A program made the position numbers and the translations under genes. Below, piece after piece: positions 1-36,592 of a DNA stretch of 36,592 nucleotides. The number at the start of each line of letters is the position of its first letter. Within the stretch, counting starts at the first letter, position 1. Under the pieces are notes generated by a model. The model was not told where the DNA came from, did no database searches, and was given only the letters and a program-made list of their open reading frames with translations. The DNA comes from a virus. The stretch is from positions 1 to 36,592 of IMG/VR virus record IMGVR_UViG_3300025887_000066; one strand, written 5' to 3'.

Positions 1-161
1 CTCTTTTTGCCTTGTTGTCTGCGTAGATGACATCTGATGCGTGTCCGTACCAAGTACTTATCTGCATCATAGTGTCTTCAGCAGCCCTTCCTGCTTCTAC
101 CATTGCCTTTGCCATAGCAAATGCTTTAGAGGCTCCAGCAATAGCAGTAACAGGATCAATC
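1..161. repeat. Terminal overlap, left copy
   Basis: This segment matches 36432-36592 base for base except at one position: T at 35 against A at 36466. It shows that the sequence is circular or terminally redundant with a unit length near 36,431 bp. The overlap lies inside a protein gene read on the minus strand. The mismatch changes a serine codon from TCT to TCA, which is synonymous, so it looks like natural strain variation rather than an assembly error. Whether the repeat is a physical direct terminal repeat or an assembly overlap of a circular or permuted molecule cannot be decided from sequence alone. Confidence 0.95.
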
Positions 162-163
162 AT
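1..163 (-). CDS. 5' part of junction-spanning 154-aa membrane-associated protein gene
   Basis: This is the beginning of the gene whose body lies at 36130-36592. The start codon is the ATG at 161-163, directly after the TAA stop (164-166) of the upstream gene, so the two are translationally coupled. Reading from here and crossing to the right-hand copy adds the sixteen residues MIDPVTAIAGASKAFA before the first methionine available inside the right end alone. The full product is 154 residues when the circle is closed. Its features are described in the entry at 36130. Confidence 0.85.
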   Translation of the reverse strand, partial: MIDPVTAIAGASKAFAMAKAMVEAGRAAEDTMMQISTWYGHASDVIYADNKAKR

Positions 164-457
164 TTACCAAGGCACACCAGAGGCACTGGTTGGGTTCTTG
201 TCTGCTTCGATCTTAGCAGTCAGTGCCGCTTCAGTAGCGTCTTTGTCTACCTCTGCGTGTACCCATGCCAGTACGTTAGCTTCTGTCAGGCTGTTATAAG
301 CAATGTAGTCAGATGCAGTAGGGTCAGGTGTAAACCCACACGTACCGTATGATGATGCAGAGAAGTCTCCGTCTTCTTCAGTGCATCGCCAGTGTGCAAC
401 GGTTACACCGCCGTCTGCCAAGTTACACTCAAGATTTGCGATAGTCCATGTAGCCAT
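164..457 (-). CDS. Small conserved marine-phage protein (DUF7936-like)
   Basis: A 97-residue protein that begins MATWTIANLECNLADGGV and contains the pattern YGTCGFTPDP. These resemble a small family that I recall from many marine phages beside tail-fibre genes (DUF7936-like); the family name is from memory and untested. No enzymatic motif, signal peptide or membrane segment is visible. It lies three bases downstream of the 75-residue gene and its stop abuts the next ATG, so it belongs to the leftward late operon behind the tail fibre. A minor virion or fibre-accessory role is inferred from position only. Confidence 0.75.
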   Translation of the reverse strand: MATWTIANLECNLADGGVTVAHWRCTEEDGDFSASSYGTCGFTPDPTASDYIAYNSLTEANVLAWVHAEVDKDATEAALTAKIEADKNPTSASGVPW

Positions 458-459
458 TG

Positions 460-687
460 TTAGTCTCCAAATACTGCGTTGCAGATGTCCTGCACGTTCT
501 GTGGTTCAGATGTCCAGTCGTCACCTGATTGAATTACATGACGGTGATAAGACTGTGAAATCACAGCGCCGTCTTCGAGTACCTTAGTAGCAGTCCGTAC
601 TTGAACAGAGGTTACGTCGTTGCCGTCCTCGTCTTGTCCTGTGACTACTTCGATTTTGTCTGCTACTACTTCTTTAGTTAATGCCAT
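460..687 (-). CDS. Small hypothetical protein downstream of tail fibre
   Basis: A 75-residue acidic protein starting MALTKEVVADKIEVVTGQ. It has alternating charged and beta-branched residues, as expected of a small beta-rich domain, and the C-terminal stretch PQNVQDICNAVFGD. The start is supported by an AGGAG Shine-Dalgarno shortly upstream on the minus strand. It sits between the tail fibre and the DUF7936-like gene, a common grouping in marine phages. A fibre-associated or assembly function is possible, but nothing in the sequence shows one. Confidence 0.75.
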   Translation of the reverse strand: MALTKEVVADKIEVVTGQDEDGNDVTSVQVRTATKVLEDGAVISQSYHRHVIQSGDDWTSEPQNVQDICNAVFGD

Positions 688-708
688 TGTCTTTCTCCTT
701 TAGTCCGT

Positions 709-726
709 CTCAAGAATCCACTTGAG
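709..726 (-). promoter_or_regulatory. Intercistronic hairpin after tail-fibre gene
   Basis: CTCAAG and CTTGAG form a perfect six-base-pair stem with a six-base loop, a few bases after the tail-fibre stop. No T-tract follows on the minus strand, so it is more likely an mRNA 3'-end stabilising or processing hairpin than an intrinsic terminator. Confidence 0.4.
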
Positions 727-730
727 ATAA

Positions 731-3691
731 TTAGGCTGTTGTCATGTAGGTTCCTGATAGCCACAAGTAACGTGTAGTACCAGCACTATGTTGTGCGGAA
801 GCCCACAAGTTTCCTGACCTTATGTCCATTAAATCTATAGTTGTAGTTGCTTGCCCAGATACGCCAATTACAAAATCAGTCCAAGATGCTAAAGAGTAAA
901 CACCAGCGGCGGCAGTATGACGACCAAAACCATTAGCAAATGGAAGTCCTGATACAGACACAGACCCTGAATAACCTGTTGTATTAACATTTTCAAAACT
1001 AATGTTATAAGTAACATCTCTACCTATTTTTGTGTAATAACCTGTAGTTGTAATCAATGTTCCGGGTTCGCCAGTGCTTCCTTTTAAAGTTGCAGTAAAC
1101 GTCCCTTCTTCGTAGTCGTCTAGCTTATTGGCTGAACCTGTGCCGCCTAGGTACGCACCGCCTGACAGGTAAAGGTCTTTGAAGCGTGTTGATGAACCAC
1201 CTAAGTCAACAGTCCCATTTCTATCAGCAGAAACACTTGGGTTAAACGGCGTAATTTCATCATTAGTAAATCTTAAGCCTGTATCATCTGTACCTATGTA
1301 AACTCGACTAGAAGCAGTACCAATACTACCGACTGTTGTGCCGTCTTTCTGGAAGTCTGCAATCATTCCATCAGAAGTTTGACGATTAAGACGCAAGGGA
1401 TTAATGCCGTCGCCCGTGCCAAAGATGTAACCTTGTGGGCGTAGTTCTGCACCAACATTGTTTGAACCTGCGCTAGTCTTCCCAACCAACAAGTTGCCGC
1501 TTGAGTCGATACGCATACGTTCTGAGCCGCCAGTGTTTACCAGCAGATTATTTCCTGAACTTTGTATGCTTGGGATACTGCTTGTTCCGCTGTCCCTAAA
1601 AGATACTATGCCTCCACCAGAGCCAGTGTCTTGGACTCTTATTTCTCCAGAAGAACCTTGAACATGTAAATGGGTATCTGGACTGCTACTGCCAATACCA
1701 ACATTCCCGCTTGAGTCGATGCGCATGGCTTCTTCTGTCGCTACTCCTGCACCTCCAGCGTTGGTAGCAAAAGTAATAGCAGAAGAGGGGGAGGCATCTT
1801 CAGAAATACAGTTAATAAATCCACGAACCAAAGCGCCATCGCCACTTGCGTCATTTGATTTAAACTCGATTTTTCCTATTTGTTGACCAGCCTCAGTGAC
1901 GGTATCTGTATCAGTAAACCTAAGTGTGTTGTTTGAAGCACCACCGTTATTATTGGCGGAAAGCTCAAGCAAGGTTGCTGGACTGTCTGTACCAATACCG
2001 ACGTTGCCACTAGCATCTATAACAAACTGCTTGTCTAGTGTTGTATCTGAGGCGTTATCAAACAAACCAATAGCAAACTCGTCTGCATTATCTCTACCAA
2101 TGAATGCTGTATTTACATCCTGACCTAACTTCATAAACTGGTCGGGATGGTTGTTGTAAATAAGAACCGCAGTTCTTCCATTTACAGCGCCATCAGCAAT
2201 CTGTAATACACCTTCGTAAGAAGCGCCGTGAGTAGCTGTGCCAATTATGACATCGCCTTCAGTGTGTATAGACGCCTGTGGACTGCTAGTGCCAATACCC
2301 AAAGACTCCGCAGACGCATCCCAGAAGAACTTCGCAGTCGTGCCAGTGTCTTCGTAGAAGCTGATGTCTCCTGTGTCGCGAGAAACAGAAAGACGTTTTG
2401 TATCTGTATTGTTACCAACTTTTAAATAGAGTGCGTTGTCTCCACCATCATAGGTAAACTCCGCACCAACAATGCCCGTTCCGTTTTCTCGTAAACGCAA
2501 ACTAGCGTCTTCGTTTGTATTTGCTAAAACATCAATAACAGGAGTAGTTGAACTAACAGTAAGCCCATCCATCGTGGCTGTGCCAGTAACGTCTATGCCT
2601 GTGGAGGTGGTGGCTAGTTTGGCGGCGTTGTCGTAGTAAAGGTTGACTGCGCCGTTGCTATTGAACGTAGCCATTGTTTCGCCAGCAGAGTAAACATAAA
2701 CACCGCCACCATTAGTTGTGTTTAAAATTAATGCTCCGTCCCCTGCATCCTGTACATAGCTATTAGACCCATCATGATAGAGCTGTAGGTCAGAGCCAGC
2801 ACCAAAGATAGCCTTGTCGTTGTCACCGAAAGTCATGTCTGCTGTAGTCGTAAGACCTGCAAAGGTTGGTGAGTCAGTAGTAGCAACGCCCTGATCCAGA
2901 GACTTAACAGCAGTAAGGTCTGTTAGCTCAGAGTCCATCAATGCGCCAGCGGCTGTGACGTTAGCTGTGTCTGTGACGTCTGCTAAGGCTTCTATGCCGT
3001 CCAGCTTAGTACCGTCAGTTGCCACGTCGCGTCCATCAAAGGTGCTGTTAGTAGTAATGGCACCAGTCATTGCTCCGCCAGTCTTAGGCAGTGCGTTGTC
3101 AGCAGTAGTGCCTTGTGCAGCAGTAGCGTAGTCAGCAGAGTCAAAGGCTTTTACTTGATCTAAGTTAGTAACCTCTGAGTCCATCAAGGCACCAGCGGCA
3201 GTAACATTAGTAGTATCCGTTACGTCTGCATTGGTTTCAACTGTGTCTAGCTTTGTACCGTCTGTAGCTACGTCTCGACCGTCTACAGTACCACCTACAG
3301 TAACATTACCTGTAGAAGTAACAGCGGCAAATGTAGGGCTATCAGTGGTAGCAACACCTTGGTTTAACGCCTTAACAGCAGTGATGTCAGTTAACTCACT
3401 GTCCATTACAGCGCCAGCGGCAGTTACGTTGGCTGTGTCAGTAACGTCTGCGCTAGTTTCAATGGTGTCTAATTTAGTGCCGTCAGCGGAAATGTCGCGG
3501 CCATCTACAGTGCCTGTGACTGTGATGTTGCCGGTAAAGGAGGGGTTTTCTTTGTTTGACTTAGAGTTTACCGCTGTTTGAATGTTGTCAAACTCTGTAC
3601 CAAATTCAGCGCCTCGAATGATTTTACCTGAGTCGCCTGACGGTAAGGAATCTTTTGATGTAAAGTCAGTAGTCTTTGTATAGTCAGTCAT
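731..3691 (-). CDS. Tail fibre / receptor-binding protein
   Basis: A 986-residue fibre. The N-terminal third holds three copies of a 60- to 80-residue module recognisable by DGRDVATDGTKLD followed by ADVTDTANVTAAGA and MDSELTD. The middle carries a beta-helix or shaft-like region with four IDSSGNVGIG-type repeats, each followed by SSP or similar. The C-terminal part has the segment LDDYEEGTFTATLKG, frequent at the ends of marine phage fibres, then a Gly/Thr/Ser-rich tip. Low charge, Asp/Gly/Thr richness and repetition fit a trimeric fibre that contacts the host surface. It follows the capsid gene after an 87-bp gap that contains a likely terminator. The DNA of the three modules has diverged at third positions more than the protein has. 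Confidence 0.9.
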   Translation of the reverse strand: MTDYTKTTDFTSKDSLPSGDSGKIIRGAEFGTEFDNIQTAVNSKSNKENPSFTGNITVTGTVDGRDISADGTKLDTIETSADVTDTANVTAAGAVMDSELTDITAVKALNQGVATTDSPTFAAVTSTGNVTVGGTVDGRDVATDGTKLDTVETNADVTDTTNVTAAGALMDSEVTNLDQVKAFDSADYATAAQGTTADNALPKTGGAMTGAITTNSTFDGRDVATDGTKLDGIEALADVTDTANVTAAGALMDSELTDLTAVKSLDQGVATTDSPTFAGLTTTADMTFGDNDKAIFGAGSDLQLYHDGSNSYVQDAGDGALILNTTNGGGVYVYSAGETMATFNSNGAVNLYYDNAAKLATTSTGIDVTGTATMDGLTVSSTTPVIDVLANTNEDASLRLRENGTGIVGAEFTYDGGDNALYLKVGNNTDTKRLSVSRDTGDISFYEDTGTTAKFFWDASAESLGIGTSSPQASIHTEGDVIIGTATHGASYEGVLQIADGAVNGRTAVLIYNNHPDQFMKLGQDVNTAFIGRDNADEFAIGLFDNASDTTLDKQFVIDASGNVGIGTDSPATLLELSANNNGGASNNTLRFTDTDTVTEAGQQIGKIEFKSNDASGDGALVRGFINCISEDASPSSAITFATNAGGAGVATEEAMRIDSSGNVGIGSSSPDTHLHVQGSSGEIRVQDTGSGGGIVSFRDSGTSSIPSIQSSGNNLLVNTGGSERMRIDSSGNLLVGKTSAGSNNVGAELRPQGYIFGTGDGINPLRLNRQTSDGMIADFQKDGTTVGSIGTASSRVYIGTDDTGLRFTNDEITPFNPSVSADRNGTVDLGGSSTRFKDLYLSGGAYLGGTGSANKLDDYEEGTFTATLKGSTGEPGTLITTTGYYTKIGRDVTYNISFENVNTTGYSGSVSVSGLPFANGFGRHTAAAGVYSLASWTDFVIGVSGQATTTIDLMDIRSGNLWASAQHSAGTTRYLWLSGTYMTTA

Positions 3692-3730
3692 GGCTTAACG
3701 CTCTCAGTAAAGTAGTCGTAGGTTTTGAAG

Positions 3731-3771
3731 AAATAAAATGAGGGTACTAACTGTCGCCAGCTTTCCCCTCA
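3731..3771 (-). terminator. Probable weak intrinsic terminator after capsid gene
   Basis: On the minus strand TGAGGG pairs with CCCTCA around an inner hairpin with a GCGA tetraloop (CTG-GCGA-CAG), followed by TTTTATTT. It lies in the 87-bp gap between the capsid stop and the tail-fibre start. It would reduce, not abolish, read-through and could set capsid expression above that of the tail genes. No clear promoter is visible in the same gap. Confidence 0.5.
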
Positions 3772-3778
3772 GAACTAC

Positions 3779-4762
3779 TTACGCGTCGTAAACAGCAAGT
3801 ACAAGACCAGCTTCTGGACGGTATACCTGAACACCGTAAAGAGTGTCCGAAGTAAACAGCGTTGAGAGGTACTCTTGCTTGTACTGAGTCTGTGAACGTA
3901 CAGACATCTGCTCTGCGTGTACAAGAGCGTCCTTCTGCATCATGATACAGCCACGTACATTAGACTGGAGTGTTGGGCAGTTAGATGAAACGTAAACGTC
4001 TACGCCATACAAGTTGCCAATAAGACCAGTGTTAACAGTCTGTCCTGATACGAAGTCAGAAGACGAGAATCGCTCAGTACCCATGATGGTGTTACGTACT
4101 ACTGGAGGAACGATAATGCAACGTCCGTCCATTGGTACGTCAGCATCGTCCAACAACTGGATAGCTTGACGGAAGCCAGCATCGCTAAATACGTCACCAG
4201 CAGCTACACTGTGTCCACCAGCAGCATCAAACAAACTTAATGGAGTACCACCTGTTGCTGCGGCATCAAAGAAGTATGAGTTGCTATTTTCCCAGTCAGC
4301 ACCAGAAGGAGCAGCAAGGTCCATAGTTCCGTCACCGAAACCAGTAGCAGCATTCATAAGGTCAGTGTCAACCTTAAGAGCCAACTGATAACCAGCGTCT
4401 TCAGTGTAGAACTGACGGAGGCTGTTAAGCGCCTGTACTTCTACGATGTCTTCAATAAAACGTGAGTACTCGAAGTGACGATTAACAGAAATCTGCAATT
4501 CGCCTTCTACGTTTGCTTGGATGTTGACAGCAGTGTCAGCAACCTTAGCAGAAGCAGCGCCACGGATAGGCTTAGGAATGTGAATTACATCACCCTTTTT
4601 GCCTGTCATTGGAAGCTTCTTGACCAGAGGAGCCATCTTTAGGTTCTTCTGATATGCAGCAATAATCTCATCACTCCAGATTTCTGGAATAAAAGTAGCA
4701 GCTGCTGTTTTGTTGACGATACTTCCACCGCCAACCGTACCGGGATAAGTTTGAGTAGCCAT
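3779..4762 (-). CDS. Major capsid protein
   Basis: A 327-residue protein starting MATQTYPGTVGGGSIVN, with FIPEIWSDEIIAAYQKNL near residues 24-41 and an IHIPKP segment near 61. This N-terminal pattern (EIWS.EI...ff.k.l...lv) is typical of HK97-fold phage major capsid proteins of the type found in T7-like and SU10-like podoviruses. The ADTAVNIQ region fits the E-loop and the later RCIIVPP, GVDVYVSSN and QMSVRSQTQ segments fit P- and A-domain strands. It follows directly after the scaffold gene, as usual. Strength of identification rests on pattern and gene order; no search was run. Confidence 0.93.
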   Translation of the reverse strand: MATQTYPGTVGGGSIVNKTAAATFIPEIWSDEIIAAYQKNLKMAPLVKKLPMTGKKGDVIHIPKPIRGAASAKVADTAVNIQANVEGELQISVNRHFEYSRFIEDIVEVQALNSLRQFYTEDAGYQLALKVDTDLMNAATGFGDGTMDLAAPSGADWENSNSYFFDAAATGGTPLSLFDAAGGHSVAAGDVFSDAGFRQAIQLLDDADVPMDGRCIIVPPVVRNTIMGTERFSSSDFVSGQTVNTGLIGNLYGVDVYVSSNCPTLQSNVRGCIMMQKDALVHAEQMSVRSQTQYKQEYLSTLFTSDTLYGVQVYRPEAGLVLAVYDA

Positions 4763-4776
4763 TGTAATCTCCTAGA

Positions 4777-5574
4777 TTATTTTACTCGACCCTCCGCATA
4801 AGCTGCCATAATCTCATCGGCTAATGCTGTATAACGGTCTGGGTCTGTTCTCATAAGTTTAATAATATCGGCCCGACGATATACTTTCTTCCTTGTCCCT
4901 TGGTTACTGCCTCGTGCATTACCTGTACTAGCTGCTTTTAGTGTTTGCTTCCGTGCCTGTTTTTCAACATCGACAGTCTGTTGTGCAACTACTTTACGTT
5001 CTTTCCAGAGTGTAAATAGCTCATCAGCAGAATCAGAATCATAACCTTGGTCAGCCGCTACAAATAACTGAGTCCTAATCTTAGATGCTTTAATCCATTC
5101 TGCAAACTTAGGGTCTCCTAGTATTGTTTGCATATCTGGGTGTTTAGCTTGAAGCGTAGCAAGAGACGACTGCTTTTTATACTCAACAGTGTACTGCTCT
5201 GCTTCTCTAATTTTAGGGTGGTTCTCAATAGCACGATTAACAGCACCTTGTGGATCAGTGAAGTAATCTATATCTTCTTCAGGCTCAACGTATTGTTGAG
5301 GTGCTTGCGCGGGTGCTTGACTACTAATGTAATCATCAACCACTTTACGAAGTTCTCCTACCTCACCGGACTGACGACCTAAAAGCTTCTCAGCTTCTTG
5401 GTGCATCTGTACGACTTCTTCCAGCGACTTACCTTGATACTTCTCTGGAACGGTAGACTGCTCTTGAGGTTGTTCAGTTACTTCTTCCTCGTACTGAGTC
5501 TCATTTGCTTCTTCATTTATATTATCCGCGTTTTCCACTTCCGGTTGCGGGTCAACTAATGTTGCTCTTGACAT
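4777..5574 (-). CDS. Capsid scaffolding protein
   Basis: A 265-residue, highly charged protein. Residues 1-50 are acidic and Gln/Glu-rich, residues 50-100 form a predicted coiled coil, and the C-terminus is basic with YRRADIIKLMRTDPDRY followed by DEIMAAYAEGRVK. An acidic disordered start, helical middle and basic C-terminal capsid-binding end are the usual scaffold layout, and the gene lies immediately upstream of the capsid gene. The start has a GGAG Shine-Dalgarno seven bases away that can pair with an upstream CTCC (see the hairpin entry). Confidence 0.88.
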   Translation of the reverse strand: MSRATLVDPQPEVENADNINEEANETQYEEEVTEQPQEQSTVPEKYQGKSLEEVVQMHQEAEKLLGRQSGEVGELRKVVDDYISSQAPAQAPQQYVEPEEDIDYFTDPQGAVNRAIENHPKIREAEQYTVEYKKQSSLATLQAKHPDMQTILGDPKFAEWIKASKIRTQLFVAADQGYDSDSADELFTLWKERKVVAQQTVDVEKQARKQTLKAASTGNARGSNQGTRKKVYRRADIIKLMRTDPDRYTALADEIMAAYAEGRVK

Positions 5575-5581
5575 TATTAAT

Positions 5582-5606
5582 CTCCGTGATTATAATCATT
5601 ATGGAG
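5582..5606 (-). promoter_or_regulatory. Hairpin that may cover the scaffold-gene ribosome site
   Basis: On the minus strand CTCC (5606-5603) can pair with the scaffold GGAG (5585-5582), and between them lies the perfect 12-bp palindrome TGATTATAATCA (5587-5598). The Shine-Dalgarno is seven bases from the ATG at 5572-5574. The arrangement could sequester the ribosome site or serve as a protein-binding operator. Both readings are inference. Confidence 0.4.
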
Positions 5607-5609
5607 TTA

Positions 5610-5819
5610 CTATTTACTACCTGCTTTTTCGTGTTCCCTAGTCCATTTAATAGAAGCTCCGGGGAATGAACCATCGGAGCCATTAAGGTGGAAAGACGGG
5701 GCAGATACCATTCTTGTAGCGTTAGCACCACAACCGCACCTACTGGTTGTGACATCTGACGTTACAAATTCTTCAAAGACATGTCCGTTAGTGCAACGGA
5801 AGTCGTATACTTTAAACAC
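5610..5819 (-). CDS. Small zinc-ribbon protein of the capsid operon
   Basis: A 69-residue protein starting MFKVYDFRCTNGHVFEEFV. Cys9 and His13 with Cys28 and Cys30 could form a zinc site like that of FmdB-type regulatory ribbons. The C-terminal half has SFPGASIKWTREHEKAGSK, an ending I recall from similar small proteins in podovirus structural operons. It overlaps the upstream gene by eight bases and precedes the scaffold gene. Its function is unknown; positions suggest assembly or regulation of virion genes. Confidence 0.8.
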   Translation of the reverse strand: MFKVYDFRCTNGHVFEEFVTSDVTTSRCGCGANATRMVSAPSFHLNGSDGSFPGASIKWTREHEKAGSK

Positions 5820-6066
5820 CTACAGAACCTTCATCTTCTGCTTCAGCTTGATCGCGAGCAGCCTCGATAGTTCCTTGTAGGTTAATGACAGTAGCAAAAG
5901 CAGAGACTTGGCCTTTACGAAAATGTAAATCTTCCAGATCTTTAACTGTTTGTATGTCTGCTAGTTGTTGTGCGTTAGTGGAAAGCTCTTGTACGAGTTG
6001 TTTGAAACCTTCATGGTTGAAGAGTTCGTTGTAATTATTAAAATAAGTTTCAAGCTCGGGAGTCAT
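5812..6066 (-). CDS. Conserved small protein, first gene after internal late promoter
   Basis: An 84-residue, mostly helical acidic protein starting MTPELETYFNNYNELFNHEG with a central EDLHFRKGQVSAFA segment. Similar short proteins occur between portal and scaffold genes of marine podoviruses. It is the first gene behind the consensus promoter at 6098-6126. The Shine-Dalgarno AGAGGAAATC precedes its ATG. No catalytic motif is visible; a role in head assembly is inferred from its position. Confidence 0.8.
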   Translation of the reverse strand: MTPELETYFNNYNELFNHEGFKQLVQELSTNAQQLADIQTVKDLEDLHFRKGQVSAFATVINLQGTIEAARDQAEAEDEGSVGV

Positions 6067-6097
6067 GATTTCCTCTGTTATTATATTATATAGTTAT

Positions 6098-6126
6098 ATT
6101 ATACCACACTTTTATGCATTTGTCAA
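6098..6126 (-). promoter_or_regulatory. Consensus sigma-70 late promoter
   Basis: The minus strand reads TTGACA, a 17-base spacer, TATAAT: a perfect match at both hexamers with optimal spacing. The spacer shares AATG..TAAAAGT.TG with the promoter at 10787-10815, and its last part with the one at 19065-19093. It would drive the zinc-ribbon, scaffold and capsid genes. The -35 box lies inside the coding sequence of the 22-residue peptide at 6112-6180. Confidence 0.9.
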
Positions 6127-6180
6127 GCCTTTTTTGTAGCTGTATGGCTTTTTAACTTTCTTTTTCTTTTTACCGGGCAT
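6112..6180 (-). CDS. 22-residue lysine-rich micropeptide
   Basis: The frame encodes MPGKKKKKVKKPYSYKKGL followed by TNA and a stop. It has an excellent Shine-Dalgarno (AAGGAG, six bases before the ATG), and that site overlaps the end of the 48-residue gene. Nine of 22 residues are lysine, so nucleic-acid or membrane binding is plausible. The codons for Gly-Leu-Thr contain the TTGACA -35 box of the downstream promoter, so the frame could partly be kept by promoter constraint. Too short to assign to a family. Confidence 0.5.
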   Translation of the reverse strand: MPGKKKKKVKKPYSYKKGLTNA

Positions 6181-6190
6181 AACGCTCTCC

Positions 6191-6337
6191 TTATTTTTTG
6201 TGGACTTTTTGAACTGCAAAATCTGCTGATTTAGACGCGCCTTTGTGGGGCTTATAACCACCAGCAGGATCTTTCATTAACTTGTAATTGCTACCTTTCT
6301 TCATCCAGTGATGACCGTCCGGGGCTTTAACTTTCAT
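6191..6337 (-). CDS. 48-residue basic small protein
   Basis: The frame starts MKVKAPDGHHWMKKG and ends SADFAVQKVHKK. It is rich in Lys, His and Gly and follows the conserved basic protein gene by six bases. PDGHHWM and PAGGYKPHKG look like short conserved blocks, as in the small portal-linked proteins of marine podoviruses. Composition resembles virion or DNA-binding accessory peptides. No Cys pairs, no membrane segment. Function unknown. Confidence 0.65.
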   Translation of the reverse strand: MKVKAPDGHHWMKKGSNYKLMKDPAGGYKPHKGASKSADFAVQKVHKK

Positions 6338-6343
6338 AATTTA

Positions 6344-6634
6344 TTACCATTTAACCTTATTGGCCCAATATGCCGCAGAGCATTTGCCTTTAGCAATATT
6401 CTTGGCATGACGAGCCTTAAAAGATTTTCGTTTTGCTTTCATCTTTTCTGACTCCCCTGCTTTAGGCTTTCCTGCGGTACTAGCTCCTTGCTCGCCAAAC
6501 CGAATAGTTTTTACTTTACCATCATCGCACTTAACTACAACTACATGAGATTTGGTCGGATGACTAGGCGTCCTCTTGGGCTTGTTGAACCCGCTTACCC
6601 CCGCCCGTTCTACGCTTGGGTGCTTCTTTGCCAT
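6344..6634 (-). CDS. Conserved basic protein downstream of portal (DUF6321-like)
   Basis: A 96-residue, strongly basic protein. It carries SHVVVVKCDDGKVKTIRFGE near residues 29-48, then GESEKMKAKRKSFKARHAKN and a C-terminal SAAYWANKVKW. I recognise this as a family common in marine phages next to portal genes (DUF6321-like, named from memory). The start ATG overlaps the portal stop by one base. A head-located or nucleic-acid-contacting role is suggested by the charge but not shown. Confidence 0.85.
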   Translation of the reverse strand: MAKKHPSVERAGVSGFNKPKRTPSHPTKSHVVVVKCDDGKVKTIRFGEQGASTAGKPKAGESEKMKAKRKSFKARHAKNIAKGKCSAAYWANKVKW

Positions 6635-6767
6635 TAGATAATTCCTCCACCTTGGTTTCCAGTTGGTTCAGCTGGTCCTCTAGGACTTTGAGGCGCTGGA
6701 ACGTCCCTTTGAAGTGGTCGTTGACTTGGTCCAGCAGGGACTGCATTTCTTTTTGCGTTATTAACAT
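6564..6767 (-). CDS. Coiled-coil protein in a third frame overlapping portal and its neighbour
   Basis: A 67-residue frame starting MLITQKEMQSLLDQVNDHF, with a heptad-like coil at VLEDQLNQLETKVEEL and a basic tail APKRRTGGGKRV. An AAGG Shine-Dalgarno sits about eight bases upstream. It lies within the last 134 bases of the portal gene and the first 71 bases of the 96-residue gene, each in a different frame. Small coiled-coil proteins of this look follow portal genes in related marine phages, which supports it as real. It is not separated from its neighbours as those usually are. Confidence 0.6.
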   Translation of the reverse strand: MLITQKEMQSLLDQVNDHFKGTFQRLKVLEDQLNQLETKVEELSNGKEAPKRRTGGGKRVQQAQEDA

Positions 6768-8688
6768 TAGTCTTACCTTCTATTGCTTTTTCTTTAAGGA
6801 GAGTATCAGCCACTTTCATACGGCGTTCAAACTCTTTATCTTCAGCATCACCTTCACGAAGGTTTCGAGTGATAGCATTGATCTTATCTATTTCTAGTTC
6901 TTGCGGTACAACAGCAGCTTCAGCAGCTAACTTAGCAGCTCGTGCTTGTGACTCTTGAGCCTGAGCAGAGAGTGCTTGAGTCTGTGACTGTTGGAACTGC
7001 ATCTGTAGTTGTTGTGCTTGTTGTTGCATTTGCTGTGCTTGAGGGTTAGGTTGTGAAGCTTGAGCAAGTGCTGCAAGTAATTCTTCACGGTTAGACAAGT
7101 TCATGTTGTCAACCACTGACTGTATCAGTGTGTTGTACAGAGGAGAGTCTTTACCCATAGTCTGTAATAACTGTACTAGCTGGGTTACTTCGTATTCTCT
7201 TGCAATAATACCCAAAGTACTACTAGCGTTAAATTTATAATCAGCCACGGGGTAATTTTCGGGGTCAAATTGCATATACCTATAAGCTGCTTTCTTAACA
7301 AAAGGAATCAAAAAAGATTGTTGAAAGTTAATTAGTGTGCGTTTATGACGTTTAATAATAGCGCCAAGAGACATACTAATACCAGCGGCAGTACTCTCGC
7401 CATTAACCTGACCTGCAATTCCTGCTGAGTCAACGGCTCCTGTTGCTTGCTGTACCATCTGCTGCAAGGCTCCGGCCTGAGAAAAAGTAATTTGATTAAC
7501 TTGACCAAAGTTAAAGGGTTGTAAAACTTCACGAGGGTCTCCGTTGGTTAGGATTATCTTTCCGGGACGTACTTCTGGCTTAGAACCTCTTGGTAGCCGT
7601 GTAGCATCAATTGCCATCATTGGATGAATGGTAAGGCTTAGTGCGTCTATTCTTGCACGTAACTCAGTGTCAAGAGCTTTCTGACTGTTATATCCTTTTT
7701 CACATACACCACGACCCCAGAAGCGTCCGGGTACTACGTCCCAAGGAAATGCAACAATAGGACGATCTTCCATCATGTAAGGATTAGCTTCTGCTTTTAG
7801 TAACGTACCGCCGTTAGCAATCACTACAACGGCTTCTACGTACTTTGATTCAGACCCTTCCTCTTCTACCAGCTCTTCTACATCGTCGCTTAGAGCGGAA
7901 TCTAGAAGCTCTCGTGGCACTAAACCGTAGTACTTAGTAAGGCGTACCTTGTCGTCACTGTAAACAGTAAGGTCTTGGTCAGGCTCTAGGTCTGTGTCAG
8001 GAGCAGCTGAACCAACATAAACATCCTTGTATACGCCCTGTTCTTGTAACATTTCTACATGGTGTTTACTGACAAACTCATCAATAGCTACACCCATAGC
8101 GTCTTCAATAGATGTTGCTACGGGGTCTATTAGGAAGTTTTGAGGCAGTACAGGTTTAAGCTTTACAACGACACGCTCAGTAATGTTAACACCAACGGCT
8201 TGTAGATCACCTCCCATAACAGGTTGAGTTGCAGGAACCATCTCTTTCATTTCTTCAATGACAATCTCACCAATGCCTGTACCAAACACTGCTGAGTTAA
8301 TCAAACACTCTGCAACGGCCTTACGTACCATGCAGTTTTCAAAGTCTTCTGTAAGCTTGTTGCGAAGGAACTGTACGTCTTGTCTGTCTGTATCGCCAAA
8401 GTTATCACTAACGTCAAACCACTTACCACGACCAAATGTAGCCTCTTCTAGTTCAGCAACATTAGACTCAACTGCCTGTTGTAATGCAGGAGAAATAATA
8501 CGGGAACGCTCAGACCCACGCTCACTGTCAGCAGCACTCCATTGACCACGCCATAATCTATAATATTCTTCAAATTTCTGTTCATAATTGCTTTCGTAGT
8601 TATCCCTCCAATCTTCACACTTAGTTATAACCCAATCTTCTAGAGACTCTTGGATCATCAATGGATCTTGTTCATATAGTTCAGTCAT
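6634..8688 (-). CDS. Portal protein
   Basis: A 684-residue protein with the layout of SU10-like podovirus portals: N-terminal WRDNYESNYEQKFEEYYRLW and the RSRIISPALQQAVE block (residues about 60-75), a central wing with VAFPWDVVPGRFWGRGVCEK, and the ALDTELRARIDALSLTIHPM stem helix. After residue 500 comes a long Gln/Ala-rich crown or tail (QQMQQQAQQLQMQFQQ), then a Pro/Gly-rich end. It follows the large terminase by one base. It forms the dodecameric ring that joins head to tail and passes DNA. The unusually low-complexity last 45 codons are shared with an overlapping frame. Confidence 0.93.
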   Translation of the reverse strand: MTELYEQDPLMIQESLEDWVITKCEDWRDNYESNYEQKFEEYYRLWRGQWSAADSERGSERSRIISPALQQAVESNVAELEEATFGRGKWFDVSDNFGDTDRQDVQFLRNKLTEDFENCMVRKAVAECLINSAVFGTGIGEIVIEEMKEMVPATQPVMGGDLQAVGVNITERVVVKLKPVLPQNFLIDPVATSIEDAMGVAIDEFVSKHHVEMLQEQGVYKDVYVGSAAPDTDLEPDQDLTVYSDDKVRLTKYYGLVPRELLDSALSDDVEELVEEEGSESKYVEAVVVIANGGTLLKAEANPYMMEDRPIVAFPWDVVPGRFWGRGVCEKGYNSQKALDTELRARIDALSLTIHPMMAIDATRLPRGSKPEVRPGKIILTNGDPREVLQPFNFGQVNQITFSQAGALQQMVQQATGAVDSAGIAGQVNGESTAAGISMSLGAIIKRHKRTLINFQQSFLIPFVKKAAYRYMQFDPENYPVADYKFNASSTLGIIAREYEVTQLVQLLQTMGKDSPLYNTLIQSVVDNMNLSNREELLAALAQASQPNPQAQQMQQQAQQLQMQFQQSQTQALSAQAQESQARAAKLAAEAAVVPQELEIDKINAITRNLREGDAEDKEFERRMKVADTLLKEKAIEGKTNVNNAKRNAVPAGPSQRPLQRDVPAPQSPRGPAEPTGNQGGGII

Positions 8689-8689
8689 A

Positions 8690-9955
8690 TCAGTATCCTG
8701 CTACAATATCTAAAATTTCAGGCTCGTCGAAATCTATATCCCCTATACCGTAAGGGACGTTAGCTAATTGATCTATGTACGCAAGTGAGTCAACTAAATC
8801 GTCATGCGTCAATGGATCAGGAAACTGAAACAGTTGGTCAAGAAATCTACTGTTCCATTCACCTTTGTTTAAGGTAATAGTGTTGTTTTCAAACCTGCCT
8901 TGTAACGCCCACATTACCCTATCTGTTTTCTTTTTGTTACCGTGCGTTAACTCTTCAATTCTAAAAAACTGTGCGTACTTCTTTTGTAAGTTAAGCAAGG
9001 GAGACATAACTGCCTGTTTTGCAATTCCCCTTTCGATGCCAACAGAAATAGGGCTGTAATCACGCACAGCTTGGAAGATCTTGACGGCTGTTTCATCTAA
9101 TGTCCAACGCCCATATATAATGTTCTCTACAAACCAATCCCCGTTGTCTCCTACTTTAACTACAGATATAGCAGTCTCGTCAAGTTTGGTGTTCTTTGTT
9201 CGTTTCTTACCTACTTCTTCAAAACCCGCCAAGTCGATTGCAATATAGTAGTCACCTTCTTCTGGATCTTCTCCAAAACTAACCCAGTCTTCTTTAAACA
9301 TTTCTGACCCACGAGCTTCAAACGACGCCATAAACTCTTGGCGAAACGCATAAGAAGACATAGACCTTTTAGCAATATTGATTTCATCTGGATCAAGAAT
9401 AGGATTATCGTAAGAAGTAAAGTGCCAAGCTTTGTAAGTCGGATCATCATCTAGCTCCGCATATTTATACAAGTCATAGAAATGGTTACGACCCATAGGT
9501 GTTCCAATAAACATCGCACAGCCCTTTTGGTCAGCTAGTGCAGGTCTTAGGATTTGTTCAAATACGTCGGGTTTCATGTCTGCGTACTCGTCTAGAACAA
9601 GAAACTTTAACGACACCCCACGCATTGTCTCTGGTCTATCAGCCCCTTTGAGGCTAATGGTTGCTCCATTGACCAACTTGATTTGTAAATTATTGATGTG
9701 GCTATTAGAGATAACAGGATTGCCAAGCTCAAGCAGGGTCTGCCACATGATGTCTCGTGCTTGTCCTTGGGTCGGCGCAACATAAAATACATGTCCTCTA
9801 TCTGCTTGCAATGCATTAACAATCAACATCCAAGCAGCTAGTCTAGACTTGCCTGTTCGTCGTCCTGCCGCTACTATTTTAAATCGTGTACTGTCTGCCC
9901 AGACATCTTGTTGCCAAGGCAGTAGTTCAATGTCAAGATCCACTAATATGTCCAC
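8690..9955 (-). CDS. terL: Terminase large subunit (packaging ATPase-nuclease)
   Basis: A 421-residue TerL. The Walker A is AAGRRTGKS (residues 29-37), Walker B is FLVLDEY with Asp122-Glu123, and the coupling motif is FIGTP (149-153). The C-terminal RNase H-fold nuclease shows AIDLAG (Asp241), VGIERG (Glu309) and HDDLVDSLAY (Asp385/386), which is the usual acidic triad. It cuts concatemeric DNA and pumps it through the portal. It overlaps the M15 endolysin gene by 13 bases and precedes the portal. Length is at the short end for phage TerL, but all key motifs are present. Confidence 0.95.
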   Translation of the reverse strand: MDILVDLDIELLPWQQDVWADSTRFKIVAAGRRTGKSRLAAWMLIVNALQADRGHVFYVAPTQGQARDIMWQTLLELGNPVISNSHINNLQIKLVNGATISLKGADRPETMRGVSLKFLVLDEYADMKPDVFEQILRPALADQKGCAMFIGTPMGRNHFYDLYKYAELDDDPTYKAWHFTSYDNPILDPDEINIAKRSMSSYAFRQEFMASFEARGSEMFKEDWVSFGEDPEEGDYYIAIDLAGFEEVGKKRTKNTKLDETAISVVKVGDNGDWFVENIIYGRWTLDETAVKIFQAVRDYSPISVGIERGIAKQAVMSPLLNLQKKYAQFFRIEELTHGNKKKTDRVMWALQGRFENNTITLNKGEWNSRFLDQLFQFPDPLTHDDLVDSLAYIDQLANVPYGIGDIDFDEPEILDIVAGY

Positions 9956-10293
9956 ATAACGGGTGTTGTTCCGCGTGTATCTACGTGTACAAAGTCATCA
10001 GCAATACCAATACCTGTAAATCCTAGCTCAATAGCCTTTGTTACTATCTTAAGGCGAAACACGGCGTTTGTTATTTTTATATCCGCCGCGATTCCCTGAG
10101 CGTGACATCCAGGTACTTCTTTCTTAGCCTCTATCGGATGCTCAGTTGGGTGTCGATACCCACTGGTGATTGTGAAAGGAAACCCACACGCTTCTCTCAA
10201 CTCGTCCATCTTTTCTAGAAAGTCTTTCTCCATGTTGTTGTTACCAGTAACCTGACAATTAAACTCTGAAGGGTCAAAATGCTTAAGATTCAT
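9943..10293 (-). CDS. M15-family peptidoglycan peptidase (endolysin)
   Basis: A 116-residue, single-domain zinc peptidase of the M15A type. TSGYRHP (43-49), GCHAQGIAADI with His64 and Asp71, and FVHVDTR with His103 give the expected His-Asp-His zinc triad. It has no signal peptide, so it should depend on a holin; a 3TM holin is encoded on the other side of the circle junction at 35550-35948. It lies between the two terminase genes, overlapping both, so it is co-expressed with packaging. Cell-wall cleavage during lysis is the likely role. Confidence 0.92.
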   Translation of the reverse strand: MNLKHFDPSEFNCQVTGNNNMEKDFLEKMDELREACGFPFTITSGYRHPTEHPIEAKKEVPGCHAQGIAADIKITNAVFRLKIVTKAIELGFTGIGIADDFVHVDTRGTTPVMWTY

Positions 10294-10669
10294 CTACTAC
10301 TTCTCCTTCAATGATTGTAGGTTCGCCAACATTAGTAGTCTCTACAGCACCAACACCACTAATGTTGATCTGAATGGCGTTACGTCCACCATCTTTAACG
10401 ATATCTTTTTCAAATGCAGCAACAGGAAGGATTCTATCCATAACTAACTTCCACGCTGCTGACTGATTCTTGTTTTCTGGGTCTAGTGCTGCATCAAATA
10501 TTGCATCCATCACGGCGCGAGAGCGAGGCGAGTTTAACATCCTTGCCTTATACTCATTAATGATTGCTGCATCACCCTTTGGGCGTCCAACAGACTTCCT
10601 ATTTCCCTTTGCCTTACTAGAAACAGAACTTCTTTTAGGTCTACCGACAGGATTCTTCTTGTTTTCCAT
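10283..10669 (-). CDS. Probable terminase small subunit
   Basis: A 128-residue protein. The N-terminus carries two AT-hook-like motifs, VGRPKRSS and VGRPKGDA, within a basic Ser/Lys stretch. A helical core follows (residues 35-90, with SRAVMDAIFDAALDPENKNQ), then an acidic, flexible C-terminus. DNA-binding start, helical oligomerisation core and position just upstream of TerL match small terminases. It is the first gene of the leftward block behind the promoter at 10787-10815. The leader has no strong Shine-Dalgarno. The identification is by context and architecture, not by a family-defining motif. Confidence 0.7.
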   Translation of the reverse strand: MENKKNPVGRPKRSSVSSKAKGNRKSVGRPKGDAAIINEYKARMLNSPRSRAVMDAIFDAALDPENKNQSAAWKLVMDRILPVAAFEKDIVKDGGRNAIQINISGVGAVETTNVGEPTIIEGEVVDES

Positions 10670-10786
10670 ATTGTATAGGCTCTACCTAGTTTGCTTTCTG
10701 GTTTGTTATCTATACTTGTGGGTAATATGCACTAGTACTTAGTCTTAATGCATCGTACTTTCCGCTATAGTTCTATATATACATAT

Positions 10787-10815
10787 ATTATAGCATACTT
10801 TTACTCATTTGTCAA
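10787..10815 (-). promoter_or_regulatory. Consensus sigma-70 promoter of the late block
   Basis: The minus strand reads TTGACA, 17 bases, TATAAT, with an extended TGc before the -10. Thirteen of the 17 spacer bases equal those of the promoter at 6098-6126. Transcription would start near 10780 and enter the small terminase gene after a leader of about 110 bases. Confidence 0.9.
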
Positions 10816-10839
10816 CCCCTGTAGGGTAAAAACATTGTA

Positions 10840-10876
10840 TTTACAGCACAGATTCTGTGATTTTACAGTGCAGATT
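10840..10876. repeat. 15-bp direct repeat pair at 22-bp period
   Basis: TTTACAGCACAGATT (10840-10854) and TTTACAGTGCAGATT (10862-10876) differ at two bases. Their spacing of 22 bp is about two helical turns, so a protein could bind both copies on one face. They lie upstream of the leftward -35 box. Iteron or activator-site function is inferred. Confidence 0.6.
10847..10859. promoter_or_regulatory. Inverted repeat CACAG-N3-CTGTG, copy 1
   Basis: CACAGATTCTGTG is an inverted repeat (six-base arms about one central base) followed by AT. The same arms and following AT recur at 11062-11074 with a different centre, so a dimeric regulator binding both is plausible. Copy 1 overlaps the first direct repeat. 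Confidence 0.5.
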
Positions 10877-10885
10877 ACCTTTATA

Positions 10886-10900
10886 ACTAGAAGTTCTAGT
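10886..10900. promoter_or_regulatory. Perfect 7-1-7 inverted repeat ACTAGAA-G-TTCTAGT
   Basis: A perfect 15-bp inverted repeat with a single central base, the size of a typical dimeric operator half-site pair. It lies between the leftward promoter and the rightward early promoter. No second exact copy was noticed in the window. Confidence 0.5.
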
Positions 10901-11061
10901 AAATCTTTGATATATAACGCAAAGTACTAGTAACAACGCTTTCCAATTTAGCTCTTTTTTGTGGCTGAGTAGCTACTACTACGTAACGCTGTATAGTATG
11001 CGGCCCCCCGTGGTAGTTTTTGGCATGGATATTGCTATTGGCACGGTAATTGCGTTGTTGA

Positions 11062-11074
11062 CACAGGGTCTGTG
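11062..11074. promoter_or_regulatory. Inverted repeat CACAG-N3-CTGTG, copy 2
   Basis: CACAGGGTCTGTG followed by AT, sharing both five-base arms with copy 1 (10847-10859) about 215 bp away. It lies some 70 bases upstream of the early promoter -35 box, a location suitable for a regulator or for DNA looping between the two copies. Confidence 0.5.
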
Positions 11075-11117
11075 ATGTGCTGGTGCGTGAGTCGATGATG
11101 GTACTCCACAGGTCTAG

Positions 11118-11133
11118 ATTAACTGGAGTTAAT
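11118..11133. promoter_or_regulatory. 16-bp palindrome ATTAACTGGAGTTAAT, copy 1 (operator-like)
   Basis: Seven-base arms surround GG. The site abuts the TTGACA -35 box (11134-11139) of the early promoter. Unlike the other three copies it is not followed by a start codon, so here it must act at the DNA level if it acts at all. This is the best argument that the repeated element is a protein-binding site and not only a ribosome site. Confidence 0.75.
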
Positions 11134-11162
11134 TTGACATTCTCCACAGGATTTGAGATACT
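11134..11162 (+). promoter_or_regulatory. Early promoter PR1
   Basis: TTGACA, 17 bases, GATACT, with TGA just before the -10 (extended -10 type). The second rightward promoter at 11851-11879 has the same design (TGA then GACAAT). It drives the monocistronic 179-residue gene; transcription should start near 11169. Confidence 0.75.
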
Positions 11163-11193
11163 TTCCCTGTCACCACAATTCCGTGAGGGCAAA

Positions 11194-11208
11194 TGAGAAT
11201 GATTCTCA
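11194..11208. promoter_or_regulatory. Fur-box-like inverted repeat
   Basis: TGAGAATGATTCTCA is a perfect 7-1-7 inverted repeat. It differs from the bacterial Fur core TGATAATNATTATCA by one symmetric base pair per arm. The flank on the left (AA) also fits the published gammaproteobacterial Fur pattern. It lies about 25-40 bases after the predicted start of PR1. A host ferric-uptake regulator or a phage protein with similar specificity could bind here; which one is unknown. Confidence 0.55.
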
Positions 11209-11215
11209 ATTAAGA

Positions 11216-11231
11216 ATTAACTGGAGTTAAT
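11216..11231. promoter_or_regulatory. 16-bp palindrome, copy 2, over the ribosome site of the 179-aa gene
   Basis: An exact copy of ATTAACTGGAGTTAAT whose internal GGAG is the Shine-Dalgarno of the gene at 11235, eight bases from the ATG. In RNA it can form a six-base-pair stem with the loop TGGA, partly hiding the Shine-Dalgarno. Shares 24 consecutive bases (through the ATG) with copy 3. Confidence 0.75.
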
Positions 11232-11234
11232 ATC

Positions 11235-11774
11235 ATGACTAACATAGATATCAAAGGCGCTGGCGCTATTGTTGCAAAAGCACAACTAGACGCAGAGAAG
11301 AAACCAGTCGCGGCAATGATCAAGGGACTAGCTGACGTTAAAACGAAAGAGGATACCGCGGAGTTCATCGGCGGTTATGAGGGCGGGTTAATCGCTGGCG
11401 GTAAATCAGAGGCATCTGTCAAGGTAATGATCAGCCGCGCACGTCGCATCGCTAAGATCTGGACAGCGACCGATAAAAAGCTAAACGATTTTCACGGCAT
11501 CAATTCACCGGCAGACGGCCAAGCATTGATCAAGGATACCGCGAAGGATTCGGGCGGACTCACTGAGCTATACGAGAAGCTAGCACCGAAAGAGCAAGAG
11601 ATCGCGCCGGACACTGACCAAGGCGAGCCAGACGCAGAGATGGAATCATCATCGGAGCCACTGGCCAGCGAAGCGCCGAAACTCTCGCACTTGCTTTCGG
11701 AGTTCGTCCAAAAAGCCCACGAGAACGGCTACACAAACGACGAAATAAAAGCCATCGTAGCAGAGGCGCTGTAA
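11235..11774 (+). CDS. Standalone early protein of unknown function (179 aa)
   Basis: A 179-residue protein with no family that I recognise. Residues 45-75 (GGLIAGGKSEASVKVMISRARRIAKIW) look like helix-turn-helix or another DNA-binding helix pair. Residues 120-150 are acidic and Ser/Pro-rich, probably a flexible linker, and the last 30 residues form a compact helical end (LLSEFVQKAHENGYTNDEIK). The gene has its own promoter, palindromic ribosome site and terminator, so it is a separate transcription unit and probably the first expressed. Its GC content and codon use are visibly higher than those of neighbours. A regulator or host-takeover factor is the leading guess, unproven. Confidence 0.85.
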   Translation: MTNIDIKGAGAIVAKAQLDAEKKPVAAMIKGLADVKTKEDTAEFIGGYEGGLIAGGKSEASVKVMISRARRIAKIWTATDKKLNDFHGINSPADGQALIKDTAKDSGGLTELYEKLAPKEQEIAPDTDQGEPDAEMESSSEPLASEAPKLSHLLSEFVQKAHENGYTNDEIKAIVAEAL

Positions 11775-11797
11775 GACCCGCACCATGTCCACACTCG

Positions 11798-11818
11798 CCG
11801 CCTTCGGGCGGTTTTTTT
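11798..11818 (+). terminator. Intrinsic terminator after the 179-aa gene
   Basis: CCGCC-TTCG-GGCGG, a five-base-pair GC stem with a stable UUCG loop, is followed by seven T residues. It ends the monocistronic early transcript 24 bases after the stop codon and isolates it from the operon that follows. Confidence 0.93.
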
Positions 11819-11850
11819 ACGCCTGCCTACTACATGAGAACCGTTCGCAT

Positions 11851-11879
11851 TTGACAATCATTCTTATTTGTGAGACAAT
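11851..11879 (+). promoter_or_regulatory. Promoter PR2 of the small-gene operon, with overlapping Fur-like site
   Basis: TTGACA, 17 bases, GACAAT, again with TGA before the -10. The -35 and spacer overlap TGACAATCATTCTTA (11852-11866). On the reverse strand this aligns with the Fur-like site near PR1: 16 of 18 bases agree over AAAT.AGAATGATT.TCA. Binding here would block polymerase directly. It drives the genes from 11939 onward. Confidence 0.75.
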
Positions 11880-11919
11880 GTTCATAGTGTGGTGAGGTGT
11901 GGTGTCACACGTTAACTAA

Positions 11920-11935
11920 ATTAACTGGAGTTAAT
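11920..11935. promoter_or_regulatory. 16-bp palindrome, copy 3, over the ribosome site of the first small gene
   Basis: An exact copy of ATTAACTGGAGTTAAT, with the GGAG eight bases before the ATG at 11939. This copy fixes the start of the downstream gene, because an in-frame ATG at 11897 lacks a ribosome site. Confidence 0.75.
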
Positions 11936-11938
11936 ATC

Positions 11939-12271
11939 ATGATGATTCAATACTTTGATAAGCAAGCAGATCGTGAGTGGCTTGGGATTGTCCCTGAGTT
12001 CTTCGGTCGTGGCGTTGTAGCGGCAAGGTTTCAGGGCGGTGGCATCGCTACCGTTGCTGATGAGATGAACGAGACGTATGGTGGAGGTGGTTTCGCTGAC
12101 CACTGGCAAGGTGACATCGATGATGATGGTGTGTATCACGCGCCGGAAGATGAGCCGCTTGAGCCGTATGCCCGTGTTGACTTCAACGGGTGGACGATGT
12201 GGGCGTATCCTTATTCTATATTCGGCATCAAGGACAGCGTAGGCAATCAACGTGTAGGGAGGTTTGACTGA
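11939..12271 (+). CDS. Hypothetical early protein (110 aa)
   Basis: A 110-residue acidic protein starting MMIQYFDKQADREWLGIVPE. The second half is rich in Asp and aromatic residues (DDDGVYHAPEDEPLEPYARV, then WTMWAYPYSIFGIKDS). No Cys pairs, signal or membrane segment. It is the first gene of the operon behind PR2 and carries the same palindromic ribosome site as the 179-aa gene and the ssDNA-binding protein. Surface-acidic small early proteins often act against host enzymes, but nothing here proves that. Confidence 0.75.
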   Translation: MMIQYFDKQADREWLGIVPEFFGRGVVAARFQGGGIATVADEMNETYGGGGFADHWQGDIDDDGVYHAPEDEPLEPYARVDFNGWTMWAYPYSIFGIKDSVGNQRVGRFD

Positions 12272-12495
12272 TGGAAAATGCACAGAAAAAGCTGGATGCT
12301 GTTCGTGTTGCTGTTGATGCAATGTCGTCAGTGTTGACTGTAAATCCGCGAGCATTCGATGGATACCCTGATATATTCGGTACGCTTGCTGATCTGCGTA
12401 TGGATCTTCTGGATATTATTGATGCGGAGAATGGGTGGAGTGAGCGCTACTCCGATGGTCCTGAAGATAACCTTCATTACATAAACGAGAGGTGA
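12271..12495 (+). CDS. Hypothetical early protein (74 aa)
   Basis: A 74-residue, predicted all-helical protein starting MENAQKKLDAVRVAVDAMSS and ending in an acidic stretch. The ATG overlaps the preceding stop by one base (TGATG) and a GGGAGG Shine-Dalgarno lies just upstream, so the two genes are translationally coupled. No recognisable family. Confidence 0.75.
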   Translation: MENAQKKLDAVRVAVDAMSSVLTVNPRAFDGYPDIFGTLADLRMDLLDIIDAENGWSERYSDGPEDNLHYINER

Positions 12496-12498
12496 TGC

Positions 12499-12681
12499 AT
12501 GATCGCATTAACTAAGAATCAGCAACAGGCTTTGTTGCGTAAGTGGAGTCTGAACAATCAAGGTATGTCGTACCGTTCGTTCAGGCGTAGTGTTGAACCG
12601 ATGGTGTGTGACCCTGCCGTTGTGGTTAAGTGGTGTGGTATGTGGTTATGCATCGAACCTGATGGTCGTGTTAATACATAG
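12499..12681 (+). CDS. Small conserved phage protein (60 aa)
   Basis: A 60-residue protein with LTKNQQQALLRKW at its start and CGMWLCIEPDGRVNT at its end. I recall this pattern, an LT..Q...L.R..  start and a WCGMWLCIE..G end, from many marine phages of several morphologies, where it remains uncharacterised. A GAGAGG Shine-Dalgarno supports the start. It may be a compact fold with a Trp/Cys core. Function unknown. Confidence 0.8.
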   Translation: MIALTKNQQQALLRKWSLNNQGMSYRSFRRSVEPMVCDPAVVVKWCGMWLCIEPDGRVNT

Positions 12682-12692
12682 GAGGAGTGACA

Positions 12693-13022
12693 ATGGACAT
12701 TCATTGTAGGTATTGTGGTGAACCGTGGGATCATGACGAGTTGCATGACATGGAAAGTTGGACAGGTCACGACATGTCTTATAGACAAGCTGCAAAACGC
12801 TTTAAAGAGTTAGGTTGTAACGCATTCAAGCCAGACACCGGACGTTTACGCGAACGAGCTGGATTGCCCGCGAAGCCTAAGCACTGTACGCTTGCGCCGA
12901 TATACGACCGTGACATGATGTTTAATATCGCGATGGTTCAAGATATGTCAGATTACCCCGAAGAATGGAACAGTCCCGACGAGATTGAGATGATGCTAGA
13001 GATGGCGGAGGAGATGTTCTGA
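12693..13022 (+). CDS. Small CxxC protein (109 aa)
   Basis: A 109-residue protein starting MDIHCRYCGEPWDHDELHDM. Cys5 and Cys8 with nearby His residues could bind zinc. The middle is basic (LRERAGLPAKPKHC) and the C-terminus strongly acidic and helical. The ATG at 12693 is chosen over the in-frame GTG at 12687 because AGGAGG (12680-12685) is then seven bases away. Such CRYCGEPWD proteins recur in marine phage early regions; the function is not known to me. Confidence 0.75.
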   Translation: MDIHCRYCGEPWDHDELHDMESWTGHDMSYRQAAKRFKELGCNAFKPDTGRLRERAGLPAKPKHCTLAPIYDRDMMFNIAMVQDMSDYPEEWNSPDEIEMMLEMAEEMF

Positions 13023-13141
13023 TGTCTATGGTCTTTGAGTGTGGTGAATGTGGTGAGTGGTTCCACAGTGAGAAAGAGGTGTACCAAGAGGACGACGGCG
13101 AGTGTATCTGTGTGTGTTGTTGGGAGGATAATCATGAGTGA
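13022..13141 (+). CDS. 39-residue cysteine-rich microprotein
   Basis: The frame encodes MSMVFECGECGEWFHSEKEV and ends with CICVCCWEDNHE. Six Cys (7, 10, 28, 30, 32, 33) and His15 make a plausible zinc knuckle or ribbon in only 39 residues. The ATG overlaps the preceding stop (TGATG) and the end overlaps the next gene by eight bases, the tight packing expected of a real gene. Function unknown. Confidence 0.65.
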   Translation: MSMVFECGECGEWFHSEKEVYQEDDGECICVCCWEDNHE

Positions 13142-13367
13142 AGTAATTCAGTTGTTTGCCAAGACAAGGGTGACGGCTAAGTGTCTGCTGTGTGGTGATA
13201 CGGACACTTGCCTTGTTGACACGCATTCGTGGAGTGAATATACTGGTAACAGATCAAAGCTTGTGCAGGATGTATTTCCTAATGAGGATACGTGGACGAG
13301 AGAGGTACTTATAGGTAATCGTACTGGTGCCTATATGTGTGTTGAATGTTGCATAGAGGAGGAATGA
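13134..13367 (+). CDS. Small zinc-ribbon-like protein (77 aa)
   Basis: A 77-residue protein starting MSEVIQLFAKTRVTAKCLLC. Cys17-Cys20, Cys26 and the C-terminal Cys69, Cys72 and Cys73 could form a zinc ribbon that brings the two ends together. The start at 13134 follows a GGAGG Shine-Dalgarno, while an upstream in-frame ATG at 13035 would overlap the previous gene extensively. A nucleic-acid or protein adaptor role is possible but only inferred. Confidence 0.75.
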   Translation: MSEVIQLFAKTRVTAKCLLCGDTDTCLVDTHSWSEYTGNRSKLVQDVFPNEDTWTREVLIGNRTGAYMCVECCIEEE

Positions 13368-13368
13368 T

Positions 13369-13695
13369 ATGCATTTTACAGAGGTGAGAGTAGCGAGTTA
13401 CTTTATTGACGCGGTGTTGCGTGACCCAGACAAGAGCATCAGTGTGCACGGTGGCGGTGAGTATGCTGACGTTGAGAAGTCTCGTGAGTACTTTACGATT
13501 CGCGACCACATGGGTGAGTGTGACTTCGATGACGTGGGTGTGTGGAGCGATCAACGTGAGTCATACATTGCGTGGTTCCAGTTTGTGTATGGTAACGTCA
13601 GCAGTACCAGTGAACCGATGGAAGTAATCAGTGACTATACTGCAAATGAGTATGGTGATAATATTATTAAACGAGTGGAGTGGTGTACAGAATGA
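13369..13695 (+). CDS. Hypothetical early protein (108 aa)
   Basis: A 108-residue acidic protein starting MHFTEVRVASYFIDAVLRDP. It is rich in Tyr, Asp and Val, which suggests a mixed alpha/beta fold, with a WFQFVYGNV strand near residue 70. GAGGAGGA precedes the ATG. The end overlaps the next gene by four bases. No motif is recognised. Confidence 0.7.
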   Translation: MHFTEVRVASYFIDAVLRDPDKSISVHGGGEYADVEKSREYFTIRDHMGECDFDDVGVWSDQRESYIAWFQFVYGNVSSTSEPMEVISDYTANEYGDNIIKRVEWCTE

Positions 13696-14072
13696 GTGAT
13701 TTATTTACAAGTAGGGAAGATCTCGAAGAGTTGCGCGATCAGATAAGTAAGATGCGTAGCTTTATCGAGTACGACATTTACAATCATCCAAAGGGTGAGT
13801 TGTTTGAGGAGCTAGACATACTGCTTAAGGACGCAGTGCTACATCTTGACAAGATGGACAAGGAGTTAGTGCAAGTCTACGCATTCGATGTGACTGTTAC
13901 TGTTACAAGACGTGTGTATGCGAAGGGATCAGATGAGCATGAGGCAGAGCAAGCGGCGATAGACTACGCTGTGAGTGAGCTAGACTGTCCTATTGATTGG
14001 AATGAGGATGGCGCAGAAGCAATGCGTCGTGAAGATGAAGAGACCACTAGGGTCTACGATGTGGAGGTGTAA
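13692..14072 (+). CDS. Hypothetical coiled-coil early protein (126 aa)
   Basis: A 126-residue, very acidic protein. Residues 5-60 are amphipathic helices (SREDLEELRDQISKMRSFIE), and residues 63-75 form a beta strand (YAFDVTVTVTRRVYAKG) followed by another helix with DEHEAEQAAIDYAVSELDC. The strand-helix pattern resembles the small domain found in several phage proteins with a valine-rich strand. The start at 13692 (ATGAGTG) overlaps the previous stop. Function unknown. Confidence 0.7.
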   Translation: MSDLFTSREDLEELRDQISKMRSFIEYDIYNHPKGELFEELDILLKDAVLHLDKMDKELVQVYAFDVTVTVTRRVYAKGSDEHEAEQAAIDYAVSELDCPIDWNEDGAEAMRREDEETTRVYDVEV

Positions 14073-14075
14073 TGT

Positions 14076-14267
14076 ATGGCTATGGATACTTGGTTTATTG
14101 TGCAGAAGTTTAACCGCAAGACGTGGGAGTGGGAGGAGAGAGACGATGATGGGTCGTCTTGGAATTCTACTCTTAGTAATGCAAAGTACTTCTGTGATCG
14201 GCATATAGCAGACGGCGAAGAATGCCGTGTAGTCAAAGAGGAGGTGGTCTATGCACCCGATGCCTAG
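14076..14267 (+). CDS. Hypothetical early protein (63 aa)
   Basis: A 63-residue protein starting MAMDTWFIVQKFNRKTWEWE. The WFIVQKFN strand, the SSWNSTLSNAKYFCDR helix and CRVVKEEVVY strand suggest a small beta-alpha-beta domain. A GGAGG lies just upstream of the ATG at 14076. The end overlaps the next gene by 17 bases. No family recognised. Confidence 0.7.
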   Translation: MAMDTWFIVQKFNRKTWEWEERDDDGSSWNSTLSNAKYFCDRHIADGEECRVVKEEVVYAPDA

Positions 14268-14847
14268 TATTAGTAAGATGACGGGTAAGCTGGACGGTAT
14301 ACAAGCAATCAACACCAACACAGTTACGAATCCATTCTGTGTGCAGGAGTCTAACAAGACTGATGCAAGCAAGATTTGTACCAAGTGTTACAGTGTTAGT
14401 ATGCTTTCTAGTTATAGGAAGAACTGCCAACCATCCTTCCAGAGGAATAGTGACATCCTTGCGAGTGATGCTGAGTTCGTGTTGCCGCGTACCTCCGGTG
14501 CATTTGTGCGGTTTCATGGGCACGGTGAGCTTATAAATGAGCAACACTTCCGTAACTTATGTGCGATAGCGGAGGACAACAAGCACTCTACCTTTGCGTT
14601 GTGGACTAAGCGTGTGAATCTAGTACGTCCGAATCTGCATCTAGTACCTAGTAATATGCTTCTGGTTTATAGTAATCCGAAGATAGATAACGTGATGGAA
14701 TCTCCACCGCGTGGGTTCGACCGTGTATTCAACAACGTGTCGGAGTCGTATGACGGTGAGGCTAACTGTACTGGACAGAAGTGTATGGATTGTTTATTAT
14801 GTTATAAGCGTGAGACGACAGACGTTATTGTCGAGCATGTAAAGTGA
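14251..14847 (+). CDS. Cysteine-rich Gp88-like protein, possible Fe-S enzyme
   Basis: A 198-residue protein. The pattern resembles the phage Gp88/DUF7227 family as I recall it: an N-terminal Cys30 and Cys43-x2-Cys46-Tyr, a RFHGHGELIN core strand (87-96), a FALWTKR strand (115-121), and a C-terminal cluster Cys173-x4-Cys178-x2-Cys181-x2-Cys184. The seven Cys in two groups could hold an iron-sulphur centre or zinc, and the strand layout recalls a partial radical-SAM barrel. It has a GAGGAGG ribosome site and lies in the small-gene operon. Enzymatic activity is not established for this family to my knowledge. Confidence 0.7.
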   Translation: MHPMPSISKMTGKLDGIQAINTNTVTNPFCVQESNKTDASKICTKCYSVSMLSSYRKNCQPSFQRNSDILASDAEFVLPRTSGAFVRFHGHGELINEQHFRNLCAIAEDNKHSTFALWTKRVNLVRPNLHLVPSNMLLVYSNPKIDNVMESPPRGFDRVFNNVSESYDGEANCTGQKCMDCLLCYKRETTDVIVEHVK

Positions 14848-14874
14848 TGTGTCTGGGTATTGGGGGAGGTTTCT

Positions 14875-15027
14875 ATGGGACGTGAGACTTGGGAAGTGTG
14901 GCACGATGAGTACCAAGAGTACTGGGATCAAGACAGTGACCGATGTAAGTGGGACTATGCAGATGAGTACTACGAGGACGACATCGGTAAGTACAAGGAG
15001 GAGAGGGATATTGAAGAAGCGAGGTAA
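14875..15027 (+). CDS. 50-residue acidic, aromatic small protein
   Basis: The frame starts MGRETWEVWHDEYQEYWDQD and ends DIEEARstop. It has a GGGGGAGG ribosome site and lies in line with its neighbours, overlapping the next gene by 17 bases. Trp, Tyr, Asp and Glu make up more than half of it, as in DNA-mimic or anti-defence peptides, but resemblance in composition alone does not show such a role. Confidence 0.6.
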   Translation: MGRETWEVWHDEYQEYWDQDSDRCKWDYADEYYEDDIGKYKEERDIEEAR

Positions 15028-15226
15028 CTACCTTGACTATCACATGACACATCAGGAAATCGCTGATGAGCTAGGTGTTAGTAGGACAACGGTACGTGCA
15101 ATAGAGTACAGTGCGTTGCAGAAACTCAAGCGTTCTGGTAAATTGCGTACTTTCTTGGAACATATCAACGACGATAGAGAGGATTATTATGGGGAGAAAT
15201 ACACGCCGGTACGTCAGAAATCATAA
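15011..15226 (+). CDS. Miniature sigma-70 region-4-like HTH protein
   Basis: A 71-residue protein that begins at a TTG codon eight bases after AGGAGG; no ATG fits as well. Residues 12-41 (MTHQEIADELGVSRTTVRAI, then EYSALQKLKRS) match the region-4 helix-turn-helix of sigma-70 factors, which recognises the -35 box. There is no region 2 or 3. The C-terminus is acidic then basic. It precedes the promoter at 15268-15297 and the replication genes, so it may redirect or modulate host polymerase at phage promoters; a plain transcriptional regulator is the alternative. Confidence 0.75.
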   Translation: MKKRGNYLDYHMTHQEIADELGVSRTTVRAIEYSALQKLKRSGKLRTFLEHINDDREDYYGEKYTPVRQKS

Positions 15227-15308
15227 GACGCGCTGTAAATCAAGTGTCAAAAGTCACAAGAAGAGTGGTGCCAAAAAGAATCGTGGTGTGGTACAATCTT
15301 CTATATAG
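15189..15308 (+). CDS. 39-residue basic small ORF
   Basis: The frame starts MGRNTRRYVRNHKTRCKSSV and ends QSSI. It is strongly basic with many Lys, Arg and Ser and overlaps the end of the region-4-like gene by 38 bases. A GAGAGGA sequence lies upstream. The -10 box of the next promoter lies in its last codons, so the sequence is under other constraints. It may be a real DNA-binding peptide or a chance frame. Confidence 0.35.
   Translation: MGRNTRRYVRNHKTRCKSSVKSHKKSGAKKNRGVVQSSI
15268..15297 (+). promoter_or_regulatory. Putative middle promoter ahead of replication genes
   Basis: GTGCCA, 18 bases, TACAAT. The -35 is weak (four of six) but the -10 region reads GTGTGGTACAAT, nearly the GTGTGGTATAAT seen at 6098-6126 and 19065-19093. 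That shared extended -10 suggests a common class of phage promoter. It would drive the 61-residue gene, primase-helicase and polymerase. Confidence 0.6.
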
Positions 15309-15319
15309 TCTATACAGTA

Positions 15320-15338
15320 AGTACTATGCATTAGTACT
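15320..15338. promoter_or_regulatory. Inverted repeat AGTACTA-TGCAT-TAGTACT
   Basis: Seven-base arms around TGCAT in the short AT-rich leader between the promoter at 15268 and the gene at 15375. Related AGTACT/ATGCA clusters occur near 10730-10752 and 10922 in the divergent control region, so it may be a shared operator. It could equally form an RNA hairpin in the leader. Confidence 0.45.
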
Positions 15339-15374
15339 AAGTATTAATAATACATATTACTTATGGGAGGTGAT

Positions 15375-15560
15375 ATGAAAACAGAAGACAGGGAACGTAT
15401 GGTTGAAGAGTTAACTGATGACCACATGTACAGTGTTAATTACATGGAGGCGATGAATACTCTTTTTAATCTTTTTGCAATGGAGTTTGATTCGTTAAAC
15501 GATGTTGAGTTAGAGGCTCGTTATCTTTCTCGTTTCGGTACTAGTACGGAGGTGCACTGA
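15375..15560 (+). CDS. Hypothetical small protein before primase (61 aa)
   Basis: A 61-residue, acidic, mostly helical protein starting MKTEDRERMVEELTDDHMYS. The ATG at 15375 has a GGGAGG ribosome site; an in-frame ATG at 15363 precedes that site and is unlikely. The stop overlaps the primase ATG by one base. A link with the replisome is inferred from coupling alone. Confidence 0.75.
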   Translation: MKTEDRERMVEELTDDHMYSVNYMEAMNTLFNLFAMEFDSLNDVELEARYLSRFGTSTEVH

Positions 15561-17146
15561 TGGCTTTCACTGAGTTGCACCAGAAGTGTAATGATTGTGG
15601 GTCTAGTGATGCGTTGTCCTACAATGAGGATGGCTCAAGCTATTGTTTCGCATGTGCCACGTTTACCCCGTCACCAGACGGCACAGGAGGCTCTGTGAGA
15701 GACATTAACGACTATCGTGTACCTGAGCAGAGGGTTCCTGTAATGGAGCTTAGAGGGGCACACAGGAGCTTACAGGACAGGGGTCTCGATGCACGTACAA
15801 TGGAGAAGTACTCCACTACACTATGTGGTGAGGACGTACACTTCGGATACCACACTCCTGACGGTGAATTAACTGCGGTTAAAAAACGTACACCGGATAA
15901 GAAGTTTAAGATCGAAGGGGACTGGAAGAAGGCTGGGCTGTTTGGTCAGTACCTGTTCCCATCTGGTGGTCAGTACATAACCGTAGTGGAAGGTGAGATG
16001 GATGCCCTGTCTGCGTATCAGATGTTTGGTGACAAGTACCCAGTAGTCTCTATTCGTAATGGTGCACAGGGTGCGGCGGCGGACTGTCGTAGGGCGTATG
16101 AGTTCCTCGATAGGTTCGACAACATCATCTTCTGCTACGACAACGACGAGCATGGTAAGAAAGCGGCGCATGAGTGTGCTGATCTGTTTGGTGGTAAGGC
16201 AAAGATCTACCAACACGGCGAGCACAAGGATGCATCGGACTACCTGATGAACGCCGACAAGGATGACTTCATCAAGCGATGGTGGGCTGCAAAGGTCTAC
16301 ACCCCTGACGGCATGGTGATGATAGGGTCACTGCGTGAGGCACTGAAGAAGCCACTGATTGAGGCAGAGGTACGCTACCCATACAAGGGACTGGATGACA
16401 TGACGTTCGGTGTCAGACCTACTGAGCTAGTGACAATCTGTTCTGGGTCTGGCTTAGGTAAGTCAACCTTCATGCGTGAGTTAGTGTTCTCTATCGCATC
16501 ACAAACTAATGAGAGGATAGGTCTAGCTTTTCTTGAGGAGACACCCAACCGTACTGCCCGTGGACTAGTAGGTCTACAGATCAACAAACCAATACACCTA
16601 CCCGGATGTGATTACTCCCCAGATGAGGTAGAGTACGTATTCAATGCGTTGGATCTGGATGATCGTGTTGTGTTGTGGGATTCGTTTGGCTCTAATCAGA
16701 TCGAGAATGTGCTGGCTAGGTTTCGCTATCAAGTCAAGGTACTAGGTGTTAGGTACATCATCCTCGACCACATATCCATTCTGGTATCAGATCAAGCCAA
16801 TGGCGATGAACGTAAAGCCCTTGATGAGATCATGACTAAGCTTCGTATGTTCTGTCAGGAGATGGAGATATGTATGTTTGTTGTTAGTCACCTACGCAGA
16901 CCAGAAGGAAAAGGGCATGAGGATGGAGCAGTTACTAGTCTGGGTCAGCTTCGTGGCAGTGCTTCAATTGCTCAGTTGTCTGATATTGTTCTTGGACTAG
17001 AGCGTAATGCACAAGCAGAAGATAAGATGGTACGTAACACAACCAGCATCAGGGTACTGAAGAACAGGTTCAGTGGTATGACTGGACCAGCGTGTTCGTT
17101 ACTGTATAATAAAGACACAGGCAGACTGACGGAGATGATGGAGTGA
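15560..17146 (+). CDS. Primase-helicase (T7 gp4-like)
   Basis: A 528-residue bifunctional replication protein. An N-terminal zinc site has Cys10-Cys13 and Cys29-Cys32. A Toprim primase core shows VVEGEMD (Glu144, Asp148) and CYDNDEHG (Asp194, Asp196). The DnaB-type helicase has the Walker A SGSGLGKST (295-303), the Walker B IILDHIS (Asp403) and the LGQLRGSASIAQLSD motif near 461-475. It unwinds the replication fork and primes lagging-strand synthesis, working with the polymerase and ssDNA-binding protein encoded downstream. Length and domain order match T7 gp4 (566 aa). All key residues are present. Confidence 0.96.
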   Translation: MAFTELHQKCNDCGSSDALSYNEDGSSYCFACATFTPSPDGTGGSVRDINDYRVPEQRVPVMELRGAHRSLQDRGLDARTMEKYSTTLCGEDVHFGYHTPDGELTAVKKRTPDKKFKIEGDWKKAGLFGQYLFPSGGQYITVVEGEMDALSAYQMFGDKYPVVSIRNGAQGAAADCRRAYEFLDRFDNIIFCYDNDEHGKKAAHECADLFGGKAKIYQHGEHKDASDYLMNADKDDFIKRWWAAKVYTPDGMVMIGSLREALKKPLIEAEVRYPYKGLDDMTFGVRPTELVTICSGSGLGKSTFMRELVFSIASQTNERIGLAFLEETPNRTARGLVGLQINKPIHLPGCDYSPDEVEYVFNALDLDDRVVLWDSFGSNQIENVLARFRYQVKVLGVRYIILDHISILVSDQANGDERKALDEIMTKLRMFCQEMEICMFVVSHLRRPEGKGHEDGAVTSLGQLRGSASIAQLSDIVLGLERNAQAEDKMVRNTTSIRVLKNRFSGMTGPACSLLYNKDTGRLTEMME

Positions 17147-17385
17147 GATGTATTGCATGTAACAAGCTACTTAACGAGTACGAGATGACACGCAAGTTCA
17201 CTGACTCAAAAGAGTTTGTTGACTTATGCGGTACTTGTAGTAAATTCTTAATTGAAGATGATGTTACCATCGAAGGTAACTTAGACTACGCACATTTATC
17301 AGACATAGAGGAGTCGTATGATGTCGAAGATGGGGAACTGGATAGTTACACAGGAACAGAGCATGGAGATGAAGACCAATGGTAG
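17143..17385 (+). CDS. Small zinc-binding protein between primase and polymerase (80 aa)
   Basis: An 80-residue protein starting at a GTG overlapping the primase stop (GTGA). Cys3-Cys6 and Cys29-Cys32 form two CxxC pairs typical of a zinc ribbon, and the second half is acidic (EESYDVEDGELDSYTGTEHG). An ATG at 17148 reads into a stop at once, which supports the GTG. Its place between helicase and polymerase suggests a replisome-associated role, inferred only. No known family named. Confidence 0.75.
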   Translation: MRCIACNKLLNEYEMTRKFTDSKEFVDLCGTCSKFLIEDDVTIEGNLDYAHLSDIEESYDVEDGELDSYTGTEHGDEDQW

Positions 17386-19067
17386 AGAACTTACAGAGAG
17401 AGAAGACTTGGACATTGCCTACTACGAATATAGTGTTCTTGGATATAGAAACGGATGGTCTCCAGCCATCGGTAATACACTGTGTTGTGACCAAGAGGCC
17501 AAACGAGGATCACTGTCTCCATACCTGTAGGCAGTCACTGTTCGAGGAACTAGCTAGGGGTGGTCACGTATGTGGTCACAACTACATAGGCTTTGACGGA
17601 CCTGTACTGAAAAAGCTATGGGACATTGAGATACATCCTGAGCGTGTTGTTGATACGTTGGTTATGTCTAGGCTGTTCCATCCTGATGTACAGGGAGGCC
17701 ACAGTCTCGCTACGTGGGGAGAGAAGCTACGTCTACCCAAGGGTGATCACGATGATTGGTCTCAGTTGTCTGAAGAGATGATCAAGTACTGTATGCGTGA
17801 CGTGTCAGTGACTGAGAAGCTGTATGAGATGCTGTGTTTACAACTACAGATGTTCGACTTTTCTGACACCAGTGTTTACCTTGAACATGCTGTCGCACAT
17901 ATATGTAAGGATCAAGAAGACAATGGCTTTGCGTTCAATGCTTCTGATGCAAAGCAATTAGAACGACAGTTAGAGACTAAGATGCTGGGTATCGAGGCTG
18001 CATTGCAGAATATATTCCCACCCATAGCTGAAGAGCAGAGGTATCACAAGACATCAGGTAAGCCATTGCCTGTGAGGTACACTCACTTCAACGTAGGGTC
18101 TAGGCAACAGATAGCTGAGAGACTAGAGAAGAAGGGTGCAGTATGGAAAGAGAAGACACCATCAGGTAAACCAAAGGTGGATGAGTCTACTCTCAAGAAG
18201 AACCTACACGTACCTGAAGCAAAGACGGTGCTTAAGTATCTGCTACTACAGAAGAGACACTCTCAAGTACTGTCGTGGATCAAGGCAGAAAACAAAGGAA
18301 GGATATATGGAAGGGTCAAACACATCGGGGCTGTTACAGGACGCATGGCGCACTCTAGCCCTAATCTGGCGCAAGTTCCTGCTGTTTATGCAGAGTACGG
18401 TAGCGATTGCCGCAAGCTTTTTATTGTTCCTCCTGACCGTGTTCTCGTTGGGGCTGACGCATCTGGTCTGGAACTTAGGATGCTGGCTCACTACATGGAT
18501 AGTGAGGGTTACACGAAAGAAATCTTAGAAGGAGATATACACACAACTAATCAACAAGCGGCTGGACTAAAGACTAGGGCGCAAGCTAAGACATTCATCT
18601 ATGCATTCCTGTACGGCGCTGGAAATGCAAAGATAGGATCTGTTGTAGGTGGTAGTGCACAGCTTGGTGCCAGACTAAAAGAAACATTCTTAAGAAACGT
18701 CCCTTCTCTTGCACGACTGAGGGAGGACGTAACAACGCAAGCAGACTCTGGGTTTCTTGACGGCCTAGATGGTAGACGACTACGTGTTCGTTCTGCTCAT
18801 GCCGCGTTGAATACATTACTACAAGGAGCCGGTGCTATCGTAATGAAACAGGCAGTGATACACCTGTATGAATTACTTGAGCATGTAGACTTCAAGCTAG
18901 TAGCACAAGTCCACGATGAGTGGCAAATAGAGTGTCATCCTGAAGACGCTGAGTACGTAGGTAAGTCTGCGGTAAAGGCTATCATTCAGGCTGGCGAAAC
19001 CTTCAACCTTAACTGCCCACTAGATGGTGAGTATCGTATTGGTAGTAATTGGGCCGAAACGCATTAG
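17379..19067 (+). CDS. Family A DNA polymerase with 3'-5' exonuclease (T7 gp5-like)
   Basis: A 562-residue replicative polymerase. The exonuclease domain shows FLDIETDGL (Asp22, Glu24), HNYIGFDGP (Asp73) and CMRDVSVTEKLYE (Asp141). The polymerase palm shows motif A GADASGLELR (Asp360), the O-helix TRAQAKTFIYAFLYGAG (Arg400, Lys404, Tyr408) and motif C VHDEW (Asp513-Glu514). Tyr408 is at the position of E. coli Phe762 and T7 Tyr526, the variant usual in lytic phages. It is about 140 residues shorter than T7 gp5, and I see no clear thioredoxin-binding loop. It overlaps the previous gene by seven bases; the ribosome site is only moderate. Confidence 0.96.
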   Translation: MVENLQREKTWTLPTTNIVFLDIETDGLQPSVIHCVVTKRPNEDHCLHTCRQSLFEELARGGHVCGHNYIGFDGPVLKKLWDIEIHPERVVDTLVMSRLFHPDVQGGHSLATWGEKLRLPKGDHDDWSQLSEEMIKYCMRDVSVTEKLYEMLCLQLQMFDFSDTSVYLEHAVAHICKDQEDNGFAFNASDAKQLERQLETKMLGIEAALQNIFPPIAEEQRYHKTSGKPLPVRYTHFNVGSRQQIAERLEKKGAVWKEKTPSGKPKVDESTLKKNLHVPEAKTVLKYLLLQKRHSQVLSWIKAENKGRIYGRVKHIGAVTGRMAHSSPNLAQVPAVYAEYGSDCRKLFIVPPDRVLVGADASGLELRMLAHYMDSEGYTKEILEGDIHTTNQQAAGLKTRAQAKTFIYAFLYGAGNAKIGSVVGGSAQLGARLKETFLRNVPSLARLREDVTTQADSGFLDGLDGRRLRVRSAHAALNTLLQGAGAIVMKQAVIHLYELLEHVDFKLVAQVHDEWQIECHPEDAEYVGKSAVKAIIQAGETFNLNCPLDGEYRIGSNWAETH

Positions 19068-19093
19068 CACAATCTGCAAAAGTGTGGTATAAT
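19065..19093 (+). promoter_or_regulatory. Promoter of the ssDNA-binding protein gene
   Basis: A perfect TATAAT at 19088-19093 is preceded by AAAAGTGTGG, identical to the same part of the late promoter at 6098-6126. The -35 region (TAGCAC) is poor, as expected of an extended -10 or activator-dependent promoter. It overlaps the polymerase stop and gives the binding protein its own, probably stronger, transcript. Confidence 0.75.
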
Positions 19094-19105
19094 ATTACTT
19101 GTAAA

Positions 19106-19121
19106 ATTAACTGGAGTTAAT
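19106..19121. promoter_or_regulatory. 16-bp palindrome, copy 4, over the ribosome site of the SSB gene
   Basis: An exact copy of ATTAACTGGAGTTAAT directly before the ATG at 19122. The GGAG is five bases from the start codon. The element lies about +6 to +21 of the transcript from the promoter at 19065-19093, a position where either a bound protein or an RNA hairpin could regulate expression. Confidence 0.75.
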
Positions 19122-19562
19122 ATGAGCGAAGCAAACATCAACATTAAATGCCAACTGTTCTGGCCTAACCTTACCCACAAGAATGAGTTAGCTGATAAGT
19201 ACACGGTAGATCTAGCTCTGTTGTCAGACGAGGCAGTAACGGCACTCGAAGACATGGGTGTCAACGTAAACAACAAAGGTGACGACCGTGGTTACTACAT
19301 CACCTGTAAGTCAAAGAACAAGTACCGTGCATTCAACCCAGACGGTAGCGAGTTACTGATTAAGGGACGTACCCCTACTAGTGAAGACGATGATCCTGAG
19401 ATGGGCGTTGTCGTTGCTAACGGGTCAGAAGCTAAGTGTCTTGTTACTTACTACGACTGGGAGTACATGAAGAAGAAGGGTCGTTCACCTTCACTGCGAC
19501 GTATGGTCATCTCTAACGTCGTCGAGTACATGCCTGACTTCGATCTAGAGGAAGCCGTGTGA
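19122..19562 (+). CDS. Single-stranded DNA-binding protein (T7 gp2.5-like)
   Basis: A 146-residue protein. The start NINIKCQLFWPNL and the strand-rich middle with KYTVDLALLS, YYITCKSKNKYRAFN and CLVTYYDWEYMKKKG fit the OB-fold binding proteins of T7-like phages. The tail DFDLEEAV is acidic and hydrophobic, as needed for contacts with polymerase and helicase. It has its own promoter and the palindromic ribosome site. The stop overlaps the exonuclease GTG start. Protects single strands and coordinates replication and recombination. Not confirmed by a search, but order and pattern agree. Confidence 0.9.
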   Translation: MSEANINIKCQLFWPNLTHKNELADKYTVDLALLSDEAVTALEDMGVNVNNKGDDRGYYITCKSKNKYRAFNPDGSELLIKGRTPTSEDDDPEMGVVVANGSEAKCLVTYYDWEYMKKKGRSPSLRRMVISNVVEYMPDFDLEEAV

Positions 19563-20248
19563 TACTCATCGACGGTGACATGCTTGTCTATCGTGTTGGC
19601 TTTGCCTGTGACGATGAGCCAGAGAGAATAGCAATCCAGACTATGGCTAACTATATCTCTGAGCTTATCTCTGATCTGTCTGAGCATTACGATAATCACA
19701 AGCTGTTCCTTACCGGAAGCAGTAACTTCAGAAATGAGGTTGCTGTTTCTCAACCCTATAAAGGTAGCCGTCCTGTACGTAAACCCGTACACAAGAACGC
19801 ACTCCGTGAGTACATGCTCGATGCATGGAAAGCGGACCTCTCTGTTAACATGGAAGCCGACGACTGTATAGCTATCAAGTCTACTGAGTTAGAACATCAA
19901 TCTATTATCTGTTCTCTCGACAAAGACTTCTTGCAGATACCCACAAAGATATATGACTACACCAAGAAGATCATGAAGGAAGTTGATGAGCGCTCTGCTA
20001 CAGAGTGGTTGTATCGTCAAGCCTTGATGGGTGACAGGGTAGACAACATCGCTGGGGTACACGGTATAGGTCCAAAGAAAGCAGAGAAAGCGCTACAGGA
20101 CTGGACAACAGAGAGGGAACTGTATGAGCGATGTCTTAAGCTATACGAGGACAATGAACTCGACGCTGACAGACTCTATGAAAGCCTTCAGCTTCTTTAC
20201 CTTCTTAGATCTGCTGACGACAAGTATAGGATTCCTGATGAAGTTTGA
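19559..20248 (+). CDS. 5'-3' exonuclease, FEN/PIN family (T7 gp6-like)
   Basis: A 229-residue nuclease with the metal-binding acids of the family: LIDGDMLVYR (Asp5, Asp7), NMEADDCIAI (Glu99, Asp101, Asp102), CSLDKDFLQIP (Asp121, Asp123) and GDRVDNIAGVHGIGPKKAEK (Asp159, Asp162), the last being the helix-three-turn-helix. It degrades host DNA and removes RNA primers. It starts at a GTG that overlaps the SSB stop (GTGA), and the end overlaps the endonuclease gene by 11 bases. Shorter than T7 gp6 (about 300 aa) mainly at the C-terminus, with all catalytic acids present. Confidence 0.94.
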   Translation: MILIDGDMLVYRVGFACDDEPERIAIQTMANYISELISDLSEHYDNHKLFLTGSSNFRNEVAVSQPYKGSRPVRKPVHKNALREYMLDAWKADLSVNMEADDCIAIKSTELEHQSIICSLDKDFLQIPTKIYDYTKKIMKEVDERSATEWLYRQALMGDRVDNIAGVHGIGPKKAEKALQDWTTERELYERCLKLYEDNELDADRLYESLQLLYLLRSADDKYRIPDEV

Positions 20249-20612
20249 TAGTAATCTAGAGAAGAAGTTATATGCAGAGATGAAGAGTTGTACATATCAT
20301 CCTGCTGAGAGGATCAGCTACATCATACCTAAGATGTACGAACCTGACTTCTGTTACAACAACGCAGGATGGATGACTTACATCGAAGCGAAAGGCAGAT
20401 TCAGAACTAGAGAGGAGGCACGTAAGTACGTAGAGGTACGTAAGGTACTAGGTAAATATGAAGATCTTGTGTTTATATTTCAGAATCCTAACACACCAAT
20501 GCCGGGATCAAGACGACGTAAAGACGGTACTCGTTATCGTATGAGAGACTGGGCAGACAAGAACGGGTTTGATTGGTACACACCAAGCACATTACCCAAG
20601 GAGTGGCTATGA
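20238..20612 (+). CDS. Endonuclease I, Holliday-junction resolvase (T7 gp3-like)
   Basis: A 124-residue nuclease with a PD-(D/E)xK core: EPDF (Asp37), YIEAKGRF (Glu50, Lys52), then LVFIFQNPNTPMPGSRRRKD and the RMRDWADKNGFDWY end that marks T7 endonuclease I relatives. It resolves branched DNA before packaging and helps degrade the host chromosome. The start at 20238 (MKFDSNLEKK) is inside the previous gene; the longer in-frame extension to 20124 is only a frame read through the exonuclease gene. It overlaps the next start as ATGA. Confidence 0.92.
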   Translation: MKFDSNLEKKLYAEMKSCTYHPAERISYIIPKMYEPDFCYNNAGWMTYIEAKGRFRTREEARKYVEVRKVLGKYEDLVFIFQNPNTPMPGSRRRKDGTRYRMRDWADKNGFDWYTPSTLPKEWL

Positions 20613-21367
20613 CTAGGCATCTAGTAATACCAGACACGCAAGTAAAACCTGACAGTAACTTCGATCACATGTACTGGGCAGGGCGCTATGCGGCGGCAAC
20701 TAAACCTGACGTTATCATTCATCTGGGGGATCACTGGGACATGCCAAGTCTCAGTAGCTATGACGTAGGTAAGAAGTCGTTCGAGGGTAGGCGTTATGTC
20801 AACGACATCGAGGCAGGCAACGAAGCAATGGCTAGGTTCCTAGAACCAATAGAGGCAGAGCGTAAGCGTCTACGTCAAGGCAAGCGCCGACTGTGGAAAC
20901 CTCGCATGGTATTCCTACTAGGCAACCACGAGCATAGGATAGAACGTGCTATTGAATCAGACTCTAAGTTAGAAGGTCTTATGTCGTACAAGGACTTTCA
21001 CTTAGGTAGCTGGGAAGTTGTCCCGTTTCTACAGCCCATCATCATTGACGGCGTAGCGTACTGTCACTACTTTACTAGTGGCGTTATGGGTCGTCCTGTT
21101 TCTTCTGCAAAGTTAATGCTACAGAAGAAGTTTATGTCATGTATAATGGGACATGTCCAAGATAGAGACATAGCTTATGCAAGAAAAGCAGATGGAAATA
21201 GTATCACTGGTTTGTTTGCTGGCATTTTTTATACTCATTCTGAAGATTATCTAAACCCTCAAACGAATGGTAGCTGGTCAGGTATATGGATGCTCAATGA
21301 AGTAGACAATGGATCGTTCGACGAGCTACCTATTAGTATTAACTATCTCAGGAGAAAGTATGGATGA
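20609..21367 (+). CDS. Calcineurin-like metallophosphoesterase
   Basis: A 252-residue metallophosphoesterase. The motifs are IPDTQ (Asp9), LGDHWD (Asp41), LGNHE (Asn106, His107), AYCHYF (His153) and MGHVQ (His182), which is a full dinuclear metal site except that the first Asp-x-His appears as Asp-x-Gln. Such enzymes are frequent in marine phages beside replication genes and probably act on nucleotides or nucleic-acid phosphates; the substrate is unknown. ATGA overlap with endonuclease I and a GGAG ribosome site fix the start at 20609. Confidence 0.9.
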   Translation: MTRHLVIPDTQVKPDSNFDHMYWAGRYAAATKPDVIIHLGDHWDMPSLSSYDVGKKSFEGRRYVNDIEAGNEAMARFLEPIEAERKRLRQGKRRLWKPRMVFLLGNHEHRIERAIESDSKLEGLMSYKDFHLGSWEVVPFLQPIIIDGVAYCHYFTSGVMGRPVSSAKLMLQKKFMSCIMGHVQDRDIAYARKADGNSITGLFAGIFYTHSEDYLNPQTNGSWSGIWMLNEVDNGSFDELPISINYLRRKYG

Positions 21368-21513
21368 CGTTCGACGAGTTGTTAGAACACGTTGCCGAAC
21401 ATTACGATGAGGTAACAATCATGGAGGCACTTGAAATTACAGCAGAAGATCTAGTAGAAAAGTTTGCTGACAGAGTGCTAGAGAAAGTCTACAAGTTTAA
21501 GGAGATGGAATGA
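21364..21513 (+). CDS. 49-residue helical small protein
   Basis: The frame starts MTFDELLEHVAEHYDEVTIM and ends KFKEME. It overlaps the phosphoesterase stop (ATGA) and the next start (ATGA), so it is certainly part of the operon. It is acidic and amphipathic-helical with an EITAEDLVEKFADRV segment. Small proteins of this look, with a DL(V/I)E.F.DR helix, occur beside DUF3310 genes in other marine phages. Function unknown. Confidence 0.8.
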   Translation: MTFDELLEHVAEHYDEVTIMEALEITAEDLVEKFADRVLEKVYKFKEME

Positions 21514-21773
21514 GTATTGACAACATAACTCCTGCTGAATGGGACAAGCTTAGGGAGGTACCTGATCCTGTGACTAAGCCCGACCACTACAACAAAGGAG
21601 CGATAGAAGCTATAGAAGCTATCAAGGCATCAATGCCTGACAATGAGTTCAATGGTTATCTTAAAGGTAATGCTCTTAAATACTTATGGCGATATGATTA
21701 CAAAGGGAAACCTGTAGAGGACTTACGTAAGTGTAAGTGGTATATTGAACGACTAATTAAGGAAATGAATTAA
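21510..21773 (+). CDS. DUF3310 family protein (87 aa)
   Basis: An 87-residue protein with the defining pattern of DUF3310: KPDHYNKGAIEAIEAIKASM, then FNGYLKGNALKYLWRYDYKG and DLRKCKWYIERL. The family is widespread in phages, lies among nucleotide-metabolism or replication genes, and is sometimes labelled nucleotide kinase-like without evidence. It overlaps both neighbours by a few bases and immediately precedes the ribonucleotide reductase gene. The start has a GGAG ribosome site. Confidence 0.92.
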   Translation: MSIDNITPAEWDKLREVPDPVTKPDHYNKGAIEAIEAIKASMPDNEFNGYLKGNALKYLWRYDYKGKPVEDLRKCKWYIERLIKEMN

Positions 21774-23644
21774 TGGATGCATATCAACAGTACATACACA
21801 AGTCCCGCTACGCACGTTACCTACCAGAGGAACAGCGCCGTGAGACTTGGGAAGAAACAATCGACAGGTATCTAAACTTCTGGATTGAGAAGGGTAAGTT
21901 AACACTCGAAGAAGCTAACGGTATCTTCAAAGACATACACGACATGGATGTTATGCCTAGCATGAGAGCGTTAATGACCGCTGGTGACGCCCTTGACCGT
22001 GACAACGTGGCTGGTTTCAACTGTAGCTACCTACCTATTGACCACCCTAAAGCGTTTGACGAGATGATGTACGTACTCATGTGCGGCACAGGCGTAGGCT
22101 ACTCTGTTGAGCGTCAGTACGTTAGCAAGCTACCTGAAGTAGCAGAGGAATTTCATGATACCGATACCGTTATACACGTCGCCGACTCTAAAATTGGCTG
22201 GGCCAAAGCATACAGAGAACTTATCAGCTTGCTCTATTCGGGTCAGCTTCCAAAGTGGGACGTATCTGGAGTACGACTTGCAGGGGCCTCTCTTAAGACC
22301 TTCGGTGGTCGAGCGTCTGGTCCAGAACCTCTTGTTGATTTGTTTAAGTTCACCGTTGACATCTTTCGGGAAGCTGCTGGACGTAAACTGTCTTCCATCG
22401 AATGTCACGATGTCTGTTGTAAGATTGCACAGATCGTCGTCGTTGGAGGAGTCAGGAGAAGTGCTCTCATCAGTTTGTCTAACCTCACTGACGACAGACT
22501 CCGACGAGCAAAGTCAGGACAATGGTGGCAAGACAACCCTCAACGCGGACTAGCAAACAACAGTGCTTGTTATACAGAGAAGCCAGACTTCGAGGCATTT
22601 TTAAATGAGTGGAAAAGTTTATACGAGTCCCGTTCAGGAGAGCGAGGTATGTTCTCTAGAGTCGCAAGTCAAAAGCAAGCTGCAAAGAACGAGCGACGAG
22701 ATGCTTCCTATGATTTTGGAACTAATCCATGTAGCGAAATCATCCTACGGCCTAACCAATTCTGCAATCTATCAGAAGTTGTTGTCAGGGCAACCGATAC
22801 GCTGTCAGACCTCAAACGAAAAGTACGTACTGCGTCTATCCTTGGAACTTTACAGGCTACCCTGACAGACTTCCGTTACTTACGTAAGGTGTGGCAGAAG
22901 AACACAGAGGAAGAGGCATTACTAGGGGTATCGCTAACAGGGATCATGGATCATCCGACGCTGTCGGGAAGGAGAGATAAAGGTGTCCTCAAAACATGGC
23001 TTACTGAGCTTCGTGAAGAAGCTATCGCTACGAATAAATCATGGGCTGACCGACTGGATATTAATATTTCTACTGCTATTACCGCCGTTAAGCCTAGCGG
23101 TACTGTGTCTCAACTGGTTGATTCTGCTAGCGGGATACACCCTCGATATGCGGATCAGTACATTAGAAGAGTACGAGCAGATGCAAGAGACCCTCTGTGC
23201 TCCGTACTTGAAGCCGCAGGAATCCCCGTAGAAGACGATGTAATGTCACCCTCTACCAAGGTATTCTCCTTCCCTATAAAATCTCCTGACGGGGCTGTGG
23301 TGGCCTCTGAGATGGGTGCTATGGAGCAGTTAGAACTATGGGAGATATATCAGGACTTTTGGTGCGAACACAAACCATCTATGACGTGTTACTATCGTGA
23401 TGATGAGTTCCTTGAGGTAGGTCAATGGTTGTACAACAAGTTCGATAAGATAAGCGGAGTGTCGTTCCTTCCTTATTCCGAACACACATACCAACAGGCT
23501 CCTTATGAACCCATCGACGTAGAGACCTATGAGAAGCTGAAGGAGGAATTCCCAGAGACGATTGATTGGAACATCTCTGAGAACTCTGACATGACGGAAG
23601 GGTCTCAACAGTTAGCCTGCACCGGCAATAACTGTGAGTTGTAA
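21773..23644 (+). CDS. nrdJ: Class II (B12-dependent) ribonucleotide reductase
   Basis: A 623-residue monomeric-type class II reductase. Active-site elements line up with the Lactobacillus enzyme: Cys84 (FNCSY) and Cys331 (FCNLSE) form the redox pair, and Asn318-Pro-Cys320-Ser-Glu322 carries the thiyl-radical Cys with its Asn and Glu partners; the 11-residue gap from Cys320 to Cys331 is the same. The C-terminus CTGNNC (Cys616, Cys621) is the shuttle pair. It makes deoxynucleotides from ribonucleotides using adenosylcobalamin, so the infected host must supply B12. About 115 residues shorter than the Lactobacillus enzyme (739). Last gene of the rightward block. Confidence 0.94.
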   Translation: MDAYQQYIHKSRYARYLPEEQRRETWEETIDRYLNFWIEKGKLTLEEANGIFKDIHDMDVMPSMRALMTAGDALDRDNVAGFNCSYLPIDHPKAFDEMMYVLMCGTGVGYSVERQYVSKLPEVAEEFHDTDTVIHVADSKIGWAKAYRELISLLYSGQLPKWDVSGVRLAGASLKTFGGRASGPEPLVDLFKFTVDIFREAAGRKLSSIECHDVCCKIAQIVVVGGVRRSALISLSNLTDDRLRRAKSGQWWQDNPQRGLANNSACYTEKPDFEAFLNEWKSLYESRSGERGMFSRVASQKQAAKNERRDASYDFGTNPCSEIILRPNQFCNLSEVVVRATDTLSDLKRKVRTASILGTLQATLTDFRYLRKVWQKNTEEEALLGVSLTGIMDHPTLSGRRDKGVLKTWLTELREEAIATNKSWADRLDINISTAITAVKPSGTVSQLVDSASGIHPRYADQYIRRVRADARDPLCSVLEAAGIPVEDDVMSPSTKVFSFPIKSPDGAVVASEMGAMEQLELWEIYQDFWCEHKPSMTCYYRDDEFLEVGQWLYNKFDKISGVSFLPYSEHTYQQAPYEPIDVETYEKLKEEFPETIDWNISENSDMTEGSQQLACTGNNCEL

Positions 23645-23650
23645 CTTGAT

Positions 23651-23670
23651 AGGGGCTTCGGCCCCTTTTT
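23651..23670 (+). terminator. Intrinsic terminator at the convergence of the two blocks
   Basis: AGGGGC-TTCG-GCCCCT, a six-base-pair stem with a UUCG loop, followed by T residues on the plus strand, seven bases after the reductase stop. It ends the rightward block. On the minus strand no T-tract follows the stem, so leftward transcription is stopped less well; the stop codon of the leftward gene lies in the T-tract. Confidence 0.93.
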
Positions 23671-25978
23671 AATAAGTTTGATCCATAAATTCTTTAGCGT
23701 CTTGTAAACCTTTCTGCCTAATCTTTTGGTTAAACTTTCTAGCCTCAAGACTACGCAACCAGTTAGGACCAAAACGCTTAGTACCTTCTTGAATAAACTT
23801 ACCGTAAAGCTGCTTGTTTCTTCCGGGATGTACAGAACGAGAAGCATAATCTTGTATTAATACTCTCTGCCTAGAAGCTCCTAACTCTTTACCAGCTAAC
23901 TTATAATTACCCGACTCAACTAACGCACCAAGGACAGCGTTCTGATAAGGAGCAGCTAACTCTCTAAGTAAAGACAGCTCTTTACCGTCAAGCTTCACTC
24001 CTATAAACTGACTGTCAATAACAGGTATGTTAGCTTCTTTTTTATATATTTCTATCTGCACTTGTGATTGATTAGTAGGGACAAAGTTCATCTTTGTAAT
24101 TATCTCAAAAAGATTCTGACCCATGTCTACGCCCTCAAGTTGAGGAGTATCTACTGGAAGGGTTTCTCTTAAGACCGGCACACGTTGTATAAACTTTTCA
24201 TAAGCAGTTTTAGATATACGTTCTTCTTCATCTAGTATACGTGCTAAGTCTGAAACACCAGTAGGAATAAAACCTTTACCTATGTCAACACCAGAAGCAA
24301 TAGCCCCTTCAACTAAACTTTTGTTAGAGTATCTAAAGTTATCTAAGAATCGTATACCAGACTCAAGTACTGTTTTATTTAACGAAGCATTAAGAAGACC
24401 TCCTACCATTTCATCAATCATATCTATTGCTGGTGCTTCATTAGGATCTTTAAAGTCTCTTTCTCTAAATATAGCTTCAGCCGTGTCTACGTAAAGTCCA
24501 AGGTAAGTACCTATAGGTTCAATACGATCAAAAGGAACATAGACATCACCAACAAGAACAGACCTTTCAGGTATGCCTGCCTGTTGCCATCTGCGTCTTT
24601 CCTCTAAGTCTTTAGGAGTTCCGGTAATAAAAGGAAGACCTTCTTCACTTTGAGTTGCAAACAATGTACCAATGCTCATCATAAATGCACTGCCTACCGC
24701 TACCTTAGCTAAGTAGTCATCTTCATAACCTTCTATTGTAACTACCTTACCGTCCCTCATTTTCTTTTTTAATACTTTAGCTCTAAAGAAAGGAATTAAG
24801 CCAAGAGGAGTATAAGACATACCGTCCATTACAATGTTATATGGAGTCTTAGCAAAAGGAAAAGCAACGCTAGCCGCCGCGCCTGCAATATTCTCACCTA
24901 TAGAATACTCTGGACCCATACGTCCTTTAGCCCTGCTTAGTGCATTAACTGCTTGAGGAACTAAAGCTAATGGGTGAGGTTTTGTAGGAAGCCTTCTTTG
25001 AAAACTTAAACCCAAAGCAAACTCTCTAAAATCTTCATAGGGTATATCTTCTTCAGTAAACAAATCTTTAAAAAACTCATTACTCTTTTTTTCTAATGCA
25101 GCAGTAGCGCCACGAACAGCCTTAAAATTAGAAGTAGTTTCTAAGTTTTTTGCTAAGTCAATTTCTCCCTGATAACGTGCGTTGTGAGCATTCATAACAT
25201 CAGCAAAGTACTCAGCCTGTAGTTCATTAACAGGTCGGCCTGTAGCTTTAGCGTCTTTAACTGCTTGCTTACGTGCCATTTCAGAAACTTTAATTGTTCT
25301 AAAAAATACTTTAGCTGCTTCGTCAATAGCAACAGCCCCTCGTTGAGGAAGAGTAATCCACCTAAGACTATCAGGGACTCTCTGATTAGCCATAAATTCT
25401 ATGTCAGAAAAAAACCTAAGAGCTTCTTGATCTGTAAGATTAATAGAATCAACAAAGGCCTGTATGTCTTCTTCTCTGATGTTATCGTCAGTAGCGGCCC
25501 ATGATCTAACATAAGCTTCTTTAGCTTTTTCTTTTAACTTTTCTTCTGTTAAACCAGCACGAGCAGCTACAACTTTAATATCAGTTTCTACGTCTGAAGC
25601 AATACCTGTCTTCATAGCAGACTTAAAATACCTAAGCATGTTAGTAGCCAACTGCGCGTCTTTACCTAATATAGAAGAATAAGCAGCGTAAGTATTTACT
25701 GCACCGTTACGTATCATAGATCTTGGGACGTATACAAGACCTTGCGCCATAGCAGATCCTATGTTTCCCATAAACATCCCAGTAGACATAAGAAGAGAGT
25801 TATTATGAGCAGACGCTATTATAGTACCAAAGTTAAAATTCTTAGATCCCCCATCGTTAAGTAGTTGACGGACTACTTCAGGACGTATAGAATCAAACTC
25901 TTCTGGCATAGAGTCAACAGCAGCAAGAAGCTTGTTAACGGTTTCTTCGCATTCTTTTGATATAACTTTTCTAGCCAC
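23669..25978 (-). CDS. Large internal virion / DNA-ejection protein candidate (769 aa)
   Basis: A large protein, 769 residues from a GTG at 25976-25978. The start is chosen because GGAG lies six bases before it; an in-frame TTG at 25990 would put that GGAG inside the coding sequence. It has helical charged regions with hydrophobic patches such as AGAAASVAFPFAKTPYNIV (near 380), GLIPFFRAKVLKK and KVAVGSAFMMSIGTLFATQS. These resemble the PF.KTP.NI and membrane-active segments of large polyvalent or ejected proteins of podoviruses. Last gene of the leftward block. It probably enters the cell with the DNA; this is inference from position and composition. Confidence 0.75.
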   Translation of the reverse strand: MARKVISKECEETVNKLLAAVDSMPEEFDSIRPEVVRQLLNDGGSKNFNFGTIIASAHNNSLLMSTGMFMGNIGSAMAQGLVYVPRSMIRNGAVNTYAAYSSILGKDAQLATNMLRYFKSAMKTGIASDVETDIKVVAARAGLTEEKLKEKAKEAYVRSWAATDDNIREEDIQAFVDSINLTDQEALRFFSDIEFMANQRVPDSLRWITLPQRGAVAIDEAAKVFFRTIKVSEMARKQAVKDAKATGRPVNELQAEYFADVMNAHNARYQGEIDLAKNLETTSNFKAVRGATAALEKKSNEFFKDLFTEEDIPYEDFREFALGLSFQRRLPTKPHPLALVPQAVNALSRAKGRMGPEYSIGENIAGAAASVAFPFAKTPYNIVMDGMSYTPLGLIPFFRAKVLKKKMRDGKVVTIEGYEDDYLAKVAVGSAFMMSIGTLFATQSEEGLPFITGTPKDLEERRRWQQAGIPERSVLVGDVYVPFDRIEPIGTYLGLYVDTAEAIFRERDFKDPNEAPAIDMIDEMVGGLLNASLNKTVLESGIRFLDNFRYSNKSLVEGAIASGVDIGKGFIPTGVSDLARILDEEERISKTAYEKFIQRVPVLRETLPVDTPQLEGVDMGQNLFEIITKMNFVPTNQSQVQIEIYKKEANIPVIDSQFIGVKLDGKELSLLRELAAPYQNAVLGALVESGNYKLAGKELGASRQRVLIQDYASRSVHPGRNKQLYGKFIQEGTKRFGPNWLRSLEARKFNQKIRQKGLQDAKEFMDQTY

Positions 25979-28142
25979 ACTTAACTCCAAATAGGTTAGT
26001 GATCAGTTGATTACGGTTAACTCTACGTGTGTTGTCTGCTACAAAACGCTTAGTTTTTTTAGCTTGAGTTAATATATGCGATGCAGCACGACCGTTAGTA
26101 CGTTGTAATTCTGCGATGTAATTGTTAAAGTACAGATCTTCTACTAACTTAACCATCTCAGCACTGTCAGCTTGACCGTCTTGCTTAAGCTTACGCATCT
26201 GCTTAAGTGTCTGGTCTACTCTGTTATTAGCCTCAATAAACAAAGGACGCAGTGCTTCCATTTCTTCTGGTCTAAATATTCTACCGTTTTGATCCATTAT
26301 AAAGTCTACGAGTGTATCATAGTCTCTACCTATTGGACCTGCTTTTAATCGAGCAGCGGCTTGCTCTACGTTGTCGTATGTAAATTTACGTTCAGAAATA
26401 GTAGGAAGATTTTCTATGGCCCAGTCAACGTCTTCATCTTTAAAGCCTAGCTGTTTAGCTTCTTGCCGTTGCTTTTGTTCTGTTGATGCGGCAAGTAACG
26501 TAGCACGACGCCCTACTTCTTCTTGAGTCATTTCTGCTTGTCTACCTGTATCTCTACCAACAGGCATATCTTTTCTATCTCTAGCGGTAGACGGAGGCAT
26601 TTCACCTGCTCGTTGTGCTATTGGTGCATTAATTCCTTCTGATACTTCTTGTGCATACTGTACCGCAGGACGTACACCAGCAGACGACGCACTAGGAGGA
26701 GCATCTAATCCTAACCGTGGAGCAGCATCGTCAGAGATAAGAATGTAATTTAATTTGTTTGCTGCATCAGTAACAGGATCACCAGTTTTTTTAGGTGGCT
26801 CTAGCTTTACTTTAATTTCAGCACCTGTAGGATTATTTAACTCTAACCTGTTTTTCTTATTGACAAGCTGAAGAGGATTATCGTATCCTACCCCTGATAC
26901 AGTAACAACGTAGCCGCCATTGGGAGAGTAGTCTAAGCCAGTAAGAGTATCTATCTCTTCTATTAGCTCTTCTTCCTTACGTTCGGCACGAGCCTGCCTA
27001 GCTTTAGCACCAGCTTGTCCGGGTTGTAACTCTGCTTTACGACGTGCTAATCTATCTAACTGGTTTTCTAAAGTAACAACCTTTTCTTTAATTACAGCGG
27101 CTTGCTCGTTAGATTGATTTAATGTTTTTTGTCGAGTAACTTGTAAATTTTCTATCTGCTTTTCAATAGGCTTACGTTTCTTGCGTCCTACTGCATTTGC
27201 TTTTTGTTCAAGATCTGCAATCTGTTGGTCTATGTTCTGCACTTTAAGGGTAGCAGGAGTAGAACGAGTAACTTGAGGTGTAGGCTTTACAACAGAAGTA
27301 GTTACAGGAGTCTCTACAGGTCTGTTCATACGAGGCTTAAAGTCTTGACCGGCAAGCGCTTTAGGCTGTAAAGATACAGGCTGTGGGGCAAGCTCTGGTT
27401 TAACTTCAGGTCTACGCAAAGGAGGAGTAACAACAGCCCCAGCAGTACCTATAGCGCCGCCTAATACAGTTCCTATGCCAGCACCATAAAGAGAATTCAT
27501 TAAGCGACTATCACCAAACTCTTCGTATACAGGAATAAGAGCACCTTGAGCAGCGCCCTCAGCACCGCCACCTAGTGTAATACCTAAAGCAGTAGCTACT
27601 CTAGGAGCGTTAGGTAGAGCCTTAGTAGCCCCCGCTACAGCAAGTTTACCTCCAACACCTCCAGCGGCTAAACCAACAGGATCATATACAGCACCTGTTA
27701 ACATACCTGAAAAATAATCTTCAGGTGCTCTAGCTCGTTCTACTCTAGTCTCAAACTCTTCTTCTAAAGACTTCTTAGGTACTATGCCAAGACCACGAAG
27801 AGAATCCCCCATGCCGTCTGTAAAGCCAGCCATAGATGCTGCGTTTATACGTTGAATACCCATACCAGCAGGAGCAAACGGAGCCATCTCTGCTGCTTGT
27901 GCAGAAGTAAGACCACTAAACCCAGCCTCTTCAGGACCAAGCTCTTTAGCCCTACGTTGGACAGCCGCGTTCATCAGAGTAGCGCGAACCTGCTCTGGTA
28001 TTTCATTAGTAGGGGTATTACCAAAGATTACTAACAGATCATCTACGGGTATTTGATCAAAAGGCGTATTGCCATATTTCTCTAATAGTTTTTCTACTGT
28101 AGGTGTCTGCTTAGTGTCTTCTTTAACAGCAAGCTGTACCAT
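25971..28142 (-). CDS. Large internal virion protein candidate (723 aa)
   Basis: A 723-residue protein. Residues 145-235 are Gly/Ala-rich with hydrophobic runs (LAAGGVGGKLAVAGATKALP and GAGIGTVLGGAIGTAGAVV), fit for transient membrane insertion. Residues 300-400 form long coiled coils (QIADLEQKANAVGRKKR, LENQLDRLARRKAELQ). The C-terminus is helical. This mixture is usual in ejected core proteins of podoviruses. It overlaps the next gene by eight bases, so the two are coupled. No catalytic motif such as a lytic transglycosylase is recognised. Confidence 0.7.
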   Translation of the reverse strand: MVQLAVKEDTKQTPTVEKLLEKYGNTPFDQIPVDDLLVIFGNTPTNEIPEQVRATLMNAAVQRRAKELGPEEAGFSGLTSAQAAEMAPFAPAGMGIQRINAASMAGFTDGMGDSLRGLGIVPKKSLEEEFETRVERARAPEDYFSGMLTGAVYDPVGLAAGGVGGKLAVAGATKALPNAPRVATALGITLGGGAEGAAQGALIPVYEEFGDSRLMNSLYGAGIGTVLGGAIGTAGAVVTPPLRRPEVKPELAPQPVSLQPKALAGQDFKPRMNRPVETPVTTSVVKPTPQVTRSTPATLKVQNIDQQIADLEQKANAVGRKKRKPIEKQIENLQVTRQKTLNQSNEQAAVIKEKVVTLENQLDRLARRKAELQPGQAGAKARQARAERKEEELIEEIDTLTGLDYSPNGGYVVTVSGVGYDNPLQLVNKKNRLELNNPTGAEIKVKLEPPKKTGDPVTDAANKLNYILISDDAAPRLGLDAPPSASSAGVRPAVQYAQEVSEGINAPIAQRAGEMPPSTARDRKDMPVGRDTGRQAEMTQEEVGRRATLLAASTEQKQRQEAKQLGFKDEDVDWAIENLPTISERKFTYDNVEQAAARLKAGPIGRDYDTLVDFIMDQNGRIFRPEEMEALRPLFIEANNRVDQTLKQMRKLKQDGQADSAEMVKLVEDLYFNNYIAELQRTNGRAASHILTQAKKTKRFVADNTRRVNRNQLITNLFGVKCG

Positions 28143-28144
28143 TA

Positions 28145-29149
28145 TTAACGACCCATTAATTGATTAAGAGTAGGAACTGTACTTGTTGGTGGCGGTGGCG
28201 GTGGCTCATTTCTTAAAGGAACCTTAGGAGGCCACGTGTATTCAAAGTCTTGACCTACGGCAGACGTTGCCGTATCACTTAGCATATTAAGAATACGATC
28301 AGGTACATTACCATTCTCATCTAAGTAAATTTCTAGCTTAGTTGGTTTTTTAGTAGGTGCTGGTCCAAGACTAAATGCTTCTTCTTTGCCTTGATAAGTG
28401 ACTAACAAAGTACGTTTTCTTCCTTCCTTAGCCTCTTTAGTTTTAGAGAACTGACTAGTTTCTGCTTTAGCTACTTTTTCTGCGGCGTCTGCCCCATATG
28501 CTTTCACTGCAAGATTAATAGCTTCTTGTCTATTGCTATCAGTTATGGTATTTTTGTTTAACCAATTAGCCCATTCTCTTGCTTCTTCTACGTTAGCATC
28601 AGCATTAAGCTGCTTTATAATCTGTGCCTGAGTAAGACCACGATACTCTTCTTTTTTATCTTCCGGTACGTACTTATCAAAGAATGTCTCAAACTCTGCT
28701 TGCGTAACTTGCGCTGCCTTAATACTACGAACAGATTGTAATTGATTTTCTACAGAAGTAACATCACGACCAGCCGCAGTAGCTAAACCTCGTATTTCTT
28801 GCTCAAGCTGATTAATACGCTTAGGATCTGCTTCTTTTATATACTCTCGATACTTTGCATTTAGTTGTGCAACGGCAGCTTCTTTTGCTTTATTAGCTGA
28901 AGCTGTTTGAGCAGCGGTTAACTGCTGTTGAGCAGCATTAATTTGCTGAGGTGTTTGAGCTGACTGCATAGCAAACTGAGCACGTTGCTCTGGAGTCATA
29001 GACCGTAATTCCTGCATCTGCTGTTGCTGTTCTTGTTGTTGTTTACGAAGTCCGGGAGCTTGACCAATACCACGAGCAGCACTAAACAAACCTTCCTGAT
29101 AAGAAGGCTGTAATAGACCTTGTAAAAATGTTTGTGAAAACTTAGCCAT
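28145..29149 (-). CDS. Coiled-coil internal virion protein candidate (334 aa)
   Basis: A 334-residue protein with the start MAKFSQTFLQGLLQPSYQEG, a Gln-rich coiled coil at residues 35-130 (RKQQQEQQQQMQELRS and more), a helical middle with KYVPEDKKEEYRGLTQAQI, and a Pro-rich tail ending PPPPPTSTVPTLNQLMGR. Gln-rich coils and a proline tail are common in ejected or core-forming proteins that precede the two large ones. No known domain. Confidence 0.7.
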   Translation of the reverse strand: MAKFSQTFLQGLLQPSYQEGLFSAARGIGQAPGLRKQQQEQQQQMQELRSMTPEQRAQFAMQSAQTPQQINAAQQQLTAAQTASANKAKEAAVAQLNAKYREYIKEADPKRINQLEQEIRGLATAAGRDVTSVENQLQSVRSIKAAQVTQAEFETFFDKYVPEDKKEEYRGLTQAQIIKQLNADANVEEAREWANWLNKNTITDSNRQEAINLAVKAYGADAAEKVAKAETSQFSKTKEAKEGRKRTLLVTYQGKEEAFSLGPAPTKKPTKLEIYLDENGNVPDRILNMLSDTATSAVGQDFEYTWPPKVPLRNEPPPPPPTSTVPTLNQLMGR

Positions 29150-29160
29150 GATTAACCTCG

Positions 29161-30669
29161 TTAGTCAATTATTCCAATAGCGCGACCGATTTCGCCAAGC
29201 CCTTCTCCAATACCACCAAACAGACCGCCTAAGTCTCCAAGACCAGCAGCAGGAGTACTAACACCAGTAACCCTATTAGTTTGTGGCGTAAACATACCAG
29301 AAAGAATGTTAGAACCTACGCCACCTAGCAGGTTAGCACGTGCTTGCTCCGCTAACAGTTGAGCCTCAATACCAGACAGAGCAGTCTCACCAAAGAGTCC
29401 TGTACCAAACTGTTGAGCCTGTTGTGCCATCTGTTGTTGTGTAAGTCCGGGTTGTAAAGCAGCTAGTAACTGTTGTTGTGGCAGATAACTAGAACCAAGG
29501 AATTGTTGACCTAATGATGCTTGTTGCATTTGTTCTGCTTGAGCCTGTTGCATAGCTCCTAGCATAGCTCTGTTACGTCCTTCTTCCTGCGCTGTAGCCA
29601 TAGCCAGCATTTCAGGAGTAGCACCGCCGTAAGCAGCAGAAGATGTTCCTAGTCTACCTTGAGCCGCTAAACGCTCTTCTAACGCAAGACGCTGGCGTTG
29701 CTCTTCAGGCATCTGTGCCGCTCTCATACGGTTAAAGATTTCTTGCTCACGTCCTGCTGTGGGCTGTTGAGCCTGACCGAAGAACTGCCCTGCACCACCA
29801 AACAATCCTTCGTACATAGATTGCTCTTCAGGCGACAAAGACATCCCTATCTCAAGACCACCTTGAGGTTGAGGCGCTGGCTGTTGATATTGCCTTGCCA
29901 TAGCATCTGCCGCAGGTTGACTGTCAGGGCTACCAGCAAAGCGGGGCATTTCAGCAGGACGACCTTGTCCACTTCCAAATGCACCGCCAGCGTCCATCAC
30001 AGTACCGGGCTGAAAAGTTCCTGGCATTGGTCTAAGAACAGGTGTAAAGCCGGGAGATACAGGCCCACCAGTCATCATAGGAGGTGCTAGAGGGTTTGGA
30101 GTTATTCCCGGTCTTCCCCTAGTCCCTTGTCCGGGCAATACCATAGAAGGTGGAGCTATCGGCATTATCCCCGGAGGAGGCGCTACAGGTCCACCAGTCA
30201 TCATAGGGGGTTGTGGTTGACCACCCATACGAGCAGTAAACGCAGATCCTGTGGGAGTAGTTACAGTAAACGGTCTGAACTGTGACTCTTGTTGACCCCT
30301 TTCTGCAAGATCCATAGAGCGTTGATAAGCTGTGTCACCTACGTTGCTAAGTCTGTCGTATGCTTCTTTAGTTAGCAAAGACCCAGCAATAGCTGGCATA
30401 GCTGGTGAGATAGCAGAGCCTATCTGTTGCACTCCTCCAAAGATGTCACCAAGAACATTACCAGCACCGGTAAGGAATTGTTGAAATCCTGTAGGGTTTG
30501 CAGCGGCAAGCTGAGGAGATATATTAGCGTTACCCATAGTAGGTATGTTAAGCCCTCCTCCAGAAAGTCCACCACCCTGCCCAGTGTAACCCGGAAGGTT
30601 TAAGCCGCTTCCTAATCCGCCCTGTCCAGTGTAACCGGGAAGGTTTAAACTGTTTGGATTTATTATCAT
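29161..30669 (-). CDS. Gly/Gln/Pro-rich virion protein candidate (502 aa)
   Basis: A 502-residue low-complexity protein. The N-terminus has a tandem repeat of LNLPGYTGQGG, two hydrophobic stretches (residues 65-105), and a Pro/Gly/Met-rich region with PPMMTGGPV twice. The Ala/Gln-rich helical segment (YGGATPEMLAMATAQEEGRN onward, 320-420) resembles the amphipathic helices of internal core proteins. The start overlaps the tail-nozzle stop as ATGA. A core or ejection protein is most likely from order; no enzyme motif seen. Confidence 0.7.
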   Translation of the reverse strand: MIINPNSLNLPGYTGQGGLGSGLNLPGYTGQGGGLSGGGLNIPTMGNANISPQLAAANPTGFQQFLTGAGNVLGDIFGGVQQIGSAISPAMPAIAGSLLTKEAYDRLSNVGDTAYQRSMDLAERGQQESQFRPFTVTTPTGSAFTARMGGQPQPPMMTGGPVAPPPGIMPIAPPSMVLPGQGTRGRPGITPNPLAPPMMTGGPVSPGFTPVLRPMPGTFQPGTVMDAGGAFGSGQGRPAEMPRFAGSPDSQPAADAMARQYQQPAPQPQGGLEIGMSLSPEEQSMYEGLFGGAGQFFGQAQQPTAGREQEIFNRMRAAQMPEEQRQRLALEERLAAQGRLGTSSAAYGGATPEMLAMATAQEEGRNRAMLGAMQQAQAEQMQQASLGQQFLGSSYLPQQQLLAALQPGLTQQQMAQQAQQFGTGLFGETALSGIEAQLLAEQARANLLGGVGSNILSGMFTPQTNRVTGVSTPAAGLGDLGGLFGGIGEGLGEIGRAIGIID

Positions 30670-32189
30670 AGTAATTTACCTATCAAAGCCATTACGTTAA
30701 TTTCCTGTAGCGATAAAGATGAGCCATTAATTTCTGATTCAAGGCCTACCTGTACACTGGTTCCATATCCTGTTGTGTTGAGACTACGTTGGTTTGTTAA
30801 CTGTCCACCTGTAAACTCTACTGTTGTATACTCACTTTCACCGTAGAACCCAGTTATCTGAGTACCTACTGTAAACTCTGCTGTAGCGTATGTTGTATCA
30901 AAGTCATACGACCACTTCATAAATACTGTTGCATTGTTAGCACCCACTAACGTAGGCTTAAGCTTCTTTAAAATCTTAATTCTTGAGCTATCACCGAATG
31001 TCAGACTAGGACTGTAATACTTAAACCTGTAACTAACATTGTTATCGGTATAACCTGTATGAGTACTAATACCGTCACTGGTTCCTATGTATAATGTTCC
31101 ATCAGTAAGTGTTGTAAATGATGTAAAACCAGTAGAAGGCCAACGAGTAACACGATAAGACCCATTCTCTAACGTGCCTCTTACATCAAAGCAGTACGTC
31201 ATGTCTTGACCAGTAAACGTCAGTAAGTAAAAACCTTCTTCGGGACTGTAAACAGACCTAAAGAACTCAGTCTCATTCTGTAACGCAGCAATAAGGTCTT
31301 TAGTGATATTGCCTGACAAACTACTAATAGGCATTGACTTTTCTTGTATGGTTCTACCAAAGCTTTTAAGTCCGGTATGCGCTAGGAATAATACATCTGT
31401 ACCTGTATACTGCACCGTGTCTCTATTAACACAACCAATACCTGCAATTGTGTCTGATAACGTCATAGAAGCAGGAGACGTAGCACCAGCATAAACAACA
31501 ATACTGTGCTTACCAAATATAATTAACAAATCATTATGTGCAGCTAACGATACAATTTCATCGTAACCATCAGGCCATACTTTAGATATGTCTATGTTAC
31601 CGCTAGAACCGCCTGACCAAGCAACACCGTCTAATAAGTCAGACCAGTATATAGTAGATTTGTCGGTACTAAAGTCTGCTGTCCATAAACGCCCATAAGC
31701 AGCTAACACTTCATGACCATACATAGTGCTGGCTACGCCTGTAGCGTGTGCGTGTACAGACATTTTCTCTACAGCGCCTGTGTGCTGAGAATATACAAGA
31801 GGTTCAAAACCACGTTGAAAGAAAAATAAGTGATCGTTAAAGTTAACAATCTTCCAATCATTAGCATTAATTGTATAACTAGCAGGAGTCTCATCAACCA
31901 GTGTAGTTGTACCGCTGATAATCTTGTTGTTACCTACAGAAAATAACTTAGTGTTTCCTGCATTGTCTCTATAGTCTTTGATAGCGCGTAATGAATCAGT
32001 ACCAAGCACAGTCTTGTTTGTTGTTATAACAGTGTGACCCTTACGTGCAGCAATACGACCACGTTTGTCAATCACGGCATTGTCTGCAATTTCTGCAAAC
32101 GACGGATCTTGAGCAAGCGGAGAATCTTCAGTGTTGATTCCTTTAAACGCTGGAGCTACAAGATTAATGCTTTGAAGTTCTTGAGCCAT
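30666..32189 (-). CDS. Tail nozzle-like structural protein (507 aa)
   Basis: A 507-residue, beta-rich protein starting MAQELQSINLVAPAFKGINT and containing IADNAVIDKRGRIAARKGH, a pattern typical of podovirus tail tubular B / nozzle analogues (…P.F.EIADNA.I…GRIAARKG). Middle strands such as LWTADFSTDKSTIYWSDL and LLIIFGKHSIVVYAG suggest propeller blades. The ATG at 32187-32189 follows the adaptor stop after one base; a longer in-frame extension upstream is only a read through the adaptor gene. It should extend the tail below the portal and adaptor. Family assignment is from memory. Confidence 0.85.
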   Translation of the reverse strand: MAQELQSINLVAPAFKGINTEDSPLAQDPSFAEIADNAVIDKRGRIAARKGHTVITTNKTVLGTDSLRAIKDYRDNAGNTKLFSVGNNKIISGTTTLVDETPASYTINANDWKIVNFNDHLFFFQRGFEPLVYSQHTGAVEKMSVHAHATGVASTMYGHEVLAAYGRLWTADFSTDKSTIYWSDLLDGVAWSGGSSGNIDISKVWPDGYDEIVSLAAHNDLLIIFGKHSIVVYAGATSPASMTLSDTIAGIGCVNRDTVQYTGTDVLFLAHTGLKSFGRTIQEKSMPISSLSGNITKDLIAALQNETEFFRSVYSPEEGFYLLTFTGQDMTYCFDVRGTLENGSYRVTRWPSTGFTSFTTLTDGTLYIGTSDGISTHTGYTDNNVSYRFKYYSPSLTFGDSSRIKILKKLKPTLVGANNATVFMKWSYDFDTTYATAEFTVGTQITGFYGESEYTTVEFTGGQLTNQRSLNTTGYGTSVQVGLESEINGSSLSLQEINVMALIGKLL

Positions 32190-32190
32190 A

Positions 32191-32838
32191 TTAGATAGTC
32201 CTAAATACCATCTCTTCAGGATGCTTTGCCGCGTCAATAGCAATAGCGTCTGACAAGTACTGGTTAGCAATAGTAAAGTACTCAGCAGTAGAAGTACCAC
32301 CTGTTTCACCACGTTCACGAGCTAACAAAGCAACAGCTAAATGTATTACTGGCTGTGAAGGTATTAACAATGTATCAGCATCAGCAGACAAATCTACCTG
32401 TCGTTTAACAGTATCAACACGTATGGTATACACACCGTCTGGTGTTGGTCCTACAAGAATCTGCGTATCACCGTTAGCATCTAAACCGTTATAAGTATAA
32501 TATTGCGGTGTTCCTTCTGAAGCGTTTCCAATGTACAGTGCTTCGTTAAACCAGTCTTTAGTTTGATACTCCATAAAACAGTTATGAGTATCGTTTAACA
32601 TTGACATTACTTTAATGTTATCACTACCGCCTGTTAATGAATAAGTATTGTCTGAAGCCGAAGTAGTTATAATTAATGTTTCACGTAACGCAGACCAATC
32701 AGCAGCTTGACCTACTAATGTTTTGGCATCGTTAATAAAATCACCTACCATCTTAACGTAGGTTGTACTAGTAACAGACGATGTTTCTTCTTCACGAAGT
32801 CTGCGTAGTACACTGTTCATAAGATTTAAATATGTCAT
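32191..32838 (-). CDS. Head-tail adaptor protein (SU10-adaptor-like)
   Basis: A 215-residue protein. NSVLRRLREEETSSV, then YVKMVGDFINDAKTLVGQAA and DWSALRETLIITTSASDNTY match the pattern of SU10-type or tail-tubular-A adaptors (VLRRLRE…V…FIN.AK…W..L). It would bind the portal ring and carry the nozzle. ATGA overlap with the upstream 904-residue gene and direct succession by the nozzle gene agree with this role. Confidence 0.88.
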   Translation of the reverse strand: MTYLNLMNSVLRRLREEETSSVTSTTYVKMVGDFINDAKTLVGQAADWSALRETLIITTSASDNTYSLTGGSDNIKVMSMLNDTHNCFMEYQTKDWFNEALYIGNASEGTPQYYTYNGLDANGDTQILVGPTPDGVYTIRVDTVKRQVDLSADADTLLIPSQPVIHLAVALLARERGETGGTSTAEYFTIANQYLSDAIAIDAAKHPEEMVFRTI

Positions 32839-35549
32839 ACCAGCATTCCTTGTACCTTTAATGGCTTAGGCATTTTTCTAGGTGATAGTCCTTTTAAGAA
32901 TGGATCAAACTTTACAGGCTGTCGTGGCATAGCCGCTACTATTTGTTCCGGTAGTTGTTGTTGTTGTAATGCAAGACCCATTAAGCCAGCACCTAATCCT
33001 TGTCCTAGTCCTGCAATGCCTTCACCAAGCCCCGCAAGACCTGCTCCAACACCACCGATTTGTTGACCTAGCCCGGTAATATCTGACCTTACCTCTTCTT
33101 CTGATCGGCTAACTGTTTCCTCAATTAACTCCTGCATGGCTGATTCTTGACTCAACAAACCTTCTTGTAACGATTCAAAGTTAACATTCACTAACAAACC
33201 AAGCTGTTCTATATCTAAACCTAACTCGTTTAACCTATCTTGAGTGTTTTCATCTAATGCTTCTATGTTACCGTCTACTTTAATTAAATCAGAAGCAATA
33301 TCAGCAACTTCCTCGCTTAATGTCCCTAAACTTCCTCCAAGAACTGCTCGCTCTTCTTCCGCTTGTTCAAACTCTTCTGCTACACTAGACTCAAAAGCTT
33401 CTTGTATTTCAGCTTGACTAAGCTGTCCTGCTTGTAGTGCTTCAAGATCGATATTAACATTGCCAAACAATTCATCAATAGTTTCACCGAATGTTTCAAA
33501 ACGCTCTTGATTTGCTTCATCAAGTTTTGTAATGTCTCCATTAACAGCAACAATAGCTTCTTGTAGTTCTTGCCTTTCATCTGAAGCAAGTGTTTGACCT
33601 TCTTCAAGAGCTTCTAAGCTTGTTAAAAAACCAGAAGTAGAAGATTCTATAACGGCTTCAAGTTGTTCAGAAGTTAAAGTTTCTGCTTCAGGTATGTTAG
33701 CTATTGTTTGATTTACAATTTCAGTAACTTCTTCAGAAGTCATGTTTTTAACATTAGGTTGATTAGCAAGAACGGTACTAATCATTTCAGCTACTTGCTC
33801 TGCTGTAGTGTAGTCAACTACTGCTGCGTCGCTTTCCCCTGCTTCTATAACATCTCCAAAAATTTCATTTGTTATAGATGTGGTATCTTGTAATTCTGAA
33901 TCATCAGCTTCTATAGAATCGTCTGAAGTAATATCAACTATTTCTTCTTCAGGTACTACTTCAGGTACTACTTCGGGGACTACTTCAGGCACTACTTCGG
34001 GGACTACTTCAGGTATTACTTCAGGTACTACTTCAGGTATTACTTCAGGTACTACTTCAGGTACTACTTCAGGGACTACTTCAGGTATTACTTCAGGTAC
34101 TACTTCAGGTATTACTTCAGGTACTACTTCAGGTACTACTTCAGGTACTACTTCAGGTACTACTTCTGCATCATTTATTAGGTCTTCTGTTTTTACTTCC
34201 TCTCCTTTTATTTCTTCTTCTACTTCTTCTTGTTCTTGTTCAACAGTATCTGTAAAAATATCGGTTTCTGTTGTTTCTTGTTCAGACTCTCCTGTTTGTT
34301 CGTATTCCGGGAGATTGAAAACAGTTTGACCTTCCCCTGCTGTTGGATAAGGAGAAACATCGGTTGTCATTTGGTCAAGAACATTAACAACACCTTGAGC
34401 GGCTCCTGAAGTTTCAAAAGCATCAGCAACAGTGTTTACAAAATCAGAAGTACTTCTTGTTATTTCTGCGACTACAGCATTCCCAGCTTCTGCTGTTTGA
34501 GTAATAAAATCACTGTAAAGAACTTCTGTTCCGTCACTAAGCGTAACAAAAGTATTTTTACCAAAAGTATTCATTGGTAATTCTGTACCGTCTGCTAACT
34601 GTACTGTATCTTGAGTAAGATTATTTAAAGACTCTGTAAGAGAATCTAAAACACCAGAGTTTTGTAAGTAGTTAATAGCAGTAGTAGTCAAACCCGCACT
34701 AATAGCAGACTCAAGTGCTTGACTTAAATCTACCTCACCAGTAGCGACAAGCTGTGCTGCTGCATTTGTGATTCCAGAAGAAGCTCCCGCAGCAAGAGCA
34801 GCATTGCCCTTAAAAACAGGACCCAATGCTTCAGCTAAAGGACCACCAGCATAAAAACTCATTGCCGCTATAATGCCAGCTTTGGCAAACTGTGTAGGTC
34901 CGGGACTGCTTACCTCTTCAGTTTTAACGTAAGCAGAACCATTCCATCGAAATTTATCACCTGACTCGCTATAAGTAATAGGACTAACACCGTACTTCTC
35001 TAACAGTGCTTGGTTAGCGTCAGAGTTAATCCAGTTATTATAAGCGCCTTGTTGAGTGCTTGTTTGCTGTCTACGAAGATTTTCTATGTTTTGTCCGGGA
35101 TCGCTAGCGTCTATAGTAAGATCAGCGTCCCCCTCAAGAATCATTTGTTGGTCTTCTGTAAAGCCAGTATCAGCCTCTGCCCAGTTTCCTGTGTCGTAAT
35201 CACCAGACTGAATTAACTGTTCACGCTCAGTCATGTAAGCAAGGTAGTTATCAAAAGAACCAAACATTTCTTGTAGTCTGTTTACGTCACCACCTTCAAA
35301 GTAATTACGCAACTCATCTACAGTTAAGTTTTGTACTTCACCGGTTTGACCATATAAATAGTCAAGATGTGCGTCTCCTTTTTCACGTCCTTCAACAAAC
35401 GTAAACGTCATTTCAGAAGGAGTGCTATCGCCTTTAACATCTCGCATAGGCTTAATACCGCCAGTCTCAGGAGGTGTTGTATCTTTTGTAGGCATAGCAG
35501 GTTTATCTGTTTTACCTGTTAGCATTCCTGTTTTAGCTTTTCTAGCCAT
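32835..35549 (-). CDS. Large virion protein with (V/I)PEV repeat and coiled-coil C-terminus (904 aa)
   Basis: A 904-residue, very acidic protein. Residues 1-220 are polar. An Ala/Gly-rich hydrophobic stretch follows (AGIIAAMSFYAGGPLAEALG, near 230). Residues 462-534 are the 18-unit (V/I)PEV array described separately, flanked by Glu-rich spacers. The C-terminal third is a helical coiled-coil region with two copies of a LDE..Q.R..E.G..I..L...VN…LE..Q…LSQ module, ending in Gly-rich repeats and a basic PRKMPKPLKVQGMLV. A stiff rod flanked by helical domains fits a fibre, spacer or ejected protein; I do not recognise a family. Confidence 0.75.
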   Translation of the reverse strand: MARKAKTGMLTGKTDKPAMPTKDTTPPETGGIKPMRDVKGDSTPSEMTFTFVEGREKGDAHLDYLYGQTGEVQNLTVDELRNYFEGGDVNRLQEMFGSFDNYLAYMTEREQLIQSGDYDTGNWAEADTGFTEDQQMILEGDADLTIDASDPGQNIENLRRQQTSTQQGAYNNWINSDANQALLEKYGVSPITYSESGDKFRWNGSAYVKTEEVSSPGPTQFAKAGIIAAMSFYAGGPLAEALGPVFKGNAALAAGASSGITNAAAQLVATGEVDLSQALESAISAGLTTTAINYLQNSGVLDSLTESLNNLTQDTVQLADGTELPMNTFGKNTFVTLSDGTEVLYSDFITQTAEAGNAVVAEITRSTSDFVNTVADAFETSGAAQGVVNVLDQMTTDVSPYPTAGEGQTVFNLPEYEQTGESEQETTETDIFTDTVEQEQEEVEEEIKGEEVKTEDLINDAEVVPEVVPEVVPEVVPEVIPEVVPEVIPEVVPEVVPEVVPEVIPEVVPEVIPEVVPEVVPEVVPEVVPEVVPEEEIVDITSDDSIEADDSELQDTTSITNEIFGDVIEAGESDAAVVDYTTAEQVAEMISTVLANQPNVKNMTSEEVTEIVNQTIANIPEAETLTSEQLEAVIESSTSGFLTSLEALEEGQTLASDERQELQEAIVAVNGDITKLDEANQERFETFGETIDELFGNVNIDLEALQAGQLSQAEIQEAFESSVAEEFEQAEEERAVLGGSLGTLSEEVADIASDLIKVDGNIEALDENTQDRLNELGLDIEQLGLLVNVNFESLQEGLLSQESAMQELIEETVSRSEEEVRSDITGLGQQIGGVGAGLAGLGEGIAGLGQGLGAGLMGLALQQQQLPEQIVAAMPRQPVKFDPFLKGLSPRKMPKPLKVQGMLV
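33949..34164 (-). repeat. 12-bp minisatellite, 18 units, coding for (V/I)PEV
   Basis: Eighteen consecutive 12-base units, 216 bp, read in frame on the minus strand as VPEV or IPEV, the last as VPEE. Unit variants include GTACCTGAAGTA, ATACCTGAAGTA, GTCCCTGAAGTA, GTCCCCGAAGTA and GTGCCTGAAGTA, showing a history of slippage and mutation. Such arrays change length by whole units and keep the frame. Confidence 0.97.
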
Positions 35550-35948
35550 TTACTTTTCCCTCGATACGCCCTTAGTCTTTTCATAAGAACGCATTGCACC
35601 AAGACCAAGCATACCCATAAGTACAGGCATCATAGTCTCAAGATCAATAAGCGGTATAGTTACTTCAATAGCCAACAACGCAAGTACAAAGTTAGTAAAC
35701 GGTATAACCATAAAGTTACCTGTCATACCTAGTACACAACACCAGCCAACAGCAGGACGCCAGCCAGAGACAAACAAGGACTTGTGTGCTGCTTCTACCT
35801 TGTTAACTTCTATCTGTGCTGTAGCAAGCTCCTGAGCGTGTATCTGAGCCATTGTAGCGACTTCATGGGCCAGCCTTGCCTTCTGGTCCTTGTCTTGTAT
35901 AAACTTGTCTAGAAGCCCTGTGACAGGCCCTATAAGCGCCTCTATCAT
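35550..35948 (-). CDS. Holin of the 3TM (GTA holin) type
   Basis: A 132-residue protein starting MIEALIGPVTGLLDKFIQDK. A charged, Ala-rich helix (ARLAHEVATMAQIHAQELAT) is followed by SGWRPAVGWCCVLGMTGNFM and two further hydrophobic segments to residue 117, ending MRSYEKTKG. This SGWRP.vGW pattern and order fit the holin family of gene-transfer-agent release (GTA_holin_3TM). It would permeabilise the inner membrane so that the M15 endolysin reaches the wall. It follows the small membrane protein (ATGA overlap). Confidence 0.88.
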   Translation of the reverse strand: MIEALIGPVTGLLDKFIQDKDQKARLAHEVATMAQIHAQELATAQIEVNKVEAAHKSLFVSGWRPAVGWCCVLGMTGNFMVIPFTNFVLALLAIEVTIPLIDLETMMPVLMGMLGLGAMRSYEKTKGVSREK

Positions 35949-36130
35949 CTGATGTACTCAGCAAAGACTAATGCACCAAGAATAAAAGGGTACAGAGCAA
36001 AAACAGCTTGACGATTAGAAGTGATGTCCTTACTTGCTGAATCAAGTTGACGTTGAATCATTTCGTAACGAACAAGACATTCCTTCTCGTGTCCTTCGAG
36101 CCTAGCTAAGAATTCTTCTGTTTTAGTCAT
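35945..36130 (-). CDS. Small single-membrane-segment protein (61 aa)
   Basis: A 61-residue protein with an N-terminal charged coiled coil (MTKTEEFLARLEGHEKECLV) and a C-terminal hydrophobic segment (AVFALYPFILGALVFAEYI). This is the layout of haemolysin XhlA-like or tail-anchored lysis accessory proteins. It lies between the 154-residue membrane protein and the holin, with overlapping starts and stops. An accessory lysis role is likely but unproven. Confidence 0.75.
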   Translation of the reverse strand: MTKTEEFLARLEGHEKECLVRYEMIQRQLDSASKDITSNRQAVFALYPFILGALVFAEYIR

Positions 36131-36592
36131 TACTTACCACCTGTTATAATAAACATTAATAACCCAGCTAAAAGCCCTGTCATCGTCACTATAGCAAAAG
36201 AACTAACAAGTGCTTCCTTTAGTTCTTGTTGTCTATAAACCGTTTCTTCTCTTTCTCTTGCTATGTTCTTCTTTAGTTCACGAAACTCTAAAAGTCCTTG
36301 ACTACCATATGCGTAGTTCAACATGGTTATCAAGTCTCTTTGTTGTGCTTCTATCTTCTTCTTTGCAGCAAAAGCTTGTATAGCCTCTGCTTCTACACTT
36401 TTCCTAAATACAACCTTCTTAAAAGGTGATGCTCTTTTTGCCTTGTTGTCTGCGTAGATGACATCAGATGCGTGTCCGTACCAAGTACTTATCTGCATCA
36501 TAGTGTCTTCAGCAGCCCTTCCTGCTTCTACCATTGCCTTTGCCATAGCAAATGCTTTAGAGGCTCCAGCAATAGCAGTAACAGGATCAATC
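36130..36592 (-). CDS. Junction-spanning membrane-associated protein (154 aa when the circle is closed)
   Basis: This is the body of a gene that starts at 161-163 in the left terminal copy and runs through the circle junction. The product has an N-terminal Ala-rich helix, a helical middle (VEAEAIQAFAAKKKIEAQQR), a charged helix NIAREREETVYRQQELKEAL, and a C-terminal membrane segment (SSFAIVTMTGLLAGLLMFII). The stop overlaps the next ATG (TAATG). It is the first of three consecutive small membrane proteins that end with the holin. A lysis or virion-membrane role is inferred; no family is recognised with confidence. Without closing the circle the frame would be misread as starting at 36546. Confidence 0.85.
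   Translation of the reverse strand, partial: IDPVTAIAGASKAFAMAKAMVEAGRAAEDTMMQISTWYGHASDVIYADNKAKRASPFKKVVFRKSVEAEAIQAFAAKKKIEAQQRDLITMLNYAYGSQGLLEFRELKKNIAREREETVYRQQELKEALVSSFAIVTMTGLLAGLLMFIITGGK
36432..36592. repeat. Terminal overlap, right copy
   Basis: Second copy of bases 1-161, with A at 36466 where the left copy has T at 35. See the left copy for the interpretation. Confidence 0.95.

Follow-up and report, generated by a model that had tools for sequence, protein, structure and literature searches.

A putative type-specific repressor that changes in step with dispersed palindromes at the early operon of an uncultured podovirus

We found that the first early gene of the window (the whole stretch of viral DNA that was analysed, 36 592 nt) probably encodes a DNA-binding switch protein, whose type, as judged by comparison of related genomes, changes in step with palindromes elsewhere in the phage genome. 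This gene, g1 (11235–11774, plus strand, 179 aa), is a proposed sequence-specific repressor of an undescribed family. It is followed by a cluster of small genes at 11939–15308, which appears to be the principal early operon of the phage, a podovirus whose group is uncultured and looks mostly marine; the term ‘early’ derives from position and promoters. We give about two chances in three to the joint reading that the operon is real, that g1 is a type-specific palindrome-binding repressor, and that its operator specificity switches by recombination in an immunity-like manner. In our view, g1 and its operators are what matters most in this locus.

The dense run of small genes noticed in the preliminary description is real: 13 plus-strand genes of 39–198 aa follow each other from the start of g2 (11939) to the end of g14 (15308). 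Overlaps (1, 1, 8, 4, 17, 17 and 38 nt) occur at 7 of the 12 junctions and gaps of 1–27 nt at the other five, thus the overlapping character of the run had been slightly overstated. Twelve genes start with ATG, while for g13 we chose a TTG start. The run opens with the acidic g2 (11939–12271, 110 aa), g3 (12271–12495, 74 aa) and the basic g4 (12499–12681, 60 aa). The CxxC pairs ascribed to several genes are present, with cysteines conserved among orthologues of g5, g6, g7 and g11: g5 (12693–13022, 109 aa; a CxxC and two more Cys) has four Cys in 22 of 22 distinct orthologues; g6 (13022–13141), the 39-residue six-cysteine protein singled out earlier, keeps five of its six Cys in 21 of 21; g7 (13134–13367, 77 aa; CxxC...CxxC) has four Cys in 29 of 29; and g11 (14251–14847, 198 aa) has conserved C-x2-C and C-x2-C-x2-C motifs. 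The remaining members are g8 (13369–13695, 108 aa, acidic), g9 (13692–14072, 126 aa, net charge −20), g10 (14076–14267, 63 aa), g12 (14875–15027), which is the 50-residue acidic aromatic protein (net charge −12, 20% aromatic), g13 (15011–15226, 71 aa) and the very basic g14 (15189–15308, 39 aa, pI 12).

To follow these genes among relatives we used 80 helicase-anchored contigs, 29 of which reach >3.7 kb upstream; nine of the 29 form a distant group and the other 20 a close group. All 20 close-group contigs carry g7, g9, g10, g12, g13 and g14, while g2 and g4 are present in 19, g5 in 18, g6 and g11 in 17, g8 in 16 and g3 in 10. Clean absences were seen for g3 (L011, L034, L046) and g5 (L004, L008). 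Most cluster genes are missing from the distant group, where only g4, g7, g8, g11 and g13 were found in some or all contigs. Median pairwise dN/dS values for g1–g15 were 0.08–0.32, e.g. 0.14 for g2, 0.24 for g4, 0.30 for g10, 0.10 for g12 and 0.32 for g14; the value of 0.08 for g6 comes from four sequences (six pairs), because longer g6 orthologues fell outside the length filter. The same filter cleared the orthologue lists of artefactual frames, some as short as 3 aa. Alternative frames of the orthologues mostly have 2–13 stops per 100 codons; nearly open ones (<1 stop per 100) were found in the +1 register for g12 and g14 and on the antisense strand, with one frame each, for g2, g10 and g12. 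The annotated frames are thus conserved among relatives, a point on which the earlier claim was open to refutation, and orthologue conservation, dN/dS and conserved cysteines support genuine small genes in an operon of early type, again by position and promoters.

The statement that no member has a nameable function did not hold for two genes. The g13 protein is a stand-alone sigma-70 region 4.2 protein: it matches PF04545 with 38.2 bits (cut-off 24.1), as do all 26 aligned members, g13 included, at E ≤ 0.001, and it aligns with the C-terminal end of RpoD/SigA. The match covers positions 19–49 of the region 4 profile only, and g13 is not a complete sigma-70 factor, which would have region 2 for −10 recognition. 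The g11 protein belongs to the GP88 family (PF17338, 36.0 bits, cut-off 24.4; 32 of 32 aligned members, g11 included, at E ≤ 0.01), for which the description stands in the sense that GP88 itself has no known function and the profile library gives PF17338 no function annotation; its relatives among cultured phages are just three records. The AlphaFold2 model of g11 is poor (mean pLDDT 48.8), which makes a PDB fold search with it meaningless, and there was no significant match. The cysteines of g11 bring to mind a radical-SAM-like enzyme, a TIM barrel with a cluster-binding cysteine motif, as a possible fold. No match was found in an Rfam search of the window.

It is an even question whether the cluster is, in addition, a putative host-takeover or anti-defence island, as the preliminary description proposed; this would be compatible with our preferred explanation, which concerns regulation. 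The proteins are small, mostly acidic and diverge faster than the helicase, single genes (g3, g5) are present or absent, and identity falls gene by gene against near-identical backbones. On the other hand, searches of PHROGs (13 of 13 proteins), Pfam (10 of 13) and PADLOC (9 of 13) brought up no named takeover or anti-defence protein with a clear match, and g8, g11 and g13 are retained even in distant relatives, which is what one would expect of basic early functions. The PADLOC scan of defence proteins, with g1 and nine of the 13 cluster proteins, gave just two weak helix-turn-helix-type matches, both for g13; among 37 weak PHROG matches of g13 one carries the name host nuclease inhibitor (E = 0.0097) and lies over the helix-turn-helix.

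The signals that we assign to regulation are all on the plus strand. The window palindrome, which we call type A (TTAACTGGAGTTAA), is present in four exact copies, and matches with up to three mismatches number 11 in the window versus 0.5 in shuffled sequences (palindromes being counted on both strands). The first operator-like copy, ATTAACTGGAGTTAAT (11118–11133), abuts the −35 element of the sigma-70-type g1 promoter (TTGACA-17-GATACT, 11134–11162), identified by a consensus scan and from relatives' upstream regions, where −35 elements were read by eye. The second (11216–11231, g1 leader) includes the GGAG Shine-Dalgarno sequence. An intrinsic terminator (11797–11818) separates g1 from the cluster promoter (TTGACA-17-GACAAT, 11851–11879), and the third copy (11920–11935, g2 leader) again includes the Shine-Dalgarno sequence. 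Extended −10 promoter-like sites were found upstream of g15/helicase (GTGTGGTACAAT, 15286–15297) and of ORF 19122 (GTGTGGTATAAT, 19082–19093); the fourth copy lies in the ORF 19122 leader (19106–19121), 12 nt past the −10. ORF 19122 has no PHROG match, and its label ‘ssb’ is a working one. The g1 leader also has a Fur-box-like palindrome, TGAGAATGATTCTCA (11194–11208), matching 12 of 14 positions of what we take to be the Fur consensus, and a weaker Fur-like sequence (11852–11866, 11 of 14) is held within the cluster promoter. With the same presumed consensus, Fur-like boxes were observed in 20 of 60 g1/g2 promoter regions, against a background of 0.0027 per kb.

Among 62 distinct g1 proteins (165–215 aa), 60 are accompanied, near the g1/g2 promoters, by a single palindrome type out of five, with one type per g1 clade; the other two, from L265 and L284, have palindromes of their own at both places. 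Loci L130–L244, from a viral-contig scan with the bare 14-mer (mostly single matches among the matches listed), were left out of all counts. Since the types were defined from the near-promoter sites, which sit within ∼1 kb of g1, this association, taken alone, could reflect linkage: g1 would form one recombination block with the palindromes on either side (g1 and the leaders of g1 and g2 all fit within ∼1 kb), and the palindromes would be read by something else, either another protein of the phage or a host factor. We regard this as quite unlikely. Only one gene in 19, g1, splits type-A from type-B genomes (similarity 0.82 within types and 0.36 between them, 0.43 for the best cross-type pair), while the other 18, i.e. 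g2, which adjoins an operator, and 17 more, are not split by type and have cross-type pairs at 0.99–1.00, five of them with small mean shifts (p < 0.05).

Sites ∼8 kb from g1 usually follow as well. The site in the ORF 19122 leader, ∼8 kb away, follows the g1 clade in 9 of 12 lineages of the window's group (p = 0.03), and in the sister group a palindrome inside the exonuclease gene, retained although the encoded residues differ, follows it in 14 of 16 lineages (p = 2e-5); both p values are from label shuffles, which ignore relatedness. The lineage rows were typed by hand, near-identical contigs (L010/L115, L083/L123, L122/L256 and L066/L102) being collapsed; the table of distal sites took only loci with both g1 (>60 bits) and ORF 19122, while for the exonuclease count L284, which has no exonuclease site, was dropped and L265 was kept as a separate clade. 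Between nearest helicase neighbours, read by eye, the distal site type differed in 0 of 14 genomes of the same g1 clade versus 10 of 18 of different clades, which argues against linkage. For example, the helicase DNA of the window and L006 is 98.1% identical, their g1 is 36% identical, and all three L006 sites are of type B.

The agreement has exceptions, which favour linkage: the distal site was unchanged in the other 8 of the 18 different-clade pairs, and it mismatches in 3 of 12 lineages of the first group (L010/L115, L104 and L038, ORF 19122 leader) and 2 of 16 of the second (L268 and L265, exonuclease). Sites of a foreign type were also seen in the early region: L271, a D genome, has an A site (+1907), and L076, an F genome, has a D site (+2355). 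Four of the five contigs of clade c4 cluster on the helicase tree and are therefore not independent events. Palindromes in the helicase gene were considered as operators and set aside because they show no agreement with type: the word TTAACTGCAGTTAA is shared by genomes that differ in type (L029, L127 and L038 among them), and the E word is found in this gene in the B genomes L025, L110 and L111.

The position of the sites bears on what a bound protein might do. At the g1 promoter the site is upstream of the −35 in clades c1, c2, c3, c5 and c6, as an activator would have it, and sites adjoin or sit inside replication genes, as might be expected for iteron- or parS-like elements read by a replication or partition protein. 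We consider it unlikely that g1 is a protein of either kind, as repression suits the positions better: the g2-leader sites (contigs of clades c1, c2 and c6 inspected) and those in the ORF 19122 leader are downstream of the promoter, a type-B site comes immediately past the −10 of ORF 19122 in four contigs, and in c4 the sole g1 site is in the leader, downstream of the g1 promoter. Very unlikely, in our estimate, is that the palindromes work as RNA, as Shine-Dalgarno hairpins controlling translation. GGAG is indeed central in three of the four window copies, 5–8 nt ahead of a gene start; yet type-B sites are found in both orientations, followed by a separate Shine-Dalgarno sequence, which favours DNA over RNA, and other sites are upstream of a −35 or within a coding gene.

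The g1 protein itself gave no match by sequence in PHROGs, Pfam, cultured phages or the PDB, and no significant fold match in the PDB or BFVD. It is acidic (net charge −9) and without a recognised DNA-binding domain; its model is all-helical (pLDDT 82.3; confident over residues 1–119). Fold leads from VIA-align (a receptor chain, Z 3.7; a LacI-family chain, 3.4; a TetR-family chain, 3.0) were not taken as evidence, and Pfam searches with 27 family members gave scattered weak matches, none for g1 of the window. For the g1 alignment A4, starts in L006, L034 and L046 were shifted 42 nt upstream by eye. No relatives of the helicase or g1 were found in bacterial or archaeal contigs (for g1, a single protein query reaching close relatives only), therefore no prophage or host was identified. 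Among the literature matches listed, which cover few subscription journals, there was no description of the g1 family or its operators.

With g1 as a repressor, the following course of events may be proposed. Host RNA polymerase would transcribe the cluster from the 11851–11879 promoter. The g1 gene, having its own promoter and terminator, would encode a protein binding type A palindromes, as the covariation suggests, with predicted targets in the leaders of g1, the cluster and ORF 19122 as well as at the g1 promoter. Judging from site position, bound g1 may block promoter escape or elongation, and this would shut down early and replication transcription as well as its own synthesis. As operators change along with the g1 allele, a phage of one type would be expected to silence early genes in a co-infecting phage of its own type, and not in one of another type. 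One could speculate that g13, near the operon end, is the best candidate for a factor that directs the host polymerase to the 15286 and 19082 promoters, both of the extended −10 kind.

Early shut-off, autoregulation and an operator specificity that sets compatibility groups are features of lambdoid CI/Cro immunity, and the same three are proposed here for g1; in contrast to CI/Cro, g1 could not be matched to a helix-turn-helix family and a lysogeny module was not found. Immunity groups defined by operator and repressor are a known feature of temperate phages. In our set, integrase and resolvase profiles (PF00589, PF00239) matched none of 11 records, which may be fragments (controls 14/14 and 10/14). 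The temperate Cluster A mycobacteriophages (L5, Bxb1) are reported to have 20–30 stoperators per genome oriented with transcription; these repressor sites are scattered, some of them at promoters and others elsewhere, and their sequence varies from group to group along with the repressor, with heteroimmunity between groups (PMC6550527). Compared with that account, the likeness is that the repressor there, or g1 here, co-varies with site sequences between groups, here with exceptions at distal sites; the differences are that the window has four exact palindromic sites, and loci of relatives have at most seven matches, counting the helicase-gene word, and that those phages are temperate, while no integrase or resolvase match was seen here. 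Sigma appropriation by T4 MotA/AsiA (PMC6755090, PMC2988021) is similar in placing an early phage protein, here putatively g13, at the sigma region 4 position for later promoters, and different in that g13 is a homologue of sigma-70 region 4.2.

A bolder version, which we offer as tentative and rather doubtful, is that podoviruses in which no integrase was detected are subject to genuine incompatibility. A new repressor family with at least six operator types would recombine together with its operators onto near-identical genomes, one group's operator being inside a coding gene, and would decide which co-infecting relatives express their early genes, with host Fur boxes, which many members have in these promoters, adding an iron signal. 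If true, exclusion between co-infecting phages, rather than lysogeny, can drive the evolution of immunity types, and palindrome type would be a simple sequence code predicting compatibility in metagenomes. The cluster would also gain a regulator, making its small genes testable as one regulon.

The window, a viral record of 36,592 nt, carries a terminal direct repeat of 161 nt (99% identical; 1-161 and 36432-36592), consistent with a complete genome. Structural genes occupy its minus strand, and genes for primase-helicase, DNA polymerase, exonuclease, endonuclease and ribonucleotide reductase its plus strand. Searches of 11 records for integrase and resolvase families gave no match in any of them. 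With the helicase as query, the top-ranked match among cultured phages was 47.8% identical and the best place in every record was below 60%. From IMG/VR we used the best 80 of 180 confirmed related stretches. A 12-nt tandem repeat array (33884-34243) lies within a 904-aa minus-strand gene (32835-35549) that had no match in PHROG.

The preliminary description of a dense run of small genes holds for g2-g14, 13 genes in 11939-15308, with the reservation that only 7 of the 12 junctions are overlaps (1-38 nt), the other five being gaps of 1-27 nt. Contigs extending >3.7 kb upstream of the helicase numbered 29 of 80, 20 from the window's group and nine from a distant group. The frames are conserved among relatives: each gene is present in 10 (g3) to 20 of the 20 window's-group contigs; g13 occurs in all nine distant contigs, and g4, g7, g8 or g11 in some. 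Median pairwise dN/dS was 0.10-0.32, except for g6 (0.08, based on six pairs only), with 0.08 for the helicase. Given this conservation and the low dN/dS, the cluster genes are real; most diverge faster than the helicase, a replication gene. Against contigs with near-identical helicase, cluster identity falls off gene by gene, and g3 and g5 are present or absent as clean cassettes.

The palindrome ATTAACTGGAGTTAAT (type A) occurs in the window in four exact copies: at 11118, adjoining the promoter (11134-11162) of g1, the gene preceding the cluster; at 11216 in the g1 leader; at 11920 in the g2 leader; and at 19106 in the leader of ORF 19122. An intrinsic terminator at 11797 follows g1, and a separate promoter at 11851-11879 serves the cluster. 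Relatives carry in the same places other palindromes, TTAATCTGGATTAA (type B), TTAAATGCATTTAA (D), TAACCCTAGGGTTA (E) and TAAACTCGAGTTTA (F).

Exactly one palindrome type accompanied 60 of 62 distinct g1 proteins, and each of the six g1 clades (threshold 55% identity, 51 unique full-length loci) had a single type: A in c1 (17 proteins) and c4 (9), B in c2 (13), D in c3 (13), F in c5 (7) and E in c6 (1). Among these 51 loci, no clade showed a foreign-type site near the promoters; L284 and L265 each carry a distinct palindrome of their own at the two promoters. Such covariation alone does not exclude linkage, because the types were defined from those very regions. As a test against linkage, among 19 genes compared between 22 type-A and 14 type-B loci (fewer for some genes) g1 alone separates the types (identity 0.82 within, 0.36 between, 0.43 for the best cross-type pair); each of the other 18, adjacent g2 included, has cross-type pairs at 0.99-1.00, with small mean shifts (permutation p <0.05) for g2, g3, g4, g7 and g11.

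In further tests against linkage, sites distant from g1 usually track its type, with exceptions. The ORF 19122 leader agreed with g1 in 9 of 13 rows of the window's group, and in 9 of 12 after near-identical contigs were collapsed (p 0.03 by label shuffles, which ignore kinship). In a sister group the palindrome lies inside the exonuclease gene, at a single fixed codon position after YDYTKK (absent from the window), and 14 of the 16 lineages showed agreement (p 2e-5, kinship again ignored); it is kept although the encoded residues differ (NLNAFK, VLTAVK, KVNSSL). At this operator position L287 has a further palindrome, TCTTATAATATTATAAGA, and L284 none. The distal type differed in 0 of 14 genomes whose nearest helicase neighbour shared the g1 clade; with a neighbour of another clade it differed in 10 of 18 and was unchanged in eight, one further genome being without a distal site. 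L006 shares 98.1% of helicase DNA with the window and 36% of g1, and their palindrome types differ at three places, the g1 promoter and the leaders of g2 and ORF 19122. Distal mismatches with g1 type were found in L010/L115, L104, L038, L268 and L265, and foreign sites within the early region in L271 (a type-D genome with an A site) and L076 (a type-F genome with a D site). On the helicase tree 4 of 5 c4 contigs cluster together.

Type-B sites are present in both orientations, pointing to action of the palindromes in DNA rather than RNA. The g2 and ORF 19122 sites lie downstream of the promoter, the site is immediately 3′ of the -10 in L015, L017, L018 and L048, and clade c4 has only the leader site at g1; a protein bound at these leader sites should repress. 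Clades other than c4 have the g1-promoter site 5′ of the -35, so that activation is possible there. The g1 model is all-helical (mean pLDDT 82.3) and gave no significant fold match in PDB or BFVD. Positions 68-71, within predicted helix 59-77, vary with palindrome type. Residues 68 and 70 are basic in both type-A clades, though position 68 is basic also in types E and F and position 70 in type D.

Fur-box-like sequences, scored against a Fur consensus, occur at 11194-11208 in the g1 leader (12/14) and at 11852-11866 inside the cluster promoter (11/14). Boxes of at least 12/14 to this consensus were found in 20 of 60 g1/g2 promoter regions, against a background of 0.0027 per kb (16 of 17 in c1, 3 of 14 in c2, and L265); this excess suggests that the early genes may be under host iron regulation. 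The extended -10 word GTGTGGTAYAAT occurs at 6098-6109 (-), 15286-15297 (+) and 19082-19093 (+); relatives of the latter two have, as read by eye, a TTRGCA-like -35 18 nt upstream. The AT-rich leader 15298-15365, upstream of g15/helicase, has an imperfect inverted repeat and is well conserved in the window's group; a replication origin or a regulatory hairpin is possible.

The cluster had been described as having no nameable function, which stands except for two family matches. One is g13 (TTG start, our choice), which matches Sigma70_r4 at 38.2 bits (cut-off 24.1), as do 26 of 26 aligned members, the window's included; in solved structures the profile aligns with the C terminus of RpoD/SigA, and g13 is without the first part of region 4. 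The other is g11, by profile a divergent GP88 protein, whose structure model was too poor to inform. A 204-aa homologue, 20-21% identical by BLAST and also matching GP88, lies in the early region of several distant-group contigs. Homologues annotated as hypothetical occur in Roseobacter phage CRP-5 (54%; L084, 308-916) and Pelagibacter phage Greip (49%; L085, 6001-6606). Conserved cysteines in g5 (4 of 4, in 22/22 distinct orthologues), g6 (5 of 6, 21/21), g7 (4 of 6, 29/29) and g11 (C178/C181/C184 in 45/45, C43/C46 in 43/45) look like metal-binding sites.

No description of the g1 family was found among the literature matches listed. In the proposed reading, g1 and its operators work like the repressor and stoperators of Cluster A mycobacteriophages (PMC6550527) but differ in two defining features of that system, the number of sites in the window and a temperate module, which was not detected here. 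We propose that g1 is an early repressor with switching operator specificity; a bolder step would be homotypic exclusion between co-infecting phages.

Follow-up and report, generated by a model that had tools for sequence, protein, structure and literature searches.

How might a marine phage that carries no RNA polymerase of its own set the order in which its genes are expressed? In the literature searched we found no explanation of how polymerase-less marine podoviruses do so. The window analysed here, a 36,592 nucleotide stretch of viral DNA (IMG/VR record IMGVR_UViG_3300025887_000066, taken whole), gives the question a particular form, as directly upstream of the promoter of the replication operon (promoter R) lies a gene, SIG4, that encodes a small protein resembling part of a bacterial sigma factor. 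On balance, and with moderate confidence, we regard SIG4 as a small putative DNA-binding transcription regulator that works on the promoters of the phage together with the host RNA polymerase. The features discussed below are collected in Table 1.

Table 1 Positions of the SIG4 gene and of the promoters, leaders and other features considered with it
Feature	Position	Strand	Description
Gp88 family protein	14251-14847	+	PF17338; upstream in conserved block
Ribosome-binding site AAGGAGG	14996-15002	+	Direct reading; kept in close relatives
SIG4 gene	15011-15226	+	71 amino acid sigma-region-4.2-like protein; Pfam, PDB profile matches, AF2, conserved locus
Promoter R, replication operon	15268-15297	+	GTGCCA-18-TACAAT, TGTGG extended -10; -35 4/6
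Leader R, AT-rich imperfect dyad	15298-15362	+	Between promoter R and ribosome-binding site
Promoter of gene at 19122	19064-19093	+	TTAGCA-18-TATAAT with TGTGG; -35 4/6
Promoter L, leftward structural/terminase operon	10787-10815	-	TTGACA-17-TATAAT with TATGC, 12/12
Leader L, similar to leader R	10722-10786	-	Local alignment; present in group A relatives
Second leftward structural promoter (6108)	6098-6126	-	TTGACA-17-TATAAT with TGTGG

The SIG4 gene, its phage and its relatives

The first-pass annotation of this DNA had placed a 71-residue gene at 15011-15226 with a TTG start behind an AGGAGG, and both the sequence and the start codon in relatives bear this out. The TTG lies 8 nt after the AAGGAGG. 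In relatives GTG and TTG alternate at the same position, an in-frame stop is found two codons upstream of the start in L012 and others, and in a branch with about 60% identity (A2) the gene starts at a GTG immediately before the helix-turn-helix (HTH). Since the start codon is exchanged in this way and stops lie upstream of it, we take the start to be correctly placed. A longer frame of 125 amino acids from the GTG at 14849 was rejected: it gains about 1 bit in the sigma match, is broken by stops in relatives and overlaps a conserved gene at 14878-15027, which also counts against it. SIG4 is a real gene under selection, with dN 0.026 and dS 0.42 against a close relative and dN of about 0.17-0.22 with dS of at least 1 (saturated) against intermediate ones.

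In about 60 IMG/VR contigs, a set from which near-identical records may be missing, the gene is found at a single locus. Of the 49 group A (close) and 13 A2 (~60% identity) contigs, all that span its place contain it. Gene order is fixed in all spanning contigs (gp88-like / e14878 / SIG4 / e15189 / e15375 / primase), with SIG4 always lying between the gp88-like gene and a small acidic gene on one side and the primase-helicase gene on the other. A small basic frame at 15189-15308 (+), overlapping the end of the SIG4 gene and the downstream promoter, may be coding and is 54-62% conserved in most group A relatives beyond the closest branch.

Two further groups carry the protein in other surroundings. 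In group B (L053, for example) the genome is different: genes for an exonuclease, a NinG-like nuclease and a DNA methylase precede SIG4, and 3′ of it come a terminator, an invariant late promoter of the extended -10 type that has no -35 box and lies 400-500 bp from SIG4, and then terS-terL. The site before terS-terL is a usual place for late regulators, and the position of SIG4 ahead of this operon fits a late-gene regulator. In group C the gene lies close to the genes that accompany it in group B and is encoded on the opposite strand, and the loci examined contain no exact TGnTATAAT. Searches further afield returned little: tblastn found no match to two members of the family in 50,697 phage records, HMO-2011, HTVC103P and HTVC115P (which have related replication or structural genes) gave no Sigma70_r4 match, and a scan of bacterial genomes with the family gave partial HTH matches only (38-65% identity) and no host assignment.

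The replication genes of the phage (primase-helicase, family A DNA polymerase and 5′-3′ exonuclease) were confirmed by Pfam and its ribonucleotide reductase by PHROGs. The nearest cultured relatives of the primase are in pelagiphages HTVC115P and HTVC103P (46-48% identity), and the portal shows a distant likeness to HMO-2011-type phages. That the phage has no T7-like polymerase was also claimed at the outset and is upheld: PF00940 was not found in the window or in 19 related records, which may be incomplete, whilst the T7 genome, used as a positive control, was detected at E 1e-109. Nor was sigma region 2 (PF04542) found in SIG4 or in any of the 20 records, the positive controls again being detected, which agrees with the earlier statement that the protein has no other sigma domain. 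A split sigma factor in the style of SigO/RsoA was rejected on the same grounds, there being no region 2 anywhere in the 20 records. The source is a marine phage without an RNA polymerase of its own, as read from records that may be incomplete.

Likeness of SIG4 to sigma region 4.2

Pfam Sigma70_r4 (PF04545) matches SIG4 at 38.2 bits (E 9.9e-10), above the curated cut-off of 24.1 bits; the next family scores 24.6 bits. The match covers profile positions 19-49 of 50, that is, region 4.2 only, and region 4.1 is not present in it; in the A2 branch no more than a few residues precede Y10, the first invariant tyrosine. SIG4 had been described as a clean region 4, and whilst the Sigma70_r4 match stands, the extent of that match makes 'region 4.2 plus H5-like tail' the better description. 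Sigma factors also rank first in PHROGs and NCBIfam searches, although the NCBIfam sigma70-ECF superfamily score of 29.1 bits is below the cut-off of 42.9, and a profile of the SIG4 family run against the PDB matched RpoH, RpoD and SigA through region 4.2, mostly to the last residue of the sigma factor. In an alphaproteobacterial metagenome genome the best match was RpoD. When the tails are aligned, RSGKLRTFLEH of SIG4 and RSRKLRSFLDH of alphaproteobacterial RpoD are identical at 8 of 11 positions, a likeness reached in none of 200,000 shuffles, with the RpoD reference chosen post hoc.

By alignment, the invariant SIG4 residues R25, R29, E32 and L39 correspond to sigma-70 R584, R588, E591 and L598. 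Sigma-70 E585, R586, Q589 and K593 are not retained at the aligned positions in the window protein; across the family the E585 position is T, A, Q or V and the Q589 position A, V, I, N or T, with Q in some group C members only. In sigma-70 itself, R584, E585 and Q589 are base-contacting residues that read the -35 element.

The helices of the HTH span residues 14-21 and 25-41/42, and a third, H5-like helix runs from 43/44 to 53-59 with disorder at both ends of the protein. An AF2 model (mean pLDDT 70, 88-94 in the HTH blocks) has three helices, a confident HTH and a disordered tail. Foldseek with this model placed the archaeal protein EnfR (8hno) first, weakly (E 0.34), and sigma region 4 next, with no match below E 0.001. 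There were also weak matches to RppC, a packaging-redirecting protein, and to terminase small subunit families. The H5-like tail is retained in group A; the A2 branch lacks the F-L pair of the tail (LQAYAQH). As judged from its sequence, SIG4 derives from the C-terminal end of a primary sigma factor or is very like it.

Promoters, leaders and palindromes

The phage group conserves four promoters of the extended -10 type, of which the two rightward ones have a weak -35 box and the two leftward ones a perfect TTGACA. In relatives promoter R reads TTGGCA/TTAGCA/GTGGCA/CCGCCA-18-TATACT, with a weak and variable -35 box, and its extended -10 block has 95.7% mean pairwise identity. The first-pass annotation was right that the promoter following SIG4 is of the extended -10 type with a poor -35 box (15268-15297, 4/6). 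Of the three promoters that it named (15268, 19065 and 10787), those at 15268 and 19064 have a poor -35 box (4/6 each) but that at 10787 does not (12/12), and since the latter is a perfect TTGACA-17-TATAAT the rule fails within the phage. Promoters without a standard -35 box are those at 15268 and 19064 and the one in group B, not those at 10787 and 6108, and the class takes in only half of the four conserved promoters. Work on T4 indicates that any two of the -35, TGn and -10 elements typically suffice and that extended -10 promoters function unaided (PMC2988021), so the weak -35 boxes seen here need no helper. With promoters as strong as the leftward pair ahead of structural genes, some delay would be needed. 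These two promoters (10787-10815 and 6098-6126) share TTGACAAATG...AAAAGTRTGNTATAAT, a full sigma-70 consensus with an extended -10.

Both leaders start directly after the -10 box. Across 21 relatives the 65 bp of leader R average 94.7% identity, whereas the third codon positions of three flanking genes reach 71-79%; of the non-coding stretches examined, leader R is the most conserved. Its local alignment with leader L scores 48, a value to be set against 33 as the best of 1000 dinucleotide shuffles of the two, and the same leader L blocks are found in group A relatives. The dyad of leader R is kept in distant relatives although its arms have changed. Folding gives a z of -8 in L152 and -2 to -3 in other distant relatives, the leader R of the window folds no better than shuffles, and a search of Rfam for leader R as a known RNA gave no match. 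Leader R may serve as an operator, form a hairpin in the mRNA or belong to an origin.

The clearer operator candidate is associated with the gene at 11235-11774 (+), not with SIG4. This gene, the first of the early genes, comes in allele classes, and the type of palindrome near it changes with the class: ATTAACTGGAGTTAAT accompanies class I, ATTAATCTGGATTAAT or ATTAATCCAGATTAAT accompanies class II and neither is present in the single class III contig. Close linkage could be the cause of this match near the gene. The distant copy (19106, before the gene at 19122) follows the class in 9 of 11 genomes (5/5 for class I, 4/6 for class II), which is suggestive only. The pattern suggests that the product is an autoregulating putative DNA-binding protein, one with no family match, and these palindromes may be a more solid regulatory find than SIG4. 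In the window ATTAACTGGAGTTAAT occurs in four exact copies (11118-11133, 11216-11231, 11920-11935 and 19106-19121), three of which surround the GGAG of a ribosome-binding site. A strong intrinsic terminator at 11795-11820 (+; GCCGCC TTCG GGCGGT, then a T run) directly follows the gene, which therefore forms a unit of its own.

Possible roles of SIG4 and comparison with known systems

The sigma-4.2 HTH, the fixed gene order, the conservation of leader R and its echo in leader L, and the position before terS-terL in group B all speak for a regulator. As such SIG4 would bind DNA, with the phage's promoters or leaders R and L as its targets, and would aid the switch from the early genes to the replication and structural genes. 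The likeliest targets are leaders R and L, after the replication and leftward structural promoters, and the likeliest mode, by analogy with EnfR, is as a dimer on the pseudo-palindromic leader; SIG4 may instead dock on the beta-flap via its H5-like tail. Having a sigma-4-like HTH does not by itself imply action on RNA polymerase, because EnfR is a DNA-binding dimer. Against leader binding, the leader is nearly unchanged where the recognition helix differs (SRTTVRAIEY in the window, SRQMVRVIEY in others), L161 combines a distant SIG4 protein type with a close leader type, and the protein occurs in groups B and C, which lack the group A leader. A tight pairing of recognition helix with leader sequence was not seen across relatives.

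It is unlikely that SIG4 instead replaces host sigma region 4 on the beta-flap via the H5-like helix, leaving the polymerase to rely on the extended -10 and perhaps on a new -35-like sequence at phage promoters. This would suit a phage without a polymerase whose protein has sigma factors as its nearest sequence relatives, even in the C-terminal tail with which they dock in the beta-flap, a tail that is kept in group A; promoters R and 19064, extended -10 with a 4/6 -35 box, and the late promoter of group B, extended -10 with none, would suit it too. However, SIG4 lacks region 4.1 (H1, H2), which belongs to the surface that contacts the beta-flap (PMC2988021), the A2 tail has lost its F-L pair and the equivalents of E585, R586, Q589 and K593 are not kept. 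The perfect TTGACA of the structural promoters at 10787 and 6108, the lack of an exact extended -10 in group C and the ability of extended -10 promoters to work without a helper (PMC2988021) also count against it.

We also think it rather unlikely that SIG4 is an HTH protein with some other task, for example in host takeover or as an accessory factor of packaging. The weak matches to RppC and the terminase small subunit families, and the adjacency to terS-terL in group B, point that way, but sigma-factor families are clearly best in every library and SIG4 of the window lies far from the terminase genes. A role in replication initiation or copy control rather than transcription, through binding to the dyad at 15298-15362, appears improbable: this AT-rich palindromic dyad does sit just before the primase-helicase gene, but a similar element is found after the leftward structural promoter, each of the two starts immediately after a -10 box, and SIG4 adjoins the terminase genes in group B. 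Doubtful, too, is the reading that polymerase-less phages use a detached region 4.2 with an H5 anchor as a swappable '-35 reader', docked on the host RNA polymerase next to the intact sigma regions 2 and 3; if true, this would let phage promoters gain a new upstream element with no need of a new sigma factor. Whichever way SIG4 acts, the protein and the mapped conserved promoters and leaders make the order of expression testable in E. coli or alphaproteobacterial transcription systems.

With primary sigma factors (RpoD/SigA) and RpoH, SIG4 shares the invariant HTH pattern S/T-R-x-x-[VI]-R-x-x-E-x-x-[AG]-[LI]-x-K-L, and with alphaproteobacterial RpoD a similar tail, but it differs from primary sigma factors in lacking regions 1-3 and region 4.1. 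The analogy with T4 AsiA and MotA drawn in the first-pass annotation holds loosely. AsiA attaches to sigma region 4 and remodels it, and the contacts of MotA are with sigma H5 and with DNA, where it has its own box at -30; both are small phage proteins that steer the host polymerase to promoters without a standard -35, and to that extent the comparison stands, but neither is a copy of region 4 (PMC2988021). No relative of either was seen in the phage.

As a regulator that binds DNA, SIG4 compares with EnfR, of the archaeal Tfx family, a non-sigma repressor with a sigma-region-4-like HTH whose dimer binds a pseudo-palindrome of 36 bp (PMC10570040); this target, AT-rich and within the promoter region, is comparable to the phage leaders. 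EnfR is a protein of 146 amino acids with an extra alpha+beta domain, whereas SIG4, at 71, lacks that domain and has a disordered tail; the fold match is weak and the EnfR/Tfx profile TIGR00721 scores 16.5 bits on SIG4, below its cut-off of 60.25. In the same size class and with the same domain are two uncultured Caudovirales proteins annotated as 'RNA polymerase sigma-70 region 4', A0A6J5N2N3 (54 amino acids) and A0A6J5LCA9 (62 amino acids), which were found by fold with an E-value that is not significant. In the literature searched we found no functional study of stand-alone sigma-region-4 phage proteins, though one may exist. Proteins of this kind are already annotated in uncultured phages, and SIG4 joins them.
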